A stretch of 39,925 nt of DNA. Source: a virus. Positions 1-39,925 of the stretch are shown here, one piece after another. Both the position numbers and the translations under genes were made by a program. The stretch's first letter is position 1; every line of letters begins with the position of its first letter. Below the pieces are notes generated by a model. The model worked only from the letters and a program-made list of their open reading frames with translations. It was not told the DNA's origin and made no database searches. The stretch covers positions 1 to 39,925 of IMG/VR virus record IMGVR_UViG_3300034071_001390, one strand, 5' to 3'.

Positions 1-158
1 GCCAGATGATCCGTGTCCACTGAGAAAAGCATGAAAACTGAAACCGTAAAGCTACCAAGGCCAGATTACGCGGCGCCCACGATCTATGAGTACACGGCAG
101 ACCAGATGCGCGAGTACGCAGCGCAGGCAGCGGCGGCCGAGAATTACGGCCTGCTGAG
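1..158. repeat. Terminal overlap of the circular genome, left copy
   Basis: These bases recur at 39768-39925 with one difference (C at 128, T at 39895). The gene at the right end runs without interruption into the gene at the left end across this overlap, with an ATGA start-stop junction. The simplest reading is a circular or circularly permuted genome opened during assembly. A true terminal repeat of this size would not normally fall inside a coding junction of a P22-type headful-packaging phage. Confidence 0.9.
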
Positions 159-297
159 CCTGCTGTTCGACATCCGGGTAGCGGCAGGCGACAAAGGCGG
201 CAAGCTGATGCAGTTGGAACTGGTCGAGTTGATAGCGAGGCAGCGGGAAGAGTGCGACCAGATGCGAGCGGCTGAGGCAGCCCGGGGCGCTAAGTGA
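31..297 (+). CDS. Small hypothetical phage protein, 88 aa
   Basis: Function not recognised. The ATG at 31 overlaps the stop of the preceding gene (seen as ATGA at 39798-39801 in the other copy), so it is preferred over an in-frame GTG at 13. The protein has an acidic, Tyr/Ala-rich N-terminal half with a YTADQMREYA-type stretch, which I know from other phage early proteins, and a helical C-terminus. It sits in the rightward early operon just before the Ref-like nuclease, overlapping it by four bases (GTGA). One codon here (GCA, or GTA in the right-hand copy) is polymorphic between the two ends. Confidence 0.8.
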   Translation: MKTETVKLPRPDYAAPTIYEYTADQMREYAAQAAAAENYGLLSLLFDIRVAAGDKGGKLMQLELVELIARQREECDQMRAAEAARGAK

Positions 298-644
298 AGA
301 CCGGTCGCAGCACAGGAAAGCCGACATCGGCGCAGGTTGCCCGGTTTGACTGCATCCGCGAGGAGGGCTGTCTCGTAGCTCAGATCCTTGGGATCGACTG
401 GCTGCCGGCAGAGATTCACCATCTGACGACAGGCGGCAAGCACGGGCAGAAACGCCTGGGGCACGACAGTAGCATCGGGCTAAACTGCTGGTCTCACCGT
501 GGCGTTCCGTTGGACGGCTGGTCGGCTGAGCGGTGCAGGGACGTGCTGGGGCCTAGCTACGCGCGAGAGCCCCGGCTGTTCCGGGAGCTATTCGGCAGTG
601 ACGACGAGCTACTCGCCCGTCAGAATGAGATTCTGGGCCTGTGA
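294..644 (+). CDS. Ref-like HNH nuclease (recombination associated)
   Basis: The product resembles phage P1 Ref and related small HNH nucleases, which cut DNA at RecA-held displacement loops. The sequence shows the EIHHLTTG motif (about residues 40-47), a GHDSSIGLNCWSHR-type zinc/HNH motif (about 56-69) and a late FRELFG segment, all in the order expected for this family. The N-terminal Cys pair is only partly conserved (DCIREEGC). It starts at GTG 294, overlapping the previous stop by four bases, and closes the rightward early operon. With RusA and NinB upstream it makes a recombination/resolution group. The 3' end overlaps a convergent minus-strand gene by 25 bases. Family assignment is by motif only. 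Confidence 0.7.
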   Translation: MKTGRSTGKPTSAQVARFDCIREEGCLVAQILGIDWLPAEIHHLTTGGKHGQKRLGHDSSIGLNCWSHRGVPLDGWSAERCRDVLGPSYAREPRLFRELFGSDDELLARQNEILGL

Positions 645-859
645 CCAGCCAGCGACCGGGCCATCGCCATATGATAGTCCCGCCGGTCAAAGTACCTGAC
701 GCTAGCCTCACGCCAGCTACAGGGGTAGTCATCAGACGATGCGCGAGCCTTGCAGGCGACCCCAACCGTGTTGCACAGCTTGGCGTCGTGGATGTGTTTG
801 TGGATGGCGCTGCTGTGTAGGAGGCGCTTGAGGCGGGCGCGGGCGGTTTGGGCGGTCAC
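620..859 (-). CDS. Small hypothetical protein of the second switch region, 79 aa
   Basis: Function not recognised. The start is GTG at 859, overlapping the stop of the upstream gene by four bases (GTGA), with a purine-rich GGGGGCGAG upstream. The protein is basic (Arg/His-rich at both ends) with three cysteines (about residues 29, 36 and 47). Translational coupling is the main support. Its 3' end overlaps the convergent Ref-like gene. It would be the last gene of a two-gene leftward unit transcribed away from the Cro-like gene at 1255. Confidence 0.6.
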   Translation of the reverse strand: MTAQTARARLKRLLHSSAIHKHIHDAKLCNTVGVACKARASSDDYPCSWREASVRYFDRRDYHMAMARSLAGHRPRISF

Positions 860-1131
860 GACTCGCCCCCGATCAGGTCAGATTCGGTTAGGCTGGGATC
901 GCAGAGCTTGCGCAGGTTCTCATATTGATATTGGTCAAGCGTTCTCAGGTCAAACCATACCGGCCGAGCTGGGCGCATCATTTCGATTTTCGTAAGCATT
1001 TGGAAGTACGGCCTACATAGCTCCGTGTATTCGCGGTGCAGGTCAGCGAGGCGCTGCTTTATAACCCGCTCCGCTTCGTCTATATCGTGAGGGACATGAA
1101 AATACGGCGGAACTTCGAGTTGGTCACTCAT
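856..1131 (-). CDS. Hypothetical protein, first gene of the second leftward unit, 91 aa
   Basis: Function not recognised. ATG at 1131 is preceded by AGGAGA at good spacing. The protein is acidic, with a helical middle section and aromatic-rich termini; no membrane segment or signal peptide is seen. It lies directly under a leftward promoter (-35 TTGCGT, 17-base spacer, -10 TACATT, 1171-1199) divergent from the Cro-like gene. In a lambda-type switch this would be the repressor position, but no helix-turn-helix is visible. Immunity or regulatory function is therefore unproven. Confidence 0.75.
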   Translation of the reverse strand: MSDQLEVPPYFHVPHDIDEAERVIKQRLADLHREYTELCRPYFQMLTKIEMMRPARPVWFDLRTLDQYQYENLRKLCDPSLTESDLIGGES

Positions 1132-1170
1132 CTTCGTCTCTCCTCGCCAGCACCGCGCTGGCCATGAGCT

Positions 1171-1199
1171 AATGTAAACCTACGTTGTCAGACACGCAA
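1171..1199 (-). promoter_or_regulatory. Leftward promoter of the second switch
   Basis: On the minus strand a -35 TTGCGT (plus 1194-1199) is followed after exactly 17 bases by -10 TACATT (plus 1171-1176), ahead of the gene starting at 1131. The operator-like site 1174-1189 covers the -10 and spacer. Prediction from sequence only. Confidence 0.5.
1174..1189. promoter_or_regulatory. Operator-like inverted repeat, left site of second switch
   Basis: GTAAACCTACGTTGTC: half-site GTAAAC, four-base spacer, and a diverged inverted half-site GTTGTC. It is related to the site at 1217-1232 in the opposite orientation; the centres are 43 bp apart, close to four helical turns. It overlaps the leftward -10. 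Confidence 0.5.
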
Positions 1200-1216
1200 G
1201 GATTACCCGACGAACG

Positions 1217-1232
1217 GTCAACCATAGTTTAC
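1217..1232. promoter_or_regulatory. Operator-like inverted repeat, right site of second switch
   Basis: GTCAACCATAGTTTAC: half-sites GTCAAC and GTTTAC around a four-base spacer. The left half lies within a 17-base string (1206-1222) that occurs identically at 29030-29046 in the main early switch. It sits directly upstream of the extended -10 of the Cro-like gene. Confidence 0.55.
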
Positions 1233-1238
1233 AAATGA

Positions 1239-1247
1239 TGCTAGGAT
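1239..1247 (+). promoter_or_regulatory. Extended -10 for the Cro-like gene at 1255
   Basis: TGcTAGGAT reads as an extended -10 (TG-N-TAGGAT) without a good -35. The predicted start is near 1254, at or just before ATG 1255, so the transcript could be nearly leaderless. The same TAGGAT hexamer is the predicted -10 of the main leftward promoter (28986-28991). Confidence 0.4.
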
Positions 1248-1254
1248 GCTCCCC

Positions 1255-1449
1255 ATGGAAACGAAGACGGCCGACATCATCAAAGCGCTAGGCGGCGCAT
1301 CCGCAGTCGCGAGGAAGTGTAATATCTCTCGGCAGGCGGTCAGGGCTTGGAAGGTCAGAGACGAGATCCCGCCGGCTCGCCTGCAACTGTTTCAGGAAAT
1401 CAGACCGGACATTTTCAACCACCTGACGGCAGCACGGCCGGAACCGTAA
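1255..1449 (+). CDS. Cro/YdaS-like helix-turn-helix regulator, 64 aa
   Basis: A small DNA-binding protein of the Cro/YdaS type. The N-terminal half reads IIKALGGASAVARKCNISRQ followed by AVRAWKVRDEIPP, the standard layout of helix 2, turn, recognition helix (SRQAVRAWK) and the I-P-P/A-R-L segment of this family. An in-frame ATG exists at 1246, but AGGA lies about eight bases before ATG 1255, so 1255 is preferred. It faces a divergent gene at 1131, with operator-like repeats between them. A second protein of the same type is encoded at 29088. No repressor gene pairs with it. Confidence 0.85.
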   Translation: METKTADIIKALGGASAVARKCNISRQAVRAWKVRDEIPPARLQLFQEIRPDIFNHLTAARPEP

Positions 1450-1786
1450 CCGGCACCTTCACGCATGCGGCTGGATAGTTGGTCTAAGCCATAAGCAGCC
1501 CCTACAGGCTCCCCGAGGCGGGCCGGCCGCAGCCGTGAAGAGTAAATGGCTGGATGACCTCCCCGGTATCCAAGACGGCCAAGATTCGAGTTATGCCGGG
1601 GCCGCCACAAGCGGCAGCGGAAAGTGAGAAGTTGGCCCCTGCGGGCGCTCACAATCTCCCGGCGCCAGAAGTGGGTGAATGCAAACGGAGGCGAATCCGT
1701 TAAGCCGTGAGGGGCAAAGTCGAAGGCAGGCACAACCACTGCGTCAAGAGCCTAGATGAACGTCTACGTGGTACCCCATGCATAAA

Positions 1787-1809
1787 GCCGGGATCGCATC
1801 CGGCCACCC
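1787..1809. repeat. 23-base direct repeat, copy 1 (T-arm-like hairpin)
   Basis: Identical to 2319-2341. It folds as GCCGG / CCGGC around an eight-base loop GATCGCAT, resembling a tRNA T-arm, and is followed by CACCC. The two copies bracket the tRNA-like part of the structured region. Confidence 0.85.
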
Positions 1810-1840
1810 ATGTTCAACCGGCCCTAGTGGCCGTAGCAAT

Positions 1841-1908
1841 ACCCCGGTAACTCAGTGGCAGAGTTCGCGGATTCCGCGAGGTCGTCGGGTTCGACTCCCG
1901 GCCCGGGT
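1841..1908 (+). tRNA. tRNA-like element with unusual anticodon loop
   Basis: The cloverleaf is nearly complete: acceptor ACCCCGG (1841-1847) with 1902-1908, six of seven pairs; D-arm ACTC/GAGT (1850-1853/1861-1864); T-stem TCGGG/CCCGG with the canonical loop TTCGACT (1890-1896). The anticodon stem can only be drawn as TCGC/GCGA around loop GGATTCC, which lacks U33 and would give anticodon AUU. No CCA is encoded (T then TGA follows). The isotype cannot be decided. It may be a decayed tRNA, a tRNA mimic or a domain of the larger RNA. Confidence 0.5.
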
Positions 1909-1917
1909 TTGAGCAAT

Positions 1918-2039
1918 ACCCCGGCGGCCGAGTGATTCGGCTATACGTGAGGTTCCGAGGGCGGGGGCGCGACCTGAAATCGTGTGCTGGTAGCGCCGCG
2001 CAGGATCGGTCCCGGTATTCAATCCGGCCCGGGGTTCCA
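1918..2039 (+). tRNA. Oversized tRNA-Ser(UGA)-like element, 122 nt
   Basis: Seven perfect acceptor pairs (1918-1924 with 2029-2035), then T2036 and an encoded CCA at 2037-2039. The D-arm GCCG/CGGC (1927-1941) has a serine-type GCCGAG start. The T-arm CCGG/CCGG has an eight-base loop TATTCAAT. An anticodon arm CGCGA-CCTGAAA-TCGTG (1968-1984) gives UGA, close to the bacterial tRNA-Ser loop CTTGAAA but with C33. About 26 extra bases separate the D and anticodon arms, and the variable region is about 27 bases. It starts with the same 12 bases (GCAATACCCCGG) as the preceding element, 77 bases earlier. Function as a charged tRNA is uncertain. Confidence 0.45.
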
Positions 2040-2318
2040 AACAATGCGGAAGAACGTTAAGCCGGCCGTCCCTTTTGGAGCAAGGGTGAGGCGGCCGGAT
2101 CGGGTGATAGCCGGAGAAGCGTAGGCGTTCCGGCCCGCATTGTGCAATAAGGCGTGGCCCCGGCCTAACACGGGGCGATGTTTTATTGAATCTGAAATAA
2201 AAGTCAATAATTGCTGTTCCACCCCGGGCAACCGGGTTCCAAGTTAGGGTGAATGCGTAGGCGATACGATGGGAGTACCAGCCGGGGCCGAAGCAGACGT
2301 GCTTAGGAACGCGGCAAT

Positions 2319-2341
2319 GCCGGGATCGCATCCGGCCACCC
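2319..2341. repeat. 23-base direct repeat, copy 2 (T-arm-like hairpin)
   Basis: Exact second copy of 1787-1809, 532 bases downstream. It is followed immediately by the hairpin at 2350-2371, so it marks the 3' boundary of the structured RNA region. Confidence 0.85.
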
Positions 2342-2349
2342 TGCACCAC

Positions 2350-2378
2350 CCGCCCCAGCGCATCGGGGCGGCCTTATT
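2350..2378 (+). terminator. GC-rich hairpin at the end of the structured RNA
   Basis: CCGCCCC (2350-2356) pairs with GGGGCGG (2365-2371) around an eight-base loop and is followed by CCTTATT. The stem is strong but the U-tract poor, so it could be a weak intrinsic terminator or a processing/boundary hairpin before tRNA-Pro. Confidence 0.45.
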
Positions 2379-2381
2379 CAA

Positions 2382-2459
2382 CAGGGATTAGCTCAGTCTG
2401 GTTAGAGCACTCGCTTTGGAAGCGAGTGGCCCGAGGTTCAAATCCTCGATCCCTGACCA
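2382..2459 (+). tRNA. tRNA-Pro(UGG)
   Basis: A full cloverleaf: seven acceptor pairs (2382-2388 with 2449-2455), discriminator A and encoded CCA at 2457-2459. The D-arm is GCTC/GAGC, the anticodon stem CTCGC/GCGAG, the loop TTTGGAA with anticodon TGG at 2417-2419, and the T-arm GAGG with TTCAAAT. It reads CCN proline codons. It is plainly canonical, in contrast to the elements upstream. Confidence 0.93.
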
Positions 2460-2588
2460 AGCAGGCCGGCATCGTGGTGGAGAAGGCTAGGGGGCGTTAC
2501 GGCAGCGGTTACGCCGTACGTTGGCCCCAAGCGCCGCCGGGTTAAAGAAATACCCACGATGACAGGCCGGAAAGACGGCCACAGATAC

Positions 2589-2664
2589 AGTCCTCTAGCT
2601 CAATTGGTAGAGCAGTGCCCTTTGACGGCATTGGTTTCAGGTTCAAGTCCTGAGGGGACCGCCA
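2589..2664 (+). tRNA. tRNA-Gln(UUG)
   Basis: Cloverleaf with D-arm GCTC/GAGC, anticodon stem GTGCC/GGCAT, loop CTTTGAC with anticodon TTG at 2622-2624, T-stem TCAGG/CCTGA with loop TTCAAGT, discriminator G and encoded CCA at 2662-2664. With the standard T8-A9 register the acceptor is AGTCCTC against GGGGACC, which leaves A1 opposite C72. A weak first pair is known to suit glutaminyl-tRNA synthetase, which opens it. Such a mismatch is otherwise typical of initiator tRNAs. Confidence 0.88.
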
Positions 2665-2693
2665 AGTTCACCCGCCGCTCCCCTCGGCGGTCC

Positions 2694-2735
2694 GGCCCAC
2701 GGCATCCTCCCCTGTTGCCGTGGGCCATCTTTTCT
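2694..2735 (+). terminator. Strong rho-independent terminator after the tRNA genes
   Basis: An 11-bp perfect stem, GGCCCACGGCA (2694-2704) with TGCCGTGGGCC (2716-2726), is followed by ATCTTTTCT. A smaller CCGCCG/CGGCGG hairpin lies just upstream (about 2673-2690). It would end the transcript carrying the structured RNA and the two tRNAs. Confidence 0.85.
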
Positions 2736-2792
2736 GTCAGAGTGTTCGGGTCCGATTTTGGCGAATCGGGTCTCTACAGTCTAGGAAACACG

Positions 2793-2896
2793 AACCCCGA
2801 GTGCATTTGGAGGGGCGGTGTAGTTGAAAGACGACCTAGACCGTCTTGATTCTGCCTCGCCAAGGCCCGCCCCTCCAAGCGTTCTCGGGGTTTTTC
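2793..2896 (+). ncRNA. Nested hairpin with tRNA-like core and terminator tail
   Basis: An outer stem of 9 bp (2793-2801 with 2884-2892) runs into TTTTTC, an intrinsic terminator. Inside it a 10-bp stem (2809-2818 with 2867-2876) closes a tRNA-sized core. Read as a tRNA, GGGGCGG/CCGCCCC would be the acceptor, T2874 the discriminator and CCA encoded at 2875-2877. A 6-bp arm AAGACG/CGTCTT holds the loop ACCTAGAC, which contains CTA, the amber-reading triplet. D- and T-arms are not canonical. This could be a small stable RNA, a decayed suppressor tRNA or simply an elaborate terminator. Confidence 0.5.
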
Positions 2897-3196
2897 TATG
2901 GCCGTTCGGACCCTCCAGAGGGCTCGGATAACGACGGCAGACTGGTTGTAAGCGCATACCGTGGGATAGGGTCTGAGACAGTGCGGCGCCCCGTAGTCAT
3001 CGCAGGGCGCGACCCGGATAAGGCGATGGCCAGCATGTCGGCTCCGAGAGGAAAGCCCCAGCTGAAACTCCTTAAGCCAAGGCTGTAGGATGCTTTCAGC
3101 TGTCTCACCAACAGGAAACGGGATGAACTGCACTAAGCTCTAACCGCTCTGATGCTATAAAGAGCTTTTGCCCTAGATGCGCCCCGAGGATCTGAA
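2897..3196 (+). promoter_or_regulatory. Leader region of the late operon
   Basis: This is 300 bases without a credible gene. A hairpin of 8 perfect pairs (3060-3067 with 3094-3101) contains an inner AGCC/GGCT. An extended -10, TGcTATAAA (3153-3161), lies 36 bases before the first late gene without a good -35, as expected of an activator- or antiterminator-dependent late promoter. AAGCTCT (3134-3140) and AGAGCTT flank it, followed by TTTTG, giving a weak terminator-like fold. Assignment as the late promoter is inference from position. Confidence 0.4.
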
Positions 3197-3394
3197 ATGA
3201 ACGACGAAATCAAAACTTGCCCCTTCTGCGGACACGCGCCAAACCACGGACCATGGCAGGCAGGAATCGACCGAGGATGGCCGGACAGCTATGCCGTCGA
3301 ATGCTCAAGCGCCTTGGACGACTGTCCAGTGAACCCGGCAATCACGGACTTCGACAAGAAAGGCGTGCTGACCGCATGGAACACCCGCGCATGA
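3197..3394 (+). CDS. Lar-like zinc-ribbon protein, 65 aa
   Basis: It resembles the restriction-alleviation (Lar) family, small phage proteins that reduce type I restriction of incoming DNA. The N-terminal CPFCGHAP (residues 8-15), a middle VEC segment followed by a C-P pair, and the terminal TAWNTRA are typical. The second zinc pair is less regular than in Lar (ECSSALDDCP). ATG 3197 has GAGG nine bases upstream. First gene of the late operon; its stop overlaps the next start by four bases. Many such zinc ribbons in phages have no tested function, so the restriction role is family-based. Confidence 0.7.
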   Translation: MNDEIKTCPFCGHAPNHGPWQAGIDRGWPDSYAVECSSALDDCPVNPAITDFDKKGVLTAWNTRA

Positions 3395-3750
3395 AACTCC
3401 CCATCATCGAAGTAAAATCAGCAACCGCAGTCCCGGCCTACATCCCGTTCACCCCATTGCCGCAGGGGAGTATTGGAAAACGATACCGGCTAGTCGAAGT
3501 GACAGACGAGCCCGACAGATCGGACCCCATGTTTATCTTGGAAATGATCGCCAGCCGTGCGCGGAACTTCCCGGACTTCCCGATGGGCTACCACTTGCCG
3601 GAGGTGTTCAAGGCGGTAGGGCAGGAACAGCCGCGAAGACCGGATGATGCCGAAACGGGAATCCCCGTTTCGGGGAAAGAGCTAACCCCGGTGCAATGTC
3701 TGGATATTGCCGCCGCTGCCCGGAAGGTTGACCCCGCCAGCGATCAGTGA
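3391..3750 (+). CDS. Hypothetical protein, 119 aa
   Basis: Function not recognised. ATG 3391 overlaps the stop of the Lar-like gene (ATGA); a longer upstream frame in the same register is ignored because it would run inside that gene. The protein is soluble, proline-rich at the N-terminus (VPAYIPFTPLPQG), with a mixed acidic middle and a predicted helical C-terminus. It lies between Lar-like and endolysin genes and is co-transcribed with them. Confidence 0.7.
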   Translation: MKLPIIEVKSATAVPAYIPFTPLPQGSIGKRYRLVEVTDEPDRSDPMFILEMIASRARNFPDFPMGYHLPEVFKAVGQEQPRRPDDAETGIPVSGKELTPVQCLDIAAAARKVDPASDQ

Positions 3751-3780
3751 TTCAATGGCGCAACCGCCAAGGGGGCCTGC

Positions 3781-4164
3781 ATGCCATTCACGCTGTCCGA
3801 AAGATCAAAGAAGCGGTTGCAGGGCGTGCATCCGGACCTTGTGCGGGTTGTGGAACGCGCCATTGAGCTGACCCCCGTTGACTTCGTTGTGACGGAAGGG
3901 CTCAGGACGAAGGCCCGCCAGAAACAGCTATTCGAGGCCGGCGCATCGCAGACCATGAATTCCCGCCACATCACTGGGCACGCTGTAGACCTCGCGGCGC
4001 TGGTGGGTGGACAAGTCCGCTGGGACTGGCCGCTATACGGCAAACTCGCAGAGGCGATGAAGGCCGCAGCCGAAGATCTGAAAATCCCGCTGGAATGGGG
4101 CGGAGACTGGAAAACGCTTCGGGATGGCCCGCATTTCCAGCTATCACGGGCCAAGTACCCATGA
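3781..4164 (+). CDS. Endolysin: L-alanyl-D-glutamate/VanY-type M15 peptidase
   Basis: A phage lysin that cleaves the stem peptide of peptidoglycan. The zinc site is readable: SRHITGHAVDL gives His63 and Asp70, and PHFQL near the end gives His118, the order seen in the M15 lysins of phages such as T5. At 127 residues it matches a single catalytic domain with no wall-binding module, usual for Gram-negative hosts. There is no signal peptide, so it needs a holin for release. The start at 3781 has GGGGG upstream. It opens a run of five small membrane or lipoprotein genes that should complete the lysis cassette. Confidence 0.9.
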   Translation: MPFTLSERSKKRLQGVHPDLVRVVERAIELTPVDFVVTEGLRTKARQKQLFEAGASQTMNSRHITGHAVDLAALVGGQVRWDWPLYGKLAEAMKAAAEDLKIPLEWGGDWKTLRDGPHFQLSRAKYP

Positions 4165-4490
4165 CCGACAACGACGACTTCAACTGCGGCCCGCGCGTAG
4201 CGGGGGATGCGCTTAGCGCGCCTGTCGCATTCAGGCCGTTTCGCTCTCGTAGGCCCGAGGAGCGGATTAAGCGTTTTCAGCTTCTCAATGCGAAATCGAA
4301 AGTCGTAGATTTGAATCAGAGCGAGACGAAAGAGCTGGAAAAACTCAGAGAAGAGTTGCGGGCGTATTTTGATTCCGAAGACCGGATGAACGAGATTTGG
4401 CGCAAGTGGTGCGTTGTAGGTCCATGGCTGATCGCTGCGACGTTCATCGCGGCCGTGGTCACGGCGCTGGCGTATGGGGCGAGCCGATGA
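4161..4490 (+). CDS. Small protein with C-terminal membrane anchor, 109 aa (lysis cassette)
   Basis: ATG 4161 overlaps the endolysin stop by four bases. Residues 1-80 are soluble and charged, with a coiled-coil-like KLREELRAYFDSEDR segment. One strong hydrophobic helix follows near the C-terminus (about residues 84-105, WLIAATFIAAVVTALAYGA) and ends in SR. Location suggests a role in lysis, perhaps a tail-anchored holin or antiholin, but no family is recognised. Confidence 0.65.
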   Translation: MTDNDDFNCGPRVAGDALSAPVAFRPFRSRRPEERIKRFQLLNAKSKVVDLNQSETKELEKLREELRAYFDSEDRMNEIWRKWCVVGPWLIAATFIAAVVTALAYGASR

Positions 4491-4792
4491 GCGCCGACGA
4501 GCTTGTGTATTGGGCAGTGACGGGAGTCATAGGCGGGGCGGCTGCGGTCTCGATTATGATTGCGGCATGGCTTCTGAAAGGGCATTTGTCGCTTTTGAGG
4601 GAGTTTGACCAGTTCAAGGGCGAAGTTAGGTCAACCTACGCAACCCCCCATACGGTCAAAGAGGCCGTGGCATCGGCAATCAAGCCGCTTGAGAGGGAGG
4701 TAGAGCGGCTGATCGCCCACTCCGAGCATATAGGCGAGTTCTTGCGGGAGCTGGCGCAGCAAACCCATATCAACCCCGTGAGGCGCGACTGA
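4487..4792 (+). CDS. N-terminal membrane protein, 101 aa; possible i-spanin or holin
   Basis: ATG 4487 overlaps the previous stop. One hydrophobic helix is near the N-terminus (about residues 8-30, YWAVTGVIGGAAAVSIMIAA), followed by a charged, mostly helical domain with heptad-like spacing. An N-terminal anchor plus coiled periplasmic domain is the layout of an inner-membrane spanin, and a lipoprotein gene follows three genes later as possible partner. A class III-like holin is the alternative. Assignment rests on topology and position. Confidence 0.6.
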   Translation: MSADELVYWAVTGVIGGAAAVSIMIAAWLLKGHLSLLREFDQFKGEVRSTYATPHTVKEAVASAIKPLEREVERLIAHSEHIGEFLRELAQQTHINPVRRD

Positions 4793-5169
4793 TGGCGGCC
4801 GGCTTGGAGACTGTGCTAGACGCAATCCAGCGCAACGCGGATGTTTCGGCTAGGTTGCTGATCGCAGCCGAGGCAATCCGACAGGCACAAGAATCCCCAA
4901 TGCCCGGCGGGGTTCACCAAATCGTGATGCAGCCCCCCGACTCAGGGGAGCGAGCGGTTCACCGGGTCGAGAAGGCGAATTACATGCTGATTGGGCTGTT
5001 TGTTGGGCTGCTGATCGGAGGTTGGACGCTGCTAGACCGCCTTTCGGCCGATGCAAGGGACCTGAAACGGGAACAGCAGCGGACTGCTGACTATCAAGCT
5101 ATGCTGTGGCAGCGATACCCCGAGCTTCGGCCGGAAAACCTGAAACCGAAAGAGGACAAGAAACCATGA
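4792..5169 (+). CDS. Membrane protein with central transmembrane helix, 125 aa
   Basis: The start codon overlaps the previous stop by one base (TGATG). It is soluble and amphipathic at the N-terminus (LETVLDAIQRNADVSARLL), has one central membrane helix (about residues 64-84, YMLIGLFVGLLIGGWTLLD) and then a charged coiled-coil tail ending in lysines. Part of the lysis cassette by position. Either this or the protein at 4487 could be the inner-membrane spanin. Confidence 0.65.
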   Translation: MAAGLETVLDAIQRNADVSARLLIAAEAIRQAQESPMPGGVHQIVMQPPDSGERAVHRVEKANYMLIGLFVGLLIGGWTLLDRLSADARDLKREQQRTADYQAMLWQRYPELRPENLKPKEDKKP

Positions 5170-5420
5170 GTACCCCGATCATCATTGGCGGCGGGCCACC
5201 TCCAATTAAGCGCATTAGCACGTGGGTCGGCACTGCCACTGCTGGGCTTGGCCTCGCCGCTCTAAGTTCGCCTGAGGTCACTCGGGCCATCATCGTGACC
5301 GCGCAGGAGCTGGCAGGAAATAACGCGGTAGGCGTGTCTCTTGTGACGTTTGGCACGACGCAAGCCCTGCTGGCTGCCCGTCGGTGGTTGCAGGACAAGG
5401 CTCGGAAGCGCGGGGCGTGA
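5166..5420 (+). CDS. Holin candidate, 84 aa
   Basis: ATG 5166 overlaps the previous stop (ATGA). The N-terminus is glycine/proline-rich, followed by two moderately hydrophobic stretches (about residues 20-50 and 55-70) and a strongly basic tail (RRWLQDKARKRGA). Size, two potential membrane helices and basic C-terminus fit a class II holin. The helices are weak and no specific family is recognised. Confidence 0.55.
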   Translation: MSTPIIIGGGPPPIKRISTWVGTATAGLGLAALSSPEVTRAIIVTAQELAGNNAVGVSLVTFGTTQALLAARRWLQDKARKRGA

Positions 5421-5629
5421 TCCGCAGCGCCCTAGTCATCGCCTTAGCGCTAGCCCTGACCGGCTGCGCTACAGGCCGCGAGCTAAACGGCTCGTGGCTG
5501 CTGGTGATCGCAAGGGACGGCACATGCCGGCAGATCGTGCACGAGGCCAAGACTGACCAGCTGGACACCAAGACCACATGGCGGGGCGAGGGGTGTAAGC
5601 CTGCCGCCCCTGAGCCGATTGAGCCGTAA
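5417..5629 (+). CDS. Small lipoprotein, 70 aa; possible outer-membrane spanin
   Basis: The start is GTG 5417, overlapping the previous stop (GTGA). A signal peptide (VIRSALVIALALA) ends in the lipobox LTGC, so signal peptidase II should cleave before Cys17 and the protein should be lipid-anchored. Two further cysteines are present. In lysis cassettes such a lipoprotein is usually the Rz1-like outer-membrane spanin subunit that fuses the membranes with an i-spanin. Here it follows rather than overlaps its candidate partner and is not proline-rich in the middle, so another envelope role is possible. Confidence 0.7.
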   Translation: MIRSALVIALALALTGCATGRELNGSWLLVIARDGTCRQIVHEAKTDQLDTKTTWRGEGCKPAAPEPIEP

Positions 5630-5654
5630 TGCAAACCTACAGAGGCCCGCAGTA

Positions 5655-6224
5655 ATGGCAAACCGAAACGGTCAACGCGGTGGATTCGCGCGATTCTTTC
5701 TTGAGGGCGTCGATAGGGCGTTCTTGGGCAACCGCGCATACGACTCCCACCGGGACTATTGGAGCGGGCAGGGGGCTCGGCAGGGCGGCATCCAAAGCGG
5801 CCTTGGCGCAATCAACCCGCTGTTAGGGCTTGGTGCTCGCCTGTACTTCAACCATCAAAATCGCGGGCTTGGTCCGCTCGGCACGAGATTGGCCGAGTTG
5901 ACGCCGGCCACGCAGATACCCTACACGCAGCCGGGACAGTTCCAACTCAATCCGACGCAGCGCCTCAACCCTTCGCAGATTGTCCCGGACGACCCTCAGG
6001 CAACAACCGGCTATACTGGCGGCCCAGTACAGCAAAACAGGCAAGGCCCCACGATGGGGGGCATGGCAGGGCTTAGCGGGCTGGCGTCCCAAATGGGCGG
6101 CGCTCGCGGAATGCACAGTCAAGGCGGCTATACGGGTGATGCCGCTAGAGGTTTGTTCGCATCGATGACGCGTGGTGGTCCGCAGTATTTCGTGCCCTTG
6201 CAGGATCGGTCGTACAACCAATGA
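5655..6224 (+). CDS. Gly/Gln/Arg-rich protein, 189 aa, possible minor virion protein
   Basis: Function not recognised. ATG 5655 is preceded by AGAGG about ten bases upstream; in-frame upstream codons lie within the lipoprotein gene. The protein is low in charge clusters and rich in Gly, Gln, Asn and Arg, with repeated NPxQ-like segments in the middle. This composition resembles the ejection-type proteins further down the operon. It overlaps the next start (ATGA) and sits between lysis and terminase genes. Confidence 0.6.
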   Translation: MANRNGQRGGFARFFLEGVDRAFLGNRAYDSHRDYWSGQGARQGGIQSGLGAINPLLGLGARLYFNHQNRGLGPLGTRLAELTPATQIPYTQPGQFQLNPTQRLNPSQIVPDDPQATTGYTGGPVQQNRQGPTMGGMAGLSGLASQMGGARGMHSQGGYTGDAARGLFASMTRGGPQYFVPLQDRSYNQ

Positions 6225-6505
6225 TGCAGCTCAAAACTCTCTACGTGCTCCCCGGCGAACGCCAGATCGTGCAATCCGACTGGACGGCTGAGTGTGAGCA
6301 GCGCGGGACGGCTGTGGTTAGCTCCGCATGGGAGTCCGACGGTCTAACCCTGTCCGGCCAAGCCTTGTCGGGCAACGTCGATTCTGTGCTGATAGCTACC
6401 CCCAGCGGTGCCGGAACCGGCCATGGCTGGCTGATCAACACCGTCACCCTAGCCAACGGCGAGATCCTGAAGTCTGAGAGAGAGGTCATCTCACAATGGC
6501 TGTGA
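6221..6505 (+). CDS. Small beta-rich protein, fibre-tail adaptor/Ig-like type, 94 aa
   Basis: It resembles a family of about 90-130 residue phage proteins, often called fibre-tail adaptor or Ig-like proteins, with alternating beta strands of the form VVSSAWESDGLTLSGQALSG, then VDSVLIATPSGAGTGHGWLINTVTLANGEI and SEREVI at the end. These carry a single beta sandwich and lie next to terminase genes in many phages. The start at 6221 overlaps the previous stop. Role in the particle is inferred from family habit. Confidence 0.6.
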   Translation: MMQLKTLYVLPGERQIVQSDWTAECEQRGTAVVSSAWESDGLTLSGQALSGNVDSVLIATPSGAGTGHGWLINTVTLANGEILKSEREVISQWL

Positions 6506-6993
6506 GCGGCCAGCGCGTCGCCTATAGCCAAGCAATGGCCGACCTAGTGTGCGAGATGCTAGGGGAGGGCAAGAGCTTGCGCGACATTGCCAAAAGCGGC
6601 GACGGCATGCCCGCTGCGGCTACTGTATGCCTATGGGCTGCTACCCACCCGGAGTTTGCTGAACAGTACGCGCGCGCGAGGGAAGTTCAGGCAGACACGC
6701 TGGCCGATGAGATCGTCGCCATCGCTGATGAGGAATGCACGATGGTCCGCGCCAATAAGCACCCCAGCGCCAAGCCTGACGATGAGGGCATGCTAGAGGT
6801 TGTGTTCGACTCCACGGCCGTTGCCCGCAACCGTCTGAGGGTTGACGCCCGCAAGTGGGTGGCGGCCAAGCTCAAGCCCAAGAAGTACGGCGACAAGGTT
6901 CAGCAAGAAGTGACCGGCGCCAATGGTGGCCCGGTCGAAACCCTTTCCCGAGTGGAACGCATCATTGTCCGTCCTTCAAATCCCGACGGCTGA
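6496..6993 (+). CDS. terS: Terminase small subunit
   Basis: The DNA-recognition subunit of the packaging motor. It shows the Sf6 gp1-like pattern: an N-terminal helix-turn-helix region (LVCEMLGEGKSLRDIAKSGD then AAATVCLWAA), the FAEQYARAREVQADTLADEI segment that is diagnostic of this family, and a VDARKWVAAKLKPKKYGDKV segment. It overlaps the end of the previous gene by ten bases, and the large subunit starts inside or just after its 3' end. It would select the pac site for headful packaging, consistent with a circular map. Confidence 0.9.
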   Translation: MAVSGQRVAYSQAMADLVCEMLGEGKSLRDIAKSGDGMPAAATVCLWAATHPEFAEQYARAREVQADTLADEIVAIADEECTMVRANKHPSAKPDDEGMLEVVFDSTAVARNRLRVDARKWVAAKLKPKKYGDKVQQEVTGANGGPVETLSRVERIIVRPSNPDG

Positions 6994-8257
6994 GGTGTTC
7001 GAGCCCTTGCTTGCCCCCGCTCGTTACAAGGGCGCATGGGGCGGCCGAGGCTCCGGAAAATCCCACTTCTTCGCTGAGAGCCTGATCGATAACCACACCT
7101 GCGAACCGGGCATGCTGTCGGTTTGTATCCGCGAGGTGCAGAAGTCCCTCAAACAGTCCAGCAAGCGCCTGATCGAAGCCAAGCTTCAGAAGCTAGGGCT
7201 CGGCGAGAAGGACGGCTTCAAAGTGTTCAATGAGGTCATCCAGACGCCCGGTGACGGGCTGATCGCGTTTCAGGGCATGCAGGATCACACTGCCGAGTCG
7301 ATCAAGTCCTTGGAGGGATTCAGGCGGGCATGGGTAGAGGAAGCGCAGACGTTATCGTTTGGGAGCCTTCAGCTATTACGCCCGACGATCCGTGCGTCGG
7401 GATCCGAATTGTGGTTTAGCTGGAATGCCCGCCGCAAGTCCGATCCTGTCGATGCAATGCTGCGTGGCGCATTGCTCCCGACCGGAGCGGTCGTGGTCAG
7501 GGCCAATTGGCGTGACAATCCATGGTTCACTGCCGAGCTTGAGCAGGAGCGGCAGGACTGCCTGAGAATGGAGCCGGACCAGTACGACCATGTGTGGGAG
7601 GGCGGCTATGTGACTGTTAGCTCAGGCGCTTACTACGCTAAGCAGCTAGCGGAAGCCAAGGCTCAGGGGCGCATTGGTCGCGTCTCTGCTGACCCACTGA
7701 TGACCTATCGCGCCATTTGGGATATCGGTGGCACTGGGGCAAAGGCTGACGCCTGCGCTATCTGGATCGTCCAGTATGTGGGCCTAGAGGTTCGGGCGCT
7801 GGACTATTACGAGGCTGTCGGCCAGCCGCTTGCAACTCATGTCGAGTGGCTCCGCAAGCATGGCTATGCTCAGGCGCTCTGTGTCCTCCCCCACGACGGC
7901 GCGGCTAATGACAAAGTGTATGCCGTCAGCTATGAGAGCGCGCTAAGGGCCGCTGGTTTCGATGTTCGGGTCATTCCGAACATGGGTGCCGGCGCTGCGA
8001 TGCGGCGTGTAGAGGAGGCCCGCAGGCTGTTCCCGTCGTTCTGGTTCGATGAGGTCAAGACGGAAGCGGGCAGAGACGCGCTAGGCTGGTATCATGAGAA
8101 AAGAGACGCAGATCGCAATATCGGTCTCGGCCCTAACCACGACTGGTCAAGCCATGGCGCTGATGCCTTTGGCCTGATCGCGGTGGATAGGTCGGACTTC
8201 AACCCCGGAAAGGGCGTCAAGATCAGCGCAGACAGCTTCCAATCGGAATACGCATGA
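6923..8257 (+). CDS. terL: Terminase large subunit (ATPase-nuclease)
   Basis: The motor and cutting subunit. Walker A GGRGSGKS lies at residues 40-47 and Walker B AWVEEAQ at about 136-142. The C-terminal RNase H-like nuclease is represented by AIWDIGGTGAKADACAIW and a late HGADAFG. At 444 residues or slightly less it is close to Sf6 gp2 (470). ATG 6923 overlaps the small subunit by 71 bases. A TTG at 6965 would place the start about 11 residues before FEPLL, as in Sf6 gp2, and is a good alternative. It lies directly ahead of the portal gene. Confidence 0.93.
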   Translation: MVARSKPFPEWNASLSVLQIPTAEVFEPLLAPARYKGAWGGRGSGKSHFFAESLIDNHTCEPGMLSVCIREVQKSLKQSSKRLIEAKLQKLGLGEKDGFKVFNEVIQTPGDGLIAFQGMQDHTAESIKSLEGFRRAWVEEAQTLSFGSLQLLRPTIRASGSELWFSWNARRKSDPVDAMLRGALLPTGAVVVRANWRDNPWFTAELEQERQDCLRMEPDQYDHVWEGGYVTVSSGAYYAKQLAEAKAQGRIGRVSADPLMTYRAIWDIGGTGAKADACAIWIVQYVGLEVRALDYYEAVGQPLATHVEWLRKHGYAQALCVLPHDGAANDKVYAVSYESALRAAGFDVRVIPNMGAGAAMRRVEEARRLFPSFWFDEVKTEAGRDALGWYHEKRDADRNIGLGPNHDWSSHGADAFGLIAVDRSDFNPGKGVKISADSFQSEYA

Positions 8258-10455
8258 AAAAGAAGAGGGAAACAGTTCAGGACAACTCGTCGGACGTGAT
8301 GAAGGAAATGCGCGAGCGATACGACCTGCTGACCGATGCGGAGCGGGAGGAGCGCGAACTTGCTATCGAGGACCTGCGCTTTGTGACAGTCCCCGGCGAG
8401 ACGTGGGACGAAAAGCAGCGCAAGGCTCGAAGAGGGCGCCCGTGCTATGAGTTCCCGATTCTCAGGAGCCATTGGCGACAGGTGTGCAATGATCAGAAAA
8501 GGGCCCGCCCATCGATCAAGGTCCGCGCAGTGGAGGACTCGGACGCGGATGGTGCCGAGTTGCGGGCCGGGATTATCAAGAACATCGAAAGTCAGTCGAA
8601 CGCGGACATTGCCTATGACCAAGGGTTTGAGCTTCTGGCGGCCTGTGGGTTTGGGGCTTGGCGCGTGGTAACTGAATACAGTTCTGACGACAGTTGGGAT
8701 CTAGATTTACGCATTCGGCCGATAGACGACGCGCTCACGTCTGTCTGGCTTGATCCGGCCGGGAGTTTCGGGTTCTTGGAGGAGACGATAAGCCGCGATG
8801 AGTTCAGGCGTCGGTATCCGAAAGCGCAAGAGGTTAGTTTCGAGTCCGCTAAGGACTACGGCTCATGGTTTGGCGAAGACGATTTAAGGATTGCCGAGTA
8901 TTGGCGCAAAATTGAGGTGACGAAAACGCTTGTGCGTATGTCGAATGGCAAGACGGTCGTGCTTGAGGACTTGCCGGAGGGTGGTTTTGATCAGTTGTTG
9001 GCTCAGGGGCACACTGAAGAAAAGCGCCGACCGTGCAAGGGGCACAAGGTAGTCATGTCGATAGTGTCCGGGGTTGAGGAGGTTGACGGCCCGCATGAGA
9101 GCGTTTTTGACCGCATTCCTATCGTGGTTATGTACGCCAACCGCTTCAAGATAGACGGCCGTTGGACGTATTGCGGGATGGTGCGCTTCAGCCGCGATCC
9201 GCAAAAGCTGGTCAACTACAACTTGACGACGGCGCAAGAGATTGCGAGTAAGCAGCCAAAGAGCCCATACCTACTGACCCCCAAGATGCTAGAGGGCGAC
9301 GGCGTGAAAGCGCTGTGGGACAGGTCGAATGCTATCGACGCTCCATACCTGACCTATACTCCGGACCCTTCTGCCCCGAACGCGAGCCCGATTCGCCTTC
9401 CTCCTCCCGACATGCCCGCCGCGTTTACAAACATGGCGCAGATGGCGATTGACATGCTGAAGGCGTCGGATGGTATTTTCGATGCGTCAGTCGGTGCCCG
9501 CAGCAACGAAATTAGCGGGCGGGCGATCATGGCCCGTCAAGCTGAAGGCGATACGGCGACGTTCGATTATCAGGACACGCAGGGCAAGGCGATTCAGCAG
9601 ACTGGCGAGATTATTCTTCCCGCGCTCCCAAAGGTGTACGACACGGCGCGCGTCATGAGGGTCATCGGCAAGGATGGCGCCGAGGATTGGGTGAGGCTTT
9701 ACGATGAAGTCACAGACCCGCGAACCGGGATTAAAAAGACGGTTAATGACTTGGGGGCCGGCAAGTACGATATCACGGTGTCCACTGGGCCGAGCTACGA
9801 CACGCAGCGCATGGAGTTTATCGATGCGCTTGTGCAGCTTGGGCAGGGTAATCCGCTGGTTGCTCAAGCCGTGCCTGACCTTATCGTCGGCGCGATGGAC
9901 TTCCCGAAGGCGGACGAGGCTGCGGAACGGCTCAAGATGTTGCTACCGCCGCCTGTCCAGCAGATGCTCCAGAAGGGCAAAGAGATGCCGCCTGAGGTCA
10001 TGCAGGCTATGCAGCAAGTCGAGCAGATGGGCCAGCAGGCGCAGGCTGCGATGGAGCAGGTTCAACAGGCCGCGATGGAGTTGCAGCAGGAGGCCGCGAA
10101 GACAGACGCATCAAAACGTGAGTTGGATGCCGCTAAGCGAGAGTTCGAGGCAGGCGTTAAGTTGGCGAATGCCGAGTTGAAAACGTCCGTGCTTGAGGCT
10201 GAGGCCAAGATGATGCAGGCGCAAGAGGGCGAAAAGAGTGCAGTGCAGGCCGAGCAGGTCATGTCGGTGATTGCCGAAGCTGAGATGCGAGCGGCTCAGG
10301 CAGTCCAGATGGTCACAGAGGCCATGACGGGATTTGCTGCACGACAAGCCGAGCCGGAGCCCTCCCGAAAACAGATCACCCTGATTCGGGACGACGCTGG
10401 CACGATCATCGGCGCCGAGTCCGTAGAGATTCCGGAGATGAACGATGGCGCTTGA
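8254..10455 (+). CDS. Portal protein, P22 gp1 type
   Basis: Forms the dodecameric ring through which DNA enters and leaves the head. The N-terminal part (MRERYDLLTDAEREERELA, then FVTVPGETWDEKQRKAR and YEFPILRSHWRQVCNDQK) matches the P22-type portal family. The central wing/stem region includes GRAIMARQ. From about residue 570 there is a long Gln/Met/Ala-rich coiled coil (to about 690), comparable to the P22 C-terminal barrel. At 733 residues it is of P22 size (725). The start overlaps the terminase stop by four bases (ATGA). Confidence 0.9.
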   Translation: MKKKRETVQDNSSDVMKEMRERYDLLTDAEREERELAIEDLRFVTVPGETWDEKQRKARRGRPCYEFPILRSHWRQVCNDQKRARPSIKVRAVEDSDADGAELRAGIIKNIESQSNADIAYDQGFELLAACGFGAWRVVTEYSSDDSWDLDLRIRPIDDALTSVWLDPAGSFGFLEETISRDEFRRRYPKAQEVSFESAKDYGSWFGEDDLRIAEYWRKIEVTKTLVRMSNGKTVVLEDLPEGGFDQLLAQGHTEEKRRPCKGHKVVMSIVSGVEEVDGPHESVFDRIPIVVMYANRFKIDGRWTYCGMVRFSRDPQKLVNYNLTTAQEIASKQPKSPYLLTPKMLEGDGVKALWDRSNAIDAPYLTYTPDPSAPNASPIRLPPPDMPAAFTNMAQMAIDMLKASDGIFDASVGARSNEISGRAIMARQAEGDTATFDYQDTQGKAIQQTGEIILPALPKVYDTARVMRVIGKDGAEDWVRLYDEVTDPRTGIKKTVNDLGAGKYDITVSTGPSYDTQRMEFIDALVQLGQGNPLVAQAVPDLIVGAMDFPKADEAAERLKMLLPPPVQQMLQKGKEMPPEVMQAMQQVEQMGQQAQAAMEQVQQAAMELQQEAAKTDASKRELDAAKREFEAGVKLANAELKTSVLEAEAKMMQAQEGEKSAVQAEQVMSVIAEAEMRAAQAVQMVTEAMTGFAARQAEPEPSRKQITLIRDDAGTIIGAESVEIPEMNDGA

Positions 10456-11506
10456 TACCCTAACCGCGAAAGCCAACGTCGGCGCCGGAACGGACACTCT
10501 AGCCGGGCGTTCAACAGCTTCCGGTTTTGTCGGTGCCGTGATGATGGTCGATCCGGCTGGAATCGAGATTGCGCCCGCCTTGGCCGTCAACCAAGAGACT
10601 GCGAACGACACCCTCGCAAGCATAGACGGCAAGCTGGCCAACATCGGTCAGGCGGCAATGGCGGCAAGTTCGCCAGTTGTTATCGCATCCAATCAGTCAT
10701 CGATTCCGGTCAAAAACGAAGAAGTCGCGACGGCCGGGGCCGTTACCGCCAACGCGCAGCGGGTCACGGCGACGGTTTCGACAGGTAACGCGGTGGCGAT
10801 CCAGCTTGACGGAACGCATGCAGGCGTCAACTTGACGTTTGAGATTAGCAATGATGGGACGGTCTGGGATCTTGCGACCGCTGTCCGCTCTGGGACAGCA
10901 TCACCACTCACTGCAACAGGCGTCCTCACATCGAATGGCACGACGGTTTGGCACGTTTACTGCGGCGCAGCGCAGTTTGTAAGCGTTCGCTCCACCGCAT
11001 ATACAAGCGGAACCCTTAATGTTCGATTCCGGGCCATCTCCATCGGTTCGCCGACTGCGGTCGTGGTGCAGCCAAGCGGGACTCAACCTGTCAGCGGCTC
11101 CGTAACGGCAACCCTAGCGGCGGCAACAGTTTTGGCCGGTGACGTTGGCATCCAGTACCGGGCGAACGCAACGGGCGCTGCGACCATTAATCATATTGTC
11201 TCTGCGGCGACCACCAACACGGCGACCGTGAAGGGCTCGGCCGGGCGTTTGCTTGGCTGGGACTTGGGCAATACCACGGCGGTATGGCAGTACGTGAAGC
11301 TGCACAATACGGCAGGCGCTGTCACTGCGGGGGCTGGCGTGGTGAAAACCATTGCGATCCCCCCGGGCGGAAAGTCAGAAGTGCACCTCCCGGGTGGAAT
11401 TGGCTTTACGACGGGGATTGGTAGATCAATCGTAACTGGCGCCGCAGATACGGACGCAACGGCCACGACGCTAAATGCGGTCGTGGGCGACCTCTTCTAC
11501 GCATAA
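10445..11506 (+). CDS. Beta-rich structural protein between portal and scaffold, 353 aa
   Basis: No exact family recognised. The sequence is Thr/Ala/Val/Gly-rich, nearly free of cysteine, and consists of short beta strands with the NFxISNDGTVWDL-like and QPVSGSVTATL segments common in phage head-fibre and decoration proteins. Its place among the head genes suggests an accessory capsid or head-fibre protein. The start overlaps the portal end by 11 bases. P22 itself has no gene here, so this is a lineage-specific insertion. Confidence 0.6.
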   Translation: MALDTLTAKANVGAGTDTLAGRSTASGFVGAVMMVDPAGIEIAPALAVNQETANDTLASIDGKLANIGQAAMAASSPVVIASNQSSIPVKNEEVATAGAVTANAQRVTATVSTGNAVAIQLDGTHAGVNLTFEISNDGTVWDLATAVRSGTASPLTATGVLTSNGTTVWHVYCGAAQFVSVRSTAYTSGTLNVRFRAISIGSPTAVVVQPSGTQPVSGSVTATLAAATVLAGDVGIQYRANATGAATINHIVSAATTNTATVKGSAGRLLGWDLGNTTAVWQYVKLHNTAGAVTAGAGVVKTIAIPPGGKSEVHLPGGIGFTTGIGRSIVTGAADTDATATTLNAVVGDLFYA

Positions 11507-11517
11507 GGGTGGACCAA

Positions 11518-11787
11518 ATGACAAAGGTGGCCGATATTTTCATGGTGACGCGCGACTCCGAAACGGGCGAGCCGAGCGGATCGCTTTCAATGGCGGGGAC
11601 GACTGAAGACGACGGGACGACGGTCCTGATCGGCATTGGCTACCTGCCGGGCATTGCCGATGCTGCAGCGCTAGGAGATGTGACCGTACGTGTCCTGACG
11701 ACAACGGAGGCCACGATCATCCCGACGGCTGCGGTTTCCGTGCCTGACGTGGCGAGCAACACCCAGCTGATTACGTTCACCGCATGA
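11518..11787 (+). CDS. Small structural-type protein, 89 aa
   Basis: Function not recognised. ATG 11518 has AAGGGTGG at suitable spacing and is preferred over GTG 11509. The protein is acidic and beta-rich (TTVLIGIGYLP, DVTVRVLTTTEATIIPTAAV), with no cysteine and no membrane segment. It shares its neighbourhood and composition with the preceding beta-rich protein, so it may be its partner or a small head decoration protein. Confidence 0.6.
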   Translation: MTKVADIFMVTRDSETGEPSGSLSMAGTTEDDGTTVLIGIGYLPGIADAAALGDVTVRVLTTTEATIIPTAAVSVPDVASNTQLITFTA

Positions 11788-12185
11788 TCGTTATCTGGCT
11801 CGCTGCTGGACTCTTGGCAGGCGGCGCCGAGCCGGTAGCGCCTGCTGTAGAGAGCCCGCCGTTTGCGGTATGGAGGAATCGCCAGAATGCCGAGCGGAAA
11901 CGCAGGGAGCAGCTGGAATCCGAGGCGCGAAGGAAATTAGAGGAGGCCATCCCCGAAATTCCCTTTGAGGACCGCGACGAAGTCCGCGACCGCCTGTCGG
12001 CCTTGCTGCGTCAGTTCACCTTTGCCCCTTTGCCGGAGGTCGGCCCGGAGGTCGGGGAGGTTGCGGACCGAGCAGTTTCCATGCTTATCGCGGAGGCTGA
12101 GGCCGAGTTCGACCGCTATGTGCTTGGGCTAATGAAGGACAGGGACGAAAGGGACGCCATCACAGCCATTTTGTTTTGCCTATGA
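11784..12185 (+). CDS. Hypothetical protein with hydrophobic N-terminus, 133 aa
   Basis: Function not recognised. It overlaps the previous stop (ATGA). A short hydrophobic start (MIVIWLAAGLLAGG) is followed by a highly charged helical domain (NAERKRREQLESEARRKLEE) and an acidic helical C-terminus. It immediately precedes the scaffold gene. The layout suggests an anchored or exported coiled-coil protein rather than a scaffold. Confidence 0.6.
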   Translation: MIVIWLAAGLLAGGAEPVAPAVESPPFAVWRNRQNAERKRREQLESEARRKLEEAIPEIPFEDRDEVRDRLSALLRQFTFAPLPEVGPEVGEVADRAVSMLIAEAEAEFDRYVLGLMKDRDERDAITAILFCL

Positions 12186-12235
12186 CCGTACCGGGCGGCC
12201 CCCCGGGTTCCATTCATCCAAAAGGATGCTATAAG

Positions 12236-13024
12236 ATGCCTGATATTGACACCGCCCTGACGGGCGCACCCGCCGCGCCGGCTGAAGAGCAGGCACTACC
12301 TGCCGCTCAGCCCGAACAGAATCAGGAACCGGCACCTGATACCGAGGTCGAAACCCCGGAAAAGGCCAAAGAAGAAAAGGGCCGGCTCCAGTTGCGACTG
12401 AACGAGATTACCAAGGCAAGACGCGAAGCGGAACGGCGCGCAGATTTTTATCAGCAGCAATACGAGGCATCTCAACGCCAAGTACAGCAGCCCGCGCAGA
12501 AGCCAAGCGACCACGTAACGACCCCTGATGAGCACGGGTATGACTTCGCCGAGTGGGGAAGCGCATTCCGTGACCAGTTGCGCAATGAAGCGATTCAGAT
12601 CGCGGAACAGCGCATACAGCAGCAGCACGCGCGGCAGTACCAAGAGCAGGTGTTTTCACAGTTCGAGTCAAGGGAACAGGCGTATGCCTTGGAAAACCCA
12701 GAATACTACGAGCGCGTGGAGCAGTTGACGAGTGCGGTCAGTTTCAACCCGGTTATTAACGAAATTCTCGCCACGTCTGAAAAAGGCCCGGCATTGGTTA
12801 ATTACCTCGCGACCCATTTGCACGAAGCGGACCAGTTGTCCCGCCTGCCGCCGCATATCGCCGCTGTCCAGTTGGGCCGCATAGAAGCAAATCTTGCCAA
12901 AGCAAAACCCGTCACTAGTGCGCCACCGCCAACGCCGACACTGGCGGGCGGGTCAAACTCAGGTAAACAGCTCGCCGCGATGTCGTATGAAGAGTACCGC
13001 GCGGCCAGAATGAAAGGAAAATAA
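12236..13024 (+). CDS. Scaffolding protein, P22 gp8-like
   Basis: An assembly chaperone that directs coat polymerisation and leaves the procapsid. Support: position directly before the coat gene, size (262 residues; P22 gp8 has 303), an acidic proline-rich N-terminus, a long Gln/Glu/Arg coiled-coil centre (KARREAERRADFYQQQYEA onward) and a small C-terminal domain ending in a basic MSYEEYRAARMKGK, fitting the coat-binding helix-turn-helix of scaffolds. ATG 12236 has AAAAGGA upstream and is preferred over in-frame codons from 12176. Confidence 0.8.
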   Translation: MPDIDTALTGAPAAPAEEQALPAAQPEQNQEPAPDTEVETPEKAKEEKGRLQLRLNEITKARREAERRADFYQQQYEASQRQVQQPAQKPSDHVTTPDEHGYDFAEWGSAFRDQLRNEAIQIAEQRIQQQHARQYQEQVFSQFESREQAYALENPEYYERVEQLTSAVSFNPVINEILATSEKGPALVNYLATHLHEADQLSRLPPHIAAVQLGRIEANLAKAKPVTSAPPPTPTLAGGSNSGKQLAAMSYEEYRAARMKGK

Positions 13025-13027
13025 GTC

Positions 13028-14239
13028 ATGGCTAATACCCTCATTACCCCAAGCATCATCGCGAAAGAAGCGCTGATGCAAGTCGAAAACAATATCGTGA
13101 TGGGCAAGCTTGTTCATCGCGAGTACAAGCGCGAGTTTGTGAAAACCGGGGCTACGGTCAGTATCCGCAAGCCGGTCAAGTTTGTGGCATCGGATGGCGC
13201 GACCCGAGTCAATCAGGACGTGCAGGAAGCGAACACGCCATTCATTATCGATAAGCGTAAGCATGTGTCCTGGGGATTCAGCACTCAGGACTTGACGTTG
13301 ACAATCGAAGAGTACAGCGACCGCTATATCAAGCCCGCCGCTATCGCGCTTGCGAATCAGATCGACGCCGACCTGACCGCGCTTTACAAACGCGTTTCCC
13401 ATTACGTGGGGACTGCTGGCACGACCCCGACCACGTTCGCAAACCTTGGCGCCCCGTCAGTCCGCCTAGATAACGCAGCATGTCAGGGTGAAGAGCGCAG
13501 ACTTGTTTTGAACCCGGAGGCGTCGTTCAACGTCTCCGACATGCTGAAGAGCTTGTATAATCCCGATTTGGTGAAGGGAGCTATTCGAGGCCGCTCCATG
13601 GGGCCGATTGCGAATATGGATACGTACATGGATCAGAATATCCGGCGCCATACCGTGGGCACGTGGGGCACAACCCCGCTTGTCAACGGCGCTGCGCAGT
13701 CCGTGACCTATGCCGCCTCTGCCCACACATACGGGTCAACGTCGCAAACGCTTGCAATCGACGGTCTCACGACCACGACCGGGACTTGCCTTGAAGGCGA
13801 CCGCTTCACCATCGCTAACGTGTTTGCGGTGAACCCGGTCAGTCGTGAAACGCTGACGACTTTGCAGGAATTTGTGGTTCAAGCGGATGCAACGGCAAAC
13901 GGTTCCGGGCAGGCGACGATTACCATTTCTCCGGCGATCATCACGAGTGGCCCGTTCCAGACCGTCAGCGCGGCTCCGGCCGATAATGCCGCGATCACCC
14001 GTGTCTCGTCTAACTTCGTTGCAAATATGGCCTTCCATAAAAACGCTTTCGGGCTGGTAATGTGCCCGCTGGAACTGCCAGACGGTGCCGCGTTCAAGGC
14101 GCGCGAGTCTCACAACGGCTACAGCTTCCGCGTCGTGAAGGATTACGACATTGATAGCGACACCGACGTGATCCGTATTGACGCGCTCTATGGGGTCAAG
14201 GCGCTTTACCCCGAGCTGGCCTGTTTGCTCATGGGCTGA
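13028..14239 (+). CDS. Major capsid (coat) protein, P22 gp5 type
   Basis: Forms the icosahedral shell. The N-terminus (LITPSIIAKEALMQVENNIV) and the following FVKTGATVSIRKP, HVSWGFSTQDLTL and YIKPAAIALANQID segments match the P22-type coat family. The middle (about residues 225-310) is a Thr/Ser-rich beta insertion, where P22 gp5 carries its I-domain. It is 403 residues (P22: 430). It starts three bases after the scaffold stop with AAGGAAAATAA upstream and is followed by a strong terminator. Confidence 0.92.
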   Translation: MANTLITPSIIAKEALMQVENNIVMGKLVHREYKREFVKTGATVSIRKPVKFVASDGATRVNQDVQEANTPFIIDKRKHVSWGFSTQDLTLTIEEYSDRYIKPAAIALANQIDADLTALYKRVSHYVGTAGTTPTTFANLGAPSVRLDNAACQGEERRLVLNPEASFNVSDMLKSLYNPDLVKGAIRGRSMGPIANMDTYMDQNIRRHTVGTWGTTPLVNGAAQSVTYAASAHTYGSTSQTLAIDGLTTTTGTCLEGDRFTIANVFAVNPVSRETLTTLQEFVVQADATANGSGQATITISPAIITSGPFQTVSAAPADNAAITRVSSNFVANMAFHKNAFGLVMCPLELPDGAAFKARESHNGYSFRVVKDYDIDSDTDVIRIDALYGVKALYPELACLLMG

Positions 14240-14245
14240 TCGCAA

Positions 14246-14278
14246 GGGAGGTGAGGTTCCGGCCTCGCCTCCCTTTTA
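14246..14278 (+). terminator. Intrinsic terminator after the coat gene
   Basis: An 11-bp stem (14246-14256 with 14263-14273, one G-T pair) with a six-base loop is followed by TTTT. It lies seven bases after the coat stop, and the next gene has its own AGGAGG site immediately downstream. It would reduce transcription of the tail-hub genes relative to the coat, a common way to set head-to-tail protein ratios. Confidence 0.85.
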
Positions 14279-14287
14279 GGAGGTCGG

Positions 14288-14683
14288 ATGCAAGCTCAAG
14301 ACGTAATCAAGCGAATGTTCCGAATCCTCGGCGTCATTGCGTCCGGCGAGGCTGGGGACGCTAACGAGTTTGATGATGCGCTAAGCGTCCTCAATTCGTT
14401 ACTAGCGGAGTGGCGAGGGAAGAACATCAATCTCCCCGATTACACTATCGAAGCACTGACAACGGAGGTCAACCTACCGCTATCGGACAAGGAGGCTGTC
14501 GCGTACCAACTCGCCAAACGCATGGCGCCGGAGTTCGGCGTGTCACTCGGTCCTGAAGCTCTGGAAGCTGCGGCCGATTCGTGGCAGGCTTTGCAACACC
14601 GCTATTTTGTGGCCGGGCACACTGACTTTTCAGAGCTGCCCAACGCGGCTGGCGGCTATTGGTACGATATCCGCACCGGATGA
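14288..14683 (+). CDS. Tail accessory factor gp4-like (head completion)
   Basis: Resembles the P22 gp4 family, which binds the portal after packaging and begins to close the DNA channel. Recognisable are AQDVIKRMFRILGVIASGE at the start, DDALSVLNSLLAEWRGKNI in the middle and LPLSDKEAVAYQLAKRMAPE. These helical segments are typical of head-tail connector adaptors. Length 131 residues (P22 gp4: 166). AGGAGG lies six bases before ATG 14288. It sits directly before the gp10-like gene, as in P22. Confidence 0.85.
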   Translation: MQAQDVIKRMFRILGVIASGEAGDANEFDDALSVLNSLLAEWRGKNINLPDYTIEALTTEVNLPLSDKEAVAYQLAKRMAPEFGVSLGPEALEAAADSWQALQHRYFVAGHTDFSELPNAAGGYWYDIRTG

Positions 14684-16095
14684 AAACCAATTTCCTCCTC
14701 CCTGCTTACAAGTCCCGCTCGCTGGCCGCGGCGTGCTTGACGTGCGTCAACCTGTCGTTTGAGCAGGTGCCGGGTGGTTTGCCGGAGCAGGGATTTTTTT
14801 TCGACCCGTTCGGATACACGCAATGGCTAACGGTCGGGACAGGCCCTATCCGTGGCGCACTGACGGCCGCCGGCTACGCTTGGGTAGTCTCAGGGGCGCA
14901 GCTCTACCGCGTCGCTACCAATGGGGCCCTAACGCTTGTGGGCGCCGTGGCAGGGACAGGGCGGGTGCAGCTGGGATACAACGATACGCAAGTCGTCGTG
15001 GCGCATTCTGCGGGCTGGAATGTGGTGACGGTCAACTCGCTGGCCTATGCGGCGGTCGTGGATGCGCCGACGACTGCGCAGCTTACGTATTTTGCATCGC
15101 GATTCTTCTTCCCGAACGCCAATGGAACATACGGATGGACTGAGGTCAGCAACGGGACGGCATTGGACGCGCTCAGTTTCAACAGCGCGGAGGCATCCCC
15201 GGACAAGACCGTTTCAGTCCTCGGCGATCATAACGAATTGCTGCTATTCGGAGAGCTTTCGACAGAATGGGCGCAATCCAACGGCGATCTTGATACGGTG
15301 GTGACACGTACCGCAACGGCAGAATATGGCGTACTAGCCAAGTATTCGCCCGCGAAGTCAGATAACACAGTGTTTTGGGTGGGTCAGAATGATTCTGGTG
15401 GTGCGCGGGTGTACCGGGCTCAGGGGTACTCGCCGGCCGGAATCTCAGATTACGCACTAGAGGTCGCTTTCGAGGAGTACGGTTATACGGCAATGTCTCA
15501 GTCGTGGGGAACGTGTTTCCAGTACGAGGGGCATACGTACTACATGCTGACCATTCCAGGAAAAGCGACATGGGCCTATGACGTTTCAAGCCAACGATGG
15601 GCGCGGTGGGGCTACACAAACCCGACGACCGGCGATCTTGAGCAGATGCGGTTCAATGCGTACTTTTTCCTGAACGGGAATCACTATTTCGGCGATTACG
15701 AGACAGGGCAGATTTTCCAGATCAGTTCTAGCGTCTACACGCACGACGGGAACCCCCGGTATTGGGAACGGACGTTCTTTGTTCTTGAAGGTGAAGACGA
15801 TGAGCGCATCAAATATCACAAAGTGACCCTAAAAGCCGAGATGGGCGTCGGTCTGGATGGCGCGCCAACGGTAGGAGCCGACCCGAAGGCCGAGCTGTCT
15901 TGGTCAGACGATCAGGGGCGAAACTTCACCGGGTTTAGGGACATGAAGCTAGGAAAGATTGGCGAGTACAAAAACCGAGCCATTGCCAGACGCTTGGGCA
16001 TGTCTCGCCGTCGTGTCTTCCGCCTGTCCGGGTCCGACCCGGTACGCACACGTCTTCTAGGCGTCAACATCCAAGCGGAGCCAACAGGCCAATGA
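14680..16095 (+). CDS. Packaged DNA stabilisation protein gp10-like (tail hub)
   Basis: P22 gp10 forms the hub between gp4 and the needle, and its family is one of the best signatures of P22-type tails. The product is 471 residues (P22 gp10: 472), beta-propeller-like with repeated short strands. It contains the characteristic FFNAN/RFFFPNANGTYGWTEV region, ELLLFGELSTEWAQSNGDLD and MSRRRVFRLSGSDPVRTRL near the C-terminus. ATG 14680 overlaps the gp4-like stop (ATGA) and is preferred over an in-frame codon at 14659. Confidence 0.9.
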   Translation: MKTNFLLPAYKSRSLAAACLTCVNLSFEQVPGGLPEQGFFFDPFGYTQWLTVGTGPIRGALTAAGYAWVVSGAQLYRVATNGALTLVGAVAGTGRVQLGYNDTQVVVAHSAGWNVVTVNSLAYAAVVDAPTTAQLTYFASRFFFPNANGTYGWTEVSNGTALDALSFNSAEASPDKTVSVLGDHNELLLFGELSTEWAQSNGDLDTVVTRTATAEYGVLAKYSPAKSDNTVFWVGQNDSGGARVYRAQGYSPAGISDYALEVAFEEYGYTAMSQSWGTCFQYEGHTYYMLTIPGKATWAYDVSSQRWARWGYTNPTTGDLEQMRFNAYFFLNGNHYFGDYETGQIFQISSSVYTHDGNPRYWERTFFVLEGEDDERIKYHKVTLKAEMGVGLDGAPTVGADPKAELSWSDDQGRNFTGFRDMKLGKIGEYKNRAIARRLGMSRRRVFRLSGSDPVRTRLLGVNIQAEPTGQ

Positions 16096-16673
16096 GTTTC
16101 ACCCCCGACAGCATCAAAACCATGCTTAACTCGATTGCACCGGACACGATGAAACTTCATACCGGCTACCCCGGCACGACAGGAGCAAACGAGGTCACGG
16201 GCGGATCTCCCGCTTACGCAGCCAAGACATGCGGCTATGGGCTATCACTGGCCGGAGAGGCTCGCGCGCTGTCCGCTGCTGTCGTGTTCGATGTGCCGGC
16301 CTGCTCGGTGCTTTGGGCCAGCTGTTGGCAGGGCTCGACGCTGCGTTACATCGGCCCGACTGGCGGAAGCCCTTTCGAGTTTGTGGCGGATACCGCGACC
16401 AATGCGATCAAGGCCCCCGCTCACGGTCTAGCCGACAATGAAACGGTGGTGTTCTACTACTCGCCACCGGGCGGTGTTACGGCGGGGACCGTGTATTATG
16501 TCGTATCGTCCACCACGGACGACTTCAAAATATCCGCGACATTGGGAGGGTCGGAAGTGAATATCACGACGCAAGCAGACGCAAGCTGTCTGTGCTCTCG
16601 GATTGTCCCCCGTGTGTACGCGGCTCAGGATACGCATACTGTTTCAGCCTTCCCGTTTGGGCTGCCTAACTGA
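16092..16673 (+). CDS. Tail-associated protein, 193 aa
   Basis: No exact family. The ATG overlaps the gp10-like stop. The central AHGLADNETVVFYYS, TVYYVVSSTTDDFKISAT and GSEVNITTQ segments are a beta module I know from many podovirus and siphovirus tail proteins and spikes. It occupies the place of P22 gp26 (needle) but lacks the needle's long coiled coil. It is more likely a tail adaptor or short fibre. Co-transcribed with the next small gene. Confidence 0.65.
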   Translation: MSFTPDSIKTMLNSIAPDTMKLHTGYPGTTGANEVTGGSPAYAAKTCGYGLSLAGEARALSAAVVFDVPACSVLWASCWQGSTLRYIGPTGGSPFEFVADTATNAIKAPAHGLADNETVVFYYSPPGGVTAGTVYYVVSSTTDDFKISATLGGSEVNITTQADASCLCSRIVPRVYAAQDTHTVSAFPFGLPN

Positions 16674-17050
16674 TGGCCTCCGATACGTACTCTGCCAAGG
16701 GTGGCGCGGTCGCAGCGGTGGTGAATGCGTCATGGGCGCAGGCCAGAAGCGCGCCTAGCGTGCTGGATTGGCTGCCGCGCCCTGAGACTCCGCTTTATCC
16801 CGGCGGCCCAATCATGAATGTCGTCTGGTATCGGTTTTTCCGGACGCTGGCCGAAAAGGTCGGCGGCATCAAAGGGCTATCGTCCACCGAGCTACAGGCC
16901 AGCATCGCAGCGGTACAGGATCAGACGTTACAGGCCGCCTCAAGCGCGCAGGCTGCGGCGTCTCTGGCGGCAGCAAACACGGCATCGATTGATGTCATTC
17001 GAGAAGTAGCGCAAAACGCAGGGCTTCCGGGCTCTGGACAAATTCCGTGA
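16673..17050 (+). CDS. Small tail protein with C-terminal coiled coil, 125 aa
   Basis: Function not firmly known. It overlaps the previous stop by one base. The N-terminal half is aromatic and proline-rich (VLDWLPRPETPLYPGGPIM); the C-terminal half is an alanine-rich helix (LQASIAAVQDQTLQAASSAQ and onward) likely to form a coiled coil. With the preceding gene it may form the tail tip or needle, between the hub and the ejection proteins. Confidence 0.6.
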   Translation: MASDTYSAKGGAVAAVVNASWAQARSAPSVLDWLPRPETPLYPGGPIMNVVWYRFFRTLAEKVGGIKGLSSTELQASIAAVQDQTLQAASSAQAAASLAAANTASIDVIREVAQNAGLPGSGQIP

Positions 17051-17059
17051 GGTGGTGAA

Positions 17060-17932
17060 ATGGCTTTTGATTGGGGCAGTGCAATCGGCGCAGCCGCTTC
17101 GCTTGGCAGCGCTTACCTTGGGAGCCGAGGCGCCAGAGACGCCGGCCGCGGTGCGACGAACGCCGCGAACGCCGCGAACGATATCACATGGCGAATGTAT
17201 CAGGACACGGTAAACCGTCAACAGCCCTTCTACAACACAGGACTAGCCGCGCTCAATGAATACAGCGCGCTGATGGGGCTTGGCGGATCGGCAGGGGGCG
17301 CAGCGCCGACATACTACCAGCGATCCGAGGACGGAACGCCGATTGCGAATGCCCAGCTATACGAGTCCGACCCAGCATACAGGCAGGCATGGGATAGGAC
17401 GCTTGCGGGCCATCAAGGTCAGTACCGCGTCGGCTATCATTCCGGATCGGATACTGATTGGATCCAGAATCAGATCGCTGGGCAGATGCCGAGGCAAGCG
17501 CCTCAATCGTCGGCCATGTCAGCACAGCAGCAACAGGCGGCTTTTGATCGATTCCGGAATACGCCGGGCTATCAGTTTGGTTTGACCGAGGGGAATCGCG
17601 CGGTGGAGGCGTCGGCAGCGGCGCGCGGCGGACTGAACAGCGGCGCAACACTGAAGGCGCTGACAAAGTTCGGTCGCGACTACTCGGACCAACAGGGCTA
17701 CACCCCGCACATGAACCGGCTTTCGGGTCTGTTCGGCGGCGCTCAGACGGCTGCCGGCCAGATGGGCAGTTACGGCCAAAACGCGGCCAACCAGATTGGC
17801 GGAAACCTGCAAAACGCGGCGACGGCTCGGGCAAACTCGACTTATGCCAGTAATCAGGCATGGCGACAGGGGCTGAGTAATGCCGCCGGATTCTTCGGCG
17901 ACTGGTACGGCAACAGATACGGAGGCGGCTAA
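17060..17932 (+). CDS. Ejection protein, P22 gp7-like position
   Basis: Probably one of three internal proteins released into the cell to carry DNA across the envelope. The 290-residue product has an N-terminal Gly/Ala-rich hydrophobic stretch (IGAAASLGSAYLGSRGARDA), much Gln, Asn and Gly, a PGYQFGLTEGNRAVEASAAA segment and a QNAANQIGGNLQNAATARA helix, features I associate with internal DNA-transfer proteins of podoviruses. It starts ten bases after the previous stop with GAGGTGG upstream, first of three consecutive genes in P22 order (7, 20, 16). Confidence 0.75.
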   Translation: MAFDWGSAIGAAASLGSAYLGSRGARDAGRGATNAANAANDITWRMYQDTVNRQQPFYNTGLAALNEYSALMGLGGSAGGAAPTYYQRSEDGTPIANAQLYESDPAYRQAWDRTLAGHQGQYRVGYHSGSDTDWIQNQIAGQMPRQAPQSSAMSAQQQQAAFDRFRNTPGYQFGLTEGNRAVEASAAARGGLNSGATLKALTKFGRDYSDQQGYTPHMNRLSGLFGGAQTAAGQMGSYGQNAANQIGGNLQNAATARANSTYASNQAWRQGLSNAAGFFGDWYGNRYGGG

Positions 17933-19407
17933 TGGCTGACCTATATCAAGCGTTTGCGCAGGGCCGGGCGGCAGGAACGCAACGGCGGACGAATCGAACG
18001 CTGTCGGAGCACTTGCGGGCCGCTACTCAGGGCAATACGCAATCTCTGGACGCGATCTATGCAGCCGACCCGAACGTCGGCATGCAGGCGCAAAAGATGG
18101 CGCGCGACACGCAGAGCGACAGCCTAGAGGACGTAGCTAAGGCCGCGCAGTTCTTCGGGCAGACTCGCGATCCGAAGGCATACGCCTATATGCACCAGCG
18201 CCTGTCGTCCATGCCGCAGTTCGCCGGTCTTCCAGCAACGCTGGACACCCCGGAAGATCAGGAAGGGGCGGTCAAGTTCGCTCAGGCCATCGCGCAGACG
18301 TATGGCAACGGCGGCGCTGAAGCGAACAATGTGCAATCTCGATTCATCGACGATCAAGGAAATATGGTCGCGCTGATGCGTGACGGATCGACAAAGGTCG
18401 TTGGGAAGGCGGACGCTAACAACCAGATTATTGAGGGTGAGGGCGGGTTCTACGGCGTCAACCGTCGCAACCTGCAAGCCGCGCCGGTCCAGCTTGGCGG
18501 CGGACAGCCTCAAATGCCTCAACCGATGCCGGAAGGCCAGCAAATCACCCCGTTTGCGCCTGACGTGAACATTCCGCAGTCGTCCGCAGAGTACGCAGCG
18601 TTTCAGGCGGCTGCGGCTGATGCGGACTCGCCGAACCCGACCGGCCAGCCGTTCACGGTTGGGCAGGTGCCGTATCAGGCGTTTCAGGCCCCGCCGGGCG
18701 CAAATACGTTCGGCAACGGCCAGCGCACGCCTCAACAGCCGATGCCGGCGGGCCAGTTGCGCCCGGCAGCCCAGACGATCAGCCCGGCGGAACAGGTCCG
18801 GCTTCGCCTCGCTGAAGAGGCCAACGCCCGCGCAGATCGCGAAGAGCAACGCAAGATCCAAGCGGGCGCGGTAGATGGGAAGCCTCCGAACGAGGGCGAG
18901 CGCGCAGCGTTTGGCTATCTTGGCCGCATGCAGGCAGCCGAAAAACTCCTTACCAGCATTGAAGGCGCGGGGTATGAGCCCGGCGGGTACAGAGACACTA
19001 CCGCCGCAAACAATGCAGGCATGCCAATCCTTGGGCCGCTATTCAACATGGCGACAAGTTCGGAGGGGCAAAAATACCGGCAGGCACAAGAGGATTGGGT
19101 GCGAGCCAAGCTGCGCAAGGAGTCCGGCGCAGTCATTGGTGACGAAGAAATGGCGCGAGAGATTCGCGTTTATTTCGCGCAGCCCGGAGATGACCTGGGC
19201 GTCATCCAGCAGAAGGCGGCGGCACGCCAGCAGGCCGAGCTACAACTTAGAAGCATGGCTGGTCGAGCTGCGGCTACCAGTCAACAAGCGCGCCCGGGAG
19301 CCCGGCCAGCCGGACCAAAGCACGTCCAATCTGCCGCAGACTATGACGCGCTGCCCAGCGGCTCGCTATTCATCGCCCCTGATGGCACGCAGCGGAGGAA
19401 GCGCTAA
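17932..19407 (+). CDS. Ejection protein, P22 gp20-like position
   Basis: The 491-residue product overlaps the previous stop by one base and the next start by one base (TAATG). The N-terminal third is helical, the middle (about residues 190-290) is extremely Gln/Pro-rich and probably extended, and the C-terminal third is helical again with a QKYRQAQEDWVRAKLRKESG segment. That last motif occurs in many phage internal or DNA-injection proteins. Function inferred from order and composition. Confidence 0.75.
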   Translation: MADLYQAFAQGRAAGTQRRTNRTLSEHLRAATQGNTQSLDAIYAADPNVGMQAQKMARDTQSDSLEDVAKAAQFFGQTRDPKAYAYMHQRLSSMPQFAGLPATLDTPEDQEGAVKFAQAIAQTYGNGGAEANNVQSRFIDDQGNMVALMRDGSTKVVGKADANNQIIEGEGGFYGVNRRNLQAAPVQLGGGQPQMPQPMPEGQQITPFAPDVNIPQSSAEYAAFQAAAADADSPNPTGQPFTVGQVPYQAFQAPPGANTFGNGQRTPQQPMPAGQLRPAAQTISPAEQVRLRLAEEANARADREEQRKIQAGAVDGKPPNEGERAAFGYLGRMQAAEKLLTSIEGAGYEPGGYRDTTAANNAGMPILGPLFNMATSSEGQKYRQAQEDWVRAKLRKESGAVIGDEEMAREIRVYFAQPGDDLGVIQQKAAARQQAELQLRSMAGRAAATSQQARPGARPAGPKHVQSAADYDALPSGSLFIAPDGTQRRKR

Positions 19408-21527
19408 TGGCCGACCCATGGGCTAGCGATCCGGTCGTAGATGCTGGCGGGAACCCGTGGGACAGCGACCCCATTATTTCCGCGCCAAAGAAACCGACAG
19501 GCGGCGCAAAAAAGCCGACAAGTTCGCGCCCGGACTTTTCCAGCGTCCAGACCTCTGTCGGCAGTACAAGTCAGCATCGCAGGCCCGCTCCAAAGCGTAC
19601 CGCAGCCCAACTGACGGGGATCAGCGATGCGCAGATGAGCCCGACTTATCGCGAGCCGGTCGGGGCTAGCCGTCGTCTGCTGGAAGCGATGATGCCGCTC
19701 GCCAATCCTCAATTCCGCCAAGGTGTAGGCCAGTCGTTCGCAAGTACGGGGCAGGGACTAAAGCAGCTGGCGAACGATGCCGAAATGGTGCAAACCGGGC
19801 TCTATGCGGGGCTGCTGAATCGTCTCGGCATGGATGGGAACGCGGTAGTGCGTAAGCGCGGCCTCCCGTTGCAGGACAGACGTGCGGCATTGCAGCAAGA
19901 AACGGCGCAGACGCGCGAGACGGATCGCCCGCTATTGGGGACGCCCGCCGGGTTTCTTGGCTCGGCAACAGGCACGGCGACGCAGTTCCTAGGCCCCGGG
20001 GCGGCCCTCAGGGGAACGGGCTTTGGCAGGGCGCTACTGCCGCAGACAATCGGCGGGAACGCGCTACAGGGCTCGGCAGTCGGTGCTATTCAGCCCTACG
20101 CAAACGATGGCGACCGCTTAGACAATGCTTCGCTGGGAGGGCTCGGCGGAGCGGCGGGCGCGACGCTGCCCGCAATTGCGGGCTCAACTATCCGCGCATT
20201 GACCCGCCCCGCATTGACTGGGGCGGAAAGACGCGCCGGAGCCGTGTTTAAGGACGCCTTACAGGGCGAGCCGCTTGGTTATGTGCCATCGGACGTGGCC
20301 CCGTACCGCTCGCTTGGAGAGGGCACGTTAAACCCGCAGATCATGGCGATTGAGCGCAATGCGCGCCGTGACTTCCCCGGAATGTTTGAACCCAACGACC
20401 TTGCGAACAATGCCGCGCGAACGGATATCCTGAGAGGCATTGCAGGCGATGAGCAGATGATGGCGGATGCAATAGCGGCCCGCTCCCAGTCAACGGGCGT
20501 ACTGCGCAATCAAGCATTCGCGGAGGGCGATCAGGTTCTAGCCCAGCGGGCCGCGCAGGCGAAAGCGGAGCGCGACGCCATTGCGGCAGCCGAAGCCGAA
20601 GCAAGCAGGTTCCGCATGTTCGGGGTTGAGCCACCGGCAGCGACCATCCCGCCTGCGCCCGCACCTGGGCCGAAAGCCGCGCTAGCAGCCGCTATGGCAG
20701 CCCTTGCGGATAGCCAAGCCGGCAGAAGCACTGTCCGCGACCCTATCAATTATGTGTCCCGGAATGTGGCTGAGGCCCCGGAAACTATGGCGGGCCTGTA
20801 CAGGGTCAGAAAGACGGTTACGGACCTCTTGGAAGGCAAGGGCGGTGTAGAGACTCAATCCGCCCGCGCGGCAACAAAAGAGCTTATGCAAGCTCGGGAT
20901 TTGGTAGATGCGCAGATATCCGGGGTCGCCCCGACTTGGAAAGGCTACATCAATGAGTTCAAACGCGGCAGCGGACCAATAAACCGCATGCAGGTCGGGC
21001 AAGAGTTGATGCGCCGCGTGAACCCGTCCGGCGTGACAGACAGGCTTGGGAATCCTCAGATTGCGCCCGCTTCCGTTACTCGCTCTATGGCTGTTCTTGA
21101 CCGTGTTGCGGCTAAGTCGACGGGGTTCAAAAAAGCAAAAGCCTCAGAAATTTTGACCTCGGATGACATAAAGAACCTGATGGCGATCAATGACGACGCT
21201 CGGCGAATTATCATCAGGCAGACCAACAATGCGCAGCCCGGTTCCGCTACGTCAGAGAGCGCGGCACTTCGCAGCCGACTGATGCAGAGAGCGGCAAACC
21301 TAACGTTGCCCGGCCCAATTGGCGGGGTCGTTAGCGAAGTGGCGCAGAATCAGCTACGTGGCGCAAATCAGGCCACCATGGAGAAAATTGCATTTCTTGC
21401 GGCAAACCCGGCCGAGGCGCAGCGCGTTCTGTCAGCGCTCAAGGGCCGCGAACGCCAAGCGCTTGAAAGTGCGCTAATCGCCGTCGGCGGGAGGGCGGGT
21501 GTCGTAGGTTCCACGCTCACGGAATAG
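19407..21527 (+). CDS. Ejection protein, P22 gp16-like position, 706 aa
   Basis: The largest of the three presumed ejection proteins. The N-terminus has repeated ASDPVVDAGGNPWDSDPII motifs followed by a Lys/Pro-rich linker. A hydrophobic GFLGSATGTATQFLGPGAAL segment (around residue 175) and Gly-rich stretches could insert into membrane. The rest is mainly Ala-rich helix. In P22, gp16 is needed inside the target cell to pass DNA through the inner membrane. The 3' 54 bases are overlapped by a possible minus-strand membrane-protein gene. Confidence 0.75.
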   Translation: MADPWASDPVVDAGGNPWDSDPIISAPKKPTGGAKKPTSSRPDFSSVQTSVGSTSQHRRPAPKRTAAQLTGISDAQMSPTYREPVGASRRLLEAMMPLANPQFRQGVGQSFASTGQGLKQLANDAEMVQTGLYAGLLNRLGMDGNAVVRKRGLPLQDRRAALQQETAQTRETDRPLLGTPAGFLGSATGTATQFLGPGAALRGTGFGRALLPQTIGGNALQGSAVGAIQPYANDGDRLDNASLGGLGGAAGATLPAIAGSTIRALTRPALTGAERRAGAVFKDALQGEPLGYVPSDVAPYRSLGEGTLNPQIMAIERNARRDFPGMFEPNDLANNAARTDILRGIAGDEQMMADAIAARSQSTGVLRNQAFAEGDQVLAQRAAQAKAERDAIAAAEAEASRFRMFGVEPPAATIPPAPAPGPKAALAAAMAALADSQAGRSTVRDPINYVSRNVAEAPETMAGLYRVRKTVTDLLEGKGGVETQSARAATKELMQARDLVDAQISGVAPTWKGYINEFKRGSGPINRMQVGQELMRRVNPSGVTDRLGNPQIAPASVTRSMAVLDRVAAKSTGFKKAKASEILTSDDIKNLMAINDDARRIIIRQTNNAQPGSATSESAALRSRLMQRAANLTLPGPIGGVVSEVAQNQLRGANQATMEKIAFLAANPAEAQRVLSALKGRERQALESALIAVGGRAGVVGSTLTE

Positions 21528-21662
21528 CGCAGCCAATACCCGGCTATCTGGTAGCCGCTTCTCTAGCCATTTAAGTGGTTTATAAATCGCCAAATAATAG
21601 AATGCCGCAAAACATAGGATCGCTAGCGGCTTAAGCAGCAAAAAATAGAAAAACAGTTCCAT
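21474..21662 (-). CDS. Possible small membrane protein antisense at the ejection/tail junction, 62 aa
   Basis: A minus-strand frame from ATG 21662 gives a protein with a strong N-terminal membrane segment (FFYFLLLKPLAILCFAAFYY) followed by a basic amphipathic KPLKWLEKRL and a hydrophilic tail. The frame continues upstream to 21734, but that part looks random. The gap it fills (21528-21717) is distinctly AT-richer than its surroundings, often a sign of a moron gene. No clear Shine-Dalgarno is visible. In P22 this location holds the immI region, including the membrane exclusion protein SieA; no sequence similarity is claimed. Confidence 0.5.
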   Translation of the reverse strand: MELFFYFLLLKPLAILCFAAFYYLAIYKPLKWLEKRLPDSRVLAALFRERGTYDTRPPADGD

Positions 21663-21717
21663 CCCATATCTTATCAAATCACACGAGAAGCGCGAAAAAC
21701 ACACAGGAAAAGAAAAA

Positions 21718-23313
21718 GTGACCAAGCTACTCACCCCATCCGATGTTCAGTCTTTCCGCGACGATAACGACAACCCGCTTGCCGGCGGAAAAGTTTATAC
21801 ATATTTGAGCGGCACGTCTTTTGGAACTCCGCAAGCAACATTCTCTGATCGTGCGGGAGCGTCGCCGAACGCCAATCCTGTCATTCTGAACGCTCGCGGT
21901 GAGGCGACGATCTATCTAACGGCCGGTGTCGTTTACGATTACGTCATTAAGAACGCCAGTGACGTGACAATCCGGAGCCGCATCGGAATCGTCGCGGATA
22001 GTGACGCCACTGTACGCTCAGACTTCGTAAGCACGACTCCCGGGCTTGGTGCCGGCTTGCTTGGCTGGCCCCTTGCAACCGCCATCACTCAGCCGCAGAA
22101 TGCGCAGCATTTCGCGCAAAATGGCGCGACGATCAATCGTCTAGGCCGCGCGCTCTTTGATGCGGCTGGCGTTAACGATGGCGCATTCCCGAACGTGTCT
22201 CAAGACTGGCTGTCGGTGTTTCAGGTCGCGACAGGCATCGGGACAGGCACGATTGCTAGCACAGTCCTTGCGTCCTTGACAGGCGCAGATGCAAACTCGG
22301 CAGTTCCCATATTGGGCGGCGCGAGAACCTTGAACTTTACCAGTTCAGGATCTACTGCACTGGGCGTGGTCGGGATCGCGGTCAACAACAATACGACGCT
22401 TTCTACTCAAGCCTACGGCGGCTATTTTGAGGGGCATGCGGTTACGGCAACAGCTGGGCCAACCTATGGCGTCGAGATTGACACCCGGGCGCTAATCTCC
22501 CAGCAGGCGGCCAACCCGTTCCAGCAGGGAAGCACGCACACACTACAGCTTGCGAATGGTTGCGGCGTCGGCGGCGGGCATATCACGGCCAGCATTTCTG
22601 GAACGACCATGACGGTCACGGCTGTCACCATGGATTCTGGTTATCAACTGGCAGTCGGTACGCGCGTGTACGGCGCTGGCGTGACCGCAAACACCACGAT
22701 CTCCTCGCTTGGCACCGGGACCGGCGGAACGGGCACGTACACACTGAACAATTCGCAGACGGTATCGTCTCGCGGGCTTCTGGTCGGGAATCAGTTCCCG
22801 GCATCTGCAATCGCCTATTTCAGCGAGAATTCCATTCCTTATCAAGCCGGCCTTGTATTTGGCGCGCAGTCTCTCGACGGTTGCGACGGTATCAATGGTG
22901 TAGCTAACGCAATATCGTTCGCGAAGGGCCACTACATTAGCTGGTACGCAACGGGCGGAGTACTCACGTCTTTGCTGTACAGCACGGCGACAACCGCTGC
23001 CGGATCGATCGGCGTTGAAATGGCAGAGGGTCAGCTCAGCATCAACAATGCATCCAACGGCGCCCGCCAGTTCGAGGTCGGGAACCTGAGCACTGCCGCA
23101 AACTTCCTGCGCGCTCAGCCCGCAGCCACTGGCAATCAGGTTCAGCTGCAGGCGCTGGGGTCCGATGCGAATATCGATCTTCAGTTTACACCAAAGGGGA
23201 CCGGACTCGTCCGGTTCGGAACGCATACTGGCACCGGAGACACCGCGTGCAATGGCTACATCACGATCAAGGACACGGCTGGAAACACGCGGAAGTTGAT
23301 GACGACTGCGTAA
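21718..23313 (+). CDS. Tail fibre/spike protein
   Basis: Host-recognition protein, 531 residues, starting at GTG 21718 with AGGAAAAG upstream. The N-terminal 100 residues (DVQSFRDDNDNPLAGGKVYT, then TIYLTAGVVYDYVIKNASDV) match a virion-anchoring domain seen in podovirus tail fibres. The middle is Thr/Gly-rich beta structure with a GTRVYGAGVTANTTISSLG module followed by a GTGTYTLNNSQTVSS strand, a repeat unit found in many phage fibres. The end has GSDANIDLQFTPKGTGLVRF, a common C-terminal fibre motif. No endosialidase or pectate-lyase catalytic residues are recognisable. Last gene of the late operon. Confidence 0.85.
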   Translation: MTKLLTPSDVQSFRDDNDNPLAGGKVYTYLSGTSFGTPQATFSDRAGASPNANPVILNARGEATIYLTAGVVYDYVIKNASDVTIRSRIGIVADSDATVRSDFVSTTPGLGAGLLGWPLATAITQPQNAQHFAQNGATINRLGRALFDAAGVNDGAFPNVSQDWLSVFQVATGIGTGTIASTVLASLTGADANSAVPILGGARTLNFTSSGSTALGVVGIAVNNNTTLSTQAYGGYFEGHAVTATAGPTYGVEIDTRALISQQAANPFQQGSTHTLQLANGCGVGGGHITASISGTTMTVTAVTMDSGYQLAVGTRVYGAGVTANTTISSLGTGTGGTGTYTLNNSQTVSSRGLLVGNQFPASAIAYFSENSIPYQAGLVFGAQSLDGCDGINGVANAISFAKGHYISWYATGGVLTSLLYSTATTAAGSIGVEMAEGQLSINNASNGARQFEVGNLSTAANFLRAQPAATGNQVQLQALGSDANIDLQFTPKGTGLVRFGTHTGTGDTACNGYITIKDTAGNTRKLMTTA

Positions 23314-23315
23314 GG

Positions 23316-23549
23316 TCAACGGGGCTGGACTCCGCCCGGCATTGGCCCGGCCTGGGTATCGCCAGCAGACATATCGTCATCCACAAACACGCCTGCGACA
23401 GGAAGCGCGCTGACGGCGTCCTGTTCTTTCATCTGTCTCAGCAATGGCTCATAAATCGGGTACGTCTGATTCATTGGCGCTGGCACGGTCTGAAGCAGGT
23501 TCAGGATTGCCAGTAAGTGCGGTTGCGGGATGGTGACGGTGTAGATCAT
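23316..23549 (-). CDS. Hypothetical protein, last gene of the leftward operon, 77 aa
   Basis: Function not recognised. ATG 23549 has AGGAAC at good spacing on the minus strand and is preferred over a codon at 23645. The product starts MIYTVTIPQPHLLAILNLLQ, is proline-rich and ends in a flexible Gly/Pro tail; no membrane segment. Its stop lies only two bases from the convergent tail-fibre stop, so the two operons meet back to back here. Confidence 0.7.
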   Translation of the reverse strand: MIYTVTIPQPHLLAILNLLQTVPAPMNQTYPIYEPLLRQMKEQDAVSALPVAGVFVDDDMSAGDTQAGPMPGGVQPR

Positions 23550-23595
23550 GGTCGTTCCTGTGGTTAGGCGCCCAAGTAGGCGGCGCCGTGGGTGG

Positions 23596-23970
23596 TCAGA
23601 GTTCCAGTCGGTCGAGGATGCGCCGGCGCGCGTCGTTGTCCGCAAAGATGCGATCTGCCACTTCGTTCAGCACACGCACGAAGTCGCTTTGACCGCGCGT
23701 GCAACTGCTGGCGCCGCAGCCGTCGTTATTTGGCGGAAGGGGTCTGAGGTACTTTTCGAGCATGCGGTGCCCGACTTGGGTGATGTCTTCGGCTGACTTG
23801 AGCGCGCATGCGATACGGTCAAGCGCATCCGATACGGGCGGCGATTCTGCCGTCTTGGGTGCCGGAGGCGGGACGCGCATGTTGAGCAGTTCGTCCAGCC
23901 CGCCGCGCTCGGTGATTTTCCGCTGTGGCTTGGCGGCTGGCTTCTTGGTGGTGCGGGTCTTCGTGGGCAT
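23596..23970 (-). CDS. Hypothetical protein with basic linker, 124 aa
   Basis: Function not recognised. Start chosen at 23970 because GAGGA precedes it; an in-frame ATG at 24030 has no ribosome-binding site and would add a Pro/Ala-rich 20 residues. The N-terminus is Lys/Thr/Pro-rich (KTRTTKKPAAKPQRK), the rest helical with a DDNARRRILDRLEL-type end. It lies directly downstream of SSB in the leftward operon. The basic linker may bind nucleic acid, but that is a guess. Confidence 0.65.
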   Translation of the reverse strand: MPTKTRTTKKPAAKPQRKITERGGLDELLNMRVPPPAPKTAESPPVSDALDRIACALKSAEDITQVGHRMLEKYLRPLPPNNDGCGASSCTRGQSDFVRVLNEVADRIFADNDARRRILDRLEL

Positions 23971-24063
23971 GGGTTCCTCGTCATATCGCGCTACCGGCGC
24001 TGCGGGCGGCTGGGCCGCGGGGTTGGTCATGTAACGGGGTCGGCTTCATCGGTGGCGGCCCGC

Positions 24064-24531
24064 CTAAAACGGAATATCGTCATCACTGAAGTCGTCTGCC
24101 GGTGGCTGCGCCATTGGAGACCGACTACCTCCCGCGTTGAAGCTGCACCCTTCGCTGCGTGCCGGCCGGCTGGGTCCGCGCTCGCCGCCAGCGCTGTCGC
24201 CGCGGCCGCCCAGCATTTGCATGCTGTCGGCGATGATGTCGGTGGTGTACTTCTCGACGCCATCGCTGCCGGTGTATTTGTCGTACTTGATCGAACCTTC
24301 GACATACACCTGCGAGCCTTTTTTTAGGTACTCGCCAGCGATCTCGCCGAGCTTCCCGAAGAACGTGACCCGGTGCCATTCTGTCTTTTCGATCTTGTTG
24401 CCGTCCTTGTCCTTGCGCTCGCTGCTGGTCGCGAGGCTGATCCGGGTCACGGCCATACCCCCCTGCGTGTACTTGGTCTCGGGGTCGTTGCCGAGGTTGC
24501 CCACAAGGATTACGCGGTTCACGCCTCTCAT
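24064..24531 (-). CDS. ssb: Single-stranded DNA-binding protein
   Basis: It coats single-stranded DNA during replication and recombination. The OB fold is clear: [20 protein letters not shown], then [36 protein letters not shown] and [15 protein letters not shown] Gly/Ser/Pro-rich linker leads to the acidic tip DDDIPF, the conserved SSB tail that recruits partner proteins. At 155 residues it is of typical bacterial/phage size. It lies just downstream of the Rad52-family gene, a usual pairing. Confidence 0.95.
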
Positions 24532-24589
24532 TTGAATCTCCAGTCACTGCAACTGTGGGCGCGGATGTTGATCCGCCTGGGACGGTGAC

Positions 24590-25315
24590 TCATGGCGTGG
24601 ACCTCTGCTTGAATGCTTTGGTAAGTGCGGATCGTTCGGCGCTTTCGAAGCGCGTCCAGAGCGCGGTCTTTTCGTCGTTGCTGAGCTTCTGTCCGTCGAT
24701 GTAGCCGGCGGCGTCAGACGGGTCGAACTTGATGCGGACCTTGACTTCAGCAGCCAACTTCAGCAGGGCGGCCTTGGTGTCCTCGTCCAGCACGTCCCAA
24801 GAATCGGCCGTCGGCGACCTGATCTCGGCTCGGTTCGGTAGGTTGCCTACCGCATGCTGGGCCTGCCACTTGACCAGCTTTTCGCGAAGCGTGCGCTGCG
24901 AGCCATCCGGCAGGACAAAGGTCTTTCCGCGTTGCTCGACCGCCACCCACGGCGAGTCCAAGTCGTACAGGTATCGGCCCACGCCCCACTTTACGGCTGC
25001 GCGCTTGAACGAGTCGGAATAGCTGCCCTTCTCGCCCTCGTAATCGGTCTCGCCAGCGCCGTCGGACTTCCACACCCATTCCTTTGTTTCGGGGTCTCGG
25101 ATGCCGACGTGGCAGGTCACTCGCTTGTCGCCGCTGACCTCGTGCCGGCACTGCCAGCCGAACGGCCCGCAGACGGCGTTGAGGCGATCCTGTGCGTCCC
25201 TGGCGTCTATGTAAGCCAGCGCCATCCCCTTCGTCTTGTCTGCGTTGGTGCTACCGACGCGCCAACCGATAGCTTCGGGAGGGAACGGCGCGGCGAGTTG
25301 ATCGTAAATGCTCAT
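24590..25315 (-). CDS. Rad52/22-family single-strand annealing protein
   Basis: A phage annealase. The N-terminal IYDQLAAPFPPEAIGWRVGS, AYIDARDAQDRLNAVCGPFG with W/C following, and FKRAAVKWGVGRYLYDLDSPWV are the conserved core of the Rad52/22 family. The 241-residue length fits a family core with a helical C-terminal tail. It would pair complementary strands coated by the SSB encoded next to it. No exonuclease partner (RedX/YqaJ type) is visible nearby; host nucleases or the small downstream genes may fill that role. Confidence 0.88.
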   Translation of the reverse strand: MSIYDQLAAPFPPEAIGWRVGSTNADKTKGMALAYIDARDAQDRLNAVCGPFGWQCRHEVSGDKRVTCHVGIRDPETKEWVWKSDGAGETDYEGEKGSYSDSFKRAAVKWGVGRYLYDLDSPWVAVEQRGKTFVLPDGSQRTLREKLVKWQAQHAVGNLPNRAEIRSPTADSWDVLDEDTKAALLKLAAEVKVRIKFDPSDAAGYIDGQKLSNDEKTALWTRFESAERSALTKAFKQRSTP

Positions 25316-25384
25316 GCGGTTCTCGGAAATCGTGCCGGGGAAACCGCCCCGGCTCAGGTGCAGGCCTTAGTCGGCCACCTGCAC

Positions 25385-25510
25385 TCAGCCGTACTTGAAT
25401 GCGCCGGCCTCGCGGGTCTCTTCTTCGGTCGGCGCGGACTGTTCGCTAGCATAGCGTTCCGATTCGGTTTGCGGCGGCGGCGCCACGCCGGTCTGTTGTT
25501 CGGCGGTCAT
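25385..25510 (-). CDS. Tiny acidic protein upstream of the annealase, 41 aa
   Basis: ATG 25510 is preceded by CGGAGAACAG on the minus strand, a good ribosome-binding site. The product starts MTAEQQTGVAPPPQ, is rich in Glu/Thr/Pro and ends GAFKYG. No function is recognised. It lies between the HNH endonuclease and the Rad52-family gene, in the same direction, and was probably directly in front of the annealase before the HNH gene was inserted. Confidence 0.65.
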   Translation of the reverse strand: MTAEQQTGVAPPPQTESERYASEQSAPTEEETREAGAFKYG

Positions 25511-25521
25511 TCTGTTCTCCG

Positions 25522-26031
25522 TTATCTTGTTGTCGGCTGGAAGGTATGCAACAACTTCTTTGCGCTGGCGTAGGCCTCAGAAGCCTTTTCAGGAGAATCA
25601 AAGGTGCCTAAAAACGTCCGCTTCCCGGAAGTGCAGATATGAGAAGTCCAGTTTTTGTTCTTCTCATTCCACGTAGCGCCTATCATTTTTGCGCGGCTGT
25701 CGGATCGGCCTTTTCGGTTTTGATTGTTTTGGGTGTTTGTGGCTTCTCTGAGGTTTTTTATCCAATTATCAGTTTTGACCCCGTTTCTGTGGTCGATTTG
25801 ATCTGTCGGCCAGCACCCATAGAAATGCAGCCAAGCGAGGCGATGTGCAAAATATTTACAATTGCCAATGCTGATCTTCCAGTAGCCTTTGCCTCCTCCC
25901 CGCCCAGCAATATCTCCGACTTGAACGCGCGGGTTAGTCTTGATTTTCCACCGGAAAACTCCGGTATCAGGATCGTAAGAGAGCAGATGCCTAACGCGTT
26001 CGGCAGTCAGGTCGTTACGGTACTTGGGCAT
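25522..26031 (-). CDS. AP2-HNH free-standing homing endonuclease
   Basis: A mobile endonuclease. The HNH core reads AHRLAW (62-67), DHRNG (80-84), NLREATNTQNNQN (93-105); the C-terminal part (GATWNEKNKNWTSHI and onward) is the AP2-type DNA-binding module common in phage homing enzymes. It is close in sequence to the second copy at 37817 (both begin LLSYDPDTG-F-RW and carry LAHRLAW and NLREATN). It interrupts a series of tightly overlapping early genes and has its own long structured 5' region with a sequestered GGAG site, suggesting restrained translation. Confidence 0.9.
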   Translation of the reverse strand: MPKYRNDLTAERVRHLLSYDPDTGVFRWKIKTNPRVQVGDIAGRGGGKGYWKISIGNCKYFAHRLAWLHFYGCWPTDQIDHRNGVKTDNWIKNLREATNTQNNQNRKGRSDSRAKMIGATWNEKNKNWTSHICTSGKRTFLGTFDSPEKASEAYASAKKLLHTFQPTTR

Positions 26032-26035
26032 TGGT

Positions 26036-26110
26036 GTAGCTCCGGCAGACTCCGCAAGCGATGGCCCAAACCGTGCGGAGTTCGGTCTGTCCCCTCCGGA
26101 GCTACCGGAG
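26036..26110 (-). promoter_or_regulatory. Structured 5' element before the HNH gene, copy 1 of a repeated RNA motif
   Basis: On the minus strand a perfect 10-bp stem (26105-26096 with 26045-26036) encloses a 7-bp stem ACTCCGC/GCGGAGT (26081-26075 with 26055-26049). The closing strand contains GGAG, the only ribosome-binding site before ATG 26031. A competing hairpin, CTCCGG (26110-26105) with CCGGAG (26099-26094), would free it. The inner part from GGGGACA to GCGGAGTC aligns well with 32119-32168, which precedes a different gene. This has the logic of a translational switch. Confidence 0.6.
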
Positions 26111-26129
26111 AGTTAGGGCGCACCCAATA

Positions 26130-26290
26130 TAGTAGTTGAGGGGGCCGGCTGGAAGTTGCCGGCTTGCGGGATGGCACTAACCCCGCGCTTGACTGGGTGA
26201 GCCGAAGCGCCCAGTACTACCACCTATGGCAGCCGCGCCCTTGAATTGCGGCATTCCATCTCGCTGCGGATCTCCACTCCGCTACACCCT
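26130..26290 (-). ncRNA. Chain of hairpins upstream of the HNH gene
   Basis: Consecutive stems, best read on the minus strand to match its neighbours: GCCGGC (26158-26163 with 26144-26149), GCGGG/CCCGC (26166-26170 with 26182-26186), CTGGG/CCCAG (26193-26197 with 26210-26214) enclosing a GC-TTCG-GC tetraloop, and a GCGGA/TCCGC hairpin near 26260-26280. The string ACCACCTATGG occurs at both 26218-26228 and 26377-26387. No protein gene is convincing here. It may be the 5' leader of the HNH transcript or part of a larger RNA with 26292-26402. Confidence 0.45.
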
Positions 26291-26291
26291 C

Positions 26292-26402
26292 AGTTCTGGC
26301 GGCTGCGGGGGAGTCGAACCCCGTTAACGTAGCCCCGTACATGTGGAGTCGAACCACTTGCTCGGCCGTCGCCGGCACCACCTATGGACAACCGCCAGAA
26401 CT
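26292..26402 (-). ncRNA. Stem-closed element carrying two tRNA T-arm motifs
   Basis: Eleven perfect pairs (26292-26302 with 26392-26402) close a 111-base element. On the minus strand it holds two canonical T-arms: GTGG-TTCGACT-CCAC (26357-26343) and GGGG-TTCGACT-CCCC (26322-26308). The second is stacked on GGCTACG/CGCAGCC (26334-26328 with 26307-26301, one mismatch), then G and CCA (26299-26297), that is, a tRNA acceptor/T-arm minihelix lacking D and anticodon arms. It could be a decayed tRNA pair or a tRNA mimic. Confidence 0.45.
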
Positions 26403-26524
26403 CAGGATGTTAGAGGGCGCCGGATCTTGGGGATTCCGGCACCCGTACAGCTACATGTTCCGGCCTCATGCTTGGCCGTTACGGTCGTCTTCGGCGCTCT
26501 CCTTTATTTTTTGCTGGTTAATCA

Positions 26525-26680
26525 CCCGTACCCGTACCCGTACCCGGACCCGTCCCCGTCCCCGTACCCGTACCCGTACCAGGACCCGTCCCCGTCCCCG
26601 TCCCCGGACCCGTCCCCGTACCCGTCCCCGTACCCGTACCCGGACCCGTCCCCGTCCCCGTACCCGTACCCGTCCCCGTC
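26525..26680. repeat. 26-unit hexamer array (CCCGTA/CCCGTC/CCCGGA)
   Basis: Twenty-six perfectly phased hexamers, each CCC plus GTA, GTC or GGA; one unit is CCAGGA. On the minus strand this is an unbroken ladder of GGG runs every six bases (GGGTAC, GGGGAC, GGGTCC), a very strong G-quadruplex pattern. It lies directly downstream of the leftward gene ending at 26686, so it would be G-rich RNA in the leftward transcript. The three unit types are interspersed, not random mutations of one unit. Confidence 0.95.
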
Positions 26681-26685
26681 AAGAG

Positions 26686-27003
26686 TTACGAGGCGTTCCA
26701 TTTTGACTGCTCCACTTCGATCATGTGGATCATCGCGCGGACGGGCGCGCGCACTGTGCCGACTTTATCGAGTTGCGTTTTGGCTGTCGGGCCATTGACC
26801 AGTTCGCCAAGCCCCCTCGTGGTGCCCCAAACGCGCAGGTTTTTTGCATTGGAGATGACAACAAAGTCACCCTCAATCTGCACGTGACCAACGTACACAA
26901 AGCCCCTATCAAGAACTACGATCTTGATATCTCCGGCCGCTGGCTGTGACTCTTTGCGAACATACTCTACATCGTCAATTTTGATTGATTCAGGCTTACT
27001 CAT
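26686..27003 (-). CDS. Hypothetical early protein, 105 aa
   Basis: Function not recognised. GAGGA lies five bases before ATG 27003, so this start is preferred over ATG 27084, which has no ribosome-binding site and adds a Pro/Glu-rich 27 residues. The product begins MSKPESIKIDDVEYVRKESQ and continues with beta-rich sequence (DIKIVVLDRGFVYVGHVQIE), resembling a small phage domain with one beta sheet. The stop is followed at once by the hexamer array. Confidence 0.75.
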   Translation of the reverse strand: MSKPESIKIDDVEYVRKESQPAAGDIKIVVLDRGFVYVGHVQIEGDFVVISNAKNLRVWGTTRGLGELVNGPTAKTQLDKVGTVRAPVRAMIHMIEVEQSKWNAS

Positions 27004-27130
27004 ATCGTCCTCACTGGTTGTTGGAATATGTGCCGGTTTACCCTCCGGCTCGGGGCACGGGTGACGCGGTATTTCGTCTGTCATTTATAAGAACGCAGGC
27101 CGCTATGGAAACCGGCCACACTTTCGGAAA

Positions 27131-27379
27131 CTATTTTTCGGCGAAGGGCTGCGCGGCGGCGATGGCTTCAATAGCTCGCTGAATTGCAGCGTGTTCGTCG
27201 TGGACCATGCCGGCGGGGTGCGATACGCCATAACCGAATTGCGCATTCATGGCCTTCAGCGCCCCCAACAACCGCGCGTGTGACTCGGCGAGGGCGGCGT
27301 AGTCGGAGTGCAGGACGTAATCGCCGTCTTCCACCGTTTCGATGCCAGCAAACTGGCTGAATTCAAATCTAGTTACCAT
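27131..27379 (-). CDS. Hypothetical early protein, 82 aa
   Basis: Function not recognised. GGAGGCGGAG directly precedes ATG 27379 and decides the start (another in-frame ATG lies at 27412). The protein shows DGDYVLHSDYAALAESHARL, a conserved linker-like segment I know from many phage early proteins of unknown role, then a long helix. No membrane segment. It overlaps the end of a 34-residue frame upstream. Confidence 0.7.
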   Translation of the reverse strand: MVTRFEFSQFAGIETVEDGDYVLHSDYAALAESHARLLGALKAMNAQFGYGVSHPAGMVHDEHAAIQRAIEAIAAAQPFAEK

Positions 27380-27473
27380 CTCCGCCTCCGAGTTCTTCAA
27401 GGATGTCATCAAGCCGCTTCAGGTCTTCCAGCATTGACTGGATTTCCGCACAATTCAGTTTCCGGGGAAGCAC
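27369..27473 (-). CDS. Tiny helical protein, 34 aa, possible
   Basis: A GTG-initiated frame on the minus strand whose product is a single acidic amphipathic helix (EIQSMLEDLKRLDDILEELG) ending GGGDGN. Its start overlaps the end of the preceding gene by 19 bases and its stop overlaps the next start by 11, the packing seen throughout this operon. A ribosome-binding site is weak (AGAGAACAG). The regular heptad pattern argues for coding; length argues for caution. Confidence 0.45.
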   Translation of the reverse strand: MLPRKLNCAEIQSMLEDLKRLDDILEELGGGDGN

Positions 27474-27670
27474 AGGAACTGCTGTTCTCTGCGCTTGTTG
27501 TCGTCGCTCATGGTCGGGTGAGTCCTCATCACATATGAGTTTTTGTCTACCCCGCCAACCACTTTAATGTCCTTTTCAGAAAGTGGTGAGTAGTCACTAT
27601 AAAGCTCGTAGATAACTGGCATTTCGTCGGGATACGCTTCGAGAAACCGCCTTAATTCTCCGTCATTCAC
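27455..27670 (-). CDS. Hypothetical early protein, 71 aa
   Basis: Starts at GTG 27670, overlapping the preceding small gene. The N-terminus (MNDGELRRFLEAYPDEMPVI then YELYSDYSPL) follows a pattern widespread in phage early proteins, in which a short helix precedes YPD-MPV and a beta strand. No enzymatic function is known to me for these. The C-terminus is charged and probably disordered. Confidence 0.75.
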   Translation of the reverse strand: MNDGELRRFLEAYPDEMPVIYELYSDYSPLSEKDIKVVGGVDKNSYVMRTHPTMSDDNKRREQQFLCFPGN

Positions 27671-27821
27671 TGAGCACCCCCAGCAGCACAGCCCCGAGCG
27701 CGGCGACTGCCAATGCGGCGATGGCTGCGGCAGGCCACACCGGCTTAGGTGCGCGGCGAGTGATGGCGCCGGCCGTAGCGTCCTGAATGTGCGCGGCTAT
27801 CATGATCGGGTGGTAACTCAT
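27663..27821 (-). CDS. Small membrane protein, 52 aa
   Basis: ATG 27821 has GGAG eight bases upstream on the minus strand. The product starts MSYHPIMIAAHIQDATAG, has a basic patch (TRRAPKP) and ends in one long membrane helix (AAAIAALAVAALGAVLLGVL). Its stop overlaps the next gene's GTG start. No family recognised; single-pass with the N-terminus probably inside. Codon pattern and packing are as in its neighbours. Confidence 0.7.
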   Translation of the reverse strand: MSYHPIMIAAHIQDATAGAITRRAPKPVWPAAAIAALAVAALGAVLLGVLSE

Positions 27822-27824
27822 TTC

Positions 27825-28016
27825 TCATTCTCCATTAGCGATCTTGTCGGCCGCGTCTAGGGCGGCTCGGAGGTTGGCGCGGGAGGCGTCGTTCAAACCA
27901 ATCGAAACGTTAACCTTTTTCCGCATCGAGCGAATCCAGAGCGTTGGCTCGTCGTCGCTGCATTCAAACGCTAGCGCATCTTCCTCTGTGTAGAGATGAA
28001 TAGTCGTGTAACTCAC
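27825..28016 (-). CDS. Hypothetical early protein, 63 aa
   Basis: Starts at GTG 28016, where AGGAG is eight bases upstream; a TTG at 28020-28022 is too close to that site. The product is beta-rich at the N-terminus (VSYTTIHLYTEEDALAFECS), has a WIRSMRKKVNVSIG middle and a helical end. No function recognised. It follows a Cys-rich small gene directly, with overlap. Confidence 0.7.
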   Translation of the reverse strand: MSYTTIHLYTEEDALAFECSDDEPTLWIRSMRKKVNVSIGLNDASRANLRAALDAADKIANGE

Positions 28017-28018
28017 GC

Positions 28019-28168
28019 TCAATACTCCTGCTCAGGTACGGCCCGCGTAGCCGGACAGCAATTACAACTCTGGTAAGGCGCGATTCTCACGGTCCCGAAT
28101 GCGTCATCGTAGGAGTCGTTCATCCAGATCCAGTCGTGTTCGCCGGGGCAAAGTTCGTCGTCGTTCAT
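28019..28168 (-). CDS. Small Cys-rich protein, 49 aa
   Basis: ATG 28168 overlaps the stop region of the upstream gene (28165). The sequence begins MNDDELCPGEHDWIWMNDSY and later has CNCCP, giving four cysteines (7, 35, 37, 38) plus His11, a possible zinc-binding arrangement resembling other phage CPxxH...C-C mini-proteins. Ends AVPEQEY. No assigned role. Its placement in an unbroken chain of overlapping genes is the best support. Confidence 0.7.
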   Translation of the reverse strand: MNDDELCPGEHDWIWMNDSYDDAFGTVRIAPYQSCNCCPATRAVPEQEY

Positions 28169-28353
28169 GCCGCACGCTCCATTTTCCTGATGTATTTGGC
28201 TAGCTGCTGAACAAGATCATGCGTGTCTTTGGAAAGGAAAAGCGTCCGAGAGTAAGGGGTCGGCCATCGGACCCGATACGGATTATTTGGGCTGTCCGGC
28301 ACGTATCGCGCATGAGTGCAGACATATTCTGTAGCAACTTCTGTGCGGGTCAT
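28165..28353 (-). CDS. Hypothetical early protein, 62 aa
   Basis: ATG 28353 overlaps the upstream stop (ATGA) and has GGGTGG before it. The protein begins MTRTEVATEYVCTHARYVPD, is rich in Tyr/Pro/Arg in the middle and ends in a helix DLVQQLAKYIRKMERAA. A DNA- or RNA-binding role would fit its charge, but nothing specific is recognised. Confidence 0.7.
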   Translation of the reverse strand: MTRTEVATEYVCTHARYVPDSPNNPYRVRWPTPYSRTLFLSKDTHDLVQQLAKYIRKMERAA

Positions 28354-28571
28354 TTCGCCACCCCCTTCATCCGGGCGTGAGCTGCGTCTAAGCGGTCGCA
28401 TGCTTCTTCGTAACGATTGCTCGCCCGACTGCCGTAATCTGCTGTGGCGCCGCTACGCCCGGCCTGCCAGTCTTCGACTGCCGCGATGTACTCGGCCACG
28501 GCGTCTATTGCGTTGAGTGAATCCCTTGTCAGGTCATTGTGGGCCATTGCTTTAGTCGTGTCCCCGTACAT
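28350..28571 (-). CDS. Hypothetical early protein, 73 aa or longer
   Basis: Function not recognised. ATG 28571 and ATG 28547 both lack a good ribosome-binding site. The same frame is open further upstream to a TGA at 28640-28638 and reads as plausible protein (VVKTLRRAIDDRQT), with AGGG placed correctly for an ATT codon at 28616. The true start may therefore be a rare ATT. The body (DSLNAIDAVAEYIAAVEDWQ, then a basic helix) is well formed and ends overlapping the next start. Confidence 0.65.
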   Translation of the reverse strand: MYGDTTKAMAHNDLTRDSLNAIDAVAEYIAAVEDWQAGRSGATADYGSRASNRYEEACDRLDAAHARMKGVAK

Positions 28572-28637
28572 GGTTTGGCGGTCATCAATTGCACGCCTGA
28601 GAGTTTTGACGACAATCGCCCTGCTGCTGGTCGGGCC

Positions 28638-28937
28638 TCATGCTGCACCGCCCCTAGAGCGCACAAGGGCGTCAACAGAATTGACGCCATAGAAGAAACA
28701 ATCCTGAATAAGGCTCTCGTATCCGTTGATCGTTTCAATGCGCTCACGCGGCTTGCAGTCGCGAACGGAAAGATAAAGGGACGTTCCGTCCGTGTAGTAA
28801 ATTGCATGCGTGCTTTCAGCCCACGACCTGAGCTTCCGGCGTGCCGAGCTGTAGACGTTACGGTGCGCTACCTTCTTCTGCGCAGACGTGTAACCGCTCC
28901 AAGTTCCTTCAATTACAAACCGCGATGTCTTGGTCAT
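28638..28937 (-). CDS. First gene of the leftward early operon, hypothetical, 99 aa
   Basis: ATG 28937 has GAGGAG upstream, preferred over 28964. The product (MTKTSRFVIEGTWSGYTSAQ, then YYTDGTSLYLSVRDCKPRER) looks like a small phage protein seen in many early operons, without known function. Beta-rich N-terminus, mixed C-terminus, two cysteines. It is the first gene after the leftward promoter at 28986-29013, about 50 bases from the predicted transcription start. Confidence 0.75.
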   Translation of the reverse strand: MTKTSRFVIEGTWSGYTSAQKKVAHRNVYSSARRKLRSWAESTHAIYYTDGTSLYLSVRDCKPRERIETINGYESLIQDCFFYGVNSVDALVRSRGGAA

Positions 28938-28985
28938 CTCAATCTCCTCGCCCTCGGCCGGCATGGCGTCTCAGGGCATGAGTTA

Positions 28986-29013
28986 ATCCTACACGATCAT
29001 TCGCGCCCGTCAA
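28986..29013 (-). promoter_or_regulatory. Main leftward early promoter
   Basis: On the minus strand -35 TTGACG (plus 29008-29013), a 16-base spacer and -10 TAGGAT (plus 28986-28991). The operator at 29009-29025 covers the -35, so binding there would block RNA polymerase. It drives genes from 28937 down to 23316. Confidence 0.65.
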
Positions 29014-29025
29014 CAATCCGATGAC
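29009..29025. promoter_or_regulatory. Operator O1 of the main switch
   Basis: GTCAACAATCCGATGAC: half-sites GTCAAC and GATGAC (one change from the perfect inverse GTTGAC) around five bases. It overlaps the leftward -35. Its centre is 32 bp from the centre of O2, three helical turns, so two dimers could bind on one DNA face. Confidence 0.65.
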
Positions 29026-29040
29026 ACTTCCCGACGAACG

Positions 29041-29057
29041 GTCAACTATCCGTTGAC
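29041..29057. promoter_or_regulatory. Operator O2 of the main switch
   Basis: GTCAACTATCCGTTGAC is a perfect 6+5+6 inverted repeat. Its right half supplies most of the rightward -35 (TTGACA 29053-29058). The left flank (29030-29046) is identical over 17 bases to 1206-1222 in the second switch, which strongly suggests recognition by the same or related proteins. Confidence 0.75.
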
Positions 29058-29081
29058 AGGCGATTATCCGCGTGCAAGTAT
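29053..29081 (+). promoter_or_regulatory. Main rightward early promoter, predicted leaderless start
   Basis: TTGACA (29053-29058), 17-base spacer, AAGTAT (29076-29081). Initiation about seven bases later falls on or next to ATG 29088, and there is no Shine-Dalgarno before that ATG. Leaderless translation, as for lambda cI from PRM, is the natural reading. Confidence 0.6.
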
Positions 29082-29087
29082 AGCCCC

Positions 29088-29258
29088 ATGAAAAAGCCCA
29101 ACCCACACGCCGCACTAATCGACCAGCTAGGCGGCCCGACCGTCCTCGCTGCCCGCCTTGGAATCGCCAACCGCCAGACGGTCGCTATTTGGAAGGTTCG
29201 CGGTATCCCGGCTAAATGGCTGCTGAAACATCCGAGATTGTTTCGACTTAAAAAATGA
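29088..29258 (+). CDS. Cro/YdaS-like regulator of the main switch, 56 aa
   Basis: A very small helix-turn-helix protein. LIDQLGGPTVLAARLGIANR followed by QTVAIWKVRGIPAKW shows the same layout as the Cro-like protein at 1255 (ALGGASAVARK, ISRQAVRAWK, EIPPA), including the I-W-K recognition helix and the IPAKWLL segment. It is the first gene right of the operators and promoter. No Shine-Dalgarno is present; the predicted transcript starts at or beside its ATG. It should bind the GTCAAC-type half-sites and repress both early promoters as its level rises. Confidence 0.85.
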   Translation: MKKPNPHAALIDQLGGPTVLAARLGIANRQTVAIWKVRGIPAKWLLKHPRLFRLKK

Positions 29259-29267
29259 GGGCATGGC

Positions 29268-29615
29268 ATGAAAGACGTTTACGACAAATACTGGATCGAA
29301 TGCGTCGAGATCGGCGCCGACGAGTGCGGCGCGGCGCTGACCAAGGAACAGATTGAATACATCGCCGGAAGCGTTCAAGGCGGCCACGAAAACTACGGCA
29401 TGGCGTTCTACTCGCCGCCATCGTCTGACCGTATCGACGCCATCGAATCCGAGTGGCGGGCCAAGTACAACGAACTGAAAAAAGAATTTGACAAGTACCG
29501 TGAAAACTCAGAGAGCGCCGTCCATCGCCTAGCTCGCCTGCACAGGGACACCAGCGTTTCAATCGGCGACTACGGCCAAGTGACTGCATGCAACGGAAGG
29601 AGCTACACGCTATGA
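29268..29615 (+). CDS. Hypothetical early protein, 115 aa
   Basis: Starts ten bases after the Cro-like stop with GAGGGCATGGC upstream. The sequence (ECGAALTKEQIEYIAGSVQG, then GHENYGMAFYSPPSSDR) is a pattern I know from many phage genomes as a conserved protein of unknown function. The C-terminal half is a coiled coil (EWRAKYNELKKEFDKYREN) with a basic end. The stop overlaps the next start (ATGA). Confidence 0.75.
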   Translation: MKDVYDKYWIECVEIGADECGAALTKEQIEYIAGSVQGGHENYGMAFYSPPSSDRIDAIESEWRAKYNELKKEFDKYRENSESAVHRLARLHRDTSVSIGDYGQVTACNGRSYTL

Positions 29616-29812
29616 CCACCGAAAACCCCAGCCCCGCGAAGATGGTCCTGCATCAAGGGCGTCAGATCGCGCGCAAGTCACACACGGTCTACACGACGCT
29701 GTGCGGCAGCATGAATGCAAGATGCGCCGACGGGATGAACATCGCCAACACGCGGGCAGAAGTGACCTGTAAGCACTGCCTTCGCAAACTCAATACGGGG
29801 ATTCAGCCATGA
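29612..29812 (+). CDS. Small zinc-motif protein, 66 aa
   Basis: ATG 29612 overlaps the preceding stop. The product has a basic N-terminal half (HQGRQIARKSHTVYTTLCGS) and two Cys pairs: CGSMNARC, then CKHCLRK near the end, a possible zinc finger similar to small phage regulators that carry a terminal CxxC-LRK. No specific function recognised. It overlaps the next gene by four bases. Confidence 0.7.
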   Translation: MTTENPSPAKMVLHQGRQIARKSHTVYTTLCGSMNARCADGMNIANTRAEVTCKHCLRKLNTGIQP

Positions 29813-30318
29813 ACGACACAAGCAATCCCAGCCCCGATGGGGGTGATGTGCTGGCCGTGATGGACAGCCAGCATGCCTGTTTCATCCGAGCCGGGAGATA
29901 CAACGGCCGCGAGGGCTGTTGGTTTAACAGGGGCGAAGACGAAACTTTGAAGGCTGAGTATGCGCGTATCCGCACCGCCGTCGCCGCCCTTATCTCGCGC
30001 AATGCCGAGCTTGAGGCGGAGCGGGATTCGTTGCGGCGCATGTTTGAACAGGCCGCGAAAGAGTACGCGGACCATCGCCGAGCCAATGAAGCCGAGCGTA
30101 ACGCCATCGCCGCCGAGAACAAGGGCTTGCGGGAGACGCTGGCAATAGTCAAGGCAAACGCATTCAAGACTGCACCACTTCCCGGATACCCTGCAACCGG
30201 GGCGCAATGGCTTATCGGGTTTGCGACGGACAACGGATCGCTAAGCTTTGATCAGGTATTCGACAACGCCATTGCCCTCGCCCGCACACCCGCAGCTACA
30301 GGAGACCAACATGAGTAA
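29809..30318 (+). CDS. Hypothetical coiled-coil protein, 169 aa
   Basis: Starts by ATGA overlap. The N-terminal third is mixed (a HACFIRAGRYNGREGCWFNR stretch); the middle (about residues 55-115) is a long coiled coil (AELEAERDSLRRMFEQAAKE and onward); the end resembles a short globular tail. Such Ea-type early proteins are common in lambdoid-like operons, with no defined role. Confidence 0.7.
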   Translation: MNDTSNPSPDGGDVLAVMDSQHACFIRAGRYNGREGCWFNRGEDETLKAEYARIRTAVAALISRNAELEAERDSLRRMFEQAAKEYADHRRANEAERNAIAAENKGLRETLAIVKANAFKTAPLPGYPATGAQWLIGFATDNGSLSFDQVFDNAIALARTPAATGDQHE

Positions 30319-30661
30319 TACAGCGAAGCCGACCCCCGGCCCATGGAAGCGTGACGAGTCCGACAAAAATGTCGTTATCACTGAGGCACTCGTCGTCGGT
30401 GACATTGTTTGTCTGTCGCCAGAAGAGATAGGCTATGAGGACTCTGCAAAGAACTGGGAAGCCAACGCCGCGCTGATCATCGAAGCCGGCACGGTGTACC
30501 ACGAGACCGGCCGCACCCCCCGCCAGCTGGCAGACGAGCGTGACGATGCAATCAAGGCGCTCGCCGGCATACTTTCTATCTATGACAACGACGACGAAAA
30601 AGTCAACGACCACAGAATTGCAGCGGCCCGCGCCATCATCGCAAAGGTAGAGACGCCATGA
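30311..30661 (+). CDS. Hypothetical early protein, TPGPW family, 116 aa
   Basis: ATG 30311 is preceded by AGGAGACC and overlaps the previous gene by eight bases. It begins SNTAKPTPGPWKRDESDKN and later has NWEANAALIIEAGTVYHETG, the signature of a widespread phage protein family of unknown function in which TPGPW precedes a beta domain and an N-A-LI helix. It couples to the next start by ATGA. Confidence 0.75.
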   Translation: MSNTAKPTPGPWKRDESDKNVVITEALVVGDIVCLSPEEIGYEDSAKNWEANAALIIEAGTVYHETGRTPRQLADERDDAIKALAGILSIYDNDDEKVNDHRIAAARAIIAKVETP

Positions 30662-30843
30662 GTAAGCCCGACTGGAAGGACGCGCCGAAGTGGGCCAACT
30701 GGCTCGCGATGGATGGTGATGGCCAGTGGTGGTGGTATGAGGATGAACCCAAGCTGGAAGACGATATCTATGATTCCTTGGGGAGAGTACAGCGAGCATG
30801 GCTGAAATCTCACCTGAGCCCGACTCTGGAGCGCCGCCCATGA
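30658..30843 (+). CDS. Trp-rich small protein, 61 aa
   Basis: Begins by ATGA overlap. MSKPDWKDAPKWANWLAMDG then GQWWWYEDEP is a conserved phage motif with unusual tryptophan density. Function unknown. The end (RAWLKSHLSPTLERRP) is basic. Overlaps the following start by four bases. Confidence 0.75.
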   Translation: MSKPDWKDAPKWANWLAMDGDGQWWWYEDEPKLEDDIYDSLGRVQRAWLKSHLSPTLERRP

Positions 30844-31034
30844 AACGACCGAACGAGCACGACGCATGGAAGGGCCTGAAGGAATCTCGCCACCACTCGC
30901 GCCGGAAGCCTGCTGAGCCTGAGCGCCGAGGCTGGCTAGAGGCTGTCCTGATCGGCCTAATCGTCGCGGCGGTCATCGCTGGGGCTTCGTTCGCGGGGCA
31001 GTGGGTGGACTCGCTGAACTGGTGGGCGAAGTGA
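30840..31034 (+). CDS. Small single-pass membrane protein, 64 aa
   Basis: ATG 30840 overlaps the preceding stop, with GGAG nine bases upstream; an earlier in-frame ATG at 30798 lies inside the previous gene. A basic N-terminal half (SRHHSRRKPAEPERRGW) is followed by one membrane helix (LEAVLIGLIVAAVIAGASFA) and a short Trp-containing end. Likely inner membrane with the basic part inside. Role unknown. Confidence 0.7.
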   Translation: MKRPNEHDAWKGLKESRHHSRRKPAEPERRGWLEAVLIGLIVAAVIAGASFAGQWVDSLNWWAK

Positions 31035-31942
31035 GCCGAGCGTATTACAACGAATTTGACCCTTACGCCGCCGCTTGGCTGCGCAACCTAATCGACGCCG
31101 GGCACCTTCCGGCTGGGGACGTGGATGAACGATCAATCGTGGATGTGGCACCTTCCGATCTTGCCGGATACACGCAGTGTCATTTCTTCGCCGGCATCGG
31201 CGGATGGAGTCTCGCAGCTCGCCTTGCTGGATGGCCCGACGACCGCGAGCTGTGGACCGGCTCCGCGCCGTGCCAGCCGTTCAGCGTCGCGGGAAAGCAG
31301 CGCGGCACCGATGACGATCGGCACCTGTGGCCCCACCTGTTTCGACTCACCAGTGCCAGACGGCCCGCTGTCCTCATGGGAGAGCAGGTTGCGGCAGCGG
31401 TTGGCAAGGACTGGCTCGACGGAATCGCTGCTGACCTGGAAGGCATCGGCTACGCCTGCGGGGCGGTCGTTGTCCCGGCTTGTGCCGTCGATGCGCCCCA
31501 CCGAAGGAACCGCCTGTGGTTTGTGGCCGACTCCAACGACGCGCGACCACAAGGACACCGGAAACTTGAACGGATCAATGGTTCGGCGGGACGGGAAGGC
31601 CAGGGCGGACACTGTGCCGCGCATGGCATTTCTGGCGATGTGGCCGACACCGGTTGCGAACGACGACAACAAATTGCCGGAAGCACACATGGCGATGAAA
31701 GCGCGCATGAAAGGCGGGCCGCGTCGCGCCATCTTATCGCTACAGGTGATGGCAAAAGCCAATGGGACTCCGCCGGTTGGATCATCGGCCACGACGGAAA
31801 AGCCCGGCGCGTTGAACCCTCAATTCGTTTGCTGGCTCATGGGCTTTCCGCCCGAGTGGGACGCCTGCGCGCCTACGGCAACGCCATCGTCCCGCAGGGC
31901 GCGGCCGAAGTGATCGGCGCGTACATGGATTGCAGACCATGA
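31031..31942 (+). CDS. C5-cytosine DNA methyltransferase
   Basis: Methylates C5 of cytosine, usually to protect phage DNA from restriction. GTG 31031 overlaps the previous stop. Motif I FAGIGGW lies at 53-59, motif IV APCQPF with catalytic Cys at 81, motif VI as GEQV (117-120, the variant usual in phage enzymes of this type), motif VIII DAPHRRNRLWF (154-164) and motif X RLRAYGNAIVPQ near the end. At 303 residues it is short, with a small target-recognition region. A second long frame, 31125-31913, overlaps most of the gene and also looks conserved. Confidence 0.9.
   Translation: MSRAYYNEFDPYAAAWLRNLIDAGHLPAGDVDERSIVDVAPSDLAGYTQCHFFAGIGGWSLAARLAGWPDDRELWTGSAPCQPFSVAGKQRGTDDDRHLWPHLFRLTSARRPAVLMGEQVAAAVGKDWLDGIAADLEGIGYACGAVVVPACAVDAPHRRNRLWFVADSNDARPQGHRKLERINGSAGREGQGGHCAAHGISGDVADTGCERRQQIAGSTHGDESAHERRAASRHLIATGDGKSQWDSAGWIIGHDGKARRVEPSIRLLAHGLSARVGRLRAYGNAIVPQGAAEVIGAYMDCRP
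31125..31913 (+). CDS. Overlapping frame within the methyltransferase gene, 262 aa
   Basis: A second long open frame inside the methyltransferase gene, starting at ATG 31125 with GGGGAC upstream. Its product contains SLLTWKASATPAGRS, CGLWPTPTTRDHKD, WPTPVANDD and LNPQFVCWLMGFPPEW (about residues 230-245). I know that combination of motifs from many phage and bacterial proteins next to C5-methyltransferases, so it is not random antisense of one gene. The DNA for LNP-WLMGFP encodes, in the other frame, the stretch leading into motif X. Its role is unknown; it could contribute to target recognition. Confidence 0.6.
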   Translation: MNDQSWMWHLPILPDTRSVISSPASADGVSQLALLDGPTTASCGPAPRRASRSASRESSAAPMTIGTCGPTCFDSPVPDGPLSSWESRLRQRLARTGSTESLLTWKASATPAGRSLSRLVPSMRPTEGTACGLWPTPTTRDHKDTGNLNGSMVRRDGKARADTVPRMAFLAMWPTPVANDDNKLPEAHMAMKARMKGGPRRAILSLQVMAKANGTPPVGSSATTEKPGALNPQFVCWLMGFPPEWDACAPTATPSSRRARPK

Positions 31943-32088
31943 CCGGCCCGCAGCCCCATAGAGATTACCCGCCCAGACCGGCGAATCGCCTGCTGACCGG
32001 TCTGGCCGACCTGTGCTGGACGCTGGCTATCGTGGCGCTGGCGTATGGCGTCGCGGTGGGGCTTGCGCGGATCATTCTGCCGAGTTAG
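31939..32088 (+). CDS. Small membrane protein, 49 aa
   Basis: ATG 31939 overlaps the methyltransferase stop (ATGA). The product has a Pro/Arg-rich N-terminus (MTGPQPHRDYPPRPANRLL) and one membrane helix (LCWTLAIVALAYGVAVGLA) ending RIILPS. No family recognised. Translational coupling and a clean stop support it. Confidence 0.65.
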   Translation: MTGPQPHRDYPPRPANRLLTGLADLCWTLAIVALAYGVAVGLARIILPS

Positions 32089-32118
32089 AGTTTGCTTGCC
32101 CTCACCCCGTCTGATCCA

Positions 32119-32168
32119 CGGGGGACATGACGAACTCCGCGCGTCCGGGCCCTCGAATTTCTGCGGAG
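32119..32168 (+). promoter_or_regulatory. Copy 2 of the repeated 5' RNA element
   Basis: Reading from GGGGACA to GCGGAGTC, this stretch aligns with the minus-strand element upstream of the HNH gene (about 26094-26049): GGGGACA, then GAACTCCGC, CG, GGGCC, TCG and GCGGAGTC occur in the same order with short differences between. ACTCCGC and GCGGAGT pair (7 bp). The ribosome-binding site TAGGAG and ATG 32182 follow within 14 bases. A shared cis-acting control signal is likely; what it senses is unknown. Confidence 0.6.
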
Positions 32169-32181
32169 TCACGTAGGAGAA

Positions 32182-32406
32182 ATGCCATCAACCAGTCCAC
32201 ACCCAAGTAATACGCGCTCTGCCCGTCGGCGGGGTGCCAGCTTCACACAGCCGGCCGGGGAAGGTGATCCCGGTTATCAAGATCCTAGCGGGGCCTGTGA
32301 CCCGGGCCTAGTGGAACTGGTACGCGCCAGCCACGATAAACAGCCTCCAATCCATCGGAGGGGCACGCCGAACAGCCGGGAGCCGCAGGGTGATCCGGTT
32401 GGCTAA
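32182..32406 (+). CDS. Small basic, proline-rich protein, 74 aa
   Basis: TAGGAGAA immediately precedes ATG 32182. The product is rich in Arg, Pro, Ser and Gly (ARRRGASFTQPAGEGDPGYQ, then CDPGLVELVRASHDK and HRRGTPNSREPQGDP) and probably partly disordered. I have no function for it. It is the gene downstream of copy 2 of the repeated RNA element, which strengthens the case that it is expressed. Confidence 0.6.
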   Translation: MPSTSPHPSNTRSARRRGASFTQPAGEGDPGYQDPSGACDPGLVELVRASHDKQPPIHRRGTPNSREPQGDPVG

Positions 32407-32610
32407 GTCAGTCGATCCCCAGTAGACGCGGGTCGGGCTTAGTAGGCCAGATAAACCGCACGCGCTATCCGATCAGCTACCGATTTTTCGGGCCATCGGA
32501 TCAAATACGGGTCGGATATGCGTTGGAATTCAGAAGCGCGACGGGCTCCTACGCTCCAAGAGCAAGAGCCCGCCGTCAAGAAAGTGCCTAACGAGAACTG
32601 CGGAGGTTCT
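32407..32610 (+). other. Gap before the helicase gene with hairpins
   Basis: About 200 bases without a supported gene. ATCCGAT (32467-32473) can pair with ATCGGAT (about 32495-32501), and GGGCTC (about 32544-32549) with GAGCCC (about 32567-32572). An in-frame extension of the helicase reaches back to 32518 but reads as low-complexity sequence, while a strong GGAGG precedes ATG 32611. I see no clear promoter. Confidence 0.4.
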
Positions 32611-34104
32611 ATGCACGACATGCGGGACTACCAGAAACAGGCGGTATCGGGACTGAGGCTATCCCTTGCCGCCGGAAACAAGAGGCCGATTCTTCAGCTT
32701 GCTACGGGATCGGGCAAAACGAGAATTGCAGCCGAGATATGCAAAGGGGCTAGTAGCAAGGGGAAGCGGGTTCTGTTCCTTGCCCCAAGACGGGAACTGA
32801 TACACCAAGCGGTCAAGGCGTTTCAGGGGCAAGGGTTGGACGCTGGGATGATCATGGCCGGCGAGCGTCAATCGCTGCTGCTGGATCTGCAAGTCGCTAG
32901 CTTCGACACCCTCCACGCCCGGGCGATTCGGTCGGACCGCATGAAGCTGCCGCCGGCTGATCTGGTGTTGGTCGATGAGTGCCACCTGTCGATTGCCAAG
33001 ACGCGACAAGACATCCTCAAAGCCTATGATGAGGCTATCGTGATCGGGTTGTCTGCCACGCCTGTCGGGCCGAATAACAAGGGGCTTGGCGTGTTCTATG
33101 ACGACATCGTGACCGGCCCGACGATCAGCGAGCTAGTGGACATGGGCTATCTGGTGCCGCTCCGGTACTACGCCCCGACAGAGCCGGACCTATCGAAACT
33201 GAAGCTGGACAAGGACGGCGACTATCAGGAAAAGGCGCTTGGCGCGAGGATGGACACGCCGAAGCTCATTGGGGATATCGTGGAGAACTGGCTCAGACTG
33301 GCCCGTGATCGTCGGACTGTGGTGTTCTGCGTTACCTGCGATCATAGCCGGCATACGGCCGAAGCGTTCCGAGCGGCAGGCATCACGGCCGAGCATCTTG
33401 ATGGCGAGACGCCCAAGCCTGAGCGCGCCGCGATTCTGGCCCGGGTGTCGTCCGGGGAAACTCAGGTGTTGTGCAATGTGTTCGTCGCCAGCTACGGGCT
33501 CGATATCCCAGCGCTCGATTGCGCGGTTCTGGCCCGGCCGACAAAGAACATCGCGCTATACCTCCAGACAGTGGGCCGGATCATGCGCACCTCCCCGGGC
33601 AAGGTTGACGGGCTGGTGATCGATCATGCTGGCGCGGTGAAGGAAAACGGGTTCGCAGACGATTACGTGCCGTGGTCGCTGGACGATACCAAGTCGGTCA
33701 AGGAGGAGAAGGAGCGCCAGCAGAAGGAGAAGGCCGACCCGAAGCCGACCACTTGCCCGTCATGCGCCACAGCGTTCAAGGGGCAGCGGATTTGCCCGTC
33801 GTGTGGATATGAGGCTGTCGCGCCCGGGAAGCCGATTCCGGTGCACGAGGCCGAGCTCCAAGAGGTCAAGCGAGAGAAGCGCGTCACATGGGCCGAGCGC
33901 GCGCAGTTCCACGCCGAGCTCAGCCACTACGCCCACGCCAAGGGGAAAAAGCCGGGATGGGTCGCGCACAAATACTTGACGAAATTCGGGGCATGGCCGA
34001 ACGACAAGCGCGCAACCGCGATGGGCTACATCCCGCCGAGTGCTGAGACGCTAAGCTGGATTCAGTCGGAGAATATCCGCTGGGCTAAAAGGAAGCGCGC
34101 ATGA
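32611..34104 (+). CDS. DEAD/DEAH-box superfamily 2 helicase
   Basis: An ATP-driven DNA helicase for phage replication or recombination. Walker A ATGSGKT is at 31-37, DECH at 122-125, SAT at 148-150, and motif VI QTVGRIMR at 319-326. A C-terminal zinc ribbon CPSC...CPSC lies at 382-398. At 497 residues it belongs to the UvsW/RadD-like type. ATG 32611 has GGAGG eight bases upstream. It overlaps the primase start by four bases, so helicase and primase are coupled. Confidence 0.9.
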   Translation: MHDMRDYQKQAVSGLRLSLAAGNKRPILQLATGSGKTRIAAEICKGASSKGKRVLFLAPRRELIHQAVKAFQGQGLDAGMIMAGERQSLLLDLQVASFDTLHARAIRSDRMKLPPADLVLVDECHLSIAKTRQDILKAYDEAIVIGLSATPVGPNNKGLGVFYDDIVTGPTISELVDMGYLVPLRYYAPTEPDLSKLKLDKDGDYQEKALGARMDTPKLIGDIVENWLRLARDRRTVVFCVTCDHSRHTAEAFRAAGITAEHLDGETPKPERAAILARVSSGETQVLCNVFVASYGLDIPALDCAVLARPTKNIALYLQTVGRIMRTSPGKVDGLVIDHAGAVKENGFADDYVPWSLDDTKSVKEEKERQQKEKADPKPTTCPSCATAFKGQRICPSCGYEAVAPGKPIPVHEAELQEVKREKRVTWAERAQFHAELSHYAHAKGKKPGWVAHKYLTKFGAWPNDKRATAMGYIPPSAETLSWIQSENIRWAKRKRA

Positions 34105-35063
34105 AGGCCCGAGAGCGAGCTCAAGGCCGGTGGAAGTCGGTCCTGACCAGCCTCGGCATCCCGCCCGAAGCCCTGACCGGAAAGCACACCCGCTGCCCCA
34201 AGGACAACAGCGGCGAGGATAGATTCAGGTTTGCCGACAGGGAGGGCACCGGCAGCTACTTTTGCCAATGCTCGGACGGGTCGAAAGGCGGGATTGCGTT
34301 GCTTCAGTGCTGCAAGAATCTGAGCTATGCCGAAGCGGCCCGGGAGGTCGAGAGCGTTGTTGGGGGAGCCGTGGAAACGAAAGTCGCACCGAAGAAAGAC
34401 CCATTGCCATTGCTGCGGAAGATCCAAGAGCGGTTGCAGCCGGCAGGAGAGGCGGTGACTGGATACCTCGCCACCCGCAAGCTGTTCACTCCGCCGACGA
34501 TCAAGCAGATCCGCTGGCAATACTGGGACGGCACGCAATCGATAGGGGAATTCGACGTAATGGCCTGCCGGGCTGTCGGCTCCGATGGTGCGCCCCTGAC
34601 GTTTCACCTGACGTACCTGCGCGGCGGCAAGAAAGCCGATGTCCCCAGCCCCCGCAAGATCATGACCCCGATCCGGCCATTGCTTCACGGCGGCGGGGCA
34701 GCGATCCGGCTGTTCCCGGCTGAGGCCGAGCTGGGCATTGCGGAGGGCATAGAGACGGCGCTCGCGGCATCGCAGATGTTCGACATCCCGGTCTGGGCAG
34801 CGATGAACAAAGCGAGCCTCAAAGAGTTTGTCCCTCCTGAGTGCTGCAAGACGCTCCACATATTCGGCGACTGCGACGAGAGTTTCGCCGGGCAGGCCGC
34901 CGCCTACCAACTCGCTGAGCGGATGGTCCGCCAGCACATCAGAACGTCGGTCATGATTCCAAAAGACGTAGGGGACTGGAATGACGAGCTACAGAAGCGA
35001 GGGGCCAAAACTGGCAATTACGGACGGCTGTACACGGGAAGAGCAAGCCCGGCGCAACCGTGA
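34101..35063 (+). CDS. TOPRIM DNA primase
   Basis: Synthesises RNA primers. A partial zinc site sits near the N-terminus (Cys32, Cys55, Cys57, around RCPKDNSGED and YFCQCSDG). The TOPRIM core shows AEGIETA (214-220) with the catalytic glutamate and FGDCDESFAG (255-264) with the metal-binding aspartates, then VGDWNDEL. This is the D5/alpha-type phage primase with TOPRIM_3. At 320 residues there is no fused helicase; the separate helicase precedes it. The 3' end overlaps the next gene by 83 bases. Confidence 0.88.
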   Translation: MKARERAQGRWKSVLTSLGIPPEALTGKHTRCPKDNSGEDRFRFADREGTGSYFCQCSDGSKGGIALLQCCKNLSYAEAAREVESVVGGAVETKVAPKKDPLPLLRKIQERLQPAGEAVTGYLATRKLFTPPTIKQIRWQYWDGTQSIGEFDVMACRAVGSDGAPLTFHLTYLRGGKKADVPSPRKIMTPIRPLLHGGGAAIRLFPAEAELGIAEGIETALAASQMFDIPVWAAMNKASLKEFVPPECCKTLHIFGDCDESFAGQAAAYQLAERMVRQHIRTSVMIPKDVGDWNDELQKRGAKTGNYGRLYTGRASPAQP

Positions 35064-35259
35064 GAAATTCCCCGAACTGGCCGAGGTCATGGCGCTATTC
35101 CCGGGCGCGAAGCTCAGGTGGGCACGCAACCCGGCCGGAGACGAGATAGGCCGGAAGCCGGAGCTAGAACCGAATCTGTTCGAGATCAGCGCCGAGACGT
35201 GGACCGAGATGCAGAATCCCGCGCCGGTCGGGAAGGCGTTTAAAAGAGATGGCCGGTAA
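34981..35259 (+). CDS. Small protein overlapping the primase, 92 aa
   Basis: Function not recognised. ATG 34981 has GGGG at suitable spacing and lies inside the primase gene in another frame; the first 27 codons overlap it. The non-overlapping part (REKFPELAEVMALFPGAKLR, then LFEISAETWTEM) is well-formed protein. An unusually long overlap for this genome, where four bases is usual. Confidence 0.65.
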   Translation: MTSYRSEGPKLAITDGCTREEQARRNREKFPELAEVMALFPGAKLRWARNPAGDEIGRKPELEPNLFEISAETWTEMQNPAPVGKAFKRDGR

Positions 35260-35305
35260 TTTCCACATCCCCCGTTAACCCCCATATACCAACAGAGGAA
35301 ATGAC

Positions 35306-35569
35306 ATGAGCGAGAAAGAACAGATTACGGCGTGGGTCACAAAGTACGCGCTGACCGTGGGTGTCAAAAAAGTTAAAGGCGAAGTCTGCCATGGAGGTAA
35401 CAGTGAAATGCTGTCCTATGATCGCTACAGCCACGCCCACGGCAAGGACTGGCACCGCACTTCGGAGGCCGCGCGCATCGATGCGGAGCGCCGCAGGACG
35501 GCAAAGATCGCGAGCCTCAAGAAGCAGATCGCAAAGCTCGAAGCGTTGCAGATCGTGATCCCGGAGTGA
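35306..35569 (+). CDS. Hypothetical early protein, 87 aa
   Basis: ATG 35306 is preceded by AGAGGAAATGAC. The product begins MSEKEQITAWVTKYALTVGV and ends in a charged coiled coil (RRRTAKIASLKKQIAKLEAL). Its first residues match those of the next gene (MGEKEQVAALIEFARWA), so the pair may be partial duplicates at the N-terminus. No function recognised. Confidence 0.7.
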   Translation: MSEKEQITAWVTKYALTVGVKKVKGEVCHGGNSEMLSYDRYSHAHGKDWHRTSEAARIDAERRRTAKIASLKKQIAKLEALQIVIPE

Positions 35570-35573
35570 TGAC

Positions 35574-35822
35574 ATGGGCGAGAAAGAACAAGTTGCCGCA
35601 CTGATCGAATTCGCGCGCTGGGCAATCAGTGAATCGTCGTTTCAAGGTGGCGACCTTGACGGAGGCGATATACAGGATCGTGCCGTCGCGCTTGGGCTGC
35701 TGAAAGAGGTTCAGGCCACCGAGCCGTGCAGCGAGTGGGATTGCGCCTGCGCCGAGGTGGGGTTCCCGCAGGCGTGCTATCGCTTCGCAGACTTCATGAC
35801 AGAGCAGCCGGAGGAATTATGA
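35574..35822 (+). CDS. Hypothetical early protein, 82 aa
   Basis: Starts four bases after the previous stop. Contains MGEKEQVAALIEFARWAISE, then QDRAVALGLLKEV and a Cys-rich CSEWDCACAEVGFPQACYRF, a conserved phage pattern in which a helical start precedes a C-x3-C-x-C knot; perhaps metal-binding. Role unknown. It overlaps the next start (ATGA). Confidence 0.75.
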   Translation: MGEKEQVAALIEFARWAISESSFQGGDLDGGDIQDRAVALGLLKEVQATEPCSEWDCACAEVGFPQACYRFADFMTEQPEEL

Positions 35823-36055
35823 GCGAGTGGAAGACAATCGACAGCGCGCCGAAAGATCACCTAATCTGCATCTGGATCACGAACGAGCCCGTGTACGGAC
35901 GGAAGTGGGGCGAACAGCCCGAGTTCTGGGCCTACTGCTACTACGACCAAATCTGCGGCGAATGGAGGACGACGCGGCCTAGCGGGCATCTGCGCTGTGT
36001 GCCTGAGCGGTACGTCACGCACTGGATGCCGCTCCCAGCCCCGCCGGAAGCCTGA
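35819..36055 (+). CDS. DUF551-like protein, 78 aa
   Basis: MSEWKTIDSAPKDHLICIWI at the start and YVTHWMPLPAPPEA at the end are the marks of the DUF551-type family, common small proteins in phage early operons. The middle is aromatic with GRKWGEQPEFWAYCYYDQIC. Function unknown. Start by ATGA overlap with GAGGAAT upstream. Confidence 0.8.
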   Translation: MSEWKTIDSAPKDHLICIWITNEPVYGRKWGEQPEFWAYCYYDQICGEWRTTRPSGHLRCVPERYVTHWMPLPAPPEA

Positions 36056-36058
36056 GCC

Positions 36059-36496
36059 GTGGCCGAGATCATCATCAACTCAGAGCGCGCCCTATCGGAT
36101 GCCATCGGCTACCTACGCGAGGCGTTCGGCCGGTCCAAGTTCTTGCGGATGATCGTCCGGGAAAAGGTCCGGTCGTTGAATCAGAACGATCAGGCCCACG
36201 TCTGGTACGAGCAGATTAGCCTAGAGCTTCGCGAGGACACACCGCTAGGGGTGAAGTGCATCAGCAAGTTGAACGTCGGTGTGCCGATGATGAGGGCCAT
36301 CGATTCGGATTTTCGCGAGTTTTACGACAAGTTCATCAGGCCCAAGCCGTACGATGACAAGGTCGATGCGATGAAGTATGTCCCGGTGACTTCGCTGATG
36401 CCGGTAGATACCGCAAGCCAATACCTCGAAGAGCTGCAGCGATTCTGGGCGCAGCGTGGTGTGACACTCGAATTCAAGAACAAGGGGAAGGCATAG
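36059..36496 (+). CDS. ninB: NinB-like recombination protein
   Basis: Related to lambda NinB (Orf), which binds single-stranded DNA and SSB and helps the annealing pathway. It starts at GTG 36059. KFLRMIVREKVRSLNQNDQA with HVWYEQIS following is the characteristic NinB core, then CISKLNVGVPMMRA and VPVTSLMPVDTASQYLEELQ. The 145-residue length fits the family. Lies directly before RusA, as in lambdoid nin regions, and overlaps it by one base. Confidence 0.85.
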   Translation: MAEIIINSERALSDAIGYLREAFGRSKFLRMIVREKVRSLNQNDQAHVWYEQISLELREDTPLGVKCISKLNVGVPMMRAIDSDFREFYDKFIRPKPYDDKVDAMKYVPVTSLMPVDTASQYLEELQRFWAQRGVTLEFKNKGKA

Positions 36497-36843
36497 TGGA
36501 GTTCCTGTTACCCATCAAGACCATCAACGAGTCCAACGGCAGTCACGGCCACTGGCGCGCCAAGTCGGCCCGACGCGCTGCGCAACGCACGGCCGTGTGG
36601 GCGGTGATGCACGGGAAGCCGCTGCCAGCCCTGCCGATCACTGTGACGCTAACCCGGATCAGTGCCGGCGAACTGGACGCGCATGACAACCTACGCGGGT
36701 CGCTAAAGGCCGTCGTAGATCAGGTCGCCGAGCATTACCACATCCCGGACAACGACAAGCGTTTCACGTGGCAGTACGCCCAAGAGAAGGCCAAGCGCGG
36801 CGTGTATGGCGTCCGGGTCCGCATAGAGGAGCGCAAGCCGTGA
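36496..36843 (+). CDS. rusA: RusA-like Holliday junction resolvase
   Basis: Cuts four-way junctions to resolve recombination and replication intermediates. Starts at GTG 36496. The N-terminal SNGSHGHWRAKSARRA, the ELDAHDNLRGSLKAVVD segment with acidic catalytic residues around 61-64 and 75, and PDNDKRF (84-90) match the RusA family, as does the length (115; E. coli RusA 120). It overlaps the next gene by four bases (GTGA). Confidence 0.88.
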   Translation: MEFLLPIKTINESNGSHGHWRAKSARRAAQRTAVWAVMHGKPLPALPITVTLTRISAGELDAHDNLRGSLKAVVDQVAEHYHIPDNDKRFTWQYAQEKAKRGVYGVRVRIEERKP

Positions 36844-37820
36844 CCGACCAACTCGAAAGGCTAGAGGACAGCCTAACGAAAAGTTTGGCCGGTTTCCTTG
36901 CCGGACTCCGTTCTACTAAGAAACCCACAACAGGAACCGACCTTATGACCACCACCGAAACAGTCGCCGCAATCCCCGAGGGCTATACGCCGTGGAACGG
37001 GGGTGATTGCCCGAAGGATGCTCAGGGAAAGCCGGTGAGCGTGATATTCCGCAAAGGCAGGAGAGGCGAGGCTCCCAATGGGCTCCACAATGACTGCTGG
37101 GAGCATTACGGCGAGGGGACCGACATCATCGCCTACCGCATCGAAGCCGCAGTGTCGCAGGCCGAGCCGGTGGCGTGGCGTTGCTTCCATTGCTCCGAAG
37201 AGTTCACGGATCGGGAGGCGGCGGCTCTGCACTTCGGAACGCACGAACATCAAGAGCCGGCATGCATGATCGATATCGCCAAGTTTCGCGAGATGGAGGC
37301 CCTGCAACTGCGCTACGTCGATGAGGATGCGGACGTTCACCGCGCGATGCGTCGGATGGAGAGCGGCCACCAGCAAGCATTGCGCCGCGCTGAAGAGGAC
37401 GGCTACGCGAAGGGGCTGATCGATGCAGTGAAGTATCCGCAGGGCGCGCAGCCAGCAGCGGTGCCGGTGGAGAGCCTTGGCCGCGACGACATCCCCGCAT
37501 TCGGCCCGCTACTGAAATGGATCGCGATGAATTGCGACTTGTCGGACGCTGGAAACTTCGATGGTCGCCCAACAGACGAAGCGGTCGCAGATGCGATTGC
37601 GTGGTGCGAGACGCTGGATATGCCGGAGCCCACCGCCCCGCCTGCGCCCGTTGACCCGCTTGACGACATTCTCGCTGCGTTCGATGAGGCTGTCGAAAGG
37701 GAGTTACCTCGCGTCAGCACGGTCGAATACAACAGCCATGAAATCTGCAAACACTTTGCCGGAGAGTTGCGCGCAAGATTGTCCCGCATCGTGTCCGCCC
37801 CATCCCCGACGACCAAATGA
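36840..37820 (+). CDS. Mosaic hypothetical protein with C2H2-like finger, 326 aa
   Basis: Starts at GTG 36840 by GTGA overlap. The N-terminal 35 residues are followed by an internal ATG at 36945 with AGGA upstream, so a shorter product is possible. Then come GYTPWNGGDCPKDAQG (a small W-rich domain), WRCFHCSEEFTDREAAALHF with following HEH (a C2H2-like zinc finger), a central helical region and a C-terminal acidic helix. This resembles Ea22-type mosaic proteins of lambdoid phages, which join short exchangeable domains. Role unknown. Confidence 0.7.
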   Translation: MTDQLERLEDSLTKSLAGFLAGLRSTKKPTTGTDLMTTTETVAAIPEGYTPWNGGDCPKDAQGKPVSVIFRKGRRGEAPNGLHNDCWEHYGEGTDIIAYRIEAAVSQAEPVAWRCFHCSEEFTDREAAALHFGTHEHQEPACMIDIAKFREMEALQLRYVDEDADVHRAMRRMESGHQQALRRAEEDGYAKGLIDAVKYPQGAQPAAVPVESLGRDDIPAFGPLLKWIAMNCDLSDAGNFDGRPTDEAVADAIAWCETLDMPEPTAPPAPVDPLDDILAAFDEAVERELPRVSTVEYNSHEICKHFAGELRARLSRIVSAPSPTTK

Positions 37821-38341
37821 CCAAACCCAAGAACCGTCCCGAACTCACAGCCGAGCGGCTACGTGAACTGCTTTCCTATGATCCCGATACCGGCCTGTTC
37901 CGCTGGAGGATATCCAGAAGGGGCTCCCCTGCGGGCGAAATTGCCGGGTGCGGCAACGGCGACGGTTATCTGCGGATCAAGATAGACCACAGTCTATGTC
38001 TGGCCCACCGGCTGGCGTGGCTGTACGTCCACGGCAAGTGGCCTGTCGAACAACTAGACCACATAAGCGGCGTGCGTGCCGACAACCGAATCGCCAACCT
38101 GCGCGAAGCGACGAACGCACAGAACCACCAGAACCGAGCGATTAGCCAAAGAAACACTTCAGGTCACATCGGGATTTGTTGGGCTAAGCGCGAAAAGAAA
38201 TGGCGTGCTCGCGTTACGGTAAATAGTCTTGTCGTGCCGCTCGGATATTTCGCCGCCCTCGAAGACGCCATTTCTGCGCGCGCCAAGGCAAAAGCTGAAC
38301 TTCACCAATTCCAACCATTTGATCGGGAGCCCGCGCTATGA
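37817..38341 (+). CDS. Second AP2-HNH homing endonuclease
   Basis: Starts by ATGA overlap inside the operon. The HNH core reads LAHRLAW (62-68), DHISG (81-85) and NLREATNAQNHQN (94-106); the C-terminal half is an AP2-like DNA-binding region. It is paralogous to the enzyme at 25522-26031. Unlike that copy it is fully integrated into the overlap chain, with no separate leader, which suggests older residence or precise insertion. Confidence 0.9.
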   Translation: MTKPKNRPELTAERLRELLSYDPDTGLFRWRISRRGSPAGEIAGCGNGDGYLRIKIDHSLCLAHRLAWLYVHGKWPVEQLDHISGVRADNRIANLREATNAQNHQNRAISQRNTSGHIGICWAKREKKWRARVTVNSLVVPLGYFAALEDAISARAKAKAELHQFQPFDREPAL

Positions 38342-39801
38342 ACCCCATGCAGAATGAACCCGCGGCGCCGCGCGATTGCGTGGAACTGCTGCAATCCTTG
38401 CGATCAGCGCTAGAAGGTGCCGTCAAGCTAATCGAGGACTTAGGCGGAAACGCCAAGCTGCAAATTCGCCAGATTGATGCGATTGACGACGAGCTAACCC
38501 GCCTCGCGTCGAGATCCCAGCCGGCAGGCACTGGCGTCGGCGTTGACGTGACACAAGACGGCGTGACGGTTGCAGTGCGGACCGGTGGCACACTTATTCA
38601 TTGCCAGACCTATCCGTTGCCCCAGCCCGCAGCTGGCGATGTGGCGCTGCCGGAATGCGACATGCCGGTCTATGACTTGCACGGCACGCCCGTACTTGCA
38701 CACTCAACCGACCAACTCCGCGCCTACGGCGACGCCCGCGCCCGCGCAGCCGCAGCTGCATCGCAGAGCGCAGTTTGGTTTATCGACGCCAATGGGCAGC
38801 GCTGGCAAGTCAGCGGGCCGGAGACAGACGAGTTCCGAGCAATAGTTCGGGAGCTGTCTGCCGTTGCGCGCAATGGGGGCGAGGCTGAGACTCTCGCAGA
38901 CGCTTCGTGCTGGCAACATAGACCAGGCGCGTTGTGCCCGTGGCCTGAATCATGCAAGTCGAATGGATGCAGCGCGGTCGAACGTGAGTTATTTCCGGAC
39001 GCGCAGCCCGAGCCCGTCGAGGACTCCGCACTGCAAACCATCATCGCGACTCTGCAGGCTGACTTAAAGTGGAACGAGGAATGCCACCGACGCGACGGGG
39101 AAGAGGTCAACGACGATATGCACGTGAGGCCTCGCGAATTCATGACGCGGCGGACGCTGAATGCCTGGATTGACGTGTTGAAGGGCGTGGGCAAGACCGC
39201 CGGGGGCGGAGGAGTGGATGAGCCGGTCGCGGACGACTTCCGCAGCAGGGAACACCTGTTCCCGTTCGGCCTGAAACTTGGAGCAGCCGCGAAGTTCCTG
39301 ACTGTTCACAGCCCCAAAGGCGAGCGCCCCGGGTGGGGCTGGGAAGCGGAATACTCGCAAGGCAAGGGATACGGCTACTGCAGCCGTGCCGAAGCCGCGC
39401 TGGCCGCGGTTCGTGAGGCGTTCCGCGTCTATCACAATCCGATAGCGGAACTGATAGACCAAGTGCATGACCTTGAGCAGGAAATCAAGCACCGGGACGC
39501 CGCGCCCGCCGGCAGCGGGGAGGCGGTGGCCGCTGCATTTTGGGTGCAAGTGTCCCGGCAGCATGAGGACGATGCGCTGATAATTTGGGAGAACGGCGCG
39601 CAAGAAGTCATTACGCGGGCCGCACAATTTGACGCAGACATGCACACAATCCCCGAAAAAGTAACCACGTCCCCGGAACGTGTACAGATTCCGGCCGAAA
39701 GTACGCACGTCCGCTGCCCGCGCTGCTCCGCACTGATGCCTCTTGGCCTGTCGTGCAAGGGCAACCCGCCAGATGATCCGTGTCCACTGAGAAAAGCATG
39801 A
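38338..39801 (+). CDS. Large mosaic hypothetical protein, 487 aa
   Basis: Ea22-like composition: an N-terminal coiled coil (LEGAVKLIEDLGGNAKLQIR), a YDLHGTPVLAHSTDQLRAYG linker seen in many phage early proteins, a short Cys/Trp segment (CWQHRPGALCPWPESCKSNG), a middle region with a helical DLKWNEECHRRDGEEVND motif, and a C-terminal zinc-type CPRCSALMPLGLSCKGN. Likely assembled from exchangeable modules. It ends by ATGA overlap with the gene that crosses the circle junction. No function can be assigned. Confidence 0.7.
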   Translation: MNPMQNEPAAPRDCVELLQSLRSALEGAVKLIEDLGGNAKLQIRQIDAIDDELTRLASRSQPAGTGVGVDVTQDGVTVAVRTGGTLIHCQTYPLPQPAAGDVALPECDMPVYDLHGTPVLAHSTDQLRAYGDARARAAAAASQSAVWFIDANGQRWQVSGPETDEFRAIVRELSAVARNGGEAETLADASCWQHRPGALCPWPESCKSNGCSAVERELFPDAQPEPVEDSALQTIIATLQADLKWNEECHRRDGEEVNDDMHVRPREFMTRRTLNAWIDVLKGVGKTAGGGGVDEPVADDFRSREHLFPFGLKLGAAAKFLTVHSPKGERPGWGWEAEYSQGKGYGYCSRAEAALAAVREAFRVYHNPIAELIDQVHDLEQEIKHRDAAPAGSGEAVAAAFWVQVSRQHEDDALIIWENGAQEVITRAAQFDADMHTIPEKVTTSPERVQIPAESTHVRCPRCSALMPLGLSCKGNPPDDPCPLRKA

Positions 39802-39925
39802 AAACTGAAACCGTAAAGCTACCAAGGCCAGATTACGCGGCGCCCACGATCTATGAGTACACGGCAGACCAGATGCGCGAGTACGCAGCGCAGGTAGCGG
39901 CGGCCGAGAATTACGGCCTGCTGAG
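39768..39925. repeat. Terminal overlap of the circular genome, right copy
   Basis: Second copy of bases 1-158 with T at 39895 in place of C at 128. It contains the first 128 bases of the small gene that starts at 31 (ATG here at 39798). Confidence 0.9.
39798..39925 (+). CDS. Partial copy of the first gene (truncated by window end)
   Basis: Same reading frame as 31-297; the C-to-T change converts an Ala codon (GCA) to Val (GTA) at residue 33. It is cut by the end of the window and is not a separate gene. Confidence 0.9.
   Translation, partial: MKTETVKLPRPDYAAPTIYEYTADQMREYAAQVAAAENYGLL

What the first reader, a model, noticed from the sequence alone, without database searches (positions are those of the whole stretch)
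1450..2376. Possible giant structured RNA next to tRNA genes
Over 0.9 kb there are more than a dozen long, often perfect complementary stems, including a 9-bp stem closing 134 bases with nested stems and a GCAA tetraloop, but no believable protein. Size and tRNA context match known giant phage RNAs (GOLLD, ROOL), whose functions are only partly understood. It could be a divergent member or a new class.
Basis: inference. Interest (0 to 1): 0.75.

Follow-up and report, generated by a model that had tools for sequence, protein, structure and literature searches.

The report
Widespread unannotated tRNA-like phage RNA family
A phage's noncoding stretch next to its tRNA genes is a chain of tRNA-shaped RNA modules, two of which belong to a previously unannotated RNA family that I also found in well over a hundred phages, including laboratory phages P1 and HK620, and in about a fifth of complete E. 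coli genomes.

Summary
The stretch is a real structured noncoding RNA island, but not one giant GOLLD/ROOL-type RNA. It is a chain of separately closed, tRNA-like modules ahead of tRNA-Pro and tRNA-Gln. Two modules (1670-1812, 2244-2344) belong to an RNA family with no Rfam 15 model, here called E. Its layout is closing stem P1, hairpin P2, a variable domain, and hairpin P4 stacked on P1, with the P2 and P4 loops pairing to each other. P1 covaries strongly: in 86 elements anchored without using P1, 98.7% of the seven inner positions pair versus 68.6% shuffled. The loop-loop contact has coordinated alleles (GCUGA/UCAGC, GCGA/UCGC, GGUGA/UCACC). E occurs in P1, HK620, PAJU2, PY54 and Klebsiella phages, and matches 1030 of 5426 E. 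coli genomes, usually unannotated, beside tRNAs or between Q and lysis genes. Window 1841-1909 is a tRNA with a 3-nt anticodon loop; in relatives, tRNAs with damaged anticodon arms are nested inside E. Function is inferred: phage-made mimics of the tRNA top half, decoying or recruiting host tRNA enzymes (about 0.3). RNase P punctuation or a leader switch are close rivals. I found no prior description, but the paper library is incomplete.

The parts
1670..1812 (+). E element copy 1: P1 GUGGGUG/CACCCAU, P2 ACGGA-GGCGA-(A)-UCCGU, P4 GCCGG-GAUCGCAU-CCGGC stacked on P1'; P2-P4 loop contact GCGA/UCGC
   Evidence: R1 covariance model 41.4 bits (it was one of the sequences the model was built from); parsed; folds this way alone
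2244..2344 (+). E element copy 2: P1 UAGGGUG/CACCCUG, P2 with GGCGA loop, P4 GCCGG-GAUCGCAU-CCGGC; GCGA/UCGC loop contact
   Evidence: R1 67.7 bits; the only hit to a sequence-free descriptor, 0.017 expected in shuffles
1841..1909 (+). tRNA-like module with D-arm, T-arm and acceptor (one C-C mismatch) but an anticodon loop of only 3 nt (CGCGG-AUU-CCGCG)
   Evidence: RF00005 tRNA 32.4 bits, gathering 29, alignment shown
1919..2034 (+). Module A: CCCCGG/CCGGGG closing stem, D-arm-like hairpin GCCGA-GUGAU-UCGGC (1927-1941), T-arm-like CCGG-UAUUCAAU-CCGG (2012-2027), variable middle
   Evidence: same ends with different middles in L001, L087, L088; coordinates checked
2042..2142 (+). Module B: CAAUGCGG/CCGCAUUG closing stem; relatives carry a tRNA-like or E-like inside between the same ends
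   Evidence: L001, L086, L087; R1 finds the L001 copy at 27.8 bits
1819..1833 (+). Linker hairpin CGGCC-CUAGU-GGCCG between modules, conserved in relatives
   Evidence: exact CCGGCCCTAGTGGCCGTAG in L001, L086, L087, L088; the fifth hit, L085, lies in a coding-type context
2157..2176 (+). Conserved local hairpin GCCCC...GGGGC
   Evidence: sequence in window, L001, L086, L087
2382..2459 (+). tRNA-Pro (UGG)
   Evidence: ARAGORN and Rfam
2589..2664 (+). tRNA-Gln (UUG)
   Evidence: ARAGORN and Rfam

Best explanation
The region is a phage stable-RNA island: a chain of tRNA-like modules, most likely on one transcript with tRNA-Pro and tRNA-Gln. Two modules are members of a widespread, unannotated RNA family (E). 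SHOWN by comparison: E is closed by P1; P4 stacks directly on P1 as a T-arm stacks on an acceptor stem; P2 lies where a D-arm would; the P2 and P4 loops pair by 4-5 Watson-Crick pairs, an elbow made by base pairing; and the anticodon domain is replaced by a variable domain (9-166 nt) that sometimes holds tRNA pieces or a tRNA with a damaged anticodon arm. INFERRED: the modules are cut out or protected as stable RNAs during late infection, and mimic the top half of tRNA, without a usable anticodon, to engage host enzymes that recognise the tRNA elbow and acceptor (tRNA-processing enzymes or tRNA-cleaving defence nucleases) as decoys or recruiters. My confidence is about 0.95 that E is a real conserved RNA structure, about 0.85 for the loop-loop contact and about 0.3 for the decoy/mimic function.
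For: P1 covaries: 98.7% paired versus 68.6% shuffled (max 74.3% in 1000) in 86 elements anchored only by P2 and P4, with 30 different 7-nt P1 sequences. In alignment A2, 96.3% of cells pair versus 80.5% shuffled and 34-41% when slid. P2 and P4 stems vary compensatorily in 131 parsed elements. Loop contact: P4 loops seen with a GCGA P2 loop are UCGC in 10/10 and UCAG in 0/10; with GGCUGA they are UCAG in 22/27; L163 carries GGUGA/UCACC; 0 of 2000 reshufflings of loop partners reach the observed pairing. Canonical T-arms are enriched inside E (10 versus 0 in shuffles) and upstream (13 versus 0.14), with 0 in control regions. E lies on the same strand as the nearest tRNA in 19/20 cases. tRNA-like modules with lost or broken anticodon arms but good D and T arms: window 1841-1909, L042, L218, L214, L224, L086.
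Against: No expression, processing or binding data. P1 length varies and no CCA end is fixed, so a tRNA-type mature end is not evident. The variable domain has no constant feature. Only 16 of 130 elements lie within 500 nt of an ARAGORN tRNA (4.9 expected), so tRNA linkage is common but not universal. P1 and P4 were required to pair by the parser, so only the variety of pairs, not the percentage, counts there (avoid or limit this).
Confidence: 0.4

Rival explanations
1. Cis-acting punctuation or leader device: E marks RNase P or other cleavage sites in polycistronic tRNA or late-leader transcripts, or acts as a strand-exchange switch in which the P1 5' strand pairs either with an upstream complement (extending the preceding module or tRNA acceptor) or with its own P1'.
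For: The complement of the P1 5' strand recurs within 300 nt upstream: 20 of 126 elements with 8 nt or more versus 2.2 expected (max 7), with no excess downstream. In L042 the preceding module is a tRNA whose acceptor would be extended by the same strand. E lies between Q and lysis genes in HK620, HK633 and PAJU2, and between Q and a tRNA in phiEt88, i.e. in leader position.
Against: Most elements lack a strong upstream complement. Locations vary (near terminase, RecT, ParB-like or endolysin genes), which does not fit one fixed cis role.
Confidence: 0.27
2. Degenerate tRNA graveyard: a recombination hot spot of decaying tRNA genes with no function of its own.
For: tRNA fragments and damaged tRNAs abound; module ends are conserved while middles are swapped.
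Against: E is not tRNA-derived by sequence and shows strong compensatory change in P1, P2, P4 and the loop contact across very different phages; decaying DNA would not keep pairing.
Confidence: 0.08
3. The whole island folds as one large RNA that self-assembles like GOLLD or ROOL, with tRNAs as cargo or linker.
For: GOLLD and ROOL are also phage RNAs near tRNA islands, and tRNAs can sit in the GOLLD linker (PMC12286853); E can hold a tRNA in its variable domain. The Klebsiella phage UPM 2146 island is 3.3 kb long.
Against: No Rfam GOLLD/ROOL match; E occurs alone or in different company in many phages, so it is a self-contained unit of about 60-220 nt.
Confidence: 0.1
4. E is a selfish or mobile unit that spreads by inserting at the base of hairpins or tRNA acceptor stems.
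For: Patchy distribution, two copies per phage in several cases (window, P1, L057, L089, L156, L163, L209) and repeats of the P1' strand upstream.
Against: No enzyme travels with it; the same position (Q to lysis) is kept in several lambdoid-type phages; the compensatory change is of RNA type, with G-U intermediates.
Confidence: 0.1

Closest known systems
GOLLD and ROOL RNAs (PMC12286853)
   Same: Phage/prophage structured RNAs of poorly understood function near tRNA islands; GOLLD has a variable linker that can contain tRNAs and rises during lysis.
   Different: No covariance-model match; E is much smaller, has a tRNA-like P1/P2/P4 layout and occurs as repeatable modules.
T4 rnaC and rnaD ('species 1 and 2' stable RNAs)
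   Same: Small stable RNAs inside a phage tRNA cluster; rnaC ends in a T-arm-like hairpin.
   Different: R1 does not match the T4 cluster; no E motifs.
tRNA (RF00005) and tmRNA tRNA-like domain
   Same: Acceptor-like P1 with T-arm-like P4 stacked on it, D-arm position for P2, loop-loop elbow; like tmRNA, the anticodon domain is replaced by an insert.
   Different: E is not recognised by the tRNA or tmRNA models or by ARAGORN; the elbow is a 4-5 bp Watson-Crick contact; no fixed CCA end; insert variable in length and content.
STnc100 / PasD prophage sRNAs (RF02076; PMC13192938)
   Same: Prophage sRNAs often near tRNA hits; a sub-threshold STnc100-like match lies just downstream of the second E in phage P1.
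   Different: A separate RNA; E itself has no Rfam match.

Membership tests
GOLLD / ROOL | Match to the Rfam covariance model | tested here: not met
   no match at gathering or at E up to 5 in 800-3000
GOLLD / ROOL | Phage RNA beside tRNA genes | tested here: met
   two canonical tRNAs directly downstream; 16 of 130 relatives within 500 nt of a tRNA versus 4.9 expected
GOLLD / ROOL | Homo-oligomeric RNA cage | not testable with these tools
   needs cryo-EM or native gels
tRNA | Match to RF00005 or ARAGORN for the two E copies | tested here: not met
tRNA | Module 1841-1909 matches RF00005 | tested here: met
   32.4 bits, gathering 29
tRNA | 7-nt anticodon loop in module 1841-1909 | tested here: not met
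   3-nt loop AUU
tmRNA | Match to an Rfam tmRNA model | tested here: not met
   no match in the window; only sub-threshold hits in relatives
T4 rnaC/rnaD | Match of the E model R1 to the T4 tRNA cluster | tested here: not met
E family (proposed) | P1 pairing with covariation | tested here: met
E family (proposed) | P2/P4 loop complementarity, conserved by coordinated change | tested here: met
E family (proposed) | Is transcribed as a discrete RNA | not testable with these tools
   no RNA data held

The most novel reading that the evidence does not exclude
Tailed phages of Pseudomonadota share a previously unrecognised class of anticodon-free tRNA mimics (E, plus tRNAs with deleted anticodon loops, sometimes nested one inside the other) made from tRNA islands and late leaders, which keep the tRNA elbow and acceptor while removing the part that anticodon nucleases cut. 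This would be an RNA-only counter-defence or tRNA-machinery takeover system present in classic phages such as P1.
Probability: 0.25. Interest if true: 0.93.

Novelty: new variant of a known kind. Interest (0 to 1): 0.78.

Why it matters
A conserved RNA with strong covariation appears to have gone unannotated in well-studied phages (P1, HK620, HK633, PAJU2, PY54, BASEL Bas80), in lytic Klebsiella phages and in 1030 of 5426 complete E. coli genomes. It gives the old question of what the extra stable RNAs in phage tRNA clusters do (T4 RNA C and D, GOLLD, ROOL) an easy laboratory model: phage P1 carries two copies beside its tRNAs. The anticodon-free tRNA-like modules suggest a testable link to tRNA-targeting phage defence. 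It also supplies a covariance model by which many phage genomes could be re-annotated.

Tried and rejected
(1) GOLLD/ROOL or any Rfam family: negative for the window and for relatives. (3) Protein coding: no Pfam match, no conserved frame. (4) DNA similarity to annotated phages: the main region matches only tRNAs, plus a Kintu hairpin at 2793-2900; the terminase side has no near match. (5) T4 rnaC/rnaD as members: rejected. (6) E. coli K-12 prophages DLP12 and Qin as a lab model: element absent. (7) A first alignment mixing types misaligned P1; types were then separated. (8) Many exact 16-mer hits are chance or coding and were dropped by the model. (9) genome search with R1 loses members because only 150 candidates are scored; an exact pattern gave 5 of 398 Pseudomonadota genomes, reversed control 0. 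(10) Literature: no paper in the held library contains the conserved sequences; topical searches found only GOLLD/ROOL, Pas/STnc100 and pR' region papers. Subscription papers are not held, so prior description cannot be excluded.

Full report
OBSERVATION. The window is an IMG/VR phage record of 39,925 bases with terminase, portal, endolysin and helicase genes. Between a small repressor-like ORF and tRNA-Pro/tRNA-Gln lies about 0.9 kb without a believable gene. It folds better than shuffles (z -2.94). The bare count of perfect stems is not above chance (13 versus mean 9.7), so the stems listed by eye are not evidence by themselves. The 9-bp stem spanning 134 bases (2156-2289) exists but crosses a better supported helix.

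RELATIVES. A short hairpin that occurs twice in the region (GCCGGGATCGCATCCGGCCACCC, at 1787 and 2319) led to a viral contig, L001, and then, with related patterns, to many loci. L001, L086, L087 and L088 carry the same kind of island: shared linkers (CCGGCCCTAGTGGCCGTAG) and shared module ends (ACCCCGG...CCGGGG; CAATGCGG...CCGCATTG) with different middles, next to ARAGORN tRNAs in L086 and L087.

THE E FAMILY. Around the recurring hairpin every true relative has the same anatomy: P1 (6-14 bp, sequence free), AAU or a longer AGCAGUAC junction, P2 (5 bp, loop GGCGA, GGCUGA or GUUGCGA), a variable domain of 9-166 nt, P4 (5 bp, 7-12 nt loop), and P1' directly after P4. Alignment A2 (17 sequences): 96.3% of cells pair versus 80.5% in shuffles and 34-41% when slid; 8 pairs have changes on both sides; covariation score 0.451 versus 0.142. 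P1 positions in A2 were chosen with pairing in view, so I repeated the test on 86 elements anchored only by P2 and by the P4 loop with its 3' strand: 98.7% of the seven inner P1 positions pair versus 68.6% (max 74.3% in 1000 shuffles), 80 of 86 perfectly, with 30 different P1 sequences. P2 and P4 stems also change compensatorily.

THE LOOP CONTACT. The commonest form has P2 loop GGCUGA and P4 loop AGAUCAGCA (GCUGA/UCAGC). The window form has GGCGA and GAUCGCAU (GCGA/UCGC): one base lost in each loop. A third form in L163 has GUGGUGA and GAUCACCU (GGUGA/UCACC). P4 loops seen with GCGA are UCGC in 10 of 10 distinct pairs and UCAG in none; those seen with GGCUGA are UCAG in 22 of 27. Random re-pairing of the 38 distinct loop pairs never reaches the observed complementarity (0 of 2000). 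The contact therefore has support from coordinated change. It places P2 and P4 together as the D and T arms meet in a tRNA elbow, but through ordinary base pairs.

MODEL AND SPREAD. Covariance model R1 marks both window copies (2244-2344, 67.7 bits; 1670-1812, 41.4 bits; both were among its building sequences) and nothing else convincing in the record. It was built from GCGA-type elements only, yet it recovers most contigs picked by the 15 fixed bases of the GGCNGA P2 pattern, plus second copies not selected by any pattern in L038 and L057. BLAST finds matches in 175 phage records (Klebsiella 69, Escherichia 43, Pseudomonas 25 and others) and 1030 of 5426 E. coli genomes, mostly with no annotated feature underneath. 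R1 confirms HK620, HK633, E. coli HS, swi2 and UPM 2146 and P1 (two copies), PAJU2, PY54, Bas80, ep3, Meifeng and phiEt88. The exact P2 19-mer is in 5 of 398 Pseudomonadota genomes, reversed control 0. No Rfam 15 family matches E in the window or in the sampled relatives at its gathering score.

CONTEXT. E lies between the antiterminator gene Q and the lysis genes in HK620 (between the annotated pR' promoter and terminator tQ), HK633, PAJU2 and an E. coli HS prophage; between Q and tRNA-Phe in phiEt88; beside tRNAs in P1 (Asn, Thr), swi2 and Bas80 (Met), and Meifeng (Arg, Thr, then a holin gene); and in a 3.3-kb gene-free stretch ending in tRNA-Met and tRNA-Arg in Klebsiella phage UPM 2146. 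Among 130 contig elements, 16 are within 500 nt of an ARAGORN tRNA versus 4.9 expected (max 9 of 200 draws), and E is on the strand of the nearest tRNA in 19 of 20 cases. Other positions also occur (near RecT, terminase small subunit or ParB-like genes by my reading of the translations). In the window an endolysin gene (3781-4164) follows about 1.4 kb downstream.

tRNA CONNECTION. Canonical T-arms (TTCRANY loop, 5-bp stem) occur 10 times in 10.8 kb of E variable domains (0 in shuffles), 13 times in the 400 nt upstream (0.14 in shuffles) and never in control stretches 3 kb away. Several of these tRNA-like modules match RF00005 with intact D and T arms but a broken or shortened anticodon arm: window 1841-1909 (32.4 bits, 3-nt anticodon loop), L042 upstream module (44.8 bits, shortened anticodon loop and long insert), and the tRNA-like RNAs nested inside E in L218, L214, L224 and L086 (31-38 bits). 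The chain therefore keeps the tRNA top half and gives up decoding. In a subset of loci the P1 5' strand also has a complement upstream (20 of 126 with 8 nt or more versus 2.2), so it could extend the preceding module instead of closing E. Phage P1 shows this alternation clearly (sequence).

EXPLANATION. What is shown is structure, distribution, orientation and the link with tRNA genes. What is inferred is function. The best-supported guess is that these are stable tRNA-top-half mimics made late in infection, acting as decoys for, or recruiters of, host proteins that read the tRNA elbow and acceptor; anticodon loss would fit escape from anticodon nucleases. Close rivals are processing punctuation or a strand-exchange leader switch. 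A pure graveyard is contradicted for E by covariation.

COMPARISON. GOLLD and ROOL are the nearest in kind: phage RNAs near tRNA islands, with tRNAs sometimes in the GOLLD linker and expression rising at lysis (PMC12286853). They are not the same family. T4 rnaC/rnaD are the nearest classical puzzle but do not match R1. The Pas/STnc100 work (PMC13192938) reports tRNA hits and other structured RNAs near prophage sRNAs; in the passages read it does not describe E.

NOVELTY AND LIMITS. A text search for the conserved sequences finds no paper in the held library, but most subscription papers are not in it. E-values from R1 are rough. No RNA data were available. I did not fetch Shiga-toxin phage late regions, so whether they carry similar modules is open.

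Noticed in passing
window 2793-2892: A 26-nt-arm inverted repeat enclosing a tRNA-like sequence; its homologue is an unannotated intergenic stretch of Xanthomonas phage Kintu (33727-33846).
   Followed up: partly
L271 2195-2315 (phage P1): Sub-threshold STnc100 (RF02076) match, 33.9 bits, just downstream of the second E copy in phage P1.
   Followed up: no
L186 2009-2083: Sub-threshold isrJ (RF01393) match, 34.5 bits versus gathering 37, overlapping the 3' part of an E element.
   Followed up: no
L028 upstream of 11825: Long (GGTGAA)n tandem repeat inside the 5' end of an E element, apparently an expansion of the conserved GGTGAATG start.
   Followed up: no
L269 1403-4739 (Klebsiella phage UPM 2146): 3.3-kb gene-free stretch with one E and many other closed modules before tRNA-Met and tRNA-Arg; part of it is shared with the HK620 late leader.
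   Followed up: partly
L147, L081, HK620 (L265 around 1920-2010), phage P1 (L271): A second recurring module upstream of E with closing stems of the type AAGAGCATT...AGTGCTCTT; another (AAGAGCGCGG...CGCTCTT) in L130 and L175. These look like further families.
   Followed up: no
L163 (- strand, about 2744 and 2419) and L089 (both strands): Two E copies in one phage: in L163 with different loop alleles, in L089 on opposite strands.
   Followed up: partly
L087 269-338: tRNA-Gly(UCC)-like gene missed by ARAGORN; Rfam tRNA 24.5 bits, below gathering 29.
   Followed up: partly
window 294-644 and 3197-3394: RecA-dependent nuclease (PF16786) and a weak Lar restriction-alleviation match (PF14354, below cut-off) flank the RNA island.
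   Followed up: no

Follow-up and report, generated by a model that had tools for sequence, protein, structure and literature searches.

The same ordered blocks of sequence occur once on each strand of a viral genome, each time ahead of a different gene, and the question that this raises is whether they are copies of one regulatory RNA and, if so, how such an RNA might act. The genome was analysed as a single stretch of 39,925 nt, here called the window. A sequence-only reading had proposed that the blocks are two diverged copies of a cis-regulatory RNA family. The order that it described is present on both strands, with coordinates right to about 2 nt, the blocks spanning 32121-32170 on the plus strand (copy A) and 26094-26048 on the minus strand (copy B). 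In copy A they comprise GGGGACA (32121-32127), GAACTCCGC (32132-32140), the loop GGGCC (32147-32151) and GCGGAGTC (32163-32170). In copy B, GAACTCCGC lies at 26083-26075 and GCGGAGTC at 26055-26048, followed by an HNH gene (26031-25522). Three occurrences of GAACTCCGC were counted, against 0.58 expected. As had also been stated, both copies sit just before a ribosome-binding site, a GGAG-type Shine-Dalgarno (SD) sequence followed by ATG.

The element is larger than the blocks, at 87-91 nt, with 5' ends at 32098 (A) and 26119 (B), and it contains features absent from the earlier description: a hairpin P1, a likely pseudoknot and an SD sequence that may compete for one arm of a second hairpin, P2. 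At least six copies (A-F) on four contigs make up the family (Table 1). All six share one layout: a -10-like hexamer, 6-7 nt, (G/A)CCC(C)(C), U(C/A)A, hairpin P1, a GACAnnnCGAA-like linker, the P2 5' arm, 5-7 nt, a G-run, 8-12 nt, the P2 3' arm, a spacer of only 3-5 nt, an SD-like segment and ATG.

Table 1. Copies of the leader, their parts and the genes behind copies A and B. Positions are those of the window unless a contig is named.
Feature	Location	Strand	Details
Copy A	32098..32184	+	Whole leader through ATG; covariance model match 32096-32190 with R1, R2 and R3
A, -10-like hexamer TAGAGT	32086..32091	+	6 nt 5' of element; 4/6 matches
A, P0 5' strand GCCC	32098..32101	+	Pairs with 32147-32150
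A, P1 hairpin CCCCGU/ACGGGG, loop CUGAUCC	32105..32123	+	Alignment and pairing analysis
A, P1-P2 linker GACAUGACGAA	32124..32134	+	Conserved; alignment A6
A, P2 5' arm CUCCGC	32135..32140	+	Alternative SD partner; pairing analysis
A, P0 3' strand GGGC	32147..32150	+	In P2 loop; pairing analysis
A, P2 3' arm GCGGAG	32163..32168	+	Pairing analysis
A, SD segment GUAGGAG	32173..32179	+	4 nt complementary to P2 5' arm
74-aa ORF behind A	32182..32406	+	No Pfam match
Copy B	26029..26119	-	Whole leader through ATG of HNH gene; covariance model match 26029-26121 (R1, R2, R3)
B, -10-like hexamer TATATT	26126..26131	-	Consensus comparison
B, P0 5' strand GCCC	26116..26119	-	Pairing analysis
B, P1 hairpin CUCUCCGG/CCGGAGGG, loop UAGCU	26092..26112	-	Pairing analysis
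B, P2 5' arm CUCCGC	26075..26080	-	Pairing analysis
B, P0 3' strand GGGC	26064..26067	-	Pairing analysis
B, P2 3' arm GCGGAG	26050..26055	-	Pairing analysis
B, SD segment GCCGGAG	26040..26046	-	5 nt complementary to P2 5' arm
HNH_3 endonuclease gene behind B, 169 aa	25522..26031	-	PF13392, E 1.4e-14
Copy C	L127		Upstream of ProQ/FinO gene; found by first pattern scan
Copy D	L141 (also L222)		Found upstream of 85%-identical relative of C's gene
Copy E	L218 8375-8286	-	R2 57.9 bits, E 2.6e-15
Copy F	L218 2798-2711	-	R2 44.1 bits, E 4.4e-11

Distribution of the element

A covariance model (R1) was built from copies C and D only, leaving out A and B, and was searched against 258,684 bases from 11 sources. 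It matched B at 29.5 bits (E 8.1e-6) and A at 26.7 bits (E 5.2e-5). Beyond C, D and a duplicate locus of C these were the only significant matches, the next best (E 0.095) lying inside a coding gene. This result is an out-of-sample test of the original pair. A second model, R2, built from copies A-D and run over 86,021 bases, revealed the previously unseen copies E and F, both on contig L218, which had been picked up through a pattern for the 5' half only (C-run, P1 and linker); copy E does not fit that pattern and was found by R2. The proposal of a family had been staked on further copies existing in phages, and four were found: C on L127, D on L141, and E and F on L218. No seventh copy was found with a model of all six (R3) in 21 sources totalling 414,335 bases.

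Other searches were less productive. A loose palindrome scan of viral contigs gave at least 120 stretches and nothing useful; R2 was run on 114 of these loci (14 + 100; L115-L120 left out), and its best match there, L053 (21.7 bits), sits within an integrase-like ORF and was rejected. Pattern scans returned, in turn, nine stretches of which one was genuine (L127), two of which neither was genuine, six in species genomes without the element, and 59 in which R2 finds no element, while the 5'-half pattern gave six, three of them with the element (L127, L222, which is copy D, and L218). Weak matches at L141 4015-4109, inside a replication-type ORF, and at L155 3632-3724, L216 and L217 were rejected by eye. 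In 369 bacterial genomes (the class of a Bordetella) the sole R2 match was the rejected L217. A pattern judged by reading to fit all six copies gave two matches in 399 genomes of the Bordetella's order and one in 385 genomes of the class of a Sphingomonas, with no P1 in the matched letters. These bacterial samples were centred on chance-match loci and not on an identified host, some genomes were covered twice and the first filters were loose, so that they are weak evidence of absence. Rfam 15 yields two tRNAs only at the gathering score in the window, and permissive Rfam scans of A, B, C and F gave nothing at gathering; matches to Moco-II, uup and ROSE-like families, all far below it, were dropped. 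A search of titles and abstracts, with subscription journals mostly outside its coverage, found no published description of the element.

Because several proteins are common to the window, L218 and the L127 contig, the phages concerned are related, though distant from named phages, the best terminase relative among the latter being EBPR podovirus 2 (72.8% identical). The element was not found in EBPR podovirus 2 or three other GenBank phages, nor in the parts of records searched around other HNH relatives (L223-L231). Comparison of A and C with phages by blastn gave short chance matches only (E 2 or more), and the window's HNH query found no relative in viral contigs.

Some further features of these phages may be recorded here. 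The window carries a 158-nt direct terminal repeat, 99% identical (1-158 and 39768-39925), so that the contig is probably a complete genome. Two similar divergent control regions (1140-1449 and 28920-29260), each by eye before a short Cro-like gene, have the string CCCGACGAACGGTCAAC in common, and the phage may have two lysogeny-type switches. A 26-nt inverted repeat, 85% complementary with the halves 48 nt apart and ending GGGGTTTTTC, occupies 2793-2892, in a region that looks largely non-coding and holds two tRNA genes. Hexanucleotide repeats (CCCGTA/CCCGTC) fill 26525-26686, and comparable simple repeats (PSPSPS and the like) are present in ORFs of L127 and L218.

Genes behind the leaders

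The gene behind A had been called unrelated to the one behind B. Across the family the genes do indeed differ, being HNH endonucleases (B, E and F), ProQ/FinO proteins (C and D) and an ORF without a Pfam match (A), but with three of six leaders before HNH genes the association is not random. The HNH_3 match is at 6.8e-18 behind E and 3.6e-13 behind F, and the protein behind B additionally has a sub-threshold match to AP2 (PF00847, 22.2 bits vs a cut-off of 33.3). The gene behind C matches ProQ/FinO (PF04352) at 7e-13 and that behind D at 2.7e-12. The ORF behind A is perhaps not a genuine gene: it lacks any Pfam match, tblastn against 50,697 phage records gave nothing, and its coding signal is weak (codon-position G+C 0.71/0.63/0.57). 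The notion that it is a decayed HNH gene was dropped, as the best match, with E 0.049 over 32 residues, does not convince.

In all, these contigs yielded six HNH_3 genes: two in the window, three in L218 and one in L127. Three of these are without the element, so that an HNH gene need not carry the leader. The second gene in the window (37817-38341), whose product is 58% identical to the HNH protein of E, begins right against the gene before it and shows no trace of the element; this also holds for the HNH gene of L127. The third gene of L218 is preceded by a leader of another kind, containing a long, strong hairpin, GTGAAGGTGGGGCC...GGCCCCACCTTCAC (7151-7290, minus strand). Pieces of the leader seem to recombine separately from the genes: 24 bases over P1 are identical in C (L127 8392-8415) and E (L218 8366-8343, minus strand), which precede a ProQ and an HNH gene, respectively, while D has another P1 than C despite the 85% protein likeness of the genes behind them.

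The presence of ProQ/FinO genes behind C and D brings to mind a protein operator. ProQ/FinO proteins are a family of RNA-hairpin binders, and such a protein in the C/D phages, or another RNA-binding protein of phage or host, might repress translation at the leader as T4 gp32 does at its pseudoknot; the linker GACAnnnCGAA, conserved and unpaired, would suit this. Yet the window has two copies of the leader and encodes no ProQ, and autoregulation by the gene's own product could not apply to HNH and ProQ genes alike, so that we regard this explanation as unlikely, if the best of the alternatives.

Stems and probable pseudoknot

P1 and P2 were assessed in alignment A6 of the six copies, a model-fitted alignment that leans to the structure. 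All 65 of the 65 scorable cells are standard pairs. The earlier proposal had also been made to depend on compensatory changes in the stem, and 8 of the 11 pairs have changed on both sides, no cell being broken. The covariation score of 0.842 compares with 0.254 (sd 0.067) in shuffles and falls to 0.018-0.176 when the alignment is slid. In copy F, P2 is CCAAG/CUUGG vs CUCCGC/GCGGAG, an almost wholly different sequence that is compensatory by plain reading, and P2 was absent from the pattern that located the contig of F. We are therefore highly confident that the RNA structure is real. Unconstrained folds of A, B and C, computed without a pseudoknot, do not give P1 and P2 together; the fold of copy A, over 76 nt, is no better than those of its shuffles (z 0.17), and B, with z -4.0, is the only one to do better in a longer stretch.

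A further helix, P0, is suggested by the complementarity of the 5' C-run to the G-run in the P2 loop. The two runs are of equal length in every copy (A 3/3, B 3/3, C 4/4, D 5/5, E 3/3, F 4/4), and a flanking G-C pair extends P0 in five copies. Equality in all six arises in 12 of 720 permutations, and shuffled loops contain the complement of their own 5' strand at frequencies of 0.006-0.10; both tests were run after the pattern was noticed, and C and D are related. Covariation in P0 is not countable by column, the extra pairs being insertions, and only the run lengths are informative. As a free duplex P0 is predicted at about -6 to -12 kcal/mol. P0 and P2 interleave, and the fold is therefore of the H type, with P1 in its first loop; the pairing of C-run with G-run is likely to form such a pseudoknot.

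Shine-Dalgarno sequence and transcript start

The SD segment is complementary to the P2 5' arm of its own copy over 4 (A), 5 (B), 7 (C), 7 (D), 5 (E) and 5 (F) nt. Between the arm of C and D and the SD segment of the same copy 7 nt can pair, against only 3 with the SD sequences of other groups; for F the figures are 5 and only 2. The SD segment echoes the P2 3' arm in C and D (GCAGAG..GCAGAGG) and in F (CUUGG..CUUGGAG). This tracking was noticed first and tested afterwards, and in A, B and E, where the arm carries CUCC and any GGAG of a P2 3' arm is SD-like, the match is partly trivial. The sample is small: of its six copies, spread over four contigs, C and D are closely related, which leaves about three P2/SD states that are independent. 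Nor do the energies put the two states in the same order in every copy. With P0 left out, bare P1+P2 is favoured in A, B and E and disfavoured in C and D, and in F the two states are equal. In unconstrained calculations the mean unpaired probability of the SD is 0.00-0.45, P2 competing for the arm with which the SD pairs. The complementarity suggests a bistable translational switch.

The -10-like box that stands 6-7 nt upstream of the element in all six copies is weak, with 4, 5, 5, 4, 5 and 3 of six matches to TATAAT at the right distance. In a post hoc comparison, none of 20,000 draws of six positions taken at random in these contigs gave a sum as high as theirs (26/36), the best of four offsets being used for observed and random positions alike. 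Copy D has TTGACC 17 nt upstream of its hexamer; a strict two-hexamer scan gave no promoter at A or B. We infer from the hexamers that the element probably begins at or near the first transcribed base. An intrinsic attenuator is unlikely and was dropped because no terminator-like site was found in either window stretch, around A or B.

A -10-like box before all six copies, three of which precede HNH genes, could also mean that the conserved object is DNA, a promoter, operator or homing target travelling with HNH cassettes, whose RNA fold is incidental; the identity of C and E over P1, with differing genes, would fit. However, compensatory changes on both sides of a pair, P0 runs of matching length and the relation to the SD are what would be expected of an RNA, and the three other HNH genes in these phages do without the element. 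We give this explanation little credence.

Proposed mechanism

On balance we favour the view that the element is a cis-acting structured 5' leader, forming an H-type pseudoknot and most likely exerting translational control. The family, the covariation of P1 and P2, the matched run lengths of P0 and the tracking of the SD by the P2 arm are all read from the sequence. In the pseudoknot state, the 5' end GCCC(C)(C) would pair with GGG(G)(G)C in the P2 loop, P1 being accommodated within the first pseudoknot loop and P2 lying directly upstream of the SD; with the two arms of P2 paired to each other, the SD would be free. In the other state the P2 5' arm would pair with the SD segment and mask it. 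The pseudoknot may be the on state, and the leader may keep HNH and ProQ genes under a common post-transcriptional control. Candidate triggers are a small molecule, a phage or host protein, or folding kinetics only. The earlier interpretation is largely supported, with a putative function as a regulator.

Were the trigger a metabolite, the pseudoknot would be the aptamer of a riboswitch whose ligand frees or masks the SD. A compact H-type pseudoknot, a conserved linker and mutually exclusive pairing of the SD would all suit this, as would the placing of one leader before unrelated genes. Against it, Rfam scans of the window and of A, B, C and F give no riboswitch, the element comes from few phages so far and was not found in the sampled bacterial genomes, and the genes behind it are not metabolic; a riboswitch seems to us improbable.

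Beyond the favoured reading of a translational leader, the element might belong to a new class, a transferable bistable pseudoknot switch with the transcript 5' end locked in, gating the SD of mobile HNH and ProQ/FinO genes, which would then share post-transcriptional control as one regulon answering a common infection signal. This wider proposal is tentative and we consider it rather doubtful. To our knowledge, little is known of cis-regulatory RNAs in phages outside the T4 and lambda groups. A compact leader that occurs twice in one phage before unrelated genes, with strong covariation and an arm competing for the SD, would be a translational switch that is small and self-contained, and would offer a way into the question of what holds selfish HNH genes in check; its occurrence before ProQ/FinO genes is a link to RNA-based regulation.

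Comparison with known systems

The HEARO/OMEGA RNA of IscB is a long guide RNA adjoining another HNH nuclease gene. The resemblance lies in an RNA beside an HNH gene; the window gives no Rfam match to it.

The genes of T4 I-TevI, I-TevII and I-TevIII, segB and mobE of Aeromonas phage Aeh1 have structured leaders that act at the ribosome-binding site (PMC2988022). There a single hairpin masks the site, and a late promoter at the hairpin produces short transcripts that escape. The present element is a structured leader next to an SD, and three of its six copies precede HNH_3 genes, two ProQ genes and one the unassigned ORF, but it is probably a two-hairpin pseudoknot with a competing helix. No late promoter of the T4 type at the hairpin is seen in the sequence, the -10-like box being upstream of the whole element in all six copies.

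The gene 32 leader of T4, T2 and RB69 offers another 5' pseudoknot in a phage mRNA leader, one that controls translation (PMC3014915). Gene 32 encodes a single-stranded DNA-binding protein (SSB) that binds this pseudoknot, and an A+U-rich tract overlaps its ribosome-binding site. The genes here are HNH, ProQ and the ORF, with neither an SSB nor an A+U-rich tract, P2 and the SD segment being only 3-5 nt apart.

The put RNAs of HK022, of about 70 nt, have two stem-loops and occur in two copies per phage downstream of early promoters (PMC9378689); they bind the zinc-binding domain of the RNA polymerase beta' subunit and suppress termination. By analogy, our nascent leader might stay on RNA polymerase so that the operon is read through terminators. 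It has two hairpins within about 70-90 nt and is probably promoter-proximal, and in the window its two diverged copies belong to separate transcription units on opposite strands, an arrangement also found for putL and putR (PMC9378689). Here P1 and P2 are supported by covariation, and the transcript starts are putative. The target of put is RNA polymerase, and put has no tie to an SD, whereas the present element abuts an SD and ATG in six of six copies and has an SD-complementary arm, for which put would have no need. The pairing topology differs as well, the 5' end pairing into the loop of the second hairpin, and some copies stand before a lone HNH gene, others before an operon-like run of genes. 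We think antitermination of this kind very unlikely.

The element is assigned to none of the three, a defining feature of the T4-type hairpins and of the gp32 pseudoknot being absent. Its nearest counterparts are the T4-type hairpins in biology, gp32 in topology and put in layout.
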